A stretch of 53,030 nt of DNA from Brevundimonas diminuta ATCC 11568. GTDB lineage: Bacteria; Pseudomonadota; Alphaproteobacteria; Caulobacterales; Caulobacteraceae. The notes beneath the pieces are model-generated. The model did no database searches. It worked only from the letters and a program-made list of their open reading frames with translations, and had not been told where the DNA came from. This document shows, piece after piece, positions 1 to 53,030 of this stretch (within the stretch, counting starts at the first letter, position 1; each line of letters begins with the position of its first letter). The translations under genes were made by a program, and so were the position numbers. The stretch is taken from NCBI RefSeq assembly GCF_000204035.1, contig NZ_GL883086.1, positions 1,057,540 through 1,110,569 on the forward strand. Reading direction: 5' to 3'.

Positions 1-612
1 CGGCGGCGGCGGCGGCGGCGCGACGCCGTTGTTCGGCGTCCTCACCCCGACGGGCGACGGCCCCGTAGCGTAAGGATCGGCGCCCGCGTCCACCGCGCTG
101 TCCGGCAGAATGATGCGTTGTCCCGCAGAGATCGCGCCCCGCGGCCCCAGGCCGTTCAGGTCGATCAAAATCTGCACCGGCGTACGGAAACGACGCCCCA
201 CGCCCGAAATGGTGTCGCCCGGTTGAATCACATAGGTCGCGCCCGGCATCGCCGGATTGCCCGCAGCGGGCGGCGGCGTCACCGTGCTCGGCGTTCCGGT
301 CGAGGGATAGGCAGGACCGCCCGCAGGGGGCAGGCCGCCGCCTTCGATATTGCCAGCCGGCGCGCGCGGTCCTTCCTGAATCGGCGGTTGAGCAGGCTGC
401 TGCGGCTGCGTCGCCGGCCCTTGGTAATAGGGATTGTTCGGATAGGCGCCGGGCTGCTGGCCCTGGGGTTGCCCCGGCTGTTGCGGATAACCGCCCGCCC
501 CCATCGGCCGGGTCGAGTAGCGCGGCTCGTTCGGATAGGTCGAACACGCCGTCACCGCCAGCGCCCCGCCGACGACCGCCGCCGCCCTGATCCAGCCTGT
601 AAAGCCGCTCAT
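1..612 (-). CDS. nlpD: NlpD-like LysM lipoprotein, partial (3' end outside window)
   Basis: The reading frame starts at an ATG at 612 and runs off the window edge after about 204 residues. The N-terminus is a lipoprotein signal with the lipobox V-T-A-C (Cys about residue 23), followed by a Pro/Gln/Gly-rich linker. One LysM domain covers about residues 125-169 and includes the QPGDT motif. A proline-rich segment, encoded by the CGG/CCG run at 1-20, then leads towards the missing C-terminus. NlpD proteins normally carry a degenerate M23 (LytM) domain there and activate amidases at division; that part is not visible. The order serS-surE-pcm-nlpD is the classical one and supports the name. It is 127 bases downstream of pcm, so it may have its own promoter. 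Confidence 0.85.
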   Translation of the reverse strand, partial: MSGFTGWIRAAAVVGGALAVTACSTYPNEPRYSTRPMGAGGYPQQPGQPQGQQPGAYPNNPYYQGPATQPQQPAQPPIQEGPRAPAGNIEGGGLPPAGGPAYPSTGTPSTVTPPPAAGNPAMPGATYVIQPGDTISGVGRRFRTPVQILIDLNGLGPRGAISAGQRIILPDSAVDAGADPYATGPSPVGVRTPNNGVAPPPPPP

Positions 613-739
613 GCGTCTCTCCGTATTAACCTTGTTCAGCATTCAGAAGCCGGTTTGCCCCGACCCGTGGCCGAATCCAACCCGGCAACCCGCGCGAAAG
701 TGGGGCGGAAAGGTTAATGGAGCGGTGAGATTTCGCCCC

Positions 740-1384
740 TCACCCTTCTTTCGCCGTCCCTTCGACCAGGGGAACGAAGCGGACCTCGCACAGGCTTTCC
801 CGCTGGAAACTGCCGTCGGGCTGGCCGGTGTAGCGGTTCAGCATCTGCACCGAGGTGCGTCCCACCGGCGCGACCAAGACGCCGCCCGGCTTCAGTTGCT
901 TCAGCAGTTCGGTCGGCTCATGCGGCGAGGCCGCCGTGACCATGATCCGGTCGAACGGCGCCTGCTCCGGCCAACCCTGTCCGCCGTCGCCGTGGCGAGT
1001 GAAGACATTATCGATCCCAAGGATTTTCAATCGGTTCTCAGCCTCATTTAAGAGGCTCTTGTAACGCTCGACCGAATAGACGAAGCGCGCCATGCGGCTA
1101 AGAACCGCGCACTGATAGCCGCTGCCGGTGCCGATCTCGAGCACGCGATGGCGCGGCTGGACGTCCAGCGCCTGGGTCATCAGGCCGACGATGAAGGGCT
1201 GGCTGATCGTCTGGGCGCAGTCGATCGGCAGGGCCTGATCCTCCCACGCCTGATCGAGGAATTTCTCATGGACGAAGACGGCGCGGTCGATGGACTCCAT
1301 CGCCTTCAGAACCCGCGCGTCCGTCACCCCCTGACGCCGCAGCGACAGGATCAATCGGCCCGCGCGGTCGTCCTTGAGACTCAT
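740..1384 (-). CDS. pcm: Protein-L-isoaspartate O-methyltransferase
   Basis: This 214-residue protein has the usual length for PCMT. It transfers methyl from S-adenosylmethionine to L-isoaspartyl residues, starting repair of aged proteins in the cytoplasm. The family signature T-I-S-Q-P lies at about residues 59-63 and the SAM-binding motif I, EIGTGSGY, at 83-90. A late GGVLVAPVG stretch forms the last strands of the Rossmann fold. Its ATG overlaps the surE stop by 4 bases (ATGA), so the two are translationally coupled. The surE-pcm pairing is widespread in proteobacteria. Confidence 0.95.
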   Translation of the reverse strand: MSLKDDRAGRLILSLRRQGVTDARVLKAMESIDRAVFVHEKFLDQAWEDQALPIDCAQTISQPFIVGLMTQALDVQPRHRVLEIGTGSGYQCAVLSRMARFVYSVERYKSLLNEAENRLKILGIDNVFTRHGDGGQGWPEQAPFDRIMVTAASPHEPTELLKQLKPGGVLVAPVGRTSVQMLNRYTGQPDGSFQRESLCEVRFVPLVEGTAKEG

Positions 1385-2172
1385 TTTTCCTGCGGCCCCT
1401 TGGGCGGGGCGCCGCCCAGCACCTTCTTCAGATCGTTGACCGACTGCATGTGCGTCAGGTCGATGTGCAGCGGCGTGACCGAGATGCGGCCCTCGTCCAT
1501 CGCGCGCAGGTCGGTGCCGTCAGCGTGCTCCTGCGGCGCGCCGCGGAAGGCCATCCAGTAGTAGTCGCGGCCGCGCAGGTCCGTGCGGCGGATGGCGTGC
1601 ATTTCGCCGATGTCGCGGAAGCCCTGACGCGTCACCTCGACCGTCTTGACCAGTTCCGGCGGCAGACGCGGGAAGTTGACGTTCATGACCACGCCCTCCC
1701 CCCATTTCTGCTCCAGCAGGCGTGCGACGATGCCGGGACCGAAGGCTTCGGCCGTTTCCCAGTGGGCGATCGCTTCGTCGTGGAACCGCTCCAGCGACTG
1801 CGACAGGGCGATGGAGCGGATGCCGAAGGCCATGCCCTGAAGGGCGCCCGCCACCGTGCCGGAATAGCTGACGTCCTCGCCCACGTTGTGGCCGCGATTG
1901 ACGCCCGACAGCACCAAATCGGGCTTCTCGGGCATGATGTCGTTGACGGCCAGGATGACGCAGTCGGTCGGGGTGCCGGTCACGGCGAACCGCTTGTCGC
2001 CCAGTTGATTGACGCGCAGCGGCTCGGTCAGGGTGATGCCCCGCCCCTTGGCCGACTGCTCGGTCTGCGGCGCGACGACCCAGACGTCGTCCGACAGGGC
2101 GCGGGCGATCTTTTCCAGACAGGCCAGGCCCTCGGCCTCGATGCCGTCGTCGTTGGTGAGGAGGATACGCAT
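1381..2172 (-). CDS. surE: 5'/3'-nucleotidase SurE
   Basis: This 263-residue metal-dependent nucleoside monophosphate phosphatase begins MRILLTNDDG. The metal-binding residues expected in the family are visible: Asp8 and Asp9 in the NDDG loop, Ser40, and Asn92 in the SGVNRG motif. It belongs to the serS-surE-pcm-nlpD series. The Shine-Dalgarno sequence (GAGAAGGAAG on the minus strand) comes from the end of the repeat module at 2179-2231 and sits in a hairpin arm. Translation may therefore depend on that hairpin opening. Confidence 0.95.
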   Translation of the reverse strand: MRILLTNDDGIEAEGLACLEKIARALSDDVWVVAPQTEQSAKGRGITLTEPLRVNQLGDKRFAVTGTPTDCVILAVNDIMPEKPDLVLSGVNRGHNVGEDVSYSGTVAGALQGMAFGIRSIALSQSLERFHDEAIAHWETAEAFGPGIVARLLEQKWGEGVVMNVNFPRLPPELVKTVEVTRQGFRDIGEMHAIRRTDLRGRDYYWMAFRGAPQEHADGTDLRAMDEGRISVTPLHIDLTHMQSVNDLKKVLGGAPPKGPQEK

Positions 2173-2178
2173 CAGGCT

Positions 2179-2343
2179 TCCTTCTCCCCTTGTGGGAGAA
2201 GGTGGCTGGCGAAGCCAGACGGATGAGGGGTCGAACCCCGGCCGGTAATCATGTCGTCTGAACTCGCCACTAGCATCTTCTGTCTGAGCAACCCCTCATC
2301 CGAGCCGCTGCGCGGCCCACCTTCTCCCACAAGGGGAGAAGGA
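2179..2343. repeat. Inverted pair of 53-base palindromic modules between serS and surE
   Basis: Two 53-base modules face each other at 2179-2231 and 2291-2343 with a 59-base spacer. Each module has an outer hairpin (CCTTCTCCC, loop CTTGT, GGGAGAAGG), an inner five-pair hairpin, and a GATGAGGGGT end. The outer arms and the end are identical in the two modules. The inner stem is CTGGC/GCCAG in one and GCCGC/GCGGC in the other, so three base pairs changed while pairing was kept. The element fills the gap exactly from the serS stop to just before the surE start. It looks like a REP- or MITE-like intergenic repeat. No clear target duplication was seen. Confidence 0.85.
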
Positions 2344-5018
<2,675 letters not shown>

Positions 5019-5049
5019 GAGAGCTCTCGCGTCAGTCTGAATATGAAGA

Positions 5050-5073
5050 GGGCGGGACCGAACGGCCCCGCCC
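5050..5073 (-). terminator. GC-rich hairpin between yceI and the b561-YceI gene
   Basis: The sequence GGGCGGGACC, loop GAAC, GGCCCCGCCC forms a ten-pair stem with one G-U type mismatch. It lies between the stop of the YceI lipoprotein gene and the start of the fusion gene on the same strand. There is no run of T after it. It may attenuate rather than end transcription. Confidence 0.4.
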
Positions 5074-5093
5074 CTTCGTCGTGTCGCAGCCTA

Positions 5094-5798
5094 TCAGACG
5101 GCGGGAGCCGCCGGGGCGACTTCTTTGATGAACTCGGCGTCGAAGCGGATCGTCACTTCATCCCCGACCGGGCCCAGCGCCATGCCGAAGTCGGTGCGCT
5201 TGAACTTGCCCTCAGCCGAGAAGCCGATGGCCGGCGCCGGCACGAACGGGTGCTTCTCCAGGTCGCCGTTGAAGGTGGCGTCCAGGGTCACCGGCTTGGT
5301 CACGCCCAGGAAGGTCAGATCGCCCGTCACCTTGGCCGTGCGCGTGCCGGTCAGCTCGACCTTGGTCGACTTGAAGGTGATCTGCGGGAAGGCGGTCGCG
5401 TTCAGGAAGTTCTTGTTCTTGGCGATGTCCTCGCTCCAGCTCTTGAAGCCGGTGGCGGCGTGGGTGCCGACGTAGTCGCCCTGATAGTTGGCGTCGACCG
5501 AAGCCGGGTCGATGGTCGCCTCGACCGTGCTGTTGGCCAGGTTGGCGGGGTCCAGCGTGATCTTGGCGTCGAACTTGTTGAAGCGCGCCGTGTAGTTCGA
5601 GATCGAGTTGTGCGGCAGCGACCACTGCAGCGAGGCGTGGGTCGGGTCCATCACATAGACGCCCGAAGTGGCCTTCAGCGCGACCGGAGCGGTCGAGGCG
5701 GCGTCGGTCGTCGGGGCGCCGGCGGTGTCAGCGGGCTGGCTGCAGGCGGCCAGCAGGGCGGCGGCCGAAACGGCGATCAGGGCGGCTTTGATCTTCAT
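5094..5798 (-). CDS. YceI family lipoprotein
   Basis: This 234-residue protein starts at an ATG at 5798 with a lipoprotein signal (lipobox L-A-A-C, Cys about residue 19). The YceI domain runs from about residue 45 to the end. It includes [15 protein letters not shown] at the front and a late KFKRTDFGM stretch. YceI proteins are periplasmic, isoprenoid-binding barrels. The open frame extends far upstream without a stop, but that part is antisense to mutL and has no signal peptide. It is encoded with the b561-YceI fusion, and the two probably act on the same quinone-like ligand (inference). Confidence 0.9.
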
Positions 5799-6011
5799 GG
5801 GAGAGGAAACCTCAATCAGGCGGTTGAAACGAAAACTGGACAGACAGTCCGGAAACAGGTCGAGTGTCCGTCCGGCCTCGCCGTCGGACTGCAACAGTAT
5901 AAGTTGCCATTCACGTGCTTCAAGCCCCCCGATCACGAAAACCGCCTTCGACCTCACGAAAAAAGGATTGAGGTGCGTCTGCGGGCGACGGCGCCTATCC
6001 TCGCGACTCAC

Positions 6012-7934
6012 ATGACCATCCGTCGCCTCCCCCCCGAAACCGTCAACCGCATCGCCGCCGGCGAAGTGGTCGAACGCCCGGCCAGCGCCATCAAGGAACT
6101 GGTCGAGAACGCCATCGACGCCGACGCCCGCAGCATCGAGATTCAGGCGGACGGCGGCGGCCTGACCCGCATCCTGATCGCCGACGACGGCAAGGGCATC
6201 CCGCGTGACGAGTTGCCCGTGGCCATCGAACGCCACGCCACGTCGAAGCTGGAGCCGGACGATGCGGGCGACGTGGACCTGCTGCGCATCTTCACCCTGG
6301 GCTTCCGAGGCGAGGCCCTGCCTTCCATCGGCTCGGTCGCTCGCCTGAACATCACCACCCGTGCGCGCGCCGAAACCGGCCAGCCTCAGAACGACGCCTG
6401 GGCCATCTCCGTCGAGGGCGGCGCCCAAAGGCCCCTGTCGCCCGCCGCCTTCCCCGGCCCGCACGGCGCGCGGGTCGAAGTGCGCGACCTGTTCTACGCC
6501 ACCCCTGCCCGGCTGAAGTTCATGAAGTCCGAGCGGGCCGAGGCCATGGCCATCTCCGAAGAGATCAAGCGTCAGGCCATGGCGCACGAGGCCGTGGCCT
6601 TCACCCTGACGCTGGACGGCAAGACGACGCTGCGCCTGCCTGCCGAACATCCCGGCGACGAGGGGCGGCTGAAACGTCTCGGCGCCCTGCTGGGCCGCGA
6701 CTTCGAGGCCAACGCCCTGCTGATCGATCAGGAGCGCGACGGCGTGCGCCTGTCCGGCTATGCGGGCCTGCCGACCTATTCGCGCGGCAATGCGGCGCAC
6801 CAGTTCCTGTTCGTCAACGGCCGCCCGGTGCGCGACCGCCTGCTGCAGGGCGCTCTGCGCGGGGCCTACGCCGACTTCCTGGCGCGCGACCGGCACCCGG
6901 CGGCGGCCCTCTTCATCGACATCGACCCGCTGTATGTCGACGTGAACGTCCACCCGGCCAAGGCCGAGGTGCGCTTCCGCGACCCGGCGCTGGTGCGCGG
7001 CCTGATCGTCGGCGCCCTGCGTCACGCCCTGCACGCGGCGGGACACCGCGCCTCGACCACGGTCGCTGCAGACGCCCTGTCAGGGTTCCGGCCGCATACG
7101 GGCGATGCCCTCTACAACCCGGTCGCGCCGCAGACGTTCAGCAACGCCGCGCCGGGCTGGAGCGGCTGGCAGGGCTGGTCGCAACCGGCCGCCGCCGCCC
7201 AGAACCTGCCGGGTCTCAACGAACGCTCCGCCCGCGTCGAACACACATGGAGCGGGGAAGCAGCCGTCCCAAGTTTCCGCACCCTGAGCGAGATTCAGGC
7301 CGAACACGCGGGCCAGATCGCGCCCGGCGCTTCGGCTCCAGTCGATCTGATCGACTACCCGCTGGGCGCCGCGCGGGCGCAGTTGCACGCCAACTACATC
7401 GTGGCCCAGACCCGCGACGGCCTGGTCATCGTCGACCAGCACGCCGCCCACGAACGCCTGGTCTATGAGCGGATGAAGGCCCAGATGGCCGACGGCGCCG
7501 TCACCCGTCAGGCCCTGCTGACGCCCGAAGTCGTCGAACTGGATCCCGCCGAGGCCGAGCGCGTCGCCGCCAAGGCCGAGGAACTGGCCGAGATGGGCTT
7601 GATCGTCGAAGCGTTCGGCGCGGGCGCGGTGCTGGTGCGCGAAACCCCAGCTCTGCTGGGCGATACCGACGTTCAGGGCCTGATCCGCGACATCGCTGAC
7701 GACCTGTCCGAACACGGCGCCGCCCTATCGCTGAAGGAGCGCATGGCCGAGGTCTGCGGCACCATGGCCTGCCACGGCTCGGTGCGTTCGGGCCGCGTCC
7801 TGTCGGCGCCCGAGATGAACGCCCTGCTGCGCCAGATGGAGGCCACGCCCCACTCCGGCCAATGCAACCACGGCCGCCCGACCTATGTGGAGTTGAAGCT
7901 GCACGATCTGGAAAAGCTGTTCGGGCGGCGATGA
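6012..7934 (+). CDS. mutL: DNA mismatch repair protein MutL, endonuclease type
   Basis: This 640-residue protein begins [19 protein letters not shown], the standard MutL start. The N-terminal GHKL ATPase shows the [10 protein letters not shown] and [10 protein letters not shown] motifs. A variable linker covers about residues 345-445. The C-terminal dimerisation domain carries the endonuclease motif DQHA-(2)-E-(4)-E at about 475-486, plus ACHGSVRSG and CNHGRP, which are the zinc-site motifs. This is the nicking MutL type found in bacteria without MutH. It is divergent from the yceI gene, with a 213-base gap that should hold both promoters. Confidence 0.96.
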
Positions 7935-7970
7935 TCTTTTCGTCACCCTACCGCTTCGCGACTTGAGGGG

Positions 7971-8441
7971 ATGGCTCCTTCCGTCCTCTTCGTCTGCCTG
8001 GGCAACATCTGTCGTTCGCCGCTGGCCGAGGCGGCCTTTCGCGAAGAAGCGCGTCGCATACATCTGGACGCCATCACTGATTCCGCAGGCACGGGCGGCT
8101 GGCACGTCGACTCTCCGCCCGACCCGCGCGCCCAGGCGGTCGCGTTGAAAAACGGCGTCGACATCTCGGCCTTGCGCGGGCGTCAGGTGAAACCCGCCGA
8201 CTTCCGCCGCTTCACCCATTTGGTGGCGATGGATCACGACAATCTGGCGAACCTGCGCCGTCTCGCCCCGCCCGACGCCACGGCCCAACTGTCCCTGCTG
8301 CTGGATCACGTCGAGGGCCGCGCCGGTCAGGCCGTGGCCGATCCCTATTTCGGCGAAGACGACGGTTTCGACGTCACCTGGGCTGATGTCACGGCCGGCG
8401 CCCGCGCCCTGGCCGCCGAGCTTCAGCGCCGCAGAGGTTGA
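7971..8441 (+). CDS. Low-molecular-weight protein-tyrosine phosphatase
   Basis: This 156-residue cytoplasmic phosphatase has the full catalytic P-loop C-L-G-N-I-C-R-S near residues 9-16 (CX5R). The general-acid loop DPYFGEDDGF lies near residues 123-132. It hydrolyses phosphotyrosine or similar phosphomonoesters. Members near polysaccharide genes often control tyrosine kinases, but here the neighbours are mutL and yjhX, so the substrate is unknown. The start at 7971 follows a GAGGGG Shine-Dalgarno sequence. Confidence 0.93.
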   Translation: MAPSVLFVCLGNICRSPLAEAAFREEARRIHLDAITDSAGTGGWHVDSPPDPRAQAVALKNGVDISALRGRQVKPADFRRFTHLVAMDHDNLANLRRLAPPDATAQLSLLLDHVEGRAGQAVADPYFGEDDGFDVTWADVTAGARALAAELQRRRG

Positions 8442-8468
8442 AGCGCCTAGCCGCCGACCACGCCTCGC

Positions 8469-8624
8469 GCTATAAGCCGCGCCTTCCCCCAATGGGATGG
8501 AACCATGTTTGAGATTGTAGCCACGGCATAGGCCCGGACGCTGATCGTCCCGAGGCCTCCTGAGCCCGCCCGCGCCCCGTTGCGCCGGGCGCGTGTCTTC
8601 TCATGCCTTGGAAATCCCAATCCC
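8469..8624 (+). promoter_or_regulatory. Candidate structured leader of yjhX with a short upstream ORF
   Basis: A TATAA stretch lies at about 8470. An eight-codon ORF (8505-8531, MFEIVATA then TAG) follows a GGGATGGA sequence. Right after its stop come two hairpins. The first spans 8531-8557: outer GGCC/GGCC and inner GGACG, loop CTGAT, CGTCC. The second spans 8571-8593: CGCGCCC/GGGCGCG. The yjhX ATG is 32 bases beyond. A small ORF followed by paired stems is the layout of leader-peptide or riboregulatory control. No known riboswitch class was recognised. Confidence 0.45.
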
Positions 8625-8900
8625 ATGAACCTGTCACGTGCGGAGCAACGCACGCTCCACGCCCTCGCCCAGGGCGGTCGCATCCTGCTGGAACGCGACG
8701 AACAGGGCCGTATCCTGGCCGCCCGCTGCTTCACCCGCGAAGGCTGGGTGCTGGACGGCTGTAACCTGGATCAATGGCGCAGCCTGAAGCGCAAGGGCGT
8801 CATCAAGTCCCGAAACGGCGGCCCCTACGTCGTCAACCGCGACGGCCTCAGCCGCCTGCGCAGCCGGGCTGACAACCGGACCTCAGGTCGAAGTTTCTGA
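8625..8900 (+). CDS. yjhX: YjhX family protein (UPF0386)
   Basis: The protein of 91 residues starts MNLSRAEQRTLHALAQGG and closely follows the E. coli YjhX pattern. It has a short N-terminal helical segment and a conserved R-E-G-W, L-K-R-K-G-V-I-K-S and G-G-P-Y-V-V-N core. YjhX has been described as the toxin of the YjhX-YjhQ pair, where YjhQ is an acetyltransferase. No acetyltransferase gene adjoins it here. The ATG at 8625 gives the family's normal start. The 3' end overlaps convergent rsmD by 18 bases. The leader upstream is unusual. Confidence 0.85.
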   Translation: MNLSRAEQRTLHALAQGGRILLERDEQGRILAARCFTREGWVLDGCNLDQWRSLKRKGVIKSRNGGPYVVNRDGLSRLRSRADNRTSGRSF

Positions 8901-9458
8901 CGCCCTGAGGAACAGGACGCGCGCGGCGCCGTAGTCGCGCGCGTCCAACCGCTCATAGCCGGGGGTGTCGATCTCGGGCTCGTCCGAGCCGCGCTCGAAG
9001 ACCACGATAGCGCCCGACGCCAACCAGCCGCCCTCCAGCAGCCGCGCCAGCGTCTGCTCTCCTAAGCCTTTGGCGTAGGGCGGATCCAGAAACGCCAGGG
9101 TGAAGGCCTCGCCCGCCGAACCGGGGCGCGGCCCCAGATCGGTCGCGCTGCGCCGATGCACCCGACAACGGCCGAACAGGCCATAGGCGTCCATGTTCTC
9201 GCGGATGGCGCCGCGCGCGCCGTCGTCCGTGTCCACGAACAGGCAGAAAGCCGCTCCGCGCGACAGCGCCTCAAACCCCAGCGCGCCCGAACCGGCGTAG
9301 AGGTCGATCACCCGCGCCTCATGCAGGCCTTCGGCCCACGGCGCATGCTCCAGCACGTTGAAGATCGCCTGACGCGCTCGATCCGACGTCGGCCGCGTGT
9401 TCTGTCCCTCGGGCGTGACGATGGCCCGACCGCGATATTGTCCAGCGACGATTCTCAT
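8883..9458 (-). CDS. rsmD: 16S rRNA (guanine966-N2)-methyltransferase RsmD
   Basis: This 191-residue protein methylates G966 of 16S rRNA using SAM. It starts MRIVAGQYRGR, the usual RsmD N-terminus, at the ATG at 9458. The SAM motif DLYAGSGALG is at residues 52-61 and the catalytic DPPY at 125-128. An in-frame extension upstream to 9506 has no family support. The neighbouring rluB and tadA are frequent partners of rsmD in alphaproteobacteria, here separated by two other genes. Confidence 0.94.
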   Translation of the reverse strand: MRIVAGQYRGRAIVTPEGQNTRPTSDRARQAIFNVLEHAPWAEGLHEARVIDLYAGSGALGFEALSRGAAFCLFVDTDDGARGAIRENMDAYGLFGRCRVHRRSATDLGPRPGSAGEAFTLAFLDPPYAKGLGEQTLARLLEGGWLASGAIVVFERGSDEPEIDTPGYERLDARDYGAARVLFLRASETST

Positions 9459-9504
9459 GGCCCCGCCTCTGGACCGGCCACGCGCGCAATGCAACGTTCG
9501 GCCC

Positions 9505-10452
9505 ATGTCTCGCGTTGAATTCCCCGGCTTTATTCAGTTTGCATTTCGCGTCGCCATCGAACAGGCGCGCAACAGTCCCCTGATCGCCGAGGTTCAACCC
9601 GCTGCGCCCTGGAAGCGCCTGATCGCCTTCATCGCACTGTCCGCACTTCTCATGGCCACGGCCATGGTGGCCGCCATCCTGCTGACTCTTCCTTTTGAGT
9701 CGGCGGGCCTGCTCCCCACTGACCTTTTCGCCGTCGCACCTGAAGGCCCAGGCCGTCTGTGGGACGAAAACGTCTCGGTTCTAGCGCTAGGCTTGATGCT
9801 GGGATTCATGGGCGGAGCCATCCTGCTCGCCGCGAAGATTGTTTATCGAGCACCGGTCGCCGCCTTCCTCTGGCCCGGCCGCCGTCTCTCCTGGCGACAA
9901 CTGGGAATTGGTTTCGCCGTCATGAGCGTCGTCGGCGGCGTCAGCGTCCTAGTCTACAATCTGATCGATCCGATCGGCCCTCCGCCGATCTTCAATCTCG
10001 CCTATTCGATCGAAAGCCGCCTGACCTACATCCTTGCGGCGAGCGTCGGCCTGTTGATCGCGGCCGCGGCTGAAGAAGTCGCCTTTCGAGGCGTTCTTCT
10101 CAGGGTCACTGGAGGGCTCACCCGCAGCCTGATCCTGTTGTGCCTGATCAATGCGTTGATCTTCTCCGTCGTCCACCTGGATCCCGATCCAGTGGCGTTC
10201 ATCGCCCGCGCTCTGTCGGGCCTGGTCTGGACCTGGGCCGCGCTGAGACTAGGCGGCATTGAATTCGCCATCGGCGCCCACTGGGCCAACAACCTCGCCA
10301 TAGCCCTGCTGGGCGAACCGCTGTCGGGCGCCGGGCTGTCCGCCGAAGCGATCCCTGTGTCCGCCTTGGCGCTGGAGTTCGTCAGCCTCGTCGTCGTCCT
10401 TGCGGCCGCAGAACGCCTAGCCCGCAACCGCCAGGCTCAGCCCCCGGCGTAG
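9505..10452 (+). CDS. CPBP family intramembrane metalloprotease
   Basis: The 315-residue protein has about eight hydrophobic segments and the CPBP (CAAX protease, Abi) motifs. These are EExxxR at residues 190-195 (EEVAFR), a His at 224 in SVVHLD, and HWANN at 259-263. These residues make the metal-type catalytic site in the membrane. The substrate is unknown. Its start at 9505 is 46 bases from the divergent rsmD start. The last 16 bases overlap the convergent GFA gene. Codon use is slightly less GC-rich than in its neighbours. Confidence 0.88.
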   Translation: MSRVEFPGFIQFAFRVAIEQARNSPLIAEVQPAAPWKRLIAFIALSALLMATAMVAAILLTLPFESAGLLPTDLFAVAPEGPGRLWDENVSVLALGLMLGFMGGAILLAAKIVYRAPVAAFLWPGRRLSWRQLGIGFAVMSVVGGVSVLVYNLIDPIGPPPIFNLAYSIESRLTYILAASVGLLIAAAAEEVAFRGVLLRVTGGLTRSLILLCLINALIFSVVHLDPDPVAFIARALSGLVWTWAALRLGGIEFAIGAHWANNLAIALLGEPLSGAGLSAEAIPVSALALEFVSLVVVLAAAERLARNRQAQPPA

Positions 10453-10853
10453 AGAGCCTCGACCTCGGCGCCGGTCATACGGGCGCGGTCGCCGGCGAAG
10501 GCGTAGTTGGCGGGCTTGGCGTCGATATAGATCTCGCTGTCGAAGGCGAAGGCCGAAGGGTCGTCGAACGCCTGGACCGAGACCATGACCATGCCGCCCG
10601 CCTTCAACCGCCAGAACAGGTTGGAGCCGCAGGCCGGGCAGAACTGCCGCTCGGCCCAATCCGACGAATCATACGTCGCCAGCGGTCCCTCGACTTCAAC
10701 GGTGTCGCCGCAGTCGACGCTGAGCGACACCCCGCCCGAGGTCCGGCGGCAACGTTCGCAATGGCAGGCGTGCATTTCGCCCTTAGGCGTAGCGGTAAAG
10801 CGCACCGCCCCGCACAGACAGCGGCCGTTCAACAGGGTTTCTACGTCCGCCAT
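10437..10853 (-). CDS. GFA family (CENP-V type) zinc protein
   Basis: This 138-residue protein shows the complete GFA cysteine pattern: C12-x-C14, C30-x-C32-xx-C35 and C71-xx-C74. These bind two zinc ions in the S-glutathione-adduct enzymes first named glutathione-dependent formaldehyde-activating enzymes. Many family members have unknown substrates, so only the family is assigned. The gene lies just upstream of rluB on the opposite side of a short gap and overlaps the CPBP gene by 16 bases tail to tail. Confidence 0.9.
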   Translation of the reverse strand: MADVETLLNGRCLCGAVRFTATPKGEMHACHCERCRRTSGGVSLSVDCGDTVEVEGPLATYDSSDWAERQFCPACGSNLFWRLKAGGMVMVSVQAFDDPSAFAFDSEIYIDAKPANYAFAGDRARMTGAEVEALYAGG

Positions 10854-10875
10854 GCCTTGCGTCTCTGCTCAATAG

Positions 10876-12378
10876 TCAGCCGCGTCCGCGCGGGCCGCCA
10901 CGACCGCCTGCACCGCCCGAAGGCTTGCCGCCGAAAGGTTTGCCTCCGAACGGCTTGCCGCCGCCGCGAGGACCGCCTGGTCGGTCGCCCGAACGAGAGT
11001 CCGAACGCGCATCAAGACGCCCACCGGCTCCACCGGGACGACCGAACGGCTTGCCGCCGGGCTTTCCGCCGGGACGGCCGCCCTTGGGCGGACCGCGACG
11101 GTCGTCGATGAACTGGTCGGCGCGCGGTTCGCGCGGCGTGAACGGACGGCGCGGACGATCACCGCCTTCCGTCCCTTCGTCATCACCCGGACGGGCGCGC
11201 GGCTTGAAGGTCTTCTTGTGCTCGAACTTCGGTTTGGCCTTGGCCCAGCCTTCCTTGCGAGCCGGCTTGCCGAACTCGGCGCCGTCTTCAGCCGCCGTCT
11301 CGGCGGCGCGCACGCGGCTGGGCTTGCGCGACGGATCCGACATGGCCGAGCCGGATTTGCCGCGCACGATCGGCGTGCCGGTGCGACGCCCTGGAATCGG
11401 CGTCGGCGTCGCCACCGTATTGCCGGTCGGCAGGTTCTCGGGACGGATATGCTCGGCCAGCATTTCGCGGATCACGCGCGGGCCGACTTCCTCGACCGAT
11501 CCGACCGGCAGGGTGCCGAGTTGGAACGGACCATAGGCCAGGCGGATCAGGCGGTTGACCGTCAGGCCGATGCTCTCCAGCACCTTGCGGACTTCGCGGT
11601 TCTTGCCCTCGGTGATCGAGACGCTGAGCCACAGGTTGGCCGACGACTTTTCACCCTCAGTCTTTTCCTTGGCCTTGTCGATGGTGGCTTCCACGGGGCC
11701 GTAGCGCACGCCGTCGACGACCACGCCGTCCTTCAGCTTGTCCAACTGCTCCTGGGTGATGCGGCCGCGCGCACGGGCGCGATACTGGCGCACCAGGGCC
11801 GTTTCCGGCAGTTCCAGCGCCCGGCTGAGTTCGCCGTCGTTGGTCAGCAGCAGCAGGCCTTCGGTTGCCAGATCGAGGCGGCCGACCGAAATCACGCGCG
11901 GAAGGCCGCTAGGCAGGGCGTCGAACACGGTAGGGCGGCCAGCCGGATCGTTGTGGCTGGTGATCAGGCCTGCGGGCTTATGATAGCGCCAAACGCGCGT
12001 CGCCTGGGCCGCGCCGATCGGCTTGCCGTCGACGGTGATCTTGTCGTCGCGCGTCACCAGTACGGCGGGCGTGGCCAGGATGCGGCCGTTCACCGCCACC
12101 TTGCCCAGACCGATCAGCCGTTCGACCTCACGACGCGAGGCGATGCCCGCGCGGGCCATAGCCTTGGCGATTCGTTCGGTGCGCTCCGGGCCCTTGGCCT
12201 CGGACGCAGACTTGTCGCCCGGCTTGCCCCCGACGCGGTCGCGAGGCTTGCCGCCCGGCTTTGCGTCCTTGTCGAAGGACTTTCGCGGGCCTTTATCGGC
12301 GAAATTGCGGGGACCGCGCGCGCCGTCGTCTTGACGGGAGCGGGGCTTCTTGTCGTTGTCTTTGGGATGGCGATCCAT
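10876..12378 (-). CDS. rluB: 23S rRNA pseudouridine synthase, RluB type, with long disordered tails
   Basis: The 500-residue protein has a Lys/Arg/Gly-rich N-terminal extension (about 1-65), an S4 RNA-binding domain (about 68-115) and an RsuA/RluB catalytic domain with G-R-L-D at 166-169 (Asp169 is the nucleophile). A basic, Gly-rich tail follows from about residue 340. The tail ends in repeats such as GGKPFGGKPFGG and RPGGKPGG. E. coli RluB has about 290 residues, so roughly 200 are extra. It modifies helix 89 of 23S rRNA in the family. The ATG at 12378 overlaps the divergent tadA start by 12 bases. Confidence 0.92.
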   Translation of the reverse strand: MDRHPKDNDKKPRSRQDDGARGPRNFADKGPRKSFDKDAKPGGKPRDRVGGKPGDKSASEAKGPERTERIAKAMARAGIASRREVERLIGLGKVAVNGRILATPAVLVTRDDKITVDGKPIGAAQATRVWRYHKPAGLITSHNDPAGRPTVFDALPSGLPRVISVGRLDLATEGLLLLTNDGELSRALELPETALVRQYRARARGRITQEQLDKLKDGVVVDGVRYGPVEATIDKAKEKTEGEKSSANLWLSVSITEGKNREVRKVLESIGLTVNRLIRLAYGPFQLGTLPVGSVEEVGPRVIREMLAEHIRPENLPTGNTVATPTPIPGRRTGTPIVRGKSGSAMSDPSRKPSRVRAAETAAEDGAEFGKPARKEGWAKAKPKFEHKKTFKPRARPGDDEGTEGGDRPRRPFTPREPRADQFIDDRRGPPKGGRPGGKPGGKPFGRPGGAGGRLDARSDSRSGDRPGGPRGGGKPFGGKPFGGKPSGGAGGRGGPRGRG

Positions 12379-12861
12379 GATGAGCGGTTCATGAGCATGG
12401 CGCTCGATCTGGCGCAAGCGGCGGCTGAAGCCGGCGAGGTGCCGGTCGGGGCCGTGATCGTGGACGAAAACACCGGCGAAGTGCTTGGGCGCGGGCAAAA
12501 CGGGCCCATCACGGCCCATGATCCGAGTGCTCATGCCGAGATCGTCGCCCTGCGCGATGCCGCGGCGAAGTTGCAGAATTATCGCCTTACGGACCTGACT
12601 CTCTACGTCACCCTTGAGCCGTGCGCCATGTGCGCGGGCGCCATCAGCCACGCCCGCATCGGCCGCGTGGTCTGGGGGGCGGACGATCCCAAGGGGGGCG
12701 CCGTGCTGCACGGCGGGCGTTTCTTCGACCAGCCGACCTGTCACTGGCGGCCCCGGACCGAGAGCGGCGTCATGGCTGATCCGGCCGCTGAAATGCTGCG
12801 CAGCTTCTTCCGCTCACGCCGGAAATCACGATCAGGAACGCTGAGCGACGCCGGGCGTTGA
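12367..12861 (+). CDS. tadA: tRNA-specific adenosine deaminase TadA
   Basis: The 164-residue enzyme deaminates A34 to inosine in tRNA-Arg(ACG). Zinc-site motifs are H56-A-E58 and P-C86-A-M-C89, with Glu58 as proton shuttle. I chose the ATG at 12367 because MAIHDERFMSMALDLAQ aligns with the usual N-terminus. ATGs at 12391 and 12397 are possible and would remove the overlap with rluB. No strong Shine-Dalgarno is seen. The divergent rluB-tadA pair is common, but overlapping 5' ends are not. Confidence 0.93.
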   Translation: MAIHDERFMSMALDLAQAAAEAGEVPVGAVIVDENTGEVLGRGQNGPITAHDPSAHAEIVALRDAAAKLQNYRLTDLTLYVTLEPCAMCAGAISHARIGRVVWGADDPKGGAVLHGGRFFDQPTCHWRPRTESGVMADPAAEMLRSFFRSRRKSRSGTLSDAGR

Positions 12862-12891
12862 GTTTCCAAGCTTGACCTTGAGAGGCTCCTC

Positions 12892-13305
12892 TTGCCGACC
12901 CGTATCCTCTGGCCGACCATCGTCTCCGTCCTGGTGCTGTTGTCCGCCTGCGGCCAGGAACCGCGCGAGGCCCCGACTGACGGCGACGCCGTGCGCGAAC
13001 GCGCCGTCGAAGCCCAGACCACGCGCCGCCGCACCGGCGCTGAGCTTCAGGACCGCGCCCTGAACCGCCTCATCCACGCCGTCTATCTGTGCAACAACTC
13101 CGAACGCCTGTCGGTCGACTTCGACAACCCGCGCCAGATGGCGACCGTGCGCAATTCCAGCGGCGAGGCGGTGGATCTGTTCCAGGAACGCGCCGCTGAC
13201 GGCATCTGGTATCGCGCCTCGGGCTATGAGCTGCGCGGCAAGGGCGTCATGGCCACATGGACCGCCGCCGACCGCGAGCCCACCGAATGCCGGGCCGTCG
13301 ACTAG
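12892..13305 (+). CDS. MliC-like lipoprotein (putative c-type lysozyme inhibitor)
   Basis: The 137-residue protein starts at TTG 12892 after a GAGAGG Shine-Dalgarno with six-base spacing. It has a lipoprotein signal with lipobox L-S-A-C (Cys20). The C-terminal half matches the MliC/PliC pattern: an early VYLCNNSERL strand, a WYRASGYELRGKG loop and a final Cys near the end (ECRAVD). The two Cys could form the conserved disulfide. Family members sit in the envelope and block host lysozyme, but the function here is inferred. Its stop overlaps the convergent GNAT stop. Confidence 0.7.
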   Translation: MPTRILWPTIVSVLVLLSACGQEPREAPTDGDAVRERAVEAQTTRRRTGAELQDRALNRLIHAVYLCNNSERLSVDFDNPRQMATVRNSSGEAVDLFQERAADGIWYRASGYELRGKGVMATWTAADREPTECRAVD

Positions 13306-13889
13306 GCGAAGGCCGCCAAGCGTTCGTCCAGCCGTCGCCGCACCTCGGGCCAGTCCTCGTCCAGGATGGCGAACTGCGCCGTATCCCGCGCCCGGCCGGT
13401 CCAGGTCGTCTTGTGCTTGCGCAGCACGCCTTCAAAGGCCGCGCCCAGCTTGCGGATGGCCGCCTGACTAGTGGCGTTCAGGGCGTCGGTGATGATCTCG
13501 ACCCGGATCGCCCCGTTCGAAAAGGCGTAGTCCAGCAACAGACGCTTGCACGCCGGGTTGACCGGCCCGCCCCGCGCCTCGGGTCGATAGAAGGTCGAAC
13601 CGATCTCGCAGCGTCGATGCTCGGGCTTGATCTCATAGAGGCTGGTCGTGCCGACGACCGCACCATCGGCACGACGCCGCACGGCATAGGCGATGCGAGA
13701 CCCCGCCGCCATCGCCTTCAGCGCCGCATCCCACCAGCCGTCGAAATGCGCGCCATAGGCGGCGGCGACCATGCCATTCCAGGCGTCCGGGTCGCAGTCC
13801 AGCGCCGCCCGAACCTCATCCTTCAGCGCCTCGGTGAACGGCTCCAGCCGAACGAAGGCGTCTTCAAGGACGACGGGCGACAGCTTCAC
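13302..13889 (-). CDS. GNAT family N-acetyltransferase (RimJ/RimL type)
   Basis: The 195-residue protein has the layout of RimJ/RimL-like acetyltransferases. It has an N-terminal VRLEPFT segment, a central G-T-T-S-L strand, and a late region [16 protein letters not shown], which is typical of the acetyl-CoA-binding and substrate end. It starts at GTG 13889, overlapping the aroB stop by 4 bases (GTGA). It is therefore the third gene of the aroK-aroB operon. The substrate cannot be read from the sequence. Confidence 0.88.
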
Positions 13890-14992
13890 GCCGCGCCTTC
13901 CTCAATCAGGAAGGCGCGCACCGCCTCGGCGTCCACGTCCTTGTCGGTGAAGGCGTCGCCCACGGCCCGCGCGAGGATCAGGGTCAGGCGTCCGCCCTCG
14001 GCCTTCTTGTCCCCCGCCATGCGCGCGATCAGGGCGTCGGCCGCGAAGGCGTGGGCCACATCCGAAAGTCGCGTCGGCAGGCCCGCCGCGCGGATGCCCG
14101 CCTCGGCGCGCTCAGCCTCCGCCGCCGGGCACAGCCCCTGCCGCGCCGAATAACGGAAGGCCATGGCGCAGCCCAACGCCACCGCCTCGCCGTGGGTCAG
14201 GGCCTCGTCAAAAGCCAGTTCAGCCTCCAGGGCGTGACCGAAGGTGTGGCCCAGGTTCAGCAGGGCGCGACGGCCCGCCTCCTTCTCATCCTCGCCGACG
14301 ATCTGGGCCTTGATTTCGACCGAGCGGATCACCGCCCGCTCCAGCGCATCGAGATCGCCCTGCGCCCCAGCAGCCCCCTCGCCGCCCAGCCAGTCGAAGA
14401 AGGCCGCGTCGCAGATCAGCCCGTGCTTCAGCACCTCGGCCCAGCCCGAGCGCATCTGGCGCACCGGCAGGGTAGCCAGGGCCTCGATGTCCGCCAGCAC
14501 CCGACGCGGCTGATGGAAGGCGCCGATCAGGTTCTTGCCGCGCGGGGTGTCGATGGCCGTCTTGCCGCCGACCGAGGAATCCACCTGAGCCAGCAGAGTG
14601 GTTGGAACCTGCACGAAGTCGATCCCGCGCATGAACAACGCCGCCGCCAGACCGGCCAGGTCGCCCACCACGCCGCCGCCCAGGGCGACGACCAGGCTCT
14701 TGCGATCCAGTCCTTCGGCCAGCAATCGATCCAGCACCGCCTCAAGCTGTTCAAACGACTTGGACGCCTCGCCTGCGGGCACCGTGACGATTCCGGTCGC
14801 TAGGCCCGCGCCTTCCAGCGAGGCGCGCACCGTCTCGCCGTGGATAGCCGCGACTGTCTCGTCGCTGACGATGAAGGCTCGCGTGGGCTTCAATGCGGCG
14901 ACCTCGGCTCCCGCCGTCTTCAGCAGACCGCGCCCGACGACGACCTCATAGGGGGCGAAGGCGCCGCCTGCGACCGGGATCGTCGTGGTCAT
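13886..14992 (-). CDS. aroB: 3-dehydroquinate synthase
   Basis: This 368-residue NAD- and metal-dependent enzyme converts DAHP to 3-dehydroquinate, the second step of the shikimate pathway. The NAD-binding [10 protein letters not shown] motif and the [19 protein letters not shown] segment are present, together with HGLICDAA and [12 protein letters not shown], which supplies metal-binding His residues. It overlaps aroK upstream and the GNAT gene downstream by 4 bases each, so all three are translated in a coupled way. Confidence 0.97.
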
Positions 14993-15558
14993 GACTGGGT
15001 CTCCTGCCGTCCGAACCGGCGCAACTGTTTCAGGATGGCCTCGACGGCCTGGGCGTGCGATCCGCCGCCTACATCGACCGTCAGATCGGCCTCGCCGTAG
15101 ATGGGATAGCGCGCCTTGGCCAAATCGTTCAGGGCTGTCAGAGGATCGCGATTGCGCAACAGCGGCCGGGTGTCGCGTCGCCCTACCCGCTCGGCGATGA
15201 CCTTCAGGTCCGCACGCATCCAGACGCTGACGGCATGCTGCTTCATCAGGGCGCGGGTGTCGGGGTTGAGCACCGCCCCGCCCCCGGTCGCCAGCACGAT
15301 CGGCGGCCCTTCCAGCAAGCGCTTCATAACCCGCGCTTCGCCCGCCCGGAACTCGACCTCGCCGCGCGTGGCGAAGATTTCGCTGACGGTCATGCCCGCC
15401 GCTTCCTCGATCACATGATCGCCGTCGGCGAACGGCAGGCCCAGCCGCGCCGCCAGGCGCCGCCCCACGGTCGATTTCCCGACGCCCATCAGCCCCACCA
15501 GGGCTATGGTGCGGACCGAAGACAGCGGGAAGGAATCAGGCGAGGCGTCAGAAGGCAT
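14989..15558 (-). CDS. aroK: Shikimate kinase
   Basis: This 189-residue enzyme phosphorylates shikimate at the 3-OH with ATP. The Walker A motif is GLMGVGKST at 22-30. Asp45 and Asp47 in FADGD form the shikimate and Mg site. The GGG of the shikimate-binding loop is at 92-94, and R-x-x-x-Y near the C-terminus matches the lid region. The first 14 residues are an extension relative to E. coli AroK. The gene is divergent from xerD, with only 68 bases between them. Confidence 0.97.
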
Positions 15559-15626
15559 GGTCCGTACACCCTCTACACCAGACGCCGCCCCGCTTCACAC
15601 CCAGAAGCGATGACCAGACGCGCCGC

Positions 15627-16529
<903 letters not shown>

Positions 16530-16614
16530 ACCCGCGCTTGCTCCGAGGCGTTCCGCGCTCTAGGTTCCGCCGCCTTCCGTAGCGCCAAGCGCGCTTCTTC
16601 CTCACGGACGCCTT

Positions 16615-17565
16615 ATGGCCACGCACTATCTCGAATTCGAAAAGCCGATCGCCGAACTGGACGCCAAGATCGCCGAGCTGTCGCTTCTGGCGCCGACCAG
16701 CGGGTCGTTCGAGACCGAGATCGCCGCCCTGCGCAAGAAGGCCGACGCCATGCGCACCAAGGCCTACGCCAACCTCGATCCGTGGATGCGCACCCAGGTC
16801 GCGCGCCACCCCCAGCGTCCGCACTTCGTCGATTACGTCGACGGCCTGTTCACCGACTTCGTTGAGCTGCACGGCGACCGTCAGTTCGGCGACGACCAGG
16901 CCATCCTGGGCGGCCTGGCCCGATTCCGCGGCCAGCCGGTCGTGATCATGGGTCACGAAAAGGGTCACGACACCCAGACCCGCATCACCCACAACTTCGG
17001 CATGGCCCGCCCCGAGGGCTATCGCAAGGCCGTCCGCCTGATGGACATGGCCGAGCAGTTCGGCCTGCCGGTCCTGACCTTCGTCGACACCGCCGGCGCC
17101 TATCCGGGTCTGGGCGCTGAAGAGCGCGGACAGGCCGAGGCCATCGCCCGCTCGACCGAGCGCGGCCTGACCCTAGGCGTGCCCTCCATCGCCACGGTGA
17201 CGGGCGAAGGCGGCTCGGGCGGCGCCATCGCCATCGCCGCCGCCAGCCGCGTGCTGATGCTGGAGCACTCGATCTATTCGGTCATCTCGCCGGAAGGCGC
17301 GGCGGGCATCCTTTGGCGCGACGGCGCGCGGGCCAAGGACGCGGCCAACGCCATGAAGATCACTGCGCCCGACCTGATTGAGCTGAAGATCGTCGATCGC
17401 GTGATCCCCGAGCCCCTGGGCGGCGCCCACGCCGACCGTGAAAAAGCGATCCGCAATGTCGGCCAGGTTCTGGAAGAAGAGCTGAAGGCCATGTCCGGCC
17501 TGTCCGCTGAGCAGCTCAAGAAACAGCGCGCCGACCGCTTCTACGCCATCGGCCGTCTGGGTTGA
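16615..17565 (+). CDS. accA: Acetyl-CoA carboxylase carboxyltransferase subunit alpha
   Basis: This 316-residue subunit makes malonyl-CoA with AccD in the first step of fatty acid synthesis. It starts MATHYLEFEKPIAELDAKI, the conserved N-terminal helix. The carboxyltransferase core contains GDRQFGDDQAI, the GHEKG loop and the oxyanion region GEGGSGGAIAI. It lies 85 bases downstream of xerD. A hairpin follows the stop. Confidence 0.97.
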   Translation: MATHYLEFEKPIAELDAKIAELSLLAPTSGSFETEIAALRKKADAMRTKAYANLDPWMRTQVARHPQRPHFVDYVDGLFTDFVELHGDRQFGDDQAILGGLARFRGQPVVIMGHEKGHDTQTRITHNFGMARPEGYRKAVRLMDMAEQFGLPVLTFVDTAGAYPGLGAEERGQAEAIARSTERGLTLGVPSIATVTGEGGSGGAIAIAAASRVLMLEHSIYSVISPEGAAGILWRDGARAKDAANAMKITAPDLIELKIVDRVIPEPLGGAHADREKAIRNVGQVLEEELKAMSGLSAEQLKKQRADRFYAIGRLG

Positions 17566-17586
17566 TCAAGGGCTGATCGCGATTGC

Positions 17587-17604
17587 GCGGCGTCGCAACG
17601 CCGC
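17587..17604 (+). terminator. Hairpin after accA
   Basis: GCGGCGT, loop CGCA, ACGCCGC form a perfect seven-pair stem 21 bases after the accA stop. No T run follows, so it may be an RNA-stabilising or Rho-associated hairpin rather than an intrinsic terminator. Confidence 0.4.
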
Positions 17605-17661
17605 CGAAGCTGACATCATGCGATTCGTTCTGTTTTCCTCCGCTCGCATCGGCAGGCTCCC

Positions 17662-18237
17662 ATGCGCGGCATGAACGGGGTCGGTGAATCCCTGCGCGAA
17701 AGCGCGGTGTTCAACTTCGACGGCGCGGTGACGATGGTCATCGACGATTCTCCCTTTTCATTGGAGCTGACCGCCCAGGCCCTGCTCGGTTTCGGCATGA
17801 AGGTGCGTCACGCCTGCGAGAGCGCGGCCGATGCCATCTCCATCCTGCAGACTCATCCAGTCGATCTGATCCTGGTCGACTGCGAAATGCCGGGCATGAG
17901 CGGATACGAATTCGTGCGCTGGCTGCGCCGTTCCGGTCTGGAGCCGAACGCCTATACGCCTGTCATCATGACCGCCGCCCACGTGCGCCGCTCCAAGGTG
18001 TCGGATGCGCGCGATTGCGGCGCCAACTTCCTGATCACCAAGCCGTTCAGCGCGGGCGTCCTGCTGGAGCGCATCGTCTGGGTGTCGCGGGATAACCGCC
18101 CCTTCCTGGAGGTCGGCGACTATTTCGGCCCCGACCGCCGCTTCCGCAGCGAGCCCTGGCCCGGCCCCGAGCGTCGCGCCGAAGAGCGCCGCAAGACAGC
18201 CTTTGAAAAAGAACGCAGGGCGGCGGTGGAGCTATGA
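17662..18237 (+). CDS. Response regulator with a basic, PDRRF-containing C-terminal tail
   Basis: The 191-residue protein has one REC domain (about 22-140). Asp28/Asp29 form the acidic pocket, Asp73 in LVDCEMPG is the phosphorylation site and Lys127 the conserved lysine. There is no DNA-binding output domain. Instead a short tail follows, with the motif FGPDRRFR and a Glu/Arg-rich end. Related single-REC proteins in Caulobacterales act in signalling through protein contacts. An internal ATG at 17671 is possible. The gene overlaps the next by 4 bases (ATGA), so the two products likely act together. Confidence 0.85.
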   Translation: MRGMNGVGESLRESAVFNFDGAVTMVIDDSPFSLELTAQALLGFGMKVRHACESAADAISILQTHPVDLILVDCEMPGMSGYEFVRWLRRSGLEPNAYTPVIMTAAHVRRSKVSDARDCGANFLITKPFSAGVLLERIVWVSRDNRPFLEVGDYFGPDRRFRSEPWPGPERRAEERRKTAFEKERRAAVEL

Positions 18238-18713
18238 CAGTCATCACGCACAATCGCCGTCGCAGCCGCCTGTCGACGTTGGTCGACCAGCCCGGCGGCG
18301 TCAGCGTCGGCGTCGCCCTGAACCAGGCCCGCGCCAATCTGGCCGGGCTGGAGGCCCGCAGCCGAGAGATCATTCAGGAACAGGTCACGGCCCTGGCGGC
18401 CCTGCCCGCTCCCGTCGGCATCGACGAAACCGCCCTGGATCAAGCCTACAGCCACGCCAGCGCCGTGATCGACGCGGCCGGGCCGTTTGAACTCAACGAC
18501 CTGTGCGCAGCCGCGGCCAATCTGTGCGACCTGATCGACGCCGCGCCCGAGGGCCGAGCCTTTGACTGGCGCGTCGTCACGGTCCACGCTCAAGCCCTGC
18601 GCCTGCTGCTGACGCTGCCTTCCGAAGCCTCCGACGCCCGCGCCAAGGTGCTGGACAGCCTCAAGGACGTGCTCAAGGCCAAGGTTCCCGGCGCCGGAGA
18701 GCCCGAAGCCTAA
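18234..18713 (+). CDS. Helical protein, possibly CheE-like; partner of the response regulator
   Basis: The 159-residue protein is predicted to be mostly helical and has no membrane segment or signal. It begins with a basic N-terminus, then LVDQPGGVSVGVALNQARANL. I think this resembles small proteins called CheE in Caulobacter chemotaxis loci, but from memory only. Its tight coupling with a receiver-domain gene suggests a phospho-signalling partner. It could be a phosphotransfer-like bundle, although no clear HPt His motif is seen. The stop overlaps the convergent ABC exporter gene by 4 bases. Confidence 0.65.
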   Translation: MTVITHNRRRSRLSTLVDQPGGVSVGVALNQARANLAGLEARSREIIQEQVTALAALPAPVGIDETALDQAYSHASAVIDAAGPFELNDLCAAAANLCDLIDAAPEGRAFDWRVVTVHAQALRLLLTLPSEASDARAKVLDSLKDVLKAKVPGAGEPEA

Positions 18714-20596
18714 CCGGCCTGGGCCTTCGCGCCGCGCGTCTGCTTGCGCCACAGCGCCGCATACTCTCCGCCCTGACGCGCCACCAGCTCATGATGGGCG
18801 CCGCGTTCGACGATGCGGCCCGCCTTCAGCACCAGAATCTGATCGGCGTCGGCCACGGTCGACAGGCGGTGCGCCACGACCAGGGTCGTGCGGCCGGTTC
18901 GGGCGCGACGCAACGTCTTCTGAATAGCGGCCTCGGTCCGGCTGTCCAGCGCGCTGGTCGCCTCGTCTAAGATCAAGATGCAGGGATCGGCCAGCAGGGC
19001 GCGGGCGATGCCGACCCGCTGACGTTCGCCGCCCGACAGCTTCAGGCCCCGCTCGCCGACGCGCGTGTCCATGCCTTCGGGCAGATTGCGGATGAAGTCG
19101 GCCAGTTCCGCCGCTTCCGCCGCCGCCCAGATCGCCGCCTCGTCCGCGTCGGGCCGGGCGAAGGCGATGTTGGCGGCGATGGTGTCGTTGAACAGGGCCA
19201 CGTCCTGCGGCACCAGGGCCACGGCCGCCCGCAACGACGCCTGGGTCACGCTACGCGCGTCCCGGCCGTCGATGAGCACCACGCCCTCCTGCGGATCGAG
19301 CAGTCGCAGGGCCAGCTTGACGATGGTGGACTTGCCCGCCCCCGACGGCCCGACCAGGGCGGTCGTGGTGCCCGCGGGCGTGACGAAGCTGACGTCGTCC
19401 AGCCCCGCCGCCCGCGCGTCATGCCGGAAACCGACATGGTCGAACACGATTTCGGCCCCCCGCCCGCTTTCAGGACGCGGCAGATCGATGGCGTCAGGCG
19501 CGTCCGCCACCTGCGGCGCCTGCCGCGTCACCTTAAGCATTTCCTCCATGTCGATGAAGGATTGGCGGATTTCTCGATACGCAAAGCCCAGAATGTTCAG
19601 CGGCGCATAGAGGGAGATCATGATCAGCACCGCCGCCGTCACATCCCCCGGCCCCATGCGCCCGGCCGCGGCCTCGAACCCGGCCATGACCGCCATGACG
19701 CCAAGGCCGACGTTCATGATCAGACCCTGGATCAGGTTCAGGGTCGCCAGCGAAGTGTTCGCCTTCAGCGACGCCTTCGCATAGGTCGCGAGGGACGCAT
19801 CATAGGCCTGCGCCGCCCGGCCCTCGGCGCCGAACGACTTGACGGTTTCGTAGTTCAGCAGGGCGTCGACCGACAGGCCCGCCGCCTCGCTGTCGGCCGC
19901 GTTCATGGCGCGCCGGTGCTCCAGCCGCCAGTTGGCCATGGAGAAGGTCGCGACCGCATAGACCAGCACCACGGCCACCGCCACGGCGCCGAATCGCCAG
20001 TCGTATTTGCCGCCCAGAACCGCCGCCGCCAGCACCAGCTCCAGCACCGTCGGGCCCAGGTCGAACATCAGGATCCGCAGCAGGAAGTCGACCGCGCGCG
20101 AGCCCCGGTCCATCACCCGCGACAGAGCGCCGGACCGCTTGGTCTGGTGGAAGTCCAGCGACAGGCTGAGGGCGTGGGCGAAGGTCTCGGCCGCCGTCTT
20201 GCGCTGCGCCGCCGCACGCACCGGCGCGAACACCACGTCTGACAACTGCGGCGTCGCCGCCGACAAAAAACGCACCAGGGCCCAGCCCACGGCGAAGGCG
20301 GCGAAGCCCAGCCCCACTGACGCCGCCGGCCCCTGATCCGCCGCAAGATGATTGACCGCCGCGCCCAGAACCAACGGCGCCAGCACGCCCAACCCCTTGC
20401 CCGCCAGGGTCAGCAGGATCGCCCCCGTCACGCGCCACGGCAGTTGCGGCGCGCCCGAACGGGCCACCACGCCGATCAAATTCTTCAGCGCCTCCAGCGT
20501 AGGCGGCGCCTCCTGTTGCGCAGAATCCGTCCCGGCGTTCACGGCCTTGCTTGCGAGGTCGCCGCGCCGTCCTGAGCGTTCACCGCGCATCGTCAC
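18710..20596 (-). CDS. ABC exporter, Atm1/HMT1 type
   Basis: The 628-residue half-transporter has a six-helix membrane domain (about 60-340) and an ATPase domain with Walker A GPSGAGKST, signature LSGGERQR and Walker B ILILDEAT. The NYETVKSFGAE motif in the coupling region is typical of Atm1-like exporters of glutathione adducts or metal-linked thiols. The protein likely works as a homodimer in the inner membrane. The start may be GTG 20596 or ATG 20590. Confidence 0.9.
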   Translation of the reverse strand: MTMRGERSGRRGDLASKAVNAGTDSAQQEAPPTLEALKNLIGVVARSGAPQLPWRVTGAILLTLAGKGLGVLAPLVLGAAVNHLAADQGPAASVGLGFAAFAVGWALVRFLSAATPQLSDVVFAPVRAAAQRKTAAETFAHALSLSLDFHQTKRSGALSRVMDRGSRAVDFLLRILMFDLGPTVLELVLAAAVLGGKYDWRFGAVAVAVVLVYAVATFSMANWRLEHRRAMNAADSEAAGLSVDALLNYETVKSFGAEGRAAQAYDASLATYAKASLKANTSLATLNLIQGLIMNVGLGVMAVMAGFEAAAGRMGPGDVTAAVLIMISLYAPLNILGFAYREIRQSFIDMEEMLKVTRQAPQVADAPDAIDLPRPESGRGAEIVFDHVGFRHDARAAGLDDVSFVTPAGTTTALVGPSGAGKSTIVKLALRLLDPQEGVVLIDGRDARSVTQASLRAAVALVPQDVALFNDTIAANIAFARPDADEAAIWAAAEAAELADFIRNLPEGMDTRVGERGLKLSGGERQRVGIARALLADPCILILDEATSALDSRTEAAIQKTLRRARTGRTTLVVAHRLSTVADADQILVLKAGRIVERGAHHELVARQGGEYAALWRKQTRGAKAQAG

Positions 20597-20640
20597 GTCC
20601 CGCCGCCATCATGCCTCCGAGGCGGAACGCGCCCGCCACG

Positions 20641-21657
20641 TCAATCCAGGCTCGCCACGACGGCGATCAACTCATCCACCGACGCTTCATCCGTCGCCCA
20701 GGAGCAGACGAACCGCACAGAACCATCGTCGAATTGATAGCAGGCCCAACCCGCAGCGTTCAGCGCTTGATGCGCCTCATCCGGCATCCGCACAAAGACA
20801 GTGTTCGATTCCACCGGGTGGGCCAGTACGAAGGGCGTCCGCCCCTCGATGCCGTCGGCCAGGCGCTGCGCCATCAGATTGGCGTGGGCGGCCCCCGTCA
20901 GCCAATCGCCGGATTCCAGAAGTCCCAGCATCGGCGCAGCCAGCAACCGCCCCTTGGACGCCGTCTGCCCCGCCTGCTTCAGCCGGTTGTCGATCCGGCG
21001 CGTCAGCGTCTTGTCGAAGATCACCAGGGCCTCGACGCAGTGCGCGCCCGCCTTGGCCCCGCCGAACGACAGCACATCGACGCCCAGGCGCGGAATGTCC
21101 TTAGGATCGAAGCCCGCCGCCACAGCGTTAGCCAGCCGCGCGCCGTCCATGTGCACGCCCAGGCCCGCCCGCTTTGACGGTTCGATCAAGTGGCGAAGTT
21201 CTTCTTCGGAATAGACGGCGCCGTATTCGGTCGTCTGCGTCACACTGAGCGCCGCCGGCGGTTGACGATGCCCGACCACCGGCTCTTCCAGCGCGGCGTA
21301 GAGCGCGGCGAGGTCGATCTTGCCCGAATAGCCCGGCAGGCCGATCAAGCCGACGCCCTGGCCGAAGAATCCAGGCGCCCCCGTCTCGTCTGTACAGACG
21401 TGGGCCGCATGATGCGCCAGCACCGCCTCATAGGGTCGCGCCAACATCGACAGGCCGATGGCGTTGGCCGCAGTGCCGCTGAAGACGAAACGCACCTCGG
21501 CGTCGGCGTCCAGCGTCTGGCGGATCAAATCGGCGGCGCGCGCCGAGGTTTCGTCCGCGCCATAAGCCCGCGCAAACCCGGCGTTGGCAGCGACCAAGGC
21601 CTGAAGCGCCGAGGGCGCCATGCCCGTCGTATTGTCGGAACCGAAATCAAAACGCAC
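20641..21657 (-). CDS. ltaE: Low-specificity L-threonine aldolase
   Basis: The 338-residue PLP enzyme of the beta-eliminating lyase fold cleaves L-threonine or allo-threonine to glycine and acetaldehyde. The N-terminus MRFDFGSDNTTG is typical. The PLP lysine is Lys202 in LSFGGAKAG, and Asp171 in VHMDGAR contacts the PLP ring nitrogen. The start is GTG at 21657. It lies three bases after the mechanosensitive channel gene on the same strand. Confidence 0.9.
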   Translation of the reverse strand: MRFDFGSDNTTGMAPSALQALVAANAGFARAYGADETSARAADLIRQTLDADAEVRFVFSGTAANAIGLSMLARPYEAVLAHHAAHVCTDETGAPGFFGQGVGLIGLPGYSGKIDLAALYAALEEPVVGHRQPPAALSVTQTTEYGAVYSEEELRHLIEPSKRAGLGVHMDGARLANAVAAGFDPKDIPRLGVDVLSFGGAKAGAHCVEALVIFDKTLTRRIDNRLKQAGQTASKGRLLAAPMLGLLESGDWLTGAAHANLMAQRLADGIEGRTPFVLAHPVESNTVFVRMPDEAHQALNAAGWACYQFDDGSVRFVCSWATDEASVDELIAVVASLD

Positions 21658-21660
21658 GGC

Positions 21661-22641
21661 TCATTCTCTCCCTTGGTCCGAGGCCTCGCCCTGGACCGCA
21701 CTGTCCTGGATCGGGGCCATGACGACCCGCGCGAACTTGGCGTCCTTCGCCGGCACCTCGACTTGGTGCGGGAAGGGAATCTCGATGCCGGCTTCGTCCA
21801 GGGCTTCCTTGCCCGACTGCATCAGATCGGCCTGGGTCTGCCACCAGTCGCTAGTGTTCACCCAGGCGTGCAGAGTGATCTCGACCGCGCTGTCCAGCAG
21901 GGCCGTCACCCCGGTCCAGGGCGCAGGATCCTTCAGCACCTTGTCGTGAAGCCGCGCCACCGCCGCCAGCACGTCGCGCGCCTCCTTCAGATTCTCGCCG
22001 TAGCCGACGGTGAACTTGATCTCGATCCGGCGCGTCCGCTGGCCCGTCAGGTTGATGATGACGTCGCTCAGCACCTTGGAGTTCGGAATGACGATCTTGT
22101 GGTTGTTGGCGTTCGTCAGTTGGGTGGTGAACAGGTCCAGCTTCTGCACCGTGCCCGAGGCGCCGCCCACATCGATGACCTCGCCGACGCGATAGGGGCG
22201 CAGGACCAGCAGCATCACCCCCGCCGCCACGTTCGACAGCGTGCCCTGCAACGCCAGGCCGACCGCCAGGGAGGCGGCACCCAAAACGGCGATGATGGAG
22301 GTCGTCTGCACGCCCAGCCGCTGCAGCACGGCGATCATGCCGATGATGATGACCACCACCCGCACGATCTGAACCATAAAGGCCAGCACCGTCGGATCGC
22401 GCCTAACGGCCTTGGTGCGGCCCAGCAGCTTGCGCGCAGCCCCCGACGCCCAGCGCGCCGCCACCAAGGTCAGGGCGAAGATGATCGCCGCCACCGTCAG
22501 GTTGATGGCGAAATCGCCCAGCATATCCATGGCCTTGGCCAGGATGGTCGCGTCGACGGTCAACCTCTGCTCGCCAGCGGCCACCACCTGAGCCAGGGGC
22601 TCGGCGAGGACGGCAGGGGTATGCAGGAAATTCATGAGCAT
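21661..22641 (-). CDS. Small-conductance mechanosensitive channel (MscS family)
   Basis: The 326-residue protein has three N-terminal membrane helices. The third is the Gly/Ala-rich pore helix (IIAVLGAASLAVGLALQGTL), followed by the beta domain (NVAAGVMLLVLRPYRVGEVI) and a C-terminal alpha/beta vestibule. It opens under membrane tension to release solutes. ATGs at 22641 and 22635 are both possible starts. The C-terminus extends somewhat past the usual end with an acidic tail. Confidence 0.93.
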   Translation of the reverse strand: MLMNFLHTPAVLAEPLAQVVAAGEQRLTVDATILAKAMDMLGDFAINLTVAAIIFALTLVAARWASGAARKLLGRTKAVRRDPTVLAFMVQIVRVVVIIIGMIAVLQRLGVQTTSIIAVLGAASLAVGLALQGTLSNVAAGVMLLVLRPYRVGEVIDVGGASGTVQKLDLFTTQLTNANNHKIVIPNSKVLSDVIINLTGQRTRRIEIKFTVGYGENLKEARDVLAAVARLHDKVLKDPAPWTGVTALLDSAVEITLHAWVNTSDWWQTQADLMQSGKEALDEAGIEIPFPHQVEVPAKDAKFARVVMAPIQDSAVQGEASDQGRE

Positions 22642-22685
22642 GAGCCGGGTCTAACGCCTATGCAGCCGATTGGAAGCCCCGCCGG

Positions 22686-24383
22686 TCAAGCTTTTTCACC
22701 GGCGTTGACCCGCCCGCCGCCGCGTTCGATGGCGTCCAGCAGGTCCAGAACGGAGTCCAGGGCGTCGGCCTCCCGCGCTGGCTTGTCCCAGCGGATGCGG
22801 CTGACGCGCGGAAAGCGCATGGCCACCCCCGACTTGTGCCGCGTGGAGCGCTGCAATCCCTCGAAGGCGATCTCCAGCACCAGGCCGAAATCACGCTCGG
22901 CGCGGACGGCGCGAACAGGGCCGAAGCGATCCGTCGTGTGATCGCGGACGAACTTGTCGATCTGCTTCAACTCTTCGTCGGTGAAGCCGAAATAGGCCTT
23001 GCCGACGGGCGTCAGCGTCCCCTCCTTCGTCCAGACCCCGAAGGTGTAGTCAGAGTAGTAGCCGGAGCGTTTGCCATGCCCGCGCTGGGCGTACATCAAC
23101 ACGGCGTCAATGACGTGCGGATCGCGCTTCCACTTGAACCACGGCCCCTTGGGGCGACCCGCCACATAAAGGCTGTCACGACGCTTCAGCATCAACCCTT
23201 CGGCGGCGGCGCCCACAGGCGGATCGGCGCGCAAGGCCGCCAGATCGTCCCAATCTGTGAATTCCAGCAGAGGCGACAGGCCCAACCGCTCTCCGTCATG
23301 CTCGGCCGCCAGTCGCTCCAACCGCTCCCGCCGCTCGGTCAGGGGCAGTTGGCGCAGATCGGTCGCCCCTTCGGCCAACAAATCATAAGCCAAGATGCCC
23401 GCCGGATAGTCCTGAATTAGTCGGGCGCTCGCCGTCTTGCGGTTCAGCCGCTGTTGCAGGTCGCCGAAGGGCGCCACCACTCCGTCGCGGATCACCAGCA
23501 GCTCGCCGTCCACCGCTCCCTCAAAGCGCAACCCCGCCGCCACATCGGGAAAGGCGGCTGAAATCTCGTCGCCCGTGCGGGAATAGAGGCGCGTCTGACC
23601 GCCCTCGCGCACCGCCTGGACGCGAATGCCGTCCCACTTCCATTCAGCGAAGAAATCAGCGGGGTCCAGGCGCGGCAGGTCCAGCCCTTCGTCCAGAGCC
23701 GTCGCCAGCATGACCGGGCGAAACCGGCCGGGCGCATCCGCGCTGGGCTGCTCCGCCCGCCCCTCCACCCAGGCGAACAGATTCTCATAGGGCGGCCTCA
23801 GGGCGTGCCAGATTTCCTCAATATCGCCGACGGTGATGGGCGGCAGGCTTTCCGTCGCCTCACGGCCATCCGGGCTGGGCGGGTCGATCACGGTCGCCGG
23901 ACGCATCATGGCCACGGCTGTACGCGCCAGCCGCGCCGACAGACCGACCCGCAGCCCGCCCGTCACCAATTTCAGCAAGGCCCAACGCCCCTTGGGCTCA
24001 AGCGCGTCCAGCCAACCCTCAATCAGAGACGGCGCTTCCGCGCGATCGGCCCGCATAAGGGCGTCCACCACCTCGCCCAGCTCCGGCTCGCGATTGGCGC
24101 GGTGCATCGGATCGCGCGGCCAGATCAGCGCTGTCGTCTCCGCCAGATCGCCGACATAGTCATAGGACCAGCCGAACAAGACCGGGTCCACGCGCGCCTC
24201 TACCGCCTTGCGGATCATGGCGGGCTTGGCCGTGGCGAAGCTCAGATCGCCGGTCAACGCCGCCAAGGCCCAGCCACGATCGGGATCGGACGTCGCCTTC
24301 AGATAATCGCGTAGCAAAATCAGCTTCGCATTGCGCGAAGTCGTCAACGACAGGCGATCCAGCAGTTCGGCGAAGGGACGCAA
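22686..24383 (-). CDS. ATP-dependent DNA ligase (LigB/LigC type)
   Basis: This 565-residue ligase has an N-terminal DNA-binding domain (1 to about 200), an adenylation domain with the lysine motif E-W-K-W-D-G at Lys249, and an OB domain ending in MRFPRVSRIRWDK. It seals nicks using ATP and likely serves repair rather than replication. It starts at TTG 24383, and MRPFAELLDRL matches the family. In many bacteria it is next to genes for a ligase-associated exonuclease and an Lhr-type helicase. Neither is adjacent here. Confidence 0.92.
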   Translation of the reverse strand: MRPFAELLDRLSLTTSRNAKLILLRDYLKATSDPDRGWALAALTGDLSFATAKPAMIRKAVEARVDPVLFGWSYDYVGDLAETTALIWPRDPMHRANREPELGEVVDALMRADRAEAPSLIEGWLDALEPKGRWALLKLVTGGLRVGLSARLARTAVAMMRPATVIDPPSPDGREATESLPPITVGDIEEIWHALRPPYENLFAWVEGRAEQPSADAPGRFRPVMLATALDEGLDLPRLDPADFFAEWKWDGIRVQAVREGGQTRLYSRTGDEISAAFPDVAAGLRFEGAVDGELLVIRDGVVAPFGDLQQRLNRKTASARLIQDYPAGILAYDLLAEGATDLRQLPLTERRERLERLAAEHDGERLGLSPLLEFTDWDDLAALRADPPVGAAAEGLMLKRRDSLYVAGRPKGPWFKWKRDPHVIDAVLMYAQRGHGKRSGYYSDYTFGVWTKEGTLTPVGKAYFGFTDEELKQIDKFVRDHTTDRFGPVRAVRAERDFGLVLEIAFEGLQRSTRHKSGVAMRFPRVSRIRWDKPAREADALDSVLDLLDAIERGGGRVNAGEKA

Positions 24384-24459
24384 TCGGGCTCCAGCTCTTC
24401 AGGCGCCCCCGCACAACGGCCTAGAAGCCATAGGTTTCCCTAGACTTCCGCTTGCCGGA

Positions 24460-26277
24460 TCAAGCGGCCGCCGCCTCGTTGTCCTGCTCCGCAAGGCGAC
24501 GCAACGCGGCTCGCCCGCCTTGAGCGTGGACCATCAGGGCTGAAAGACTTCGGAAATCGATCGGCTTGTTCAGATAGGCGTCAGCACCCGCCGCCAGACC
24601 CGCCTCATGGTCTTCGTTCCGCGCAGAGGCCGACAGGAAGATGATGGGCGTCTCAGCGTTGACGCCCCCGTCCTCGCGGATCAGGCGCGTCGCAGCCAGT
24701 CCATCCATGACCGGCATGTTGACGTCCATGATGATCAGGTCGAACCGTTGGTCGCGGGCGGCGTCCACCGCTTCCCGCCCATTCTCGGCCATGCTGGTGC
24801 GCCGTCCCGTGGACGCCATCCAAGCCTCAAGGATCATACGGTTGACGGGGTGGTCCTCCACCACCAGCACTTCCATGCCGTCGCCGGCAACGACGTCGCC
24901 TTCTGCGACGACCGCGGCCTCGGCGGCGCGCCAGGTCACCACTTCGCCTTCGACGGCAAAGGTGAAGGTCGATCCTTCGCCCAGACTCGAGGTCACGGAA
25001 ATCTCTCCGCCCATGATGTTGGCCAGGCGACGCGAAATCGTCAGCCCCAGACCCGTTCCGCCGAACCGTCGCGTCGAGGACGCGTCCACCTGAGTAAAGG
25101 GCTGGAACAGTTGATCCATATCGTCGTCGGAAATACCCGAGCCGCTGTCGATCACGACGAACTCAAAGGCCACCCGACGTTCCGAGACACGACGCCCGCG
25201 TGTCACGAACCGCACCGCCCCCTGATCCGTGAACTTGACGGCGTTGGACAGAAGGTTCTGCACGACCTGACAGACGCGCAAAGGATCCCCCCGCACCACG
25301 GCAGGCACATCGCCCTCGAATTCCGCGATGAAATTCAGGCCCTTCGCTTCAGCCTGGGCTTCGAACGGGCCGACGATGCGACGATGCAAATCCTCCAGAT
25401 TCACGTCCACCGCTTCGAAATTCATGCGCCCCGCCTCGATCTTCGTCATGTCGAGGATGTCGTTCAGCAGGCTCAGCAGATTGTCGCCGGAGTTGCGGAT
25501 AATGGCCAGATACTCACGCTGCGCCCCTTCCAGCCGAGTGGCGCTGAGCAATTGCGCCGCGCCCAACACGCCGTTCATCGGCGTGCGCAACTCGTGGGAG
25601 ATGACGCCCAGGAAGTTGGATTTCGCCTCATTGGCCGCATCGGCCTTGTCGCGGGCGGCTTCCAGTTCCTCGATCAGATGAGCCTGATGTTCCTGGAAGG
25701 CGCGGATGCGCTCCTCGCGCAGCATGGTCATCGTCACCAGAACGAACAGGCTGGCCGCAGTGAACGGCGCCAAGGCCACAAAGGGCCAGAAGACCGGATC
25801 GCCCAGCAGATTGACGGCGATGATCGCCGCCGCCGCGCCATAGGGGGAGGAGATCAAAATAGCTTGTCGCGGCGAATTCCGCAGTTGGGCGAAGACCAGC
25901 ACATAGCCCGACATCAAAAAGGCGATAGCCAGTTCACGCCCGAACATCGACGACGAGAACCAGGCCAGCAGCGGCGCCACGGCCCAGACCGCCGTGGTGG
26001 CTGTGGCCACAGCCGGGAACACCAGGCCCCAGCCGCTGCCTGCTCTCTGGCTGACTCGCTTTTCGACTTCGCCGCGCAGGGCGCCCGCCGCCAGGGTGGC
26101 CACGAACCAGACCAGACCGTGCGCCAGGCCGACCGTCGCGATCAAGCCCAGCGCCCAGCTGACGATGATGAGATAGCGCAGATAGTGAGTCTGCAGGATG
26201 GCGGTCAGGGCCTGGGCCGCTTCGCCCGGCGCTTGCGCCCCTTCCATCCCCTTTGTGAACCCGTCAGATCCAACCAT
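24460..26277 (-). CDS. Hybrid sensor histidine kinase/response regulator
   Basis: The 605-residue membrane protein has five to six hydrophobic helices in residues 35-190, a short coiled coil, then a HisKA domain (His228 in ISHELRTPMNG). The ATPase domain has N-box LSNAVKFTD and G-box GTGLGLTISRRL. A C-terminal REC domain has Asp518 in IIMDVNMPVMDG. There is no large periplasmic loop, so it probably senses within the membrane or by internal cues. The output partner is unknown, as no response regulator or HPt gene is next to it. Confidence 0.93.
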   Translation of the reverse strand: MVGSDGFTKGMEGAQAPGEAAQALTAILQTHYLRYLIIVSWALGLIATVGLAHGLVWFVATLAAGALRGEVEKRVSQRAGSGWGLVFPAVATATTAVWAVAPLLAWFSSSMFGRELAIAFLMSGYVLVFAQLRNSPRQAILISSPYGAAAAIIAVNLLGDPVFWPFVALAPFTAASLFVLVTMTMLREERIRAFQEHQAHLIEELEAARDKADAANEAKSNFLGVISHELRTPMNGVLGAAQLLSATRLEGAQREYLAIIRNSGDNLLSLLNDILDMTKIEAGRMNFEAVDVNLEDLHRRIVGPFEAQAEAKGLNFIAEFEGDVPAVVRGDPLRVCQVVQNLLSNAVKFTDQGAVRFVTRGRRVSERRVAFEFVVIDSGSGISDDDMDQLFQPFTQVDASSTRRFGGTGLGLTISRRLANIMGGEISVTSSLGEGSTFTFAVEGEVVTWRAAEAAVVAEGDVVAGDGMEVLVVEDHPVNRMILEAWMASTGRRTSMAENGREAVDAARDQRFDLIIMDVNMPVMDGLAATRLIREDGGVNAETPIIFLSASARNEDHEAGLAAGADAYLNKPIDFRSLSALMVHAQGGRAALRRLAEQDNEAAAA

Positions 26278-26393
26278 CGCGACGCCCCCGCCCGCTGCAA
26301 AATGCTTCGGGTGCGGACGCTAAGGGGAAAGGTTCTAAGACGATATGAATGCGGATAACTACGTAATCCGAATTTCTTGCACGTCTGTGGGTA

Positions 26394-26693
26394 TCAAGAT
26401 TGAGCTTCCTGCGGCGTCTGCGCACGGATCGAAAGCGCGTGAACAGGCCCGGCCAGCTCCGCCTGCAACACCGCGTTGACCGCCCGTTGGCGCTGCACGC
26501 GATTTTGCCCCGAGAAGGCCTCTGAAACGATGGTCAGCTGAAAATGGCTCTCGCCGTTGTCACGGCCGTCGATTCCGCCCTCGTGGTGATGACCCGCGTG
26601 TTTCCAGCTGTCGTCTTCCAGATCCAGGCGCACCGGGGCGAAGGCCGCAGTCAGTTTTTCGCGCATAACCGTCGCGATCGGGCCGTCAGACAT
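26394..26693 (-). CDS. bolA: BolA family protein
   Basis: The 99-residue protein has the BolA fold signatures: MREKLTAAF at the start, the HAGHHHEGG region and FSGQNRVQRQRAVNAVL, where the helix-turn-helix-like segment lies. BolA proteins work with monothiol glutaredoxins in iron-sulfur cluster handling. A clear AAGGAG Shine-Dalgarno precedes the ATG. It is divergent from the J-domain gene by 44 bases, an arrangement common in alphaproteobacteria. Confidence 0.93.
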   Translation of the reverse strand: MSDGPIATVMREKLTAAFAPVRLDLEDDSWKHAGHHHEGGIDGRDNGESHFQLTIVSEAFSGQNRVQRQRAVNAVLQAELAGPVHALSIRAQTPQEAQS

Positions 26694-26737
26694 GGGAACT
26701 CCTTGAAGCTGTCCAATTCGGCCTTACACTTCGGGTG

Positions 26738-27412
26738 ATGTCTGCGTCTTTTCAATACAAGCCTCGCTTCACCGACATTCGGGTGAAGCCGCCGCGTCCC
26801 GACGAGGAACAGGAAGCGGCGGAGGATGTCCTGCGTCTCAAGCCGGGCGAGAAACCCTGCGACTGGGCCGACTGCACGCGTCCGGCCACGGCGCGCGCGC
26901 CGAAGTCGCGTGAGCAACTCAACGAGTTCTACAACTTCTGCCAGGTGCACGCGGGCCAGTACAACAAGAGCTGGAACTTCTACGCGGGCATGAACGAGGG
27001 CCAGATTCGCGCCGCTCAGGAAAACGAGGCCATGACCGGCGGCCGCCCCACCTGGCAAATGAAGGCAGGCCCGCAGACGCGCGAGGCCGCCGCCTTCGCT
27101 GCGAAGTTCGGCACGGCCAATAACTCAGGCGCCGGTTCGTGGCGCGACAGCTTCGGCCTGTTCGGTCGCAGGGTGAACGGCGACGCCCCCGTCCAGAACG
27201 ATCCCCATCATGGAATGGGACGCCTTGAACGCACCGCCCTGGCCGACCTTGGCCTGGAGCCCGGCGCCGACAAGGCGGCCATCAAGGCTCGCTATCACGA
27301 GATGCTCAAGCGCTTTCACCCCGACACCAACGGCGGCGACCGTGGCGCGGAAGCCAAGCTTCAGAGCGTCATCAAGGCCTGGAAAACCTTGAAAAAGGCC
27401 GGGCACGCCTGA
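26738..27412 (+). CDS. J-domain protein with an N-terminal Cys/His cluster
   Basis: The 224-residue protein ends in a J domain (about 163-224) with the H-P-D tripeptide at 194-196, so it should stimulate a DnaK-type ATPase. The N-terminal half holds C41-x4-C46 and C68-xx-H71, spaced like a single zinc site. The DnaJ zinc repeats CXXCXGXG are absent. ATG 26738 is preferred to the adjacent GTG 26735. The bolA-J domain-cobS order is common in alphaproteobacteria, though here ohr and another gene lie between. The 3' end overlaps the convergent gene by 41 bases. Confidence 0.88.
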   Translation: MSASFQYKPRFTDIRVKPPRPDEEQEAAEDVLRLKPGEKPCDWADCTRPATARAPKSREQLNEFYNFCQVHAGQYNKSWNFYAGMNEGQIRAAQENEAMTGGRPTWQMKAGPQTREAAAFAAKFGTANNSGAGSWRDSFGLFGRRVNGDAPVQNDPHHGMGRLERTALADLGLEPGADKAAIKARYHEMLKRFHPDTNGGDRGAEAKLQSVIKAWKTLKKAGHA

Positions 27413-27644
27413 GCGATCGCAACAGACCGCCTTCACCCGGCAAGGCGTCAACGCGGATCATGGCCTGACCGACGGCCGAGGAATCCCAGATTTCCGCAAA
27501 GACCTCGGCCCCGGATTCGTCCAGCATCATGCGCTGTGTTTCCTGAATCGCCTCGGTGAAGCTGTCGGCCTCCAAGGGGAACATCTGAGGCGTCCTTCCG
27601 GGCGCATCATAAACATAGCAAAAATATTGCGTGTGCGTTTCCAT
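27372..27644 (-). CDS. Hypothetical protein, 90 residues
   Basis: The family was not recognised. The protein starts METHTQYFCYVYD after a strong GGGGGAGAGGAC Shine-Dalgarno, and codon use fits real coding. Residues 1-60 look like a small mixed alpha/beta protein, and the C-terminus turns basic (RRARPFSRFSRP). It overlaps the end of the J-domain gene by 41 bases and is divergent from ohr. Many Caulobacterales have short proteins of this kind, but no function can be offered. Confidence 0.65.
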   Translation of the reverse strand: METHTQYFCYVYDAPGRTPQMFPLEADSFTEAIQETQRMMLDESGAEVFAEIWDSSAVGQAMIRVDALPGEGGLLRSLRRARPFSRFSRP

Positions 27645-27756
27645 GTCCTCTCCCCCGACGGGAGCGATGCCTAATTATTAACACCCTCTTGCCGATTTCC
27701 CGAATCACAGAACCGTTGTTTCTGACGGGCGTTGCCTCCGTGTCATCCCCCATTTG

Positions 27757-27779
27757 ATCCCCAGGCTGGGGATAAGGAG
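27757..27779 (+). promoter_or_regulatory. Perfect inverted repeat just before the ohr ribosome-binding site
   Basis: ATCCCCA, loop GGC, TGGGGAT (27757-27773) is directly followed by the AAGGAG Shine-Dalgarno (27774-27779), seven bases before the ohr ATG. It could be an operator or an mRNA stem that limits ribosome access. It does not look like the usual AT-rich OhrR site. Confidence 0.45.
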
Positions 27780-27786
27780 TCCACAG

Positions 27787-28215
27787 ATGGAAGTCTTGTA
27801 CCGCGCCCACGCCACAGCATCCGGCGGAGGTCGCGACGAAGGCCGATCGGCCACTGACGACGGCAAGATCGACGTGCGCCTGTCCGTTCCCACCGAAATG
27901 GGCGGCAAGGGCGGCGATGGAACCAACCCAGAGCAGCTTTTCGCCACGGGTTACGCCGCTTGCTACCTCGGCGCCCTGCGGCTGGTCTCAGGCAAGGCAG
28001 GCACGCCGGTCGGCCCGGACACCAAGGTCGCGGCCGGGATCGGTTTCGGCAAGAACACGCGCGGCGAAGGCTTCAATCTCGACGTAACCCTGCGGGTGTC
28101 GGACCATGGCCTGGATAGCGCGGTGATCAACGATCTGATCCAGAAGGCGCACCAGGTCTGCCCCTATTCCAACGCCACGCGCGGCAACGTCGACGTGGAC
28201 CTGTCGGCGGAATAG
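27787..28215 (+). CDS. ohr: Organic hydroperoxide resistance protein (Ohr/OsmC)
   Basis: The 142-residue thiol peroxidase reduces organic hydroperoxides using lipoyl cofactors. Catalytic Cys59 (GYAACYLGAL) and resolving Cys124 (HQVCPYSNATRGN) are both present, as is the TNPEQLFA motif with the conserved Glu. I chose ATG 27787 because of the AAGGAG Shine-Dalgarno and because MEVLYRAHATASGG is the family start. An OhrR gene was not seen nearby. It is divergent from the 90-residue hypothetical gene. Confidence 0.95.
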   Translation: MEVLYRAHATASGGGRDEGRSATDDGKIDVRLSVPTEMGGKGGDGTNPEQLFATGYAACYLGALRLVSGKAGTPVGPDTKVAAGIGFGKNTRGEGFNLDVTLRVSDHGLDSAVINDLIQKAHQVCPYSNATRGNVDVDLSAE

Positions 28216-28248
28216 AGCGACCGGCCCAGGGCGAATAATCCATCCGGC

Positions 28249-28280
28249 CCCTCGCGCGTGTTGAGCCGCGCGCGCGAGGG
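28249..28280 (+). terminator. Ten-pair GC hairpin between ohr and cobS
   Basis: CCCTCGCGCG (28249-28258) pairs perfectly with CGCGCGAGGG (28271-28280) around a 12-base loop. It lies 33 bases after the ohr stop and just before the cobS Shine-Dalgarno. It could end ohr transcription or form a cobS 5' UTR stem. There is no T run. Confidence 0.4.
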
Positions 28281-28296
28281 CGCTAGGTGGATGGCC

Positions 28297-29301
28297 ATGA
28301 CCTCTCCGCTCGACGCCTCCCCCGATCCGCTCGTCATCCTTGAACCGCACCGCAAGGTCACGCTGAAGGAAGCGTTCGGCATCGACTCCGACATGGTCGT
28401 GCCCGCCTTCGAAACGCGCGACAGCCACGTGCCCGAGATCGACGAATCCTATCGCTTCGATCCCCAGACGACTCTCGCCATCTGCGCGGGCTTCGCCTAC
28501 GACCGCCGCGTGATGGTTCAGGGCTATCACGGCACCGGCAAGTCGACCCACATCGAGCAGGTCGCCGCCCGCCTGAACTGGCCCATGGTTCGCGTCAACC
28601 TGGACGCCCACGTCAGCCGCATCGACCTGATCGGCAAGGACGCCATCGTCCTGAAGGAAGGCAAGCAGATCACCGAATTCCGCGAGGGCATCCTGCCGTG
28701 GTCGCTGCAGCGCCCGGTCGCCCTGGTGTTCGACGAATATGACGCGGGCCGTCCAGACGTCATGTTCGTGATCCAGCGTGTACTGGAGGCTCAAGGCCGC
28801 CTGACCCTGCTGGACCAGAACCGCGTCATTCGTCCGAACAAGTGGTTCCGCCTGTTCGCCACCTCGAACACGGTCGGCCTGGGCGACACCACGGGCCTGT
28901 ACCACGGCGCCCAGCAGATCAACCAGGCGCAGCTGGACCGCTGGAACATCGTCACGACGCTCAACTATCTCGACCACGACGTCGAGGCCGAGATCGTCGC
29001 CGCCAAGGTGCCGGAGTGGAACGACGCCGAGGGCAAGCGCCGCATCGCCGCCATGGTCCGCGTCGCCGACATGACCCGCAACGCTTTCATGAACGGCGAC
29101 ATCTCGACCGTCATGTCGCCCCGCACGGTCATCACCTGGGCCCAGAACGCCATCATCTTTGGCGGCGACGTGGCCCTGAGCTTCCGCCTGACCTTCCTGA
29201 ACAAGTGCGACGAACTGGAACGGCCGACCATCGCTGAGTTCTATCAGCGCGCCTTCGGCGAAGACCTGCCGGAATCCGCCACTCGGGTGAAGATCGGCTA
29301 A
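28297..29301 (+). CDS. cobS: Cobaltochelatase subunit CobS
   Basis: The 334-residue AAA+ ATPase subunit of the aerobic cobaltochelatase CobN-CobS-CobT inserts cobalt into hydrogenobyrinate diamide. It has Walker [10 protein letters not shown] at 76-84 and Walker [12 protein letters not shown] chose ATG 28297 for the AGGTGG Shine-Dalgarno with six-base spacing. ATG 28291 would have none. The usual partner cobT does not follow. A strong terminator lies 24 bases after the stop, so cobS is transcribed alone here. Confidence 0.93.
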
Positions 29302-29325
29302 AGGGTTCCCTCTCGCGCAATTGAG

Positions 29326-29363
29326 AAGGCCGCCTTCCCGATCCGGAAGGCGGCCTTTTTCTT
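29326..29363 (+). terminator. Rho-independent terminator of cobS
   Basis: AAGGCCGCCTTCC and GGAAGGCGGCCTT form a perfect 13-pair stem around a six-base loop, followed by TTTTTCTT. It is the clearest intrinsic terminator in the window. It may also work on the opposite strand for ctaA, which ends at 29362. Confidence 0.9.
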
Positions 29364-30417
29364 AGCGAAGCCCCGAGGCGAACATCCTCGGACGTGAACG
29401 CCGCACCAGCCACAGATTCACCGTGGCCGTCGCCAGCACCAGCGCCGCCACAGCCTGGTGCAGCACGCCGAGCGTCACCGGCACGGCATGGATAAGCGTC
29501 AGGACGCCCAGTCCCGCCTGCAGCCACAGCGCGCCCGCCAGAACCAGGGCCGAAGCGCCCAGCCCCTCGCCCAGGCGCCCGCGCAGGGCCTGGACCGCAT
29601 AGAAGGTGCCCGCGAACAGCAGCACATAGGCGCCGATCCGGTGGTTCAGTTGCACCAGCCCCTGATCGTGCAGGAAGGCCAGCGCCCCCTGCCCCCACTC
29701 GACCGGCGGGAACAGGGCGCCGTTCATCATCGGCCAGTCGGTGTAGATCATGCCCGCCTTGGCCCCGGCCACCAGACCGCCGAGCAGGCACTGGAAGAAG
29801 ACGCCGCCCAGCAGCAGGCCCGCGCCCCAGCTCCAGCCGCGCGGCGCGCGCGTGAAGTCCGAACCCGACCAGGCCTCTAGCCCCGTCCAGATCAGGCCGG
29901 CGAAGATCAGAAAGGCCAGGCCCAGGTGGGTCGTCAGCCGCTCCGGGGCCACATCGATGCGCTCAGCCAGGCCGCTGGACACCATCCACCAGCCGATCAG
30001 CCCCTGCAGGCCGCCCAGGGCCAGCAGGATCGCACAGCGACCGATCAGGCGCCGCGGAATGGCGCGGAAGGCCAGGAACAGGACGAAGGGCACGGCGAAG
30101 ACCACGCCGATCAGACGGCCCAGCAAACGGTGCGCCCATTCCCACCAGAAGATGTACTGGAACTCCGCCATGCTCATGCCGGCGTTGACCTCGACGTACT
30201 GAGGAATGGCCTTGTACTTGTCGAAGGCTTCGACCCAGTCGGCGTGGTTCATCGGCGGCAGGGCGCCCATGATGGGCTTCCATTCCGTGATCGAAAGGCC
30301 CGAGCCGGTCAATCGCGTCGCGCCCCCGACCACCACCATGGCGAACACCAAGGTCGCGCAGAAAAACAGCCACAGCGCCACCGCGCGGCTGTGGTCCAAT
30401 TCACCAAAACGCTTCAT
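29362..30417 (-). CDS. ctaA: Heme A synthase (COX15/CtaA)
   Basis: The 351-residue inner-membrane protein has about eight helices. It oxidises the C8 methyl of haem O to a formyl group, giving haem A for aa3-type oxidases. Conserved features include TGSGLSITEWKP near the start, EWAHRLLGR with a haem His, HLGLAF, and the late QLNHRIGAY and LHQAVAA His residues. ATG 30417 gives the normal N-terminus, MKRFGELD. A longer frame to 30564 lacks support. Confidence 0.95.
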   Translation of the reverse strand: MKRFGELDHSRAVALWLFFCATLVFAMVVVGGATRLTGSGLSITEWKPIMGALPPMNHADWVEAFDKYKAIPQYVEVNAGMSMAEFQYIFWWEWAHRLLGRLIGVVFAVPFVLFLAFRAIPRRLIGRCAILLALGGLQGLIGWWMVSSGLAERIDVAPERLTTHLGLAFLIFAGLIWTGLEAWSGSDFTRAPRGWSWGAGLLLGGVFFQCLLGGLVAGAKAGMIYTDWPMMNGALFPPVEWGQGALAFLHDQGLVQLNHRIGAYVLLFAGTFYAVQALRGRLGEGLGASALVLAGALWLQAGLGVLTLIHAVPVTLGVLHQAVAALVLATATVNLWLVRRSRPRMFASGLR

Positions 30418-30447
30418 TCGACGCCTGCCGTTCGCCCCGATATGCTT

Positions 30448-30468
30448 GCCGCCTCTTTCACAGGCGGC
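30448..30468. repeat. Inverted repeat in the ctaA upstream region
   Basis: GCCGCCT, loop CTTTCAC, AGGCGGC form a perfect seven-pair stem in the 141-base divergent gap between ctaA and the next gene. It may be an operator or a leader hairpin of ctaA. No named motif matches. Confidence 0.35.
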
Positions 30469-30558
30469 GGAACCGAGGGATATGCCCCTCCCGCGAGGCA
30501 AGATCGAGTCGGTTTCTACGCCAAAGCGTCGCACAACATTCAAGGGGAGCGCCAAGCG

Positions 30559-30810
30559 GTGCAATATGTCGAGATCGCCATCGCCTTGGCCGGGGCCCTG
30601 GGCCTGGCCTGGATCGCCGACCTGCTGACCGGGCGGCGCGGCCTGGGCGGGACCATTCTGGTCGCCCTGGTCAGCGGCGCATGCGGCGCCTTCCTGGCCG
30701 TGCGGGTGTTCGCCGTGGCCACTCTGTCCGACTGGGAATGGCTGCCCTGGGCCTTTGCCGCCGTTGTCCTGGGCCTGGTCGCCTTCTTCCTGTTCCGGAG
30801 CAAGCGCTGA
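30559..30810 (+). CDS. Small membrane protein, three helices
   Basis: The 83-residue protein starts at GTG 30559, ten bases after GGGGAG. It has three hydrophobic segments, with short loops such as GRRG. It bears some likeness to the YeaQ/GlsB small membrane family, but this is weak. Its stop and the next gene's ATG share one base (TGATG), so the two form a tiny operon. Function unknown. Confidence 0.65.
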   Translation: MQYVEIAIALAGALGLAWIADLLTGRRGLGGTILVALVSGACGAFLAVRVFAVATLSDWEWLPWAFAAVVLGLVAFFLFRSKR

Positions 30811-31010
30811 TGCCTCCTCGCGCCCGCCGCTTCGTCGCCACCTTGACCGTCGTCTTCTTCCTGGCTTTCTGGGTGTGGGGCGCCGTGACCCTGCATGACC
30901 ATCTGCCGGACGCCTGGTGGATCGACTTGATCTTCTTCGCCGTGGCGGGGATCGGCTGGGGCGTGCCGCTCATTCCCCTGCTGCGCTGGACCGAGCGCGA
31001 GCCTAAATAG
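30810..31010 (+). CDS. DUF2842-like small membrane protein
   Basis: The 66-residue protein starts MPPRARRFVATLTVVFF and has two membrane helices. A short HDHLPDAWW loop and a GWGVPLIPLLRW end match the DUF2842 pattern. That family is found in alphaproteobacteria and has no known function. It is coupled to the upstream membrane protein gene by a one-base overlap. Confidence 0.7.
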   Translation: MPPRARRFVATLTVVFFLAFWVWGAVTLHDHLPDAWWIDLIFFAVAGIGWGVPLIPLLRWTEREPK

Positions 31011-31044
31011 GCTTTGGCTTCAGCCGTCATCGGGAGAAGAGAGC

Positions 31045-31734
31045 ATGCCTCACAGGGAAACCCACCGGGTCGAGCGCATAGGCTGGCTCAGGGCGGCGGT
31101 GCTCGGCGCCAATGACGGCTTGGTTTCGACCGCGAGCCTGATCGTAGGGGTGGCGGCCGCGGCGTCCAGCCAAGGCGCAGTTCTGATCGCGGGGGTCGCG
31201 GGTCTGGCCGCCGGCGCCATGTCCATGGCCGCAGGCGAATACGTCTCAGTCAGTTCCCAATCCGACACTGAAAAGGCCGATCTCGCACGCGAAACTTCCG
31301 AACTGGCCAGGGATCACGAGGCCGAGGTGCGGGAATTGGCCGGGATCTACGCCGCTCGCGGCGTCACGCCCGATCTGGCGACAGAGGTCGCGAAACAGAT
31401 GATGGCGCACGACGCTCTCGGCGCCCACGCCCGCGATGAGTTGGGCATATCCGAGATCACCACCGCCCGTCCTATCCAGGCGGCAATCACTTCGGCCGTG
31501 ACCTTCTCGGCCGGAGCCGCCCTGCCCCTGGTCGTGGCCGCCTTGGCGCCCTTGGCCGGTCTGGCTCTATGGGTCGCAGGATCGGCGTTGCTAGGCCTGG
31601 CTCTGCTAGGAGCCTTGGGCGCAAAGGCCGGAGGCGCGCCCATCGGCCGCTCAGTCGCGCGCGTGGTCTTCTGGGGCGCGCTCGCCATGGGCATAACGGC
31701 AGGCGTCGGTCGCCTGTTCGGCGTCGTCGCCTAA
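31045..31734 (+). CDS. VIT1/CCC1 family iron or manganese transporter
   Basis: The 229-residue protein has five hydrophobic helices and the family motifs: an early GANDGLVSTASLIVGVA and MAAGEYVSVSSQSDTE. A Glu-rich cytosolic segment follows (about 82-130), thought to bind metal. Members export or store Fe(II) or Mn(II). The metal here cannot be told from sequence. Confidence 0.92.
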   Translation: MPHRETHRVERIGWLRAAVLGANDGLVSTASLIVGVAAAASSQGAVLIAGVAGLAAGAMSMAAGEYVSVSSQSDTEKADLARETSELARDHEAEVRELAGIYAARGVTPDLATEVAKQMMAHDALGAHARDELGISEITTARPIQAAITSAVTFSAGAALPLVVAALAPLAGLALWVAGSALLGLALLGALGAKAGGAPIGRSVARVVFWGALAMGITAGVGRLFGVVA

Positions 31735-31846
31735 AGCCACACCACAGTTCTCGAACGGCGCCGCACCCTCTACTTGCTTAAGCCTGCAAGGCGGCCCTTC
31801 AGCGGCGATGGGCGCCTTGGCAGCCGATCCGTTCGCATGAACCCGT

Positions 31847-32155
31847 TCAAGGTCGCTCGCGCAGATAGAGATACAGCGGCAGGGAAAGCGAGAGCCCGAC
31901 CAGGCAGCTCGCTGGGAGCACAAGCCACCAGCGGCTGACATGGTTTCTGGACGCATCCCGCCAGGACCACACCAGGAAGACCGCTATCGAGATCAGGACG
32001 TCCGCGGAAAAGCCGCCGGCGGCGCCGTTCGCGAACAGGGACTTCAAGAACAACGGAACATCCGGCCCGTTCTCGAAAAAGAACGAGCCGAAGAACAGCC
32101 AAGGGACGATGGCGCCGATCACAGCCATAGCCAGATAGAAGCGTCTGACGATCAC
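31847..32155 (-). CDS. DUF2834 family membrane protein
   Basis: The 102-residue protein starts at GTG 32155 after an AAGGGAG Shine-Dalgarno, giving MIVRRFYLAMAVIGAIVPW. The longer in-frame reading to 32419 looks non-coding. Three helices are visible, and the SLSLPLYLYLRERP end is typical of DUF2834. Function unknown. It is convergent with the VIT gene, with 112 bases between that hold no clear signal. Confidence 0.75.
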   Translation of the reverse strand: MIVRRFYLAMAVIGAIVPWLFFGSFFFENGPDVPLFLKSLFANGAAGGFSADVLISIAVFLVWSWRDASRNHVSRWWLVLPASCLVGLSLSLPLYLYLRERP

Positions 32156-32459
32156 ATCGCTCTCCCTTGCAATCAGAAGCGTCACCTTAGGCGTCAAACG
32201 GCCCTTCAAACCAGTCAGCATGTACGGGAACGCAATGCGGGAGAGGCCTAGTATTTCCGCCAAGATGACGCCGCGCCGCGTGAGATGATTACATGACGGC
32301 GCCTCAAGACGAGAGGCGAAGCGCCAGGCCCGGCGATCCCAACCGCTGCACAGCGTTCGGCGGGCCTGCCATCCCCGCGCCACGCCGTTTTTGGCGCGTG
32401 AACCGATAGATTCGGGCAAAAATTTGGCGCCTATGCAGTGCCGAAATGGAACCCAATTC

Positions 32460-32475
32460 TTAACAAACGGTTAAC
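32460..32475 (+). promoter_or_regulatory. CtrA-type box TTAA-N7-TTAAC
   Basis: TTAACAAACGGTTAAC matches the Caulobacter CtrA consensus (TTAA, seven bases, TTAAC) without mismatch. It lies 108 bases upstream of the UXS gene. GANTC methylation sites flank it on both sides. Confidence 0.65.
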
Positions 32476-32541
32476 GCCAATGCCGACGGACTCGGGGATC
32501 ATGAAATCTCCCCTGTCACGCGAATACAGTATGCAGGTAGC

Positions 32542-32565
32542 GTTGTTCAAGCAATTGTAAACAAC
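32542..32565. promoter_or_regulatory. Inverted repeat GTTGTT-N12-AACAAC
   Basis: Two perfect six-base arms with a CAATTG core in the spacer sit 18-41 bases before the UXS ATG. Position and AT-rich content suggest an operator overlapping the promoter or leader. No known regulator is assigned. Confidence 0.4.
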
Positions 32566-32582
32566 CATCAAGGCTGAAGGCG

Positions 32583-33611
32583 ATGACAGACGATCGCTTT
32601 TCTTATGCGCCGCAGAACGACGCCAAAACCACCAAGCGGATCGCCGTATCAGGCGGCGCCGGTTTTCTGGGATCGCATCTATGCGGGCGACTGGTTGACG
32701 CCGGCCATCATGTGACCTGCATTGATAATTTTCATACGGGTCGTCACGCGAACGTCGCTCATCTGATGAGTTCGGATCGCTTCCACCTGGTGGCGCAGGA
32801 CATCAATGAGCCGCTGGACGACGCGCTGGGCCGGTTCGATCAGATCTACAATCTGGCCTGCCCTGCCTCCCCGGTTCACTACCAATATGATCGGGTGAAG
32901 ACGGCCATGACCTGCTCGATCGGCACGCTGAACCTGCTGAAGCGTGCGGCGGCGGACGGCGCACGCTTCTTTCAGGCCTCGACTTCGGAAATCTATGGCG
33001 ATCCGGAAATCCACCCGCAGGTGGAGAGCTATCGCGGCAACGTCAACACCGTGGGACCGCGCTCTTGCTACGACGAGGGCAAGCGGTTCGCCGAGACCCT
33101 GGTGACGGACTTCGGGCAGCAGCACGGCCTGACCACGCGGATCGTGCGCATCTTCAACACCTACGGGCCGCGGATGCACCCGGACGACGGGCGGGTGGTG
33201 TCGAACTTCATCGTCCAGGCTCTGGTCGGCAACGACATCACCATCTACGGCACGGGCGAGCAGACGCGCTCCTTCTGCTTCGTTGACGACCTGATCGAAG
33301 GGTTCGTCCGCCTGATGGACACGGACGAGGATATCGACGGACCGGTCAACATCGGCAATCCGAGCGAGATCACGGTCAATGAGTTGGCTCATCAGGTCAT
33401 CGCCCTGGCGGGGTCGCGCTCGCGATTGGTCTATCACCCGCTGCCGATCGACGATCCGCGCCGTCGCAAGCCCGATATCTCCAGGGCGCTGACCCACCTG
33501 CACTGGTCGCCCCAGGTGCCGCTGCAGGACGGGCTAAAACAGACCATCGCCTATTTCACCGCCGAGCTTCAGGGCGAGAGAGTCGCCCAGCGCGGCGCCG
33601 CCGCGTCGTGA
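32583..33611 (+). CDS. UDP-glucuronate decarboxylase (UDP-xylose synthase)
   Basis: The 342-residue extended SDR protein has the NAD-binding GGAGFLG at 24-30. The family hallmarks of UXS are all present: [37 protein letters not shown] (Tyr163, Lys167), [21 protein letters not shown] and DPRRRKPDI. These separate UXS from UDP-glucose epimerases. It turns UDP-glucuronate into UDP-xylose in the cytoplasm, feeding xylose to a glycan. It is the first gene of the 32583-38387 locus. Confidence 0.9.
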
Positions 33612-33690
33612 GACGGCGGACCGACGAGACACCACGGGACAGAGCAACCACCACCGACTTATTGGGCAAAATAACTGGGCGAGCGGCGTG

Positions 33691-35136
33691 ATGAACACTC
33701 AAGATCCGAACTGGGCGACCCTGCTAGTCTGGTTGTTCGCTCTTTCCCAGATTCTCTATCTCGGAAGCTTCCTGCTGGAGATGTACTTCCGCTCGCTGCG
33801 CGTCGAGCGCGTGGACATGAGCGAGCCCCTGCCGGCCAGCGAGGCGGACTATCCCTTCATCGTCCTTCTGTATCCCGTGCTGCGGGAGCTGGAGAGCACC
33901 ATGGAGACGACGTTCACGTCTCTGGCCAAGCTGGACTACCCCGCCGACCGCTATCGCGTCCTGGCCATCCCCAACAGCAACGACGCCGAGACCATCGCCA
34001 GCCTGCAGCGGCTGAGCCGGGCCTATCCCTTCGTCGAGATTCTGGCGGTGCCGCCGACCAGCGACGCCAGCTGGGACATGGTGTGGAACGCCTGGGACCG
34101 GAATCCGAAGGCCTATTGGTGGCACAGCGGCAAGCGCGCCGGGGTCAAGGATCTGCCGCCCAAGAAGACGCGCCAGCTGATCTACGCCACCTATCATGTA
34201 GCCGAGACCTATAAGGACAAGAGCGGGCTGACGATCGACTACATCGACGCCGACAGCTGCCCGCCGGCCGACCACTTCAAGGCGGCGGCCATCGGCCTGC
34301 GCCGGTTCGACGTGCTGCAGGCCCGCAATGTGGCGGGCAATCTGAACGCCAGCCTGGCCGCCGCCTTCCACGCCTTCGACCACATGACGTGGGACGGCGC
34401 CAAATACGGCCACCTGTCCGATCCGAAGCAACCCTACTGGGTGCTGGGCAAGGGCCTGTTCTTCAAGGTCGACGACCTGATCGAACTGGGAAGCTTCCAC
34501 CCCTGGATCGCCATCGAAGACCCCGAGGTCGGCCAGCGCTTCTGGAAGAACGGCCGGACGCTGGGCATCATCGAAGGCTCGCTGATCGAAGAGGTGCCCG
34601 AGACCTTCCGCGAAGGGATCACCCAGAGGAAACGCTGGGTCGCCGGATTCTTCCAGAGCCTGACGACGCCGCTGAAGGAGATGGACTTCAGCTTCGGCGA
34701 GCGGGTCCGCGTGTGGATGAACTTCCTGCCCTGCATGTCCATGTGGGTGAACACCCTGGGCATTCCCCTGGGCGTCTGGGCGGCCTGGCGGTTCTTTCAG
34801 GGCGACGATTTCCTGCCGCTGTGGCTGGTGATCCTGTCGATCTTCAACATCGTCGCCTTCTCGATCCTGATGATCGGCCTCTACATCAAGACGTGGCGGC
34901 GGACCGACCTGGTGCTGGACGGCGCGGGCGCGCGCATCGGCTACATGCTGATGGTCAATCCGATCTTCATCATGGTCTGGTGGTGCGTCTGGATCATCCC
35001 GCTGACGCTAGGCTTCGTCATGTATGTGCGGGACAGCGGCCTGGCCTGGCAGCGAACCGAGAAGATCGACGCCAACAACACCCTCGTCCGCACCAAGCTG
35101 GATGAGTTCGGCGCCCTTCGTCATCACCAGCACTAA
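33691..35136 (+). CDS. Processive-type membrane glycosyltransferase, GT2
   Basis: The 481-residue protein has an N-terminal membrane helix (about 9-32), a cytosolic GT-A domain, and four or five C-terminal helices (about 335-460). The catalytic set of processive synthases is visible: DAD at 186-188, E276-D277 as the base and Q312-x-x-R315-W316. This is the D,D,D,QxxRW pattern of cellulose, chitin and hyaluronan synthases. No PilZ domain is present. It probably makes and extrudes a polysaccharide across the inner membrane. The sugar is not known, but the neighbours suggest xylose. Confidence 0.88.
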   Translation: MNTQDPNWATLLVWLFALSQILYLGSFLLEMYFRSLRVERVDMSEPLPASEADYPFIVLLYPVLRELESTMETTFTSLAKLDYPADRYRVLAIPNSNDAETIASLQRLSRAYPFVEILAVPPTSDASWDMVWNAWDRNPKAYWWHSGKRAGVKDLPPKKTRQLIYATYHVAETYKDKSGLTIDYIDADSCPPADHFKAAAIGLRRFDVLQARNVAGNLNASLAAAFHAFDHMTWDGAKYGHLSDPKQPYWVLGKGLFFKVDDLIELGSFHPWIAIEDPEVGQRFWKNGRTLGIIEGSLIEEVPETFREGITQRKRWVAGFFQSLTTPLKEMDFSFGERVRVWMNFLPCMSMWVNTLGIPLGVWAAWRFFQGDDFLPLWLVILSIFNIVAFSILMIGLYIKTWRRTDLVLDGAGARIGYMLMVNPIFIMVWWCVWIIPLTLGFVMYVRDSGLAWQRTEKIDANNTLVRTKLDEFGALRHHQH

Positions 35137-35146
35137 GCAGACGGTC

Positions 35147-36283
35147 ATGGACAAGCACATTCTCATCACCGGCGGGGCGGGCTTCATCGGCTCGCACCTG
35201 GTCGACGCCATGCTGGCGCGCGGCTATCGCGTGACGGTCCTGGACAGTCTGTCGCCCCAGGTTCACGGCGACGCCGAAATGGATGCGGACGGGTGGCCCG
35301 TCTACCTCGACGCACGGGCGCGCCGCATCAAGGGCGACCTGTTGGAAGACGGGGTGTTCGAGGCGGCGCTGAACGGCGTGACCCACCTGGCCCACCTCGC
35401 GGCCTCGGTCGGCGTGGGTCAGAGCATGACCAACATCGTCGACTACACCCGCAACAACGTCATGGCGGCGGCCGTCATGCTGGAGACCCTGTCCCAGCGC
35501 CCGCACACGGTCGAGCGGATCGCCGTCGCCTCGTCCATGTCGATCTATGGCGAGGGGGACTACGTCCGCCCCTCGACCGGCGCCCATGTGACCACCGACA
35601 TCCGCCCGCACGCCCAGTTGGAAGCGCGTCACTGGGATCTGATGGTCGACGGCGAACCGCTGGAGCCCTGCCCCACGCCGGAAGAGAAGCTGCTGCAGCC
35701 CAACTCCATCTATGCGGTGAACAAGCGCGACCATGAGGAGATGTTCCTGTCGGTCGGCCGGGCCCTGCGCATCCCCACCGTGGCCCTGCGGCTGTTCAAC
35801 GCCTATGGCTCGCGCCAGGCCCTGAGCAATCCCTATACGGGCGTGGCGGCCATCTTCATCTCGCGGCTGATGAACGACCAGCCGCCGCTGGTGTTCGAGG
35901 ACGGGCGGCAGATGCGCGACTTCGTCCATGTGCAGGATGTGGCCGAGGCCTTCGCCACCGTGCTGGATGACGACCGCGAGATCTGGGACGTGTTCAATGT
36001 CGGCAGCGGCGCGCCTGTCTCCATCAACGAGATCGCAGGCGTCCTGGCCCGGCTGCTGGGCAAGAACATCGCACCGGAAGTGCTGAACCGTTATCGAGTC
36101 GGGGATATCCGTCACTGCTTCGGCGACATCTCCAAGATCGAGCGCACCTTCGGCTTCACGCCTCGGCGGTCGATGGACGAGGGCATGGAGGAGTTGATTT
36201 CCTGGGTGTCGCACACCCGCGCCCCCATTGACCGAAGCGCAGAAAGTCTGGAACAACTGTCCAGGGGAAGGTTGGTCGTCTGA
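35147..36283 (+). CDS. NAD-dependent nucleotide-sugar epimerase, dTDP-L-rhamnose 4-epimerase-like
   Basis: The 378-residue extended SDR protein starts MDKHILITGGAGFIGSH. The N-terminal LDSLSPQVHG and LAASVGVGQSM motifs resemble dTDP-L-rhamnose 4-epimerases. The catalytic pair is Tyr189 and Lys193 in YAVNK. The substrate is a guess. The ATG is ten bases after the GT2 stop with no strong Shine-Dalgarno, so translation may be coupled. It likely provides a second sugar for the polymer. Confidence 0.85.
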   Translation: MDKHILITGGAGFIGSHLVDAMLARGYRVTVLDSLSPQVHGDAEMDADGWPVYLDARARRIKGDLLEDGVFEAALNGVTHLAHLAASVGVGQSMTNIVDYTRNNVMAAAVMLETLSQRPHTVERIAVASSMSIYGEGDYVRPSTGAHVTTDIRPHAQLEARHWDLMVDGEPLEPCPTPEEKLLQPNSIYAVNKRDHEEMFLSVGRALRIPTVALRLFNAYGSRQALSNPYTGVAAIFISRLMNDQPPLVFEDGRQMRDFVHVQDVAEAFATVLDDDREIWDVFNVGSGAPVSINEIAGVLARLLGKNIAPEVLNRYRVGDIRHCFGDISKIERTFGFTPRRSMDEGMEELISWVSHTRAPIDRSAESLEQLSRGRLVV

Positions 36284-36375
36284 CAGATTTCCCGCCTGTT
36301 CTGTATGCGTTTTGTAGTGTCTCCGCCGGCGTCGCCAGCATCTGGCGCGTTCGATACTTCGCAAGGAACTGACCC

Positions 36376-37101
36376 ATGCCTCACCGTCGACGCCCGATGA
36401 CTTCCCTGGCCGCACCAGCGGCGGCGGCCCTCGTCTGCGCGGGCGTCGCCTGGGTCGGGCCGGCCTCGGCGCAAAGCGATGTGACCGTGTTCGCGGGCGG
36501 CCAGTTGGACGTCGCCGACAGCGCCTATGCCGGAGCGACGATCGGCCTGCCCGGCTCGGTCGATTCGAAGGGTTTTGCGGTGCGCGGCTCGGTCTACACC
36601 GGCAGCTACGACTACAACTCGGGTCCGAATGAGATCGCCGCCGACTTCACCGGCGCCCAGGCGGAGCTGATCTATCGTTTCGGCAACGGCCCGACCTGGG
36701 GCAGCGTCGGCATCGGCTATCGCTATGTCGATACCGACCTCAGCCCCGCCGATCCCGGCAATCGGCGCGACGGCGGCCAGGGCGGCGTCATCGTCTCCCT
36801 GGACGGCGGCCATGTCTCCGGCCCCTGGCGGGTCGACTGGTACGGCTCCTACGGTTTCGAACTGGACGATTACAACGCCCTGGCCAGCCTGACCCATCAG
36901 GTCGGCTCATCCGGCCGCGTGCGCCTGGGCATGGAGGTCGCGGCCGAAGGCGACACCAACTACAACGCCTATCACATCGGTCCCGTGGCCGGGTTCAAGC
37001 TGAACGACAAGTCAGAAATCCAAGTTTCTGTGGGCCTGAGCGACGGCGATCAACGCAGTTCGCAGGCCTATGTTCGGCTCGGTTTCTATCGAAGCTTCTA
37101 G
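36376..37101 (+). CDS. BcsS-like outer-membrane beta-barrel protein
   Basis: The 241-residue protein has an N-terminal signal peptide (cleavage near ASA-QS). The rest is made of alternating hydrophobic strands rich in Gly, Tyr and Asp, such as WGSVGIGYRYVDTD, and ends in Y-R-S-F, a terminal Phe typical of outer-membrane barrels. The layout recalls the cellulose-locus protein BcsS. That likeness comes from memory of the family, not a search. An AAGGA lies before the ATG. It may help export or shape the polymer. Confidence 0.7.
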   Translation: MPHRRRPMTSLAAPAAAALVCAGVAWVGPASAQSDVTVFAGGQLDVADSAYAGATIGLPGSVDSKGFAVRGSVYTGSYDYNSGPNEIAADFTGAQAELIYRFGNGPTWGSVGIGYRYVDTDLSPADPGNRRDGGQGGVIVSLDGGHVSGPWRVDWYGSYGFELDDYNALASLTHQVGSSGRVRLGMEVAAEGDTNYNAYHIGPVAGFKLNDKSEIQVSVGLSDGDQRSSQAYVRLGFYRSF

Positions 37102-37195
37102 AACGAAGAGCCGGAAGGGCGAACGATTACCGGCTCAGCTCATGGAAACACCGTTTTCGCGCCCAACTTCCCGTCCCTGACGCCTCTTAAGATTG

Positions 37196-37217
37196 CGCCT
37201 TAACGAGAAGTTAGGCG
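37196..37217. repeat. Imperfect inverted repeat upstream of the GH10 gene
   Basis: CGCCTTAAC and GTTAGGCG pair with one bulged base around a short GAGAA loop. It lies 43 bases before the xylanase ATG in the 158-base gap after the barrel gene. It may be a leader hairpin or an operator. Confidence 0.35.
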
Positions 37218-37259
37218 TAGTAAGGCAGCCTTCTCGCGTTCCTGAGGAGGTGCAGCCGA

Positions 37260-38387
37260 ATGCTGCCGCGACCCACCAGACGAGCCTTCATCGGCGCCGC
37301 CGCGCTTGCGCCCGCCCTTGGACTGGCGGCGTGGCGTCCTGTGCGCGAAGGCCTTCCGCTGGATCCTCCGCCTGTGAAGACCGCCACCCTCGCCGACGCC
37401 GCCAGCGCGCAGGGCCGATATTTCGGCGCCGCCGTCCGGGCCGAACAACTGCGTCAGAACGCCGAACTGCGCGGCGCGGTCCTGCGCGACTGTCAGGTGC
37501 TGACGCCTGAAATCCATCTGAAGTGGAACTCCCTGGAATGGCGCAAGGGCGAGTTCAACTTCGCCCCTGTCGACGATCTGCTCGACTTCTCGCAAAGCCA
37601 CGGCATGCAGGTGCGCGGCCACACCCTGCTGTGGGATCAGGGCACGCCCGACTGGGCCAGGCAGGAGATGCTGCGGCGTCGAGACTGGTCGCTGATGTCC
37701 GGGCACCTGGAGCGCGTGCTCAAGCGATACGGCGACCGCATCGCCGACTGGGACGTCATCAACGAACCGATCGACACCCAAGGCGGGGCGGGCGGCCTGA
37801 GACGCAACGTCTTCCACCGCGCCTTCGGCCCGACCTATATCGAGCGCGTGCTGGAAGAGGCGCGCGCGCTCGCGCCCAAGGCTCATCTGGTCGTCAACGA
37901 CTACGGTTTTGAATACGACAATCCCGTGGATCAGGCCCGGCGCAAGGCCATTGTCGCCCTGGCGCGACGGCTGCGCGCCTCAGGCACGCCGCTGGACGGC
38001 ATCGGCGTTCAGGCGCACCTGGACCTGTCCAAGGGACCGCTGGCGGCCGACGACCTGCGCGACATGACACAGCAGTTGGTCGATCTGGGGCTGGAGATCA
38101 CGATCACCGAACTGGACGTGAAGGAATCCAGCTTCCACGGCACGGCGGCCGCGCGCGATCAGAAGGTCGCCGATGAGACGCGCCGCTATCTGGAGACCAT
38201 GCTGGCCTTCACCCAGGTCCGCGGTGTCGTCACCTGGGGCCTGAGCGATCGCCACTCCTGGCTGTCTGAGCCCCCGCAACGTCAGTATGCGGACGCTCCG
38301 CCGAACCGCGGCCTGCCTTATGACGTCGATTACCGGCCCAAACCGATGTACCATGCCCTATCTGAGGCGTTGCGCCTGAGCGCCTAG
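37260..38387 (+). CDS. GH10 family endo-beta-1,4-xylanase, Tat-exported
   Basis: The 375-residue protein starts with a twin-arginine signal (RR at 7-8, then A-F-I-G and a hydrophobic Ala/Leu run). The GH10 barrel follows: LTPEIHLKWNSLEW, VRGHTLLWDQGTPDW, acid/base Glu169 in DVINEP, VVNDYGFEYD, GIGVQAHLDL and nucleophile Glu284 in ITELDV. It cuts beta-1,4-xylan. A GAGGAGG Shine-Dalgarno precedes the ATG. Sitting after UXS and a processive GT2, it may edit a self-made polymer in the periplasm, as BcsZ does for cellulose. Confidence 0.92.
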   Translation: MLPRPTRRAFIGAAALAPALGLAAWRPVREGLPLDPPPVKTATLADAASAQGRYFGAAVRAEQLRQNAELRGAVLRDCQVLTPEIHLKWNSLEWRKGEFNFAPVDDLLDFSQSHGMQVRGHTLLWDQGTPDWARQEMLRRRDWSLMSGHLERVLKRYGDRIADWDVINEPIDTQGGAGGLRRNVFHRAFGPTYIERVLEEARALAPKAHLVVNDYGFEYDNPVDQARRKAIVALARRLRASGTPLDGIGVQAHLDLSKGPLAADDLRDMTQQLVDLGLEITITELDVKESSFHGTAAARDQKVADETRRYLETMLAFTQVRGVVTWGLSDRHSWLSEPPQRQYADAPPNRGLPYDVDYRPKPMYHALSEALRLSA

Positions 38388-38481
38388 CTCCCAACCTTTA
38401 CTTTTGCTGCATTTTCAGGCCAGGAAACGGGCACCCTTTCCGCTTATCCCGCGTTAGGGACGCAGTGATAGGGGGTTGGAT

Positions 38482-39987
38482 TTGCGGAAGCTCGCCAAAA
38501 CAATCGATCTGGTGGCCGCGTTCGACTCCTCTCCCAACCCCTATATGCTGCTGGATCGCGACCTGCGTTTCGCCGGCATGAATCAGGCCTATCTGGACGT
38601 CACTCAACGCCGACGCGACGACCTGATCGGCCATCACGTCATGGAAATGTTCGCGCCGGGCGACGCCCCCGACAGCCAAGAGGAAAGCCGCCGGCTGCGC
38701 GCCTCTTTCGACAAGGTGTTGGCCACGGGCGAACCGGATCATCTGGCGGTCCTGCACTACCCCGTTCTGACGCCCGGCCCCGACGGAGAGCCGGTCTTCG
38801 ATGATCGGTTCTGGAGCTGCACCCATACGCCGATCAAAAATGAAGACGGTCAGGTCACGCACATCCTGCAGCACACCAGCGATGTGACCGAGCTTCTACG
38901 TCTGCGCCAAAAGACGGTCGACGGGGCGGGCCAGTCATCCGCTCTGGACGCCATGGTGGGCGATGAGGTGTTCCGACGGGCCGTGAAGATCGAAGCTAAC
39001 AACCAGCGCCTCGAAGCCGAACGTAAGCAGCTCACCGACATGCTGATGAATGCGCCGGGCTTCGTCGCGGTGCTGAACGGCCCCGACCACATGATCCAGT
39101 TCTGCAATGAAGCCTGCTATCGACTGGTCAGCCATCGCGACATTCTGGGCCAGCCGGTGCGCGACGCCCTGCCCGAACTAAGCGACCAGGGCCATCTGGA
39201 TTTTCTCAACGACGTCTATGAGACGGGCGAGCCGGTTTATGGCCGCCAGCGCGCCTTCGCCCTGCGGCACGCGCAGGACGGTCCGCTGGACCATCGCTAC
39301 ATCGACTTCGCCTATCAGCCCATTCGCGGCGACGAGGGAAAGATCGTCGGCATCTTCGTCCAGGGCCACGACGTGACCGACGTGGTGCTGGCCGCCGAGC
39401 GCCAGAAGCTGATGATCGACGAGTTGAACCACCGGGTGAAGAACACCCTGGCTACGGTCCAGTCCATCGCCATGCAGACCGCGCGCACGCACCAGGATCC
39501 CGGCTCCTTCGCCGCCGCCTTCCAGTCGCGCATCCTGGCCCTGTCGCACACCCACGACCTGCTGACCCGCAGCCATTGGGAAGGCGCCGACCTGCGCGCC
39601 GTGCTGGAGCACGAGACGCAGGCCCACGGCATCGGGCGACTGACTATGAACGGGCCGCACGTCGCCCTGTCCCCGGCGCGCGCGGTGTCGCTGGGCATGA
39701 TCTTCCACGAGCTGGCCACCAACGCCGCCAAATACGGCGCCCTGGCCTGCGGCGACGGCCGCGTCATGGTCGACTGGGCCATCAGCGACCAGAAGTCGCC
39801 GCGCCTGCACATCATCTGGCGCGAAGCCGGCGGCGAACCCATCCCCGAGCCGGAACGGCGCGGCTTCGGCACCCGCCTGATCGAGCGCAACGTGCGCCAT
39901 GACCTGCATGGGACGGTGCAGCTCTCCTATCCGCCCGAAGGCTTCTGCGCCGAGATCAGCCTGCCCCTAGAAACGGAAACCCTATGA
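38482..39987 (+). CDS. PAS-domain HWE histidine kinase
   Basis: The 501-residue cytoplasmic kinase has two PAS domains (about 10-135 and 185-305) and an HWE-type kinase core. This has His317 in LNHRVKNTLATVQSIA, the N-box HELATNAAKYGAL and the late GFGTRLIERN motif. No membrane helix is seen. TTG 38482 is favoured by a GGGGG sequence six bases away. TTG 38476 is the alternative. It overlaps the next gene by 4 bases. Confidence 0.9.
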   Translation: MRKLAKTIDLVAAFDSSPNPYMLLDRDLRFAGMNQAYLDVTQRRRDDLIGHHVMEMFAPGDAPDSQEESRRLRASFDKVLATGEPDHLAVLHYPVLTPGPDGEPVFDDRFWSCTHTPIKNEDGQVTHILQHTSDVTELLRLRQKTVDGAGQSSALDAMVGDEVFRRAVKIEANNQRLEAERKQLTDMLMNAPGFVAVLNGPDHMIQFCNEACYRLVSHRDILGQPVRDALPELSDQGHLDFLNDVYETGEPVYGRQRAFALRHAQDGPLDHRYIDFAYQPIRGDEGKIVGIFVQGHDVTDVVLAAERQKLMIDELNHRVKNTLATVQSIAMQTARTHQDPGSFAAAFQSRILALSHTHDLLTRSHWEGADLRAVLEHETQAHGIGRLTMNGPHVALSPARAVSLGMIFHELATNAAKYGALACGDGRVMVDWAISDQKSPRLHIIWREAGGEPIPEPERRGFGTRLIERNVRHDLHGTVQLSYPPEGFCAEISLPLETETL

Positions 39988-40361
39988 CCGACGTGCTTTC
40001 AGGCCGCCGCGTGCTGATCGTCGAGGACGAGTCCCTGGTCGCCATGCTGCTGGAGACCATTCTCAGCGACATGGGATGCACCGTCATCGGCCCCGAATCG
40101 AACGTCGGCGACGGCCTGCGCGTCGTGACCGGCGAGACCGATCTCGACGCCGCCCTGCTGGACGTCAATGTGGCGGGCCAGGAGGTGTTTCCCATCGCCG
40201 AGGCGCTGAAGGCGCGGGGCGTCCCCTTCGTCTTCTCGACCGGCTATGGCGAAAGCGGACTGCCCGAGCACTGGCGCGGCAATCCCACGGTGCAGAAGCC
40301 CTTCACCGACGCCGCCATCCGCGACGCCCTGATGGCCGCCCTGAACATGAGCATGGCCTGA
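39984..40361 (+). CDS. Single-domain response regulator
   Basis: The 125-residue REC protein has Asp15 of the acidic pocket, Asp60 as phospho-site and Lys105 in QKPF. No output domain is present. It is coupled to the HWE kinase upstream by a 4-base overlap (ATGA) and is surely its partner or its phosphate sink. Confidence 0.9.
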   Translation: MTDVLSGRRVLIVEDESLVAMLLETILSDMGCTVIGPESNVGDGLRVVTGETDLDAALLDVNVAGQEVFPIAEALKARGVPFVFSTGYGESGLPEHWRGNPTVQKPFTDAAIRDALMAALNMSMA

Positions 40362-40363
40362 CT

Positions 40364-40394
40364 GCGGCCGCCCAAAGCCCCTTCAGGCGGCCGC
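40364..40394. terminator. Hairpin between convergent genes
   Basis: GCGGCCGCC and GGCGGCCGC form a perfect nine-pair stem around a 13-base loop. It spans the gap between the response regulator and the end of the DUF3089 gene. It could serve both strands. There is no T run. Confidence 0.45.
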
Positions 40395-41492
40395 GGCTGC
40401 GTGAACGTCTTCCCAGGCCTTGAGGCGACGCAGCACGTCCGCCTCGATGTCAGCGTAGAACAGGTTGTAGGCCGGGATCCGGCGCTGATCGGCCCAGGAC
40501 ACCGGCGTGCGGAAGGATTCGGAGCTCAGGCGCGAGCGCCACAGGATGCCCTCCCGGCACTCGGCTGCGACCAGGCGGCGCTGAAATGCGGGCCGCGCGC
40601 CCCATTCCAGATTGGTGGCGTTGGTGGCGCCTCGGCTCTCACGCGCCTCGGACACGGGCGCATCGACTGATCCTGTCACCGGGTTGACGCAGGCGATGGG
40701 CGCGTCCGCGGCCTCGACCAGGGCGCCGCGATCGTTCCAGGTCAGGGCGCGGCGAATGACCCGCTTGGCTTCGCCCTCGCCGTTCTCCTCGACCGCGCGC
40801 CAGGACAGGGCGCAGCCGGTTTCATCCTCTGTGCGGCACAAAGGCGTGTGGGTGAAGCGGCTGACCGGCGTCACCCCCTCGACCAGATAGGCGGCGACCA
40901 GACGCGCCTTGAGCGAAGCGTCCCTGGCCACCCGATCATGCAGCAGACGGTCGACCAGATCGGCGCCCTGCTCCACCCCGACCAGAACGATCGGACCGTC
41001 CGGCCGCAACGCCAGCCAGCGGTCGAAGGCGGCCTCGATATCGCCATAGGCGAAAGCCCGCGCTTCGCGCGCGTCCTCGCGCAGCGTCAGGCGGCTGTAG
41101 AGGCTGGCCTGGCGATACAGGGGAGCGCTGACGTCGCCCGCCGAGGCGAACGGCCCGGCGTAGTTGGGCAGGACGATGGTCCGCAGCTTGGTCAGGGCGC
41201 GGCGGTCGTCGATGGCCCCGTTCCAGTCGCTGCCGCCGTCGTAGGTGGTGGAGTGGACGAAGAAGACATGGGCCGCCCCCGCGCCCGGGGCACGGGCGTT
41301 CAGCAGCGCCCAGGCGCTCTTATCGTCATAGTCGGGCGCGGCCGGGGGCTCATAGGTCTGGAACGGAATCTGAGGGTCTAACCCCGCGCGCAAAATGTCG
41401 CCGCGCCACACGGCCACCGCCGCCGTCAGCAACAGGACGAGCGCGAAGCCCGTGTAGCCGACCCACTGTCGAAAGGTCAGCTTGGAGCGCAT
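40383..41492 (-). CDS. DUF3089 protein, alpha/beta-hydrolase-like, lacking the nucleophile Ser
   Basis: The 369-residue protein has one N-terminal membrane helix (about 10-30) and a DUF3089 domain with FFVHSTTYDGG and LPNYAGPF. At the nucleophile elbow, where the family normally shows G-H-S-Q-G, the sequence is G-V-E174-Q-G, so Ser is replaced by Glu. It may be a non-catalytic member or use other chemistry. It starts one base inside the hldD stop (TGATG), which ties it to the LPS operon. Confidence 0.83.
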   Translation of the reverse strand: MRSKLTFRQWVGYTGFALVLLLTAAVAVWRGDILRAGLDPQIPFQTYEPPAAPDYDDKSAWALLNARAPGAGAAHVFFVHSTTYDGGSDWNGAIDDRRALTKLRTIVLPNYAGPFASAGDVSAPLYRQASLYSRLTLREDAREARAFAYGDIEAAFDRWLALRPDGPIVLVGVEQGADLVDRLLHDRVARDASLKARLVAAYLVEGVTPVSRFTHTPLCRTEDETGCALSWRAVEENGEGEAKRVIRRALTWNDRGALVEAADAPIACVNPVTGSVDAPVSEARESRGATNATNLEWGARPAFQRRLVAAECREGILWRSRLSSESFRTPVSWADQRRIPAYNLFYADIEADVLRRLKAWEDVHAAAAA

Positions 41493-42493
41493 CAGCGGTA
41501 CGGGTCCGGCTGGGCCAGGAAGTCCTGGACGTAACGGCGCACGCCTTCCTCCAGCGGCGTCGATTGACCGCCGTAGCCGAGGGCGCGGATGCGATCCATG
41601 CTGGCCTCGGTGAAGTACTGATAGCGATCGCGGATCGCCTCGGGCATGTCGATATAGGCGATGGACGGCTCCTTGCCCGCCGCGGCGAAGGTGGCGCGCG
41701 CCAGATCGGCGAAGGAACGCGCCTGGCCCGATCCGGCGTTGAATACGCCCGAGACAGCCTCGTTCTCCAGCAGCCACAGGATGATGCCGACCACGTCGTC
41801 GACGAAGACGAAGTCGCGCAGCTGGCCGCCGTCGGGATAGTTCGGGTTGTGCGAGCGGAACAGGCTGACCGTCTCGCCCGCCTGAACCTTGGGCCAGATC
41901 TGGGCGACGACCGACTTCATGCCGCCCTTGTGGCCCTCGTTCGGGCCATAGACGTTGAAGAACTTCAGCCCGGCCCACTGGGGCGGCGCCTCGTCGCGAT
42001 CGGCCTGACGCACGGCATACTGATCGAACAGATACTTCGAATAGCCATAGGCGTTTAGAGGGCGAAGCGCATTCAGGCTCTCAGGATCGTCGCGATCCTC
42101 GAACCCGGTCTCGCCGTCGCCGTAGGTGGCCGCCGAGGAGGCGTAGATCATCCGCACGCCGCGCACCGCGCACCAATCCCAGATGTCGCGCGACAGGCTG
42201 AAGTTGGTGCGCAGGATCAGGTCGGCGTCCGGCTCCGTCGTCGAGGAGATGGCGCCCATGTGGATCACCGCATCGATGCGGTCGGCGTGGCGTTCCAGCT
42301 GGTCGAACAGCTCTTCCGGCGCCCACAGATCGGCGATGGGGTGTTTGGCGATGTTCTTCCACTTGGCGAGATCGGCCGTCTCCAGCCGGTCGCAGACGAC
42401 CACGTCCCAGGCGCCGCTCTCGCACAGGCGAGCCACGATGTTGGAGCCGATGAAGCCCGCGCCGCCCGTAACGACGATCATTCTCGGGGTCAC
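41492..42493 (-). CDS. hldD: ADP-L-glycero-D-manno-heptose 6-epimerase
   Basis: The 333-residue SDR enzyme makes ADP-L-glycero-D-manno-heptose for the LPS inner core. The GGAGFIGSN nucleotide site is near the start. The signature NAYGYSKYLFD has the catalytic Tyr and Lys. FFNVYGPNEGHKGGMKSVV is diagnostic for HldD. It overlaps hldE by 4 bases and DUF3089 by one. Confidence 0.96.
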   Translation of the reverse strand: MTPRMIVVTGGAGFIGSNIVARLCESGAWDVVVCDRLETADLAKWKNIAKHPIADLWAPEELFDQLERHADRIDAVIHMGAISSTTEPDADLILRTNFSLSRDIWDWCAVRGVRMIYASSAATYGDGETGFEDRDDPESLNALRPLNAYGYSKYLFDQYAVRQADRDEAPPQWAGLKFFNVYGPNEGHKGGMKSVVAQIWPKVQAGETVSLFRSHNPNYPDGGQLRDFVFVDDVVGIILWLLENEAVSGVFNAGSGQARSFADLARATFAAAGKEPSIAYIDMPEAIRDRYQYFTEASMDRIRALGYGGQSTPLEEGVRRYVQDFLAQPDPYR

Positions 42494-43950
42494 GCTTGCT
42501 CTCCAGTCATCTTCTCGATGGTCTTCGTCGTGGAATAGCCGTCGGCGAAGTCGGCCAGACGGACCTCGCCGCCCCAGCTTTCGACCTCGGCGGCGCCGAC
42601 GACCTTGTCCTTGGTGTAGTCCGAGCCCTTGATCAACACATCGGGTTTCAGCCGCTCGATCAGGGTGATGGGCGTCGGGTCGTCGAAGGCGGTAACGCGG
42701 TCGACGCTGGCCAGACCGCCGATGACGGCGGCGCGGCTGTCCAGATCATTGACGGGGCGTCCCTCCCCCTTCAGGCGCCGCACCGAGGCGTCAGTGTTCA
42801 GCGCCACGACCAGCCGGTCGCACCAGCCGCGCGCCTGGCTCAGATAGGCGACGTGGCCGCGGTGCAGGATGTCGAAGCAGCCGTTGGTGAAGCCGACCTT
42901 CAGGCCCTGACGCTTCCACGCCTCGACCTGATCGGCCAGTTCGTCCAGCGGAGTGACCTTGGACTGGGCGAGAGCCGCGTGCTGGCTCATCTCGGCCTCG
43001 ATCAGTTCGGCGGGCGTGACGACGGCGGTGCCGCTCTTGCCCACCACTACGCCCGACGCGAGGATGGCGAACTGCACCGCCTGCTCCAGCGTCGCGCCGG
43101 CGCCCAGCGCCAGCCCAAGGGCCGCGAGGCAGGTGTCGCCGGCGCCCGAGACGTCGAACACTTCGCGCGCCCGACCGGGAAAGTGGGTGACGACGCCGCC
43201 TCTGCGCGCCAGCGTCATGCCCTTGCCCGCGCGGGTGACGACGACGGCCTTGGCCGTGGTGGAGGTCAGCAGGGCCGCCAGCGCCGCCTCGACCTGTTCG
43301 TCGGTCTCGGTCGGCAGGCCGGTGGCGCCCGCTAGTTCGCTGGCGTTCGGCTTGATGACGTCGACCGCGCCATAGCGGGCGAAGTCGCGGCCCTTGGGAT
43401 CGACGATGACCGGCGCGCCGTATTCGGCCCCGGCCCACAGCGCCGCCTGGATGGCGGCGTCGTCCACCACGCCCTTGGCGTAGTCGGACAGCAGGATGGC
43501 GCCCGCGCCCCGGAACACCGCCTTGTCGGCATAGCCGGAGTGGAGCGCGGCCTCGTCGTCCAGACGCAACAACTGCTGGCCGGCGGCGACGAAGCGCGTC
43601 TTGACGATGGTGGCGGCGCCGTCGGGCCGGATCAGGGCGTCCTCGATCCGGTCCTCGGCGGCGATCAGATCGGCCAGTTCGGCGCCCGCCGCATCCTCGC
43701 CCGCGACGGCGCCCAGATGGGCCTGACCGCCCAAGGCCGCGACGTTGCGGGCGACATTGCCCACGCCGCCGGGCATGGCCACGGTGCGGCGCGCGCGCAG
43801 GACAGGGATCGGCGCCTCGGGCGAGATGCGGCTGACCTCGCCATAGACATAGCGATCCAGCATCAGATCGCCGACGCAGGCGACCTTCAGGTCGCGCACG
43901 CGCTCCAGCAAGGACTGCAGGGCGCCGAGATCAAGAGAACGTTCAGCCAT
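42490..43950 (-). CDS. hldE: Bifunctional heptose 7-phosphate kinase/heptose 1-phosphate adenylyltransferase
   Basis: The 486-residue protein joins a PfkB-type kinase (1 to about 320, with VSGAGDTCLAALGLAL as the phosphate-binding region) and a nucleotidyltransferase (from about 345, with FTNGCFDILHRGH, the HxGH site). Both steps lead to ADP-D-glycero-D-manno-heptose. It lies 18 bases from kdsA and overlaps hldD, so these LPS genes make one operon. Confidence 0.96.
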   Translation of the reverse strand: MAERSLDLGALQSLLERVRDLKVACVGDLMLDRYVYGEVSRISPEAPIPVLRARRTVAMPGGVGNVARNVAALGGQAHLGAVAGEDAAGAELADLIAAEDRIEDALIRPDGAATIVKTRFVAAGQQLLRLDDEAALHSGYADKAVFRGAGAILLSDYAKGVVDDAAIQAALWAGAEYGAPVIVDPKGRDFARYGAVDVIKPNASELAGATGLPTETDEQVEAALAALLTSTTAKAVVVTRAGKGMTLARRGGVVTHFPGRAREVFDVSGAGDTCLAALGLALGAGATLEQAVQFAILASGVVVGKSGTAVVTPAELIEAEMSQHAALAQSKVTPLDELADQVEAWKRQGLKVGFTNGCFDILHRGHVAYLSQARGWCDRLVVALNTDASVRRLKGEGRPVNDLDSRAAVIGGLASVDRVTAFDDPTPITLIERLKPDVLIKGSDYTKDKVVGAAEVESWGGEVRLADFADGYSTTKTIEKMTGEQA

Positions 43951-43968
43951 GACGCCGAACTAGCGGAT

Positions 43969-44847
43969 TCACGCCGTCTTCGCCATCGGCCCCTTGTGAC
44001 CCAGCTTGATGGCCAGGTCGTCAAAGGCGATCAGTTCGGCGGCCAGGGCCTCGAACTGGCTGAGCGGCACCATGTTCGGGCCGTCCGACGGGGCGTTGTC
44101 CGGGTCTTCGTGCGTCTCCATGAAGACGGCGTCGACGCCGACCGAGACGGCGGCGCGGGCCAGCACCGGCACGAACTCGCGCTGGCCGCCCGAGGACGTG
44201 CCCTGCCCGCCCGGCTGCTGGACGCTGTGGGTGGCGTCGAACACGACCGGGCAGCCGATCTCGCGCAGGATCGGCAGGGCGCGCATGTCGCTGACCAGGG
44301 TGTTGTAGCCGAAGCTGGCGCCGCGCTCGCAGGCCATGACGTTCGGATTGCCAGCGCCCGTGACCTTGGCGATGACGTTCTTCATGTCCCAGGGGGCCAG
44401 GAACTGACCCTTCTTGATGTTGATCGCCTTGCCCGTGGCGGCGGCGGCCAGCAGCAGGTCGGTCTGGCGCGACAGGAAGGCCGGGATCTGCAGCACGTCG
44501 ACGTACTCGCCCACCGGGCCGCACTGAGCCTCGGAGTGGACGTCGGTCAGGGTCGGCAGGCCGGTGACTTCACGGATTTCGGCGAAGATCGGCAGGGCGT
44601 CCTTCAGGCCGATGCCGCGCGCGGCGCTGGCGCTGGTGCGGTTCGCCTTGTCGAAGCTGGTCTTGTAGATGATGCCGAGGTTCAGCCGCTCGCCGATCTC
44701 CTTCAGCGCATGAGCCGTCTCCAGCGCGTGCTGGCGGCTCTGCATCTGGCACGGGCCGGCGATGAAGACGATGCGGGCGCCGCCGCCGATGACGACGGGG
44801 GTCTTGAGACCTTCGGACAGGGTGATGACGGCGTTCGGAGAGGTCAC
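43969..44847 (-). CDS. kdsA: 3-deoxy-8-phosphooctulonate synthase
   Basis: The enzyme condenses PEP with arabinose 5-phosphate to make Kdo-8-P for LPS. The motifs [38 protein letters not shown] and [12 protein letters not shown] are all in place. I chose GTG 44847, giving [10 protein letters not shown] and 292 residues. A TTG at 44871 would add eight residues. The first gene of the kdsA-hldE-hldD-DUF3089 run. Confidence 0.93.
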
Positions 44848-44995
44848 GGCGGCGCTTTCGACTGGTTTCAACGGCGGTTCGCGGGCCTATGCCGCGGCTT
44901 TCAGGCGGACAGGTGGCGTCGCGGATGCGTTTTCGCAACTTATCCGGCGACTCAGGCCCTGACCACCGGCCGCGCGATCATGATAGTCTGACGAA

Positions 44996-45841
44996 ATGAC
45001 CCACACCGACACGCCCCTGATCTCAACCGCAGCCCTGGCGTCGCGGCTGGGCGCGCCGGACCTGAGAATCATCGACGCCAGCTGGTGGCTGGACGGGCGC
45101 GATGCGCGGGCGGATTTCGAGCGCGAGCGGCTGCCGGGCGCCGTCTTCTTCGATCTGGACGCCGTGTCGGATCGGGAAAGCCCCTATCCGCACATGCTGC
45201 CGTCGCCGGACATCTTCGCCGATACGATGGGCGCGCTGGGCGTCGCGGAGAGCGACGACATCGTGGTCTATGACGCGCAAGGGCTGTTCTCGGCGGCGCG
45301 GGTCTGGTGGACGCTGCGGACGATGGGGGCCAGGCGCGTGCGCGTGCTGGACGGCGGCCTGCCCAAATGGAGAGCCGAGGGGCGGCCTCTGCAAGGCGGC
45401 GCGGCCAAGGCTCCCGTCCCTGCGAAATTCGAGGCGCGGTTTGACGCCGACGCCGTGACGGACTTTGATCAGGTGAGCGCCGCGCTGGCGGACGGTCTTC
45501 AGGTGGTCGATGCACGCGGGGCTGCGCGTTTCCGAGGGGAAGCCGCCGAGCCGCGCCCCGGCGTGCGAGCCGGCCATATGCCGGGGGCGCTGAACCTGCC
45601 CTTCTCCAGCCTGCTGAATGTGGACGGGACGCTGAAGCAGGCTCAGGCGCTGGACGACGCCTTCCGCGCCGCGGGCGTCGATCTGGAGCGGCCCGTCATC
45701 ACCAGTTGCGGCTCCGGAGTGACAGCGGCGGTCCTGACGCTGGGGCTGGCCGTGCTGGGGCGGCCGTCGCGCCTCTATGACGGATCGTGGGCGGAATGGG
45801 GGGCGCGTCCCGACGCGCCGGTCGTAACGGGCGAGGCCTGA
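44996..45841 (+). CDS. sseA: 3-mercaptopyruvate/thiosulfate sulfurtransferase
   Basis: The 281-residue protein has two rhodanese domains. The C-terminal one holds catalytic Cys238 in C-G-S-G-V-T, the loop of mercaptopyruvate sulfurtransferases. The first begins [14 protein letters not shown]. It moves sulfur to thiols or cyanide in the cytoplasm. It is divergent from kdsA and abuts the convergent EamA gene. Confidence 0.94.
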
Positions 45842-46786
45842 TCAGGCCGCCGAGCGTTTGGGCGCGCGGATCAGGAACACCTGCCCGGCCAGAACCAGAG
45901 CCAGTCCGACGAAGGCCAGCACGCCGAAGCGCGCCCCTTCGAACATCACCGACACCAGCATGGCGATCGGCGGCGTCAGGGCGGAGATATAGCTGGCCGT
46001 CGCATACCCCCTCGCCCGCGCGATGGTGAAATAAAGACCGAAGGCGATGACCGAGCCGAACACCGCCAGGTACAGCAGCGAGATCACATAGGCCGGGCTC
46101 CACGCCACCGACCAGGAGACGCCCGTGACCAGGGCGTAGAGCGCCAGCGTCCCCGTGCCGTAGGCCATGGCCCAGGCCGTGGACGGCAGCACCTGCGAAC
46201 CCGCCTGCTGCCCCTTCCAGGCGAACCAGTTGCCGAAGGCCGAGGCGACGACGGCGATCACGGCGAAGCTGACGCCCGCGACCGCGTGGACGCCCAGACC
46301 TGCGCCCATCACCTCGCCCGCCGACAGGACGCCGACGCCGACCACGCCCAGCCCCGCGCCCAGCCAGGCGGCGGCGGCGGCCTTCTGGCCCGAGGCGACG
46401 CGGAACAGGATCAGGTTCAGGAAGGCCAGGGCGGCGAAGATCACCGCCACCACGGCCGAGGCGATCTTCTCCTCCGAGGCGTAGACGAAGGCATAGCTGA
46501 TGGCGAAGGAGAACAGCCCCTGCCCCAGCGCCGCCAGATGCTGGCCGCGCGTCAGAGCCAGCCGACCTCCCGTCGCCTTGACGATCAGGGCCAGCAAGGC
46601 CGAAGCGATGCCGAAGCGCAGCACCACCGAAATCACCGGATCGACGGCGCCCAACTGGAAGGTGATGGCGTACCAGGTCGTGCCCCAGATCAGGGCGCAG
46701 ACCCCGACGCCGCCGATGGCCAACACAGCGGGTGAAGACAGGCGCGACGACGCGGTTTCGGATTGGGGAGCTTCAGACTGTGACAC
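45842..46786 (-). CDS. EamA/DMT superfamily transporter
   Basis: The 314-residue protein has ten hydrophobic helices in two EamA repeats. Features are IWGTTWYAITF at the start of the first repeat and a second repeat starting near residue 160. Such proteins export metabolites, often amino acids. The substrate is unknown. The start is GTG 46786. Confidence 0.9.
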   Translation of the reverse strand: MSQSEAPQSETASSRLSSPAVLAIGGVGVCALIWGTTWYAITFQLGAVDPVISVVLRFGIASALLALIVKATGGRLALTRGQHLAALGQGLFSFAISYAFVYASEEKIASAVVAVIFAALAFLNLILFRVASGQKAAAAAWLGAGLGVVGVGVLSAGEVMGAGLGVHAVAGVSFAVIAVVASAFGNWFAWKGQQAGSQVLPSTAWAMAYGTGTLALYALVTGVSWSVAWSPAYVISLLYLAVFGSVIAFGLYFTIARARGYATASYISALTPPIAMLVSVMFEGARFGVLAFVGLALVLAGQVFLIRAPKRSAA

Positions 46787-46917
46787 GCCGGCGACTCGGT
46801 CGAAACGAAACGGGAACTTCCGATAGCACCGCTTTATCCCCGCCGTCTCTCTACTGTTGCAGCCTTATGTGACGCTGGCGCGTTCTGCTAAGCTAGCCGC
46901 GCACAAAGGAGACGCCG

Positions 46918-47328
46918 ATGCGCTCATTCCTCGCCCCCCTCGCTCTGGCCCCGGTCCTTTTGGTCGCCGCCTGCTCCTCCATGCCGGAAGCCTCTATGAC
47001 TGAAGTCCAAGTCACCGCCACCTATCGCGAACGCATCATGCTGCCGCCCGGCCATGTCCTGACGGTCAAGGTCGAGGACGTCAGCCTGATGGACGCGCCG
47101 TCCCGCACCATGGCCGAGGTGCGCCAGCCCCTGAACGGTCGCGCCCCGCCCTACGCCGTCACCCTTTCGATGCCCAGCGACAAGATCGACGCCCGCCACC
47201 GCTATGCCGCACGCGCTGAAATCCGCGACGCCTCCGGCGCCCTGCGCTTCACCACCGACACCAACTACGCTGTGCTGACCAACGGCGCCTCGAACCGCGC
47301 CGACATCGTCATGGTGGGCGTGCGCTAA
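46918..47328 (+). CDS. YbaY family lipoprotein
   Basis: The 136-residue protein has a lipobox V-A-A-C (Cys19) and a YbaY domain with TYRERIMLPPGHVLTVKVED and a late ADIVMVGVR end. YbaY-type lipoproteins lie in the envelope and have no firm role. An AAAGGAG Shine-Dalgarno precedes the ATG. It heads a run with the RHH and SIMPL genes. Confidence 0.85.
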   Translation: MRSFLAPLALAPVLLVAACSSMPEASMTEVQVTATYRERIMLPPGHVLTVKVEDVSLMDAPSRTMAEVRQPLNGRAPPYAVTLSMPSDKIDARHRYAARAEIRDASGALRFTTDTNYAVLTNGASNRADIVMVGVR

Positions 47329-47331
47329 GCC

Positions 47332-47571
47332 TTGAGCGGCCTCGCCAAACGATCGGTGCTGCTGTCCGGCCACGCCACCTCGGTGGCGCTGGAGCCTGAG
47401 TTCTGGGCCGTGCTGGACGCCATCGCGGCCGAACTGGCGTTGAGCCGGTCCGGCCTGCTGATCCGCATCGACGCCTGGCGGGGCCGCCGCCCCCTGGCCT
47501 CCGCCTGCCGCATCCTGGCCCTGCAGTGGACCGGCGGCGACCGCAGTTTCGCAGAAGAGAAGACGCCATGA
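47332..47571 (+). CDS. Ribbon-helix-helix domain protein
   Basis: The 79-residue protein starts at TTG 47332, three bases after the ybaY stop. The segment SVLLSGHATSVALEPEFW and the helices after it match the RHH_4 fold, which binds DNA as a dimer. The start has little Shine-Dalgarno support, so it probably relies on coupling. It overlaps the SIMPL gene by 4 bases. Targets unknown. Confidence 0.75.
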   Translation: MSGLAKRSVLLSGHATSVALEPEFWAVLDAIAAELALSRSGLLIRIDAWRGRRPLASACRILALQWTGGDRSFAEEKTP

Positions 47572-48299
47572 GCGACGCTCGCATCGACAACAATCGCCTC
47601 ATCCCCGCCGCCGTCTTCGGCGGACTGGTGGCCGTGGGCCTCATCGGCGGCGGCGCCCTGATCGGTCAGGGCGTGGTCAACGCCCGCGCGGGCGACCGTT
47701 CCGTCACCGTGCGCGGCTTAGCGGAAAAGGACGTGAAGGCCGATCTGGCCGTCCTGCCGATCCGTTTCACAACCTCGGGCGACGTACTGTCCGAGGTGCA
47801 GGCGCGCATCGACGGCGACCTGGCCATCGTGCGCCAGTTTCTGAAGGCGCAGGGCTATCCCGACGACGCCGTGGACCTGGGTCAGCTGGGCGTGGCCGAC
47901 ACCCGATCGCGCGAATACGCCAGCCAGACCGGCGGGCCGCGCTTCATCCTGACCCAGACCGTGATCGTGCGCACCACGGACGTCGACCGGGTGCAGACCA
48001 CCACCCGCAACCTGAACGATCTGGTGCGCCAGGGCGTGGTGCTGCAGGACTTCAACGGCCCCTCCTACATCTTCACCAAGCTGAACGACGTGCGCCCGGC
48101 CATGATCGCCGAGGCCACCGCCGCCGCCCGCAGCGGCGCCGAGCAGTTCGCCAAGGATTCCGGCGCGCCGCTGGGGCCGATCAAGACGGCGGGACAGGGC
48201 TCGTTCGAGATCCTGTCGCGCGACGGCACGGGCGACGAAGCAAGCACGCCGAACAAGAAGGTCCGCGTCGTCACGACGATCAGCTATCGACTGAAATAG
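47568..48299 (+). CDS. SIMPL domain (DUF541) protein
   Basis: The 243-residue protein has one N-terminal membrane helix (about 11-34) and a periplasmic SIMPL domain. This starts SVTVRGLAEKDVKADLAVLP, and the late VRVVTTISYRLK matches its last strand. Related bacterial proteins are linked to oxidative stress or envelope roles; the role here is not known. ATG 47568 overlaps the RHH stop. Confidence 0.88.
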   Translation: MSDARIDNNRLIPAAVFGGLVAVGLIGGGALIGQGVVNARAGDRSVTVRGLAEKDVKADLAVLPIRFTTSGDVLSEVQARIDGDLAIVRQFLKAQGYPDDAVDLGQLGVADTRSREYASQTGGPRFILTQTVIVRTTDVDRVQTTTRNLNDLVRQGVVLQDFNGPSYIFTKLNDVRPAMIAEATAAARSGAEQFAKDSGAPLGPIKTAGQGSFEILSRDGTGDEASTPNKKVRVVTTISYRLK

Positions 48300-48323
48300 G
48301 CCCGCGCCAATGCGACCGCCTGG

Positions 48324-48671
48324 TCAGGGGTCCGTCAGATAGGCCGCCAGCACGACGGCGTCGTTGTGCTCTTCGTCCCTGGCCCCATAGACCAGGGTCG
48401 CCGGGCCATCGGCGAGCGCGGCCTTCAGTTCGGATACGACATCGCCGTTGGCTTCCAACTCCGCGCGATAGCGGTGCTGGAACTCCGTCCATTTCGCCGG
48501 ATCATGGCCGAACCACTGCCGCAGCTCCGTCGTCGGCGCGATCTGCTTGAGCCATAGGTCCACGCGGGCCTTGTCCTTGCTGAGACCACGCGGCCAGAGG
48601 CGGTCGACCAGGATGCGCGTCCCATCCGCATCGGACGGCGGTTCATAGACGCGCTTCAAGGCGACCTTCAC
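48324..48671 (-). CDS. DUF488 family protein
   Basis: The 115-residue protein starts at GTG 48671 (MKVALKRVYEPP). The core DGTRILVDRLWPRGLSK and the end LVYGARDEEHNDAVVLAAYL are typical of DUF488. No function is established for the family. The start is four bases after the stop of the upstream small membrane gene. Confidence 0.88.
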   Translation of the reverse strand: MKVALKRVYEPPSDADGTRILVDRLWPRGLSKDKARVDLWLKQIAPTTELRQWFGHDPAKWTEFQHRYRAELEANGDVVSELKAALADGPATLVYGARDEEHNDAVVLAAYLTDP

Positions 48672-48675
48672 GGCC

Positions 48676-48987
48676 TCATCCGCCCTGTGGTTCGGGCGCG
48701 GCCACCTGGGGCGGTTCAGAGGGGCGCGGCAACTCGGGCGGAACCGGGCGGTCTGGAACCTCAGGCAGGCGCGGCGTCGGCACATTGATGTCGACGTTCA
48801 ATTCGGGCGTTGACGGCGCCGGCGCCCTTCCTCCGGCGAAGACGAACCAGGCTATTACCGCCACGGCGACGAGAAGGCCCCCGACGATGAAGGCCAGACC
48901 CGCCCCGCCGCGCTTTCGCGGCGCCGGGACGTTGTTGACGGTAGTCTGATGGACGACGCGCTCAGGCGGGATATTGGGATCGGTCAT
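48676..48987 (-). CDS. Single-pass membrane protein with Pro-rich tail, paralogue A
   Basis: The 103-residue protein has a basic N-terminus (RKRGG), a helix GLAFIVGGLLVAVAVIAWFV (about 30-50) and a periplasmic tail rich in Pro. It closely resembles the product of the adjacent upstream gene, in both the helix and the DVDINV-like segment after it. Function unknown. It overlaps that gene by 4 bases. Confidence 0.75.
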   Translation of the reverse strand: MTDPNIPPERVVHQTTVNNVPAPRKRGGAGLAFIVGGLLVAVAVIAWFVFAGGRAPAPSTPELNVDINVPTPRLPEVPDRPVPPELPRPSEPPQVAAPEPQGG

Positions 48988-49181
48988 GACGCGGCCTCAG
49001 GACCGCTCGGCGCAGCCGGCGCCGAGACTTCAGGCAGCTTGACCTCGACATCGACATTCTTGGTGTCCGACGCCCCGCCTCGGCCCAGAAGGAACCAGGC
49101 CAGGACAGCCACAACAACGACCAAACCGCCGACGATGAAGGCGAGACCGGCGTTGCCGCCGCCGCTTGAGTTTTCCGCCAT
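48984..49181 (-). CDS. Single-pass membrane protein, paralogue B
   Basis: The 65-residue protein starts at ATG 49181, six bases after AAGGG. The helix GLAFIVGGLVVVVAVLAWFL differs little from that of paralogue A. DVEVKLPEVSAP follows. The pair looks like a tandem duplication. Function unknown. Confidence 0.75.
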   Translation of the reverse strand: MAENSSGGGNAGLAFIVGGLVVVVAVLAWFLLGRGGASDTKNVDVEVKLPEVSAPAAPSGPEAAS

Positions 49182-49355
49182 AGGCATCCCTTCCCTTTTG
49201 CTGACCCTGTCGTGTGCGAGAACGACGCTCTGACTGCGCGGTTCCGGAAGCGCCGTGTGCGAATAGGCCTGACTTTGGTCGCTGTGCTGCTTATGTTCTC
49301 CCATTCAGATTCCGGCGGCTCGCCCGCCTGTCCCGCCGCCTGAGTATCCGCCCCT

Positions 49356-51692
49356 GTGACCGACCTGCCCGCTCCCCGCATTTCCGACCTCGCCCGCGCC
49401 CAGACTCCGCAAGGGCCGGCGGCCGACTATCTGTCGGGCCTGAACCCCGAGCAGCGCGAGGCGGTGGAGACGACCGAGGGGCCGGTGCTGGTGCTGGCGG
49501 GTGCCGGAACGGGCAAGACGCGCGTCCTGACCACGCGCCTGGCGCACATCCTGGCGACGGGCCGGGCCAAGCCGTGGGAGCTGCTGGTCGTCACCTTCAC
49601 CAACAAGGCCGCGCGCGAGATGCGCGAGCGGATCGGCCATCTGATCGGCCCGTCGTCCGAGGGACTGCGCTGGCTGGGCACCTTCCACTCGGTCGCGGCG
49701 CAAATTCTGCGTCGCCATGCGGAACTGGTCGGGCTGAAGTCCAGCTTCACCATCCTGGATACGGACGATCAGGAGCGGCTGCTGAAGCAGCTTCTGGAAG
49801 CGGCCAACATCGACACCAAGCGGTTCACGCCCAAGTCGCTGGCCCATATGATCGACCACTGGAAGAACCGCGGCTGGACGCCCGACAAGCTGCCGCCGGG
49901 CGAGGACTTCGCCAACGGCAAGGGCCCGGCGCTGTACGCCGCCTATCAGGCGCGGCTGGCGACGCTGAACGCCTGCGACTTCGGCGACCTGTTGCTGCAC
50001 AACATCACCATCCTGTCGAAACATGCTGATCTGGCGGAGGAATATCGCCGCCGGTTCCGCTACATCCTGGTGGACGAATATCAGGACACCAACGTCGCCC
50101 AGTATCTGTGGCTGCGGCTGCTGACCTCCTCGACCGGCAATGTCTGCTGCGTCGGCGATGACGATCAGTCGATCTATGGCTGGCGCGGGGCCGAGGTGGA
50201 CAACATCCTGCGCTTCGAGCGCGACTTCCCCGGAGCCAAGGTCATCCGGCTGGAGCGCAACTATCGCTCGACCAAGCATATCCTGGGCGCGGCCTCGGCC
50301 CTGATCGCGGCCAATCAGGATCGACTGGGCAAGACCCTGTGGACCGAGGACGACAGCGGCGACAAGGTACGCGTGCGCGGCGTCTGGGACGGCGAGGCCG
50401 AGGCCCGCTTGATCGCCGACGAGATCGAGACCGCGCGCAAGCAGGGCATGAATTACAAGGACATGGCCGTTCTTGTTCGCGCATCCTTCCAGATGCGGGC
50501 GTTTGAAGAACGCTTCCTGATGCTGGCCATTCCCTATGTCGTCATCGGCGGCCCGCGCTTCTTCGAGCGGGCGGAAATCCGCGACGCCCACGCCTATCTG
50601 CGGCTGATCCAGTCCGAAGACGACGATCTGGCCTTCGAGCGCATCGTCAACGTCCCCAAGCGCGGCATCGGCGACACCAGCGTCCAGAAGATCCTGCACA
50701 TCGCGCGCGAGAACGGCGTCTCGGCCATGCGGGCGGTGCGCCACCTGATTACGACGGACGAGCTTCAGGCGCGCACCCGCACGCCGCTGGCCAACTTCGT
50801 GCGCGATCTGGACCGCTGGCGCGACCTGATGGCGATGGGCACGTCCCACTGGCAGGTGACGGAGACCCTGCTGGACGAGAGCGGCTATACCGCCATGCAG
50901 AAGGCCGACCGCACCAGTGGCCAGACGCGCTTGGACAACCTGAAGGAACTGACCCAGTCGATGCAGTCGTTCGAGACGCTGCAGGCCTATCTGGAGCATG
51001 TTTCGCTGGTCATGGATCTGGAGCGCCGCGACGAGAACGCCGACGGTTCGGGTTCAGTGCAGATCATGACGCTGCATGGCGCCAAGGGGCTGGAGTTCCC
51101 GTTGGTCTTCCTGCCGGGTTGGGAGGAAGGCGTCTTCCCCAGCCAGCGCAGCATCGACGAGAAGGGCGTGAAGGGCCTCGAGGAGGAACGCCGCCTGGCC
51201 TACGTCGGCGTCACCCGCGCCAAGCAGGATGCGCGCATCAGCTTCGCCGCCAACCGCATGGTCTACGGCCGCTGGACCTCTCAGCTGCCCAGCCGCTTCG
51301 TCGATGAACTGCCCATCGCCCACGTCGAGCCCCAGTCGGACACCGGCTATTACGGCGCCTCGACCGGGATGAAGGAGGCCAAGAGCCGCTGGGACGACGC
51401 CCCCTCCTTCGGCGGCAGCTATTCCAGCCCCGGCTGGAAGCGCGCCCAGACCTATACCGCCGCCCAGACTCCCAAGCCCGCCTATGCCCGCCGCGCCGTG
51501 ATCGAAGGCGAAGGCCGCCTGATCGCCACCGCCGATCCCAAGGCGGCGTCCGGCTGGTCGCGCGGCGACCGCGTCTTCCACCAGAAGTTCGGCTATGGTC
51601 AGGTGCGCGCGGTGGAGGGCAACAAGCTGGTGGTCAGTTTCGACAAGGCGGGCGAGAAGAAGGTCATCGACACCTTCGTGGAGAAGGCGTGA
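49356..51692 (+). CDS. uvrD: ATP-dependent DNA helicase UvrD/PcrA
   Basis: The 778-residue SF1 helicase has Walker A AGAGTGKT at 48-55, motif II VDEYQDTN, motif III GDDDQSIYGWRGA, motif IV LERNYRS and motif VI AYVGVTRAK. The C-terminal end (about 715-778) is a Tudor-like fold with RVFHQKFGYGQV, which binds RNA polymerase in PcrA. It serves nucleotide excision and mismatch repair. The start is GTG 49356. It overlaps the next gene by 4 bases. Confidence 0.95.
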   Translation: MTDLPAPRISDLARAQTPQGPAADYLSGLNPEQREAVETTEGPVLVLAGAGTGKTRVLTTRLAHILATGRAKPWELLVVTFTNKAAREMRERIGHLIGPSSEGLRWLGTFHSVAAQILRRHAELVGLKSSFTILDTDDQERLLKQLLEAANIDTKRFTPKSLAHMIDHWKNRGWTPDKLPPGEDFANGKGPALYAAYQARLATLNACDFGDLLLHNITILSKHADLAEEYRRRFRYILVDEYQDTNVAQYLWLRLLTSSTGNVCCVGDDDQSIYGWRGAEVDNILRFERDFPGAKVIRLERNYRSTKHILGAASALIAANQDRLGKTLWTEDDSGDKVRVRGVWDGEAEARLIADEIETARKQGMNYKDMAVLVRASFQMRAFEERFLMLAIPYVVIGGPRFFERAEIRDAHAYLRLIQSEDDDLAFERIVNVPKRGIGDTSVQKILHIARENGVSAMRAVRHLITTDELQARTRTPLANFVRDLDRWRDLMAMGTSHWQVTETLLDESGYTAMQKADRTSGQTRLDNLKELTQSMQSFETLQAYLEHVSLVMDLERRDENADGSGSVQIMTLHGAKGLEFPLVFLPGWEEGVFPSQRSIDEKGVKGLEEERRLAYVGVTRAKQDARISFAANRMVYGRWTSQLPSRFVDELPIAHVEPQSDTGYYGASTGMKEAKSRWDDAPSFGGSYSSPGWKRAQTYTAAQTPKPAYARRAVIEGEGRLIATADPKAASGWSRGDRVFHQKFGYGQVRAVEGNKLVVSFDKAGEKKVIDTFVEKA

Positions 51693-52936
51693 GGGGGGCG
51701 ATCGCTCCTTCACGTCATGATCCCGACGCCCCCACCCTGTGGGAACAGGCGGCGGCAGGCCTGATCCTGGCCCTGTTGTCCGGCGCCCTGCTCGGCCCGA
51801 TCTTCGCGCCGAACCAGGAAGAGACCCCAGTGCTGCGGCTGGTCTGGCCGCCGATCTATCTGGTGATCCTGGGACTGGTCGGGTTTCGCGCGCGGCGAAT
51901 GGCGGCGGCCTGGCCCGCCTTCATCCCCCTGTTGCTGATGGTCGTCCTGGCGCTGGCGTCCAGCCTGTGGTCCCAGGCGCCGGATGTGACCGAGCGGCGG
52001 GTGTTGGCCCTCGGGCTGACCGGGGTCTTCGCCGTCTATCTGGGCGCGGTCTTTCGCGGGATCGCCCTGCCCCGGATGCTGACGGCGACGTTTCTGGCGT
52101 TGGGGCTATGCAGCCTGATCGCCGTCTTCGTCTTTCCAGGGTTCGGCGTCCACCATGCGGCCAACGCCGGCCTGTGGCGGGGCGTCTGGTACGAGAAGAA
52201 CCAACTGGGCATGGTCATGACGCTCGGCCTGATCGCCGCTTCGGCCCTGCTGGCCGCGCAGACGGACCAGCGTGACCGCCGTCTGGCGCTGGCCGCCCTG
52301 GCGGTCTGCACCCTGGCCCTGCTGGGGTCGCAATCCAAGACCGCCCTGATCATGGCCATGTTGGGCGGCGGCCTTGTTCTGCTGTGTCGGCTGATCCGAC
52401 GCATGGGGCCGGTGTTCGGCGTCGTCGCCGTATGGTGCATGGGCGCGGCCCTGGTCGGCGGCCTGTGGGCATGGAGCGAGTTCTCCGTCGAAATCCTGGC
52501 CCTGTTCGGCAAGGATCCCAGCCTGACCGGCCGCACCGAAATCTGGGACGCCATCGCCCGCATGACCGAGCGCAGGCCCTGGCTGGGCTATGGCTACAGC
52601 GCCTTCTGGCTGCCGGACTCGGAGCCGATGGAGTGGATCCGGCATGAGACAGGCTGGCGCGTGCCGTCGGCCCACCAAGGCTGGCTGGACCTGCGCGCTG
52701 AGTTGGGCTGGGCGGGCGTCGGCCTGGTCGGCGCCGTCGTCGCCGTGACCTCGGCGGCCGTTCTGATCCGCCTGACCGGCCTGGGACGGCGCGAGGGATA
52801 CTGGAGCCTGGCCTGGCTGGCGGCCTTCCTGCTGCTGAGCCTGTCGGAAAGCGTGCTGATGAGGCACCAGGATCTGCCGTGGACCCAGTTCATGGCGCTG
52901 ATGGCGCGTAATCTGATCCCGGACCGAGCGCCCTGA
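51689..52936 (+). CDS. O-antigen ligase family membrane protein
   Basis: The 415-residue protein has about ten to eleven membrane helices and a large periplasmic loop (about 290-335) with WLGYGYSAFW and the HQGWLDLRAELGW His motif of Wzy/WaaL proteins. It may ligate or polymerise surface glycan. It starts at GTG 51689, overlapping the helicase stop (GTGA). The last 94 bases of the window hold no clear gene. Confidence 0.85.
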   Translation: MRGAIAPSRHDPDAPTLWEQAAAGLILALLSGALLGPIFAPNQEETPVLRLVWPPIYLVILGLVGFRARRMAAAWPAFIPLLLMVVLALASSLWSQAPDVTERRVLALGLTGVFAVYLGAVFRGIALPRMLTATFLALGLCSLIAVFVFPGFGVHHAANAGLWRGVWYEKNQLGMVMTLGLIAASALLAAQTDQRDRRLALAALAVCTLALLGSQSKTALIMAMLGGGLVLLCRLIRRMGPVFGVVAVWCMGAALVGGLWAWSEFSVEILALFGKDPSLTGRTEIWDAIARMTERRPWLGYGYSAFWLPDSEPMEWIRHETGWRVPSAHQGWLDLRAELGWAGVGLVGAVVAVTSAAVLIRLTGLGRREGYWSLAWLAAFLLLSLSESVLMRHQDLPWTQFMALMARNLIPDRAP

Positions 52937-53030
52937 TCCCTGATCCGCCGAACTGACGCGGGCCTTGCCCCCGCCCTCTTCGAAGCCTACCAGACCCTGC
53001 CCCGAATCGCCGCAAAATGCCCTGATGGAC

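Follow-up and report, generated by a model that had tools for sequence, protein, structure and literature searches.

This locus of Brevundimonas diminuta ATCC 11568 raises the question of which polymer is made by a set of genes in which a membrane polysaccharide synthase and a UDP-xylose synthase are accompanied by a hydrolase of family GH10, a family best known for beta-1,4-xylan. Xylan is usually associated with the walls of plants and algae, and the first-pass annotation had read the locus as encoding a beta-xylose polymer trimmed by its own xylanase. Our analysis of the 53,030-nt stretch of DNA (the window) bears out a polymer system, a UDP-pentose supply and a dedicated GH10, but does not secure the identification as xylan. 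Our main reading, with a probability of roughly 0.68, is a synthase-dependent, UDP-pentose-fed exopolysaccharide that would be cut by the locus's own xylanase-type GH10. The genes are as follows.

32583 to 33611, + strand: predicted UDP-glucuronate decarboxylase / UDP-xylose synthase (UXS), UXS1-like, 342 aa, P0001
33691 to 35136, + strand: GT2, putative membrane polysaccharide synthase, 481 aa from ATG, P0002
35147 to 36283, + strand: extended SDR, probable UDP-sugar 4-epimerase, PF01370, 378 aa, P0003
36376 to 37101, + strand: BcsS family protein, PF17036, 241 aa, P0004
37260 to 38387, + strand: GH10 glycoside hydrolase with twin-Arg export start, PF00331, 375 aa, P0005

Five genes on one strand

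The row UXS, GT2, epimerase, BcsS and GH10 is complete and on one strand, as first annotated. An alternative GTG start of P0002 lies at 33688, three bases upstream of the ATG, and for P0003 the longest open reading frame (ORF), with its start at 35024, would run into the end of the GT2. Neither Rfam, at the gathering threshold, nor a tRNA scan had a match in the window. The HWE histidine kinase at 38476-39987 was rejected as a member of the system, since it is present in 99 of 131 genomes of the genus against 12 of 131 for the GT2.

The best PDB match of P0001 is human UXS1 (2b69, 360 bits), against 131.7 bits for the best chain of another enzyme and at most about 82 bits for ArnA entries; no NCBIfam model scored above its own cut-off, and the YxxxK motif can be read directly (CYDEGKR). 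By sequence, the enzyme belongs to the UXS group and not to ArnA or other SDRs, in agreement with the earlier identification, and it is predicted to convert UDP-GlcA to UDP-xylose. A gene for UDP-glucose dehydrogenase (UGDH) is found on a different contig of the same genome. P0003 matches PF01370 with 156.9 bits, its best NCBIfam model, galE (141.7 bits), stays under the cut-off of 262.3, and its best PDB chains are an NAD-dependent epimerase/dehydratase, then MoeE5 and UDP-glucose 4-epimerase; it is probably a UDP-sugar 4-epimerase and is treated here as a candidate.

PF13632 is the sole Pfam family above cut-off in P0002, and the Pfam scan gave no PilZ match, as had been noted. In an alignment of 20 sequences including P0002, D98, D186, D188, D277, Q312, R313, R315 and W316 are invariant and K314 nearly so. 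The D,D,D,QxxRW motif and the TM-GT-TM fold of the annotated processive GT2 are present; processive polymer synthesis and translocation are putative functions. Most of the length of the structure model can be matched to BcsA and hyaluronan synthase, but the mannosyltransferase PcManGT matches it too. P0004 (PF17036, 85.4 bits, cut-off 24) has a signal-peptide-like start and a C-terminal Phe and is probably an outer-membrane barrel.

P0005 (PF00331, 263.8 bits, cut-off 22.1) is a predicted xylanase-type enzyme with putative activity on beta-1,4-xylan. Its twin-Arg N-terminus can be read directly (TRRAFIG), and a twin-Arg occurs within the first 75 residues in 35 of the 37 linked GH10s, in line with the proposed Tat-type export. 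The catalytic Glu pair (acid/base and nucleophile) is kept in all 39 locus GH10s, that is, the 37 with two genes of locus L080 added, and most -1 residues are retained in the residue table, which also includes seven unlinked GH10s from across the class that were left out of the tree. The usual -2 Asn and Gln are absent in 39/39, taking the residue roles as those usual for the family. Loss of the -2 Asn throughout means that plain xylan is not assured as the substrate. In the tree, the linked GH10s fall on one side of a branch and 42 other Caulobacteraceae GH10s on the other (90/62), the comparison set being drawn from the host family only and holding two identical pairs (L109/L132 and L096/L133), and the program having flagged long branches, those of the L080 rows above all. 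The second GH10 of the same genome was discarded as a part of the system, as it adjoins a FliJ-like gene and lies in another part of the tree.

Recurrence of the partnership

Within the genus, 12 of 131 genomes carry the GT2, and exactly these 12 also have a P0005-type GH10, side by side with it and within about 2.2 kb by their listed places; none of the other 119 has either. In 54 GT2 loci from several phyla, obtained by a scan with two peptide patterns, so that the frequencies are those of a sample whose closely related rows are not independent, the partners within 6.5 kb of the GT2 were an epimerase in 53, a UXS in 43, a GH10 in 32 and a UGDH in 28, as counted with one-sequence phmmer probes, thresholds of our own choice and simple ORF calls. 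Together with the exact co-occurrence in the genus, these counts indicate that the grouping is not due to chance. Distant members could be missed by the probes, as were the GH10s of L080, where Pfam finds two; L071 has a GH8. A greedy gene choice dropped the UXS in two loci and the epimerase in three, and the partner counts were made without it. Where a UGDH is near (28/54), the route from UDP-Glc through UDP-GlcA to UDP-Xyl is complete. Relatives of the GT2 are also found in Legionella, Chloroflexota and Actinomycetota, the groups being taken from record titles, and L034, whose record is titled as a Bordetella MAG, is counted with the Alphaproteobacteria in view of the 95% identity between its GT2 and P0002. 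The homologue search scored 7997 candidates, with 120 of 846 matches listed, and tblastn of P0002 matched four plasmid records, none from Sinorhizobium.

The expectation of a conserved five-gene order holds for six Brevundimonas-type loci (L033-L036, L068 and L075), which have the full row on the same strand. Elsewhere the GH10 is inverted, as in three Eremiobacterota loci of identical gene order, or the layout is another one, and BcsS was detected in only 11/54 loci; what recurs across orders and phyla is the partnership, in several layouts, with the GH10 in three. The epimerase is more constant than the UXS or the GH10, which leaves room for L-arabinopyranose in the polymer, and of the 51 loci measured, 14 have an epimerase ORF that overlaps the GT2 ORF by 1 to 8 bases, with ORF starts uncurated. 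The Reyranella loci L042 and L043 keep the GH10 and have no UXS near the GT2. A CBM60-like protein, of a family that is xylan-binding by its Pfam description, is near the GT2 in eight loci, in three of them above the Pfam cut-off; one such protein is from Devosia, which like Novosphingobium includes isolates that carry the locus. Export-like partners include a TPR protein in the Legionella locus L056 and a TPR protein in L076 with a sub-threshold match to the PgaA barrel. The ORF at 3361-4278 of L064, which represents a cluster found in six loci, matched no Pfam family, and we would guess from sequence that the cluster is barrel-like. Xylan-uptake genes beside the GH10, named at the outset as evidence against the proposed reading, were sought with one-sequence phmmer probes for a TonB receptor and for GH43, which over the 54 loci and L003-L005 gave no GH43-like ORF and one TonB-like ORF (L064).

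Relation to known systems

The nearest described system is that for APS, the arabinose-containing polysaccharide of S. meliloti, with the order uxs1-uxe-synthase (PMC7902896). The cluster there, whose genes we named by position, likewise combines a membrane GT2 with a UXS and an epimerase for sugar nucleotides, and it includes a hydrolase-like gene, but only the UXS is closely shared, P0001 being 66% identical to the one at pSymB 470493-471416 of S. meliloti 1021. By BLASTP, P0002 is not an ApsS homologue: the 651-aa GT2 of the cluster shows no significant similarity to it (E 0.32). The epimerase is 26% identical to P0003, and the hydrolase is GH26-like and dissimilar to P0005. With synthase, epimerase and hydrolase all different, the locus is not an APS operon.

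Cellulose (Bcs) loci share with it a membrane GT2 of like fold, a BcsS family protein (PF17036, an optional member there) and a secreted glycanase beside the synthase. P0002, however, lacks PilZ and scores 20.1 bits with the NCBIfam CelA model TIGR03030 against a cut-off of 699.1, so that it is not a BcsA; Pfam identifies neither BcsB nor BcsC among the five, and a gene for UDP-pentose supply is extra here. The cellulase BcsZ is a GH8 (PMC9693552); the hydrolase that takes its place here is a GH10 by Pfam, as first observed, and no GH8 is among the five.

A GH10 gene, prmN, also occurs within an alphaproteobacterial exopolysaccharide cluster, that for promonan in Sphingomonas sp. LM7, and PrmN enters our comparison by its description. 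Promonan is reported to consist of Glc, Gal and GlcA, with xylose not listed, and the cluster uses a Wzx/Wzy pathway with several glycosyltransferases, unlike the single GT2 here, and its GH10 is dispensable (PMC11340318). The xylan-utilisation locus L132 of Caulobacteraceae has a GH10 in common but differs in its TonB receptor and GH43 neighbours, an arrangement that the two probes did not recover beside the GH10s of the GT2 loci. Its GH10 sits in a different part of the tree, and the -2 Asn position is Asn or Ser in 31/32 rows of its comparison group, unlike in the locus GH10s. Among the matches listed in the part of the literature searched, no bacterial xylan synthase or locus of this gene form was described; the first-pass annotation's similar statement holds to that extent but must be narrowed in view of S. 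meliloti APS.

Nature of the polymer

We propose that the UGDH encoded elsewhere in the genome would supply UDP-GlcA, that the UXS would turn it into UDP-xylose, and that the epimerase would probably equilibrate this with UDP-L-arabinopyranose. At the cytosolic face, one or more pentose donors would be polymerised by the membrane GT2, through whose own channel the product would be threaded. Passage across the outer membrane would follow, in the Brevundimonas-type lineage with the help of BcsS, and the exported GH10 would cut or trim the polymer, the role proposed for BcsZ in cellulose synthesis. Xylose in beta-1,4 linkage is most likely part of the backbone, and the -2 position would hold a residue that differs from plain xylose.

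A polymer mainly of L-arabinopyranose or another 4-epimerised sugar, similar to APS, is unlikely but deserves weight. UXS and epimerase would then feed the epimerised donor and the GH10 would act on a non-xylan pentopyranan, which agrees with the epimerase in 53/54 loci, the ORF overlap in 14/51, the changed -2 subsite and the uxs1-uxe-synthase order for the arabinose-containing APS (PMC7902896). Against this, P0003 shares only 26% identity with the epimerase of the APS cluster, and a CBM60 protein lies near eight of the GT2s. The retention of most -1 residues in a family best known for beta-1,4-xylan also speaks against it. We consider it rather improbable that the epimerase acts on donors of the UDP-GlcA, UDP-Glc or UDP-GlcNAc type and that the product is a uronic acid or hexose polymer with minor xylose, the GH10 site being unrelated to xylan, as may hold for PrmN. 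P0003 has MoeE5 and UDP-glucose 4-epimerases among its near matches in the PDB, the GH10s are altered at the -2 subsite, Reyranella keeps the GH10 with no UXS near the GT2, and a dispensable GH10 accompanies promonan (Glc, Gal, GlcA; PMC11340318); but a UXS near the GT2 in 43/54 loci indicates UDP-xylose as a specific extra donor, and a complex repeat unit fits poorly with a single GT2 in five genes.

Very improbable, in our estimate, is a non-processive GT2 that places xylose on lipid, LPS or protein, with a catabolic GH10 nearby by accident. PcManGT, and not BcsA alone, matches the GT2 fold, and weaker GH10 relatives exist without a GT2, but this account would have to accommodate 12/12 genus genomes with both genes and 0/119 with either, a GH10 in 32/54 loci in three layouts, and the BcsS, TPR and CBM60-like partners. 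Co-occurrence and gene context, with one TonB-like and no GH43-like ORF, led us to dismiss a catabolic xylanase beside an unrelated GT2. The UDP-pentose-fed exopolysaccharide is the reading that we retain; against a firm identification as xylan stand the constancy of the epimerase, the replacement of the -2 Asn in 39/39 and a promonan GH10 whose polymer has no listed xylose.

Plant xylan synthases belong to families GT43 and GT47. We put forward, tentatively and as a possibility that may well not hold, that the locus encodes a bacterial xylan-type synthase independent of these, a processive GT2 that would build a beta-1,4-xylose backbone from UDP-xylose, edited by a dedicated GH10 and passed among Alphaproteobacteria, Eremiobacterota and others. 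If so, the compact bacterial locus would offer a simple genetic system in which to study and produce such polymers, and GH10 genes in genomes would not always be for eating plants. Recurrence of the partnership in distant bacteria makes the locus a candidate source of a bacterial surface polymer that resembles xylan.

The five-gene row and its spread

The row is a real, recurrent polysaccharide system whose genes, as the first-pass annotation had described, follow one another on a single strand from 32583 to 38387:

32583-33611, + strand: UDP-xylose synthase (UXS), nearest to human UXS1
33691-35136, + strand: GT2 glycosyltransferase, PF13632 being the sole Pfam family above cut-off
35147-36283, + strand: epimerase, of the extended SDR type, its YxxxK motif visible in the sequence as YAVNK
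36376-37101, + strand: BcsS, well above the Pfam cut-off
37260-38387, + strand: GH10, well above the Pfam cut-off

That the GT2 lacks PilZ also held, no Pfam match to this domain being found in it, and the epimerase would, from its sequence, be a 4-epimerase. The genome (3.37 Mb, 8 contigs) has a UDP-glucose dehydrogenase gene on another contig, and the closest relative of the GT2 among named genomes is that of Brevundimonas diminuta 3F5N (98% identical), which points to a Brevundimonas or a near relative as the probable host.

Within the genus, the GT2 was detected at E 1e-60 or better in 12 of 131 genomes and a GH10 of the window's type in the same 12, each pair about 2.2 kb or less apart in the listed places; the remaining 119 have neither at E 1e-60. 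In nine genomes the GT2 is 78-100% identical to the window's and shares its strand with the GH10; in the other three it is 58-60% identical and the GH10 faces it. Downstream (3') of the window's GH10, at 38476-40361, lie an HWE histidine kinase (Pfam) and a response-regulator-like ORF recognised by eye (39984-40361), an arrangement seen again in several Brevundimonas loci; since the kinase is genus-wide (99/131 genomes), the five-gene cluster may be an insertion next to it. A contig titled as a Bordetella MAG (L034) holds a Brevundimonas-type cluster (GT2 95% identical), possibly through a binning error.

Against this stands a sample of 385 genomes of the class, where the GT2 occurs in 3 at 1e-100 and only the window's own genome among these has the GH10 at 1e-60; seven others have a GH10 at 1e-60 without the GT2, scoring 206-248 bits against at least 276 bits for linked GH10s outside locus L080 with the same query. 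This sporadic occurrence (12/131 and 3/385), together with a GT2 tree in which Eremiobacterota stand next to Brevundimonas and Legionella falls within the Alphaproteobacteria, suggests horizontal transfer, by which the system has probably spread. The lower GC content of the UXS and GT2 genes (0.625 and 0.631, at 32583-35136, against 0.67 for the window) would fit such a gain.

Partners of the synthase in distant loci

A single scan across named genomes yielded 54 GT2 loci, 43 of them with complete flanks, and a partner was counted if it lay within 6.5 kb of the GT2.

Partners of the GT2 (of 54 loci; of 43 with complete flanks)
Epimerase: 53; 43
UXS: 43; 38
GH10: 32; 28
UDP-glucose dehydrogenase: 28; 25
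BcsS: 11; 10
CBM60-like protein: 8; 8
Another possible barrel: 6; 4

The GH10 recurs near the GT2 in three layouts (n=37): on the opposite strand it lies downstream in 14 Alphaproteobacteria, 3 Eremiobacterota and 1 other and upstream in 10, and on the same strand it lies downstream in 9. With complete flanks, a GH10 is present in 25/28 alphaproteobacterial and 3/3 Eremiobacterota loci; none lies near the GT2 in Legionella (0/3) or Actinomycetota (0/6), nor in 2 Chloroflexota loci and 1 other. Mapped on the GT2 tree, its presence requires 9 changes, at least 4 of them by well supported branches, part of the apparent absences being contig ends. Locus L080 has two further GH10s by Pfam (126.9 and 51.7 bits), and in L071 (Ktedonobacteria) a GH8 gene (5021-6661, Pfam), of the family of BcsZ from Bcs cellulose loci, lies close to the GT2 and epimerase.

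UDP-glucose dehydrogenase and UXS complete the established pathway from UDP-Glc through UDP-GlcA to UDP-Xyl. The CBM60-like proteins of Devosia-type loci have a signal-peptide-like start and match CBM60, which Pfam characterises as a module that binds xylan in a Ca-dependent way; all 8 matches have E values of 2.3e-5 or lower, and 3 of the 8 exceed the curated cut-off. In other synthase-dependent systems, TPR-barrel proteins such as BcsC and PgaA conduct the polymer across the outer membrane; a TPR protein sits between UXS and epimerase in Legionella locus L056, and another, in L076, has a PgaA-barrel match slightly below cut-off. Two kinds of ORF, one Asn- and Asp-rich, lie upstream of many rhizobial-type loci (14 and 12 loci; L044:1-2669, L042:867-2699 and alike), neither with a Pfam match in L044, and an ABC exporter occurs in 7 loci of mixed taxa; these may represent a surface protein and the machinery that secretes it.

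The linked GH10 enzymes

In the tree, 39 synthase-linked GH10s are separated from 42 others of the window's family by a branch of modest support (90/62; 88% of 200 bootstrap trees). In what we take to be Streptomyces numbering and residue roles, Glu128, Glu236, Asn127, Trp85 and Trp266 are kept in 39/39, His207 and Trp274 in 38, Glu44, His81 and Gln205 in 37 and Lys48 in 28. At subsite -2, all 39 have a hydrophobic side chain (I, W, F, L, Y or V) where Asn45 is usual, and none has the usual Gln88 (Ser 23, Gly 8, Met 4, Thr 2, Ala 1, Pro 1). Of 32 comparison GH10s, 24 keep the Asn but just 1 the Gln, which makes loss of the Asn the more distinctive feature. Among 7 unlinked class-wide GH10s, 4 keep the Asn. 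We infer that the native substrate would carry something other than plain, unsubstituted xylose at -2.

Another GH10 lies directly 3' of a FliJ-like gene in the window's genome (G000:C3:82671-83594; L124:8555-9625) and in L125 (8236-9327; also 3' of a flagellar-type ATPase gene), the FliJ-like matches scoring 29.1 and 25.0 bits (cut-off 28.4). Ten GH10s fetched as its likely fellows, which cluster in the tree along with one other row and which we classed as flagellar-linked, with context checked in two loci, likewise have Asn replaced (Trp in 9, Phe in 1) and keep Gln in 9.

Known systems and the polymer

Probes from the catabolic xylan locus L132, one TonB receptor and one GH43 sequence, found one TonB-like and no GH43-like ORF in the GT2 loci. 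That the system secretes a polymer which is fed by UDP-pentose and cut by the GH10 of the same locus we put at roughly two in three; the bolder case, a beta-1,4-xylan backbone, we regard as less likely than not. The promonan cluster carries a GH10 and promonan consists of Glc, Gal and GlcA (PMC11340318), which shows that an exopolysaccharide cluster with such a polymer can include a GH10. A partial literature search found no published chemistry for any polymer from these loci.

PMC7902896 describes APS of S. meliloti as an arabinose-containing polysaccharide with the genes uxs1-uxe-apsS-apsH1-apsE-apsH2. We located this cluster in pSymB through its UXS, and gene names were assigned by position, the record being without gene annotation. 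Its UXS is 66% identical to the window's; none of the GT2, the epimerase and the hydrolase (GH26-like) beside it is closely related to its counterpart in the window, so that a familiar design is built here from other components. What is new is a variant within synthase-dependent exopolysaccharide systems.
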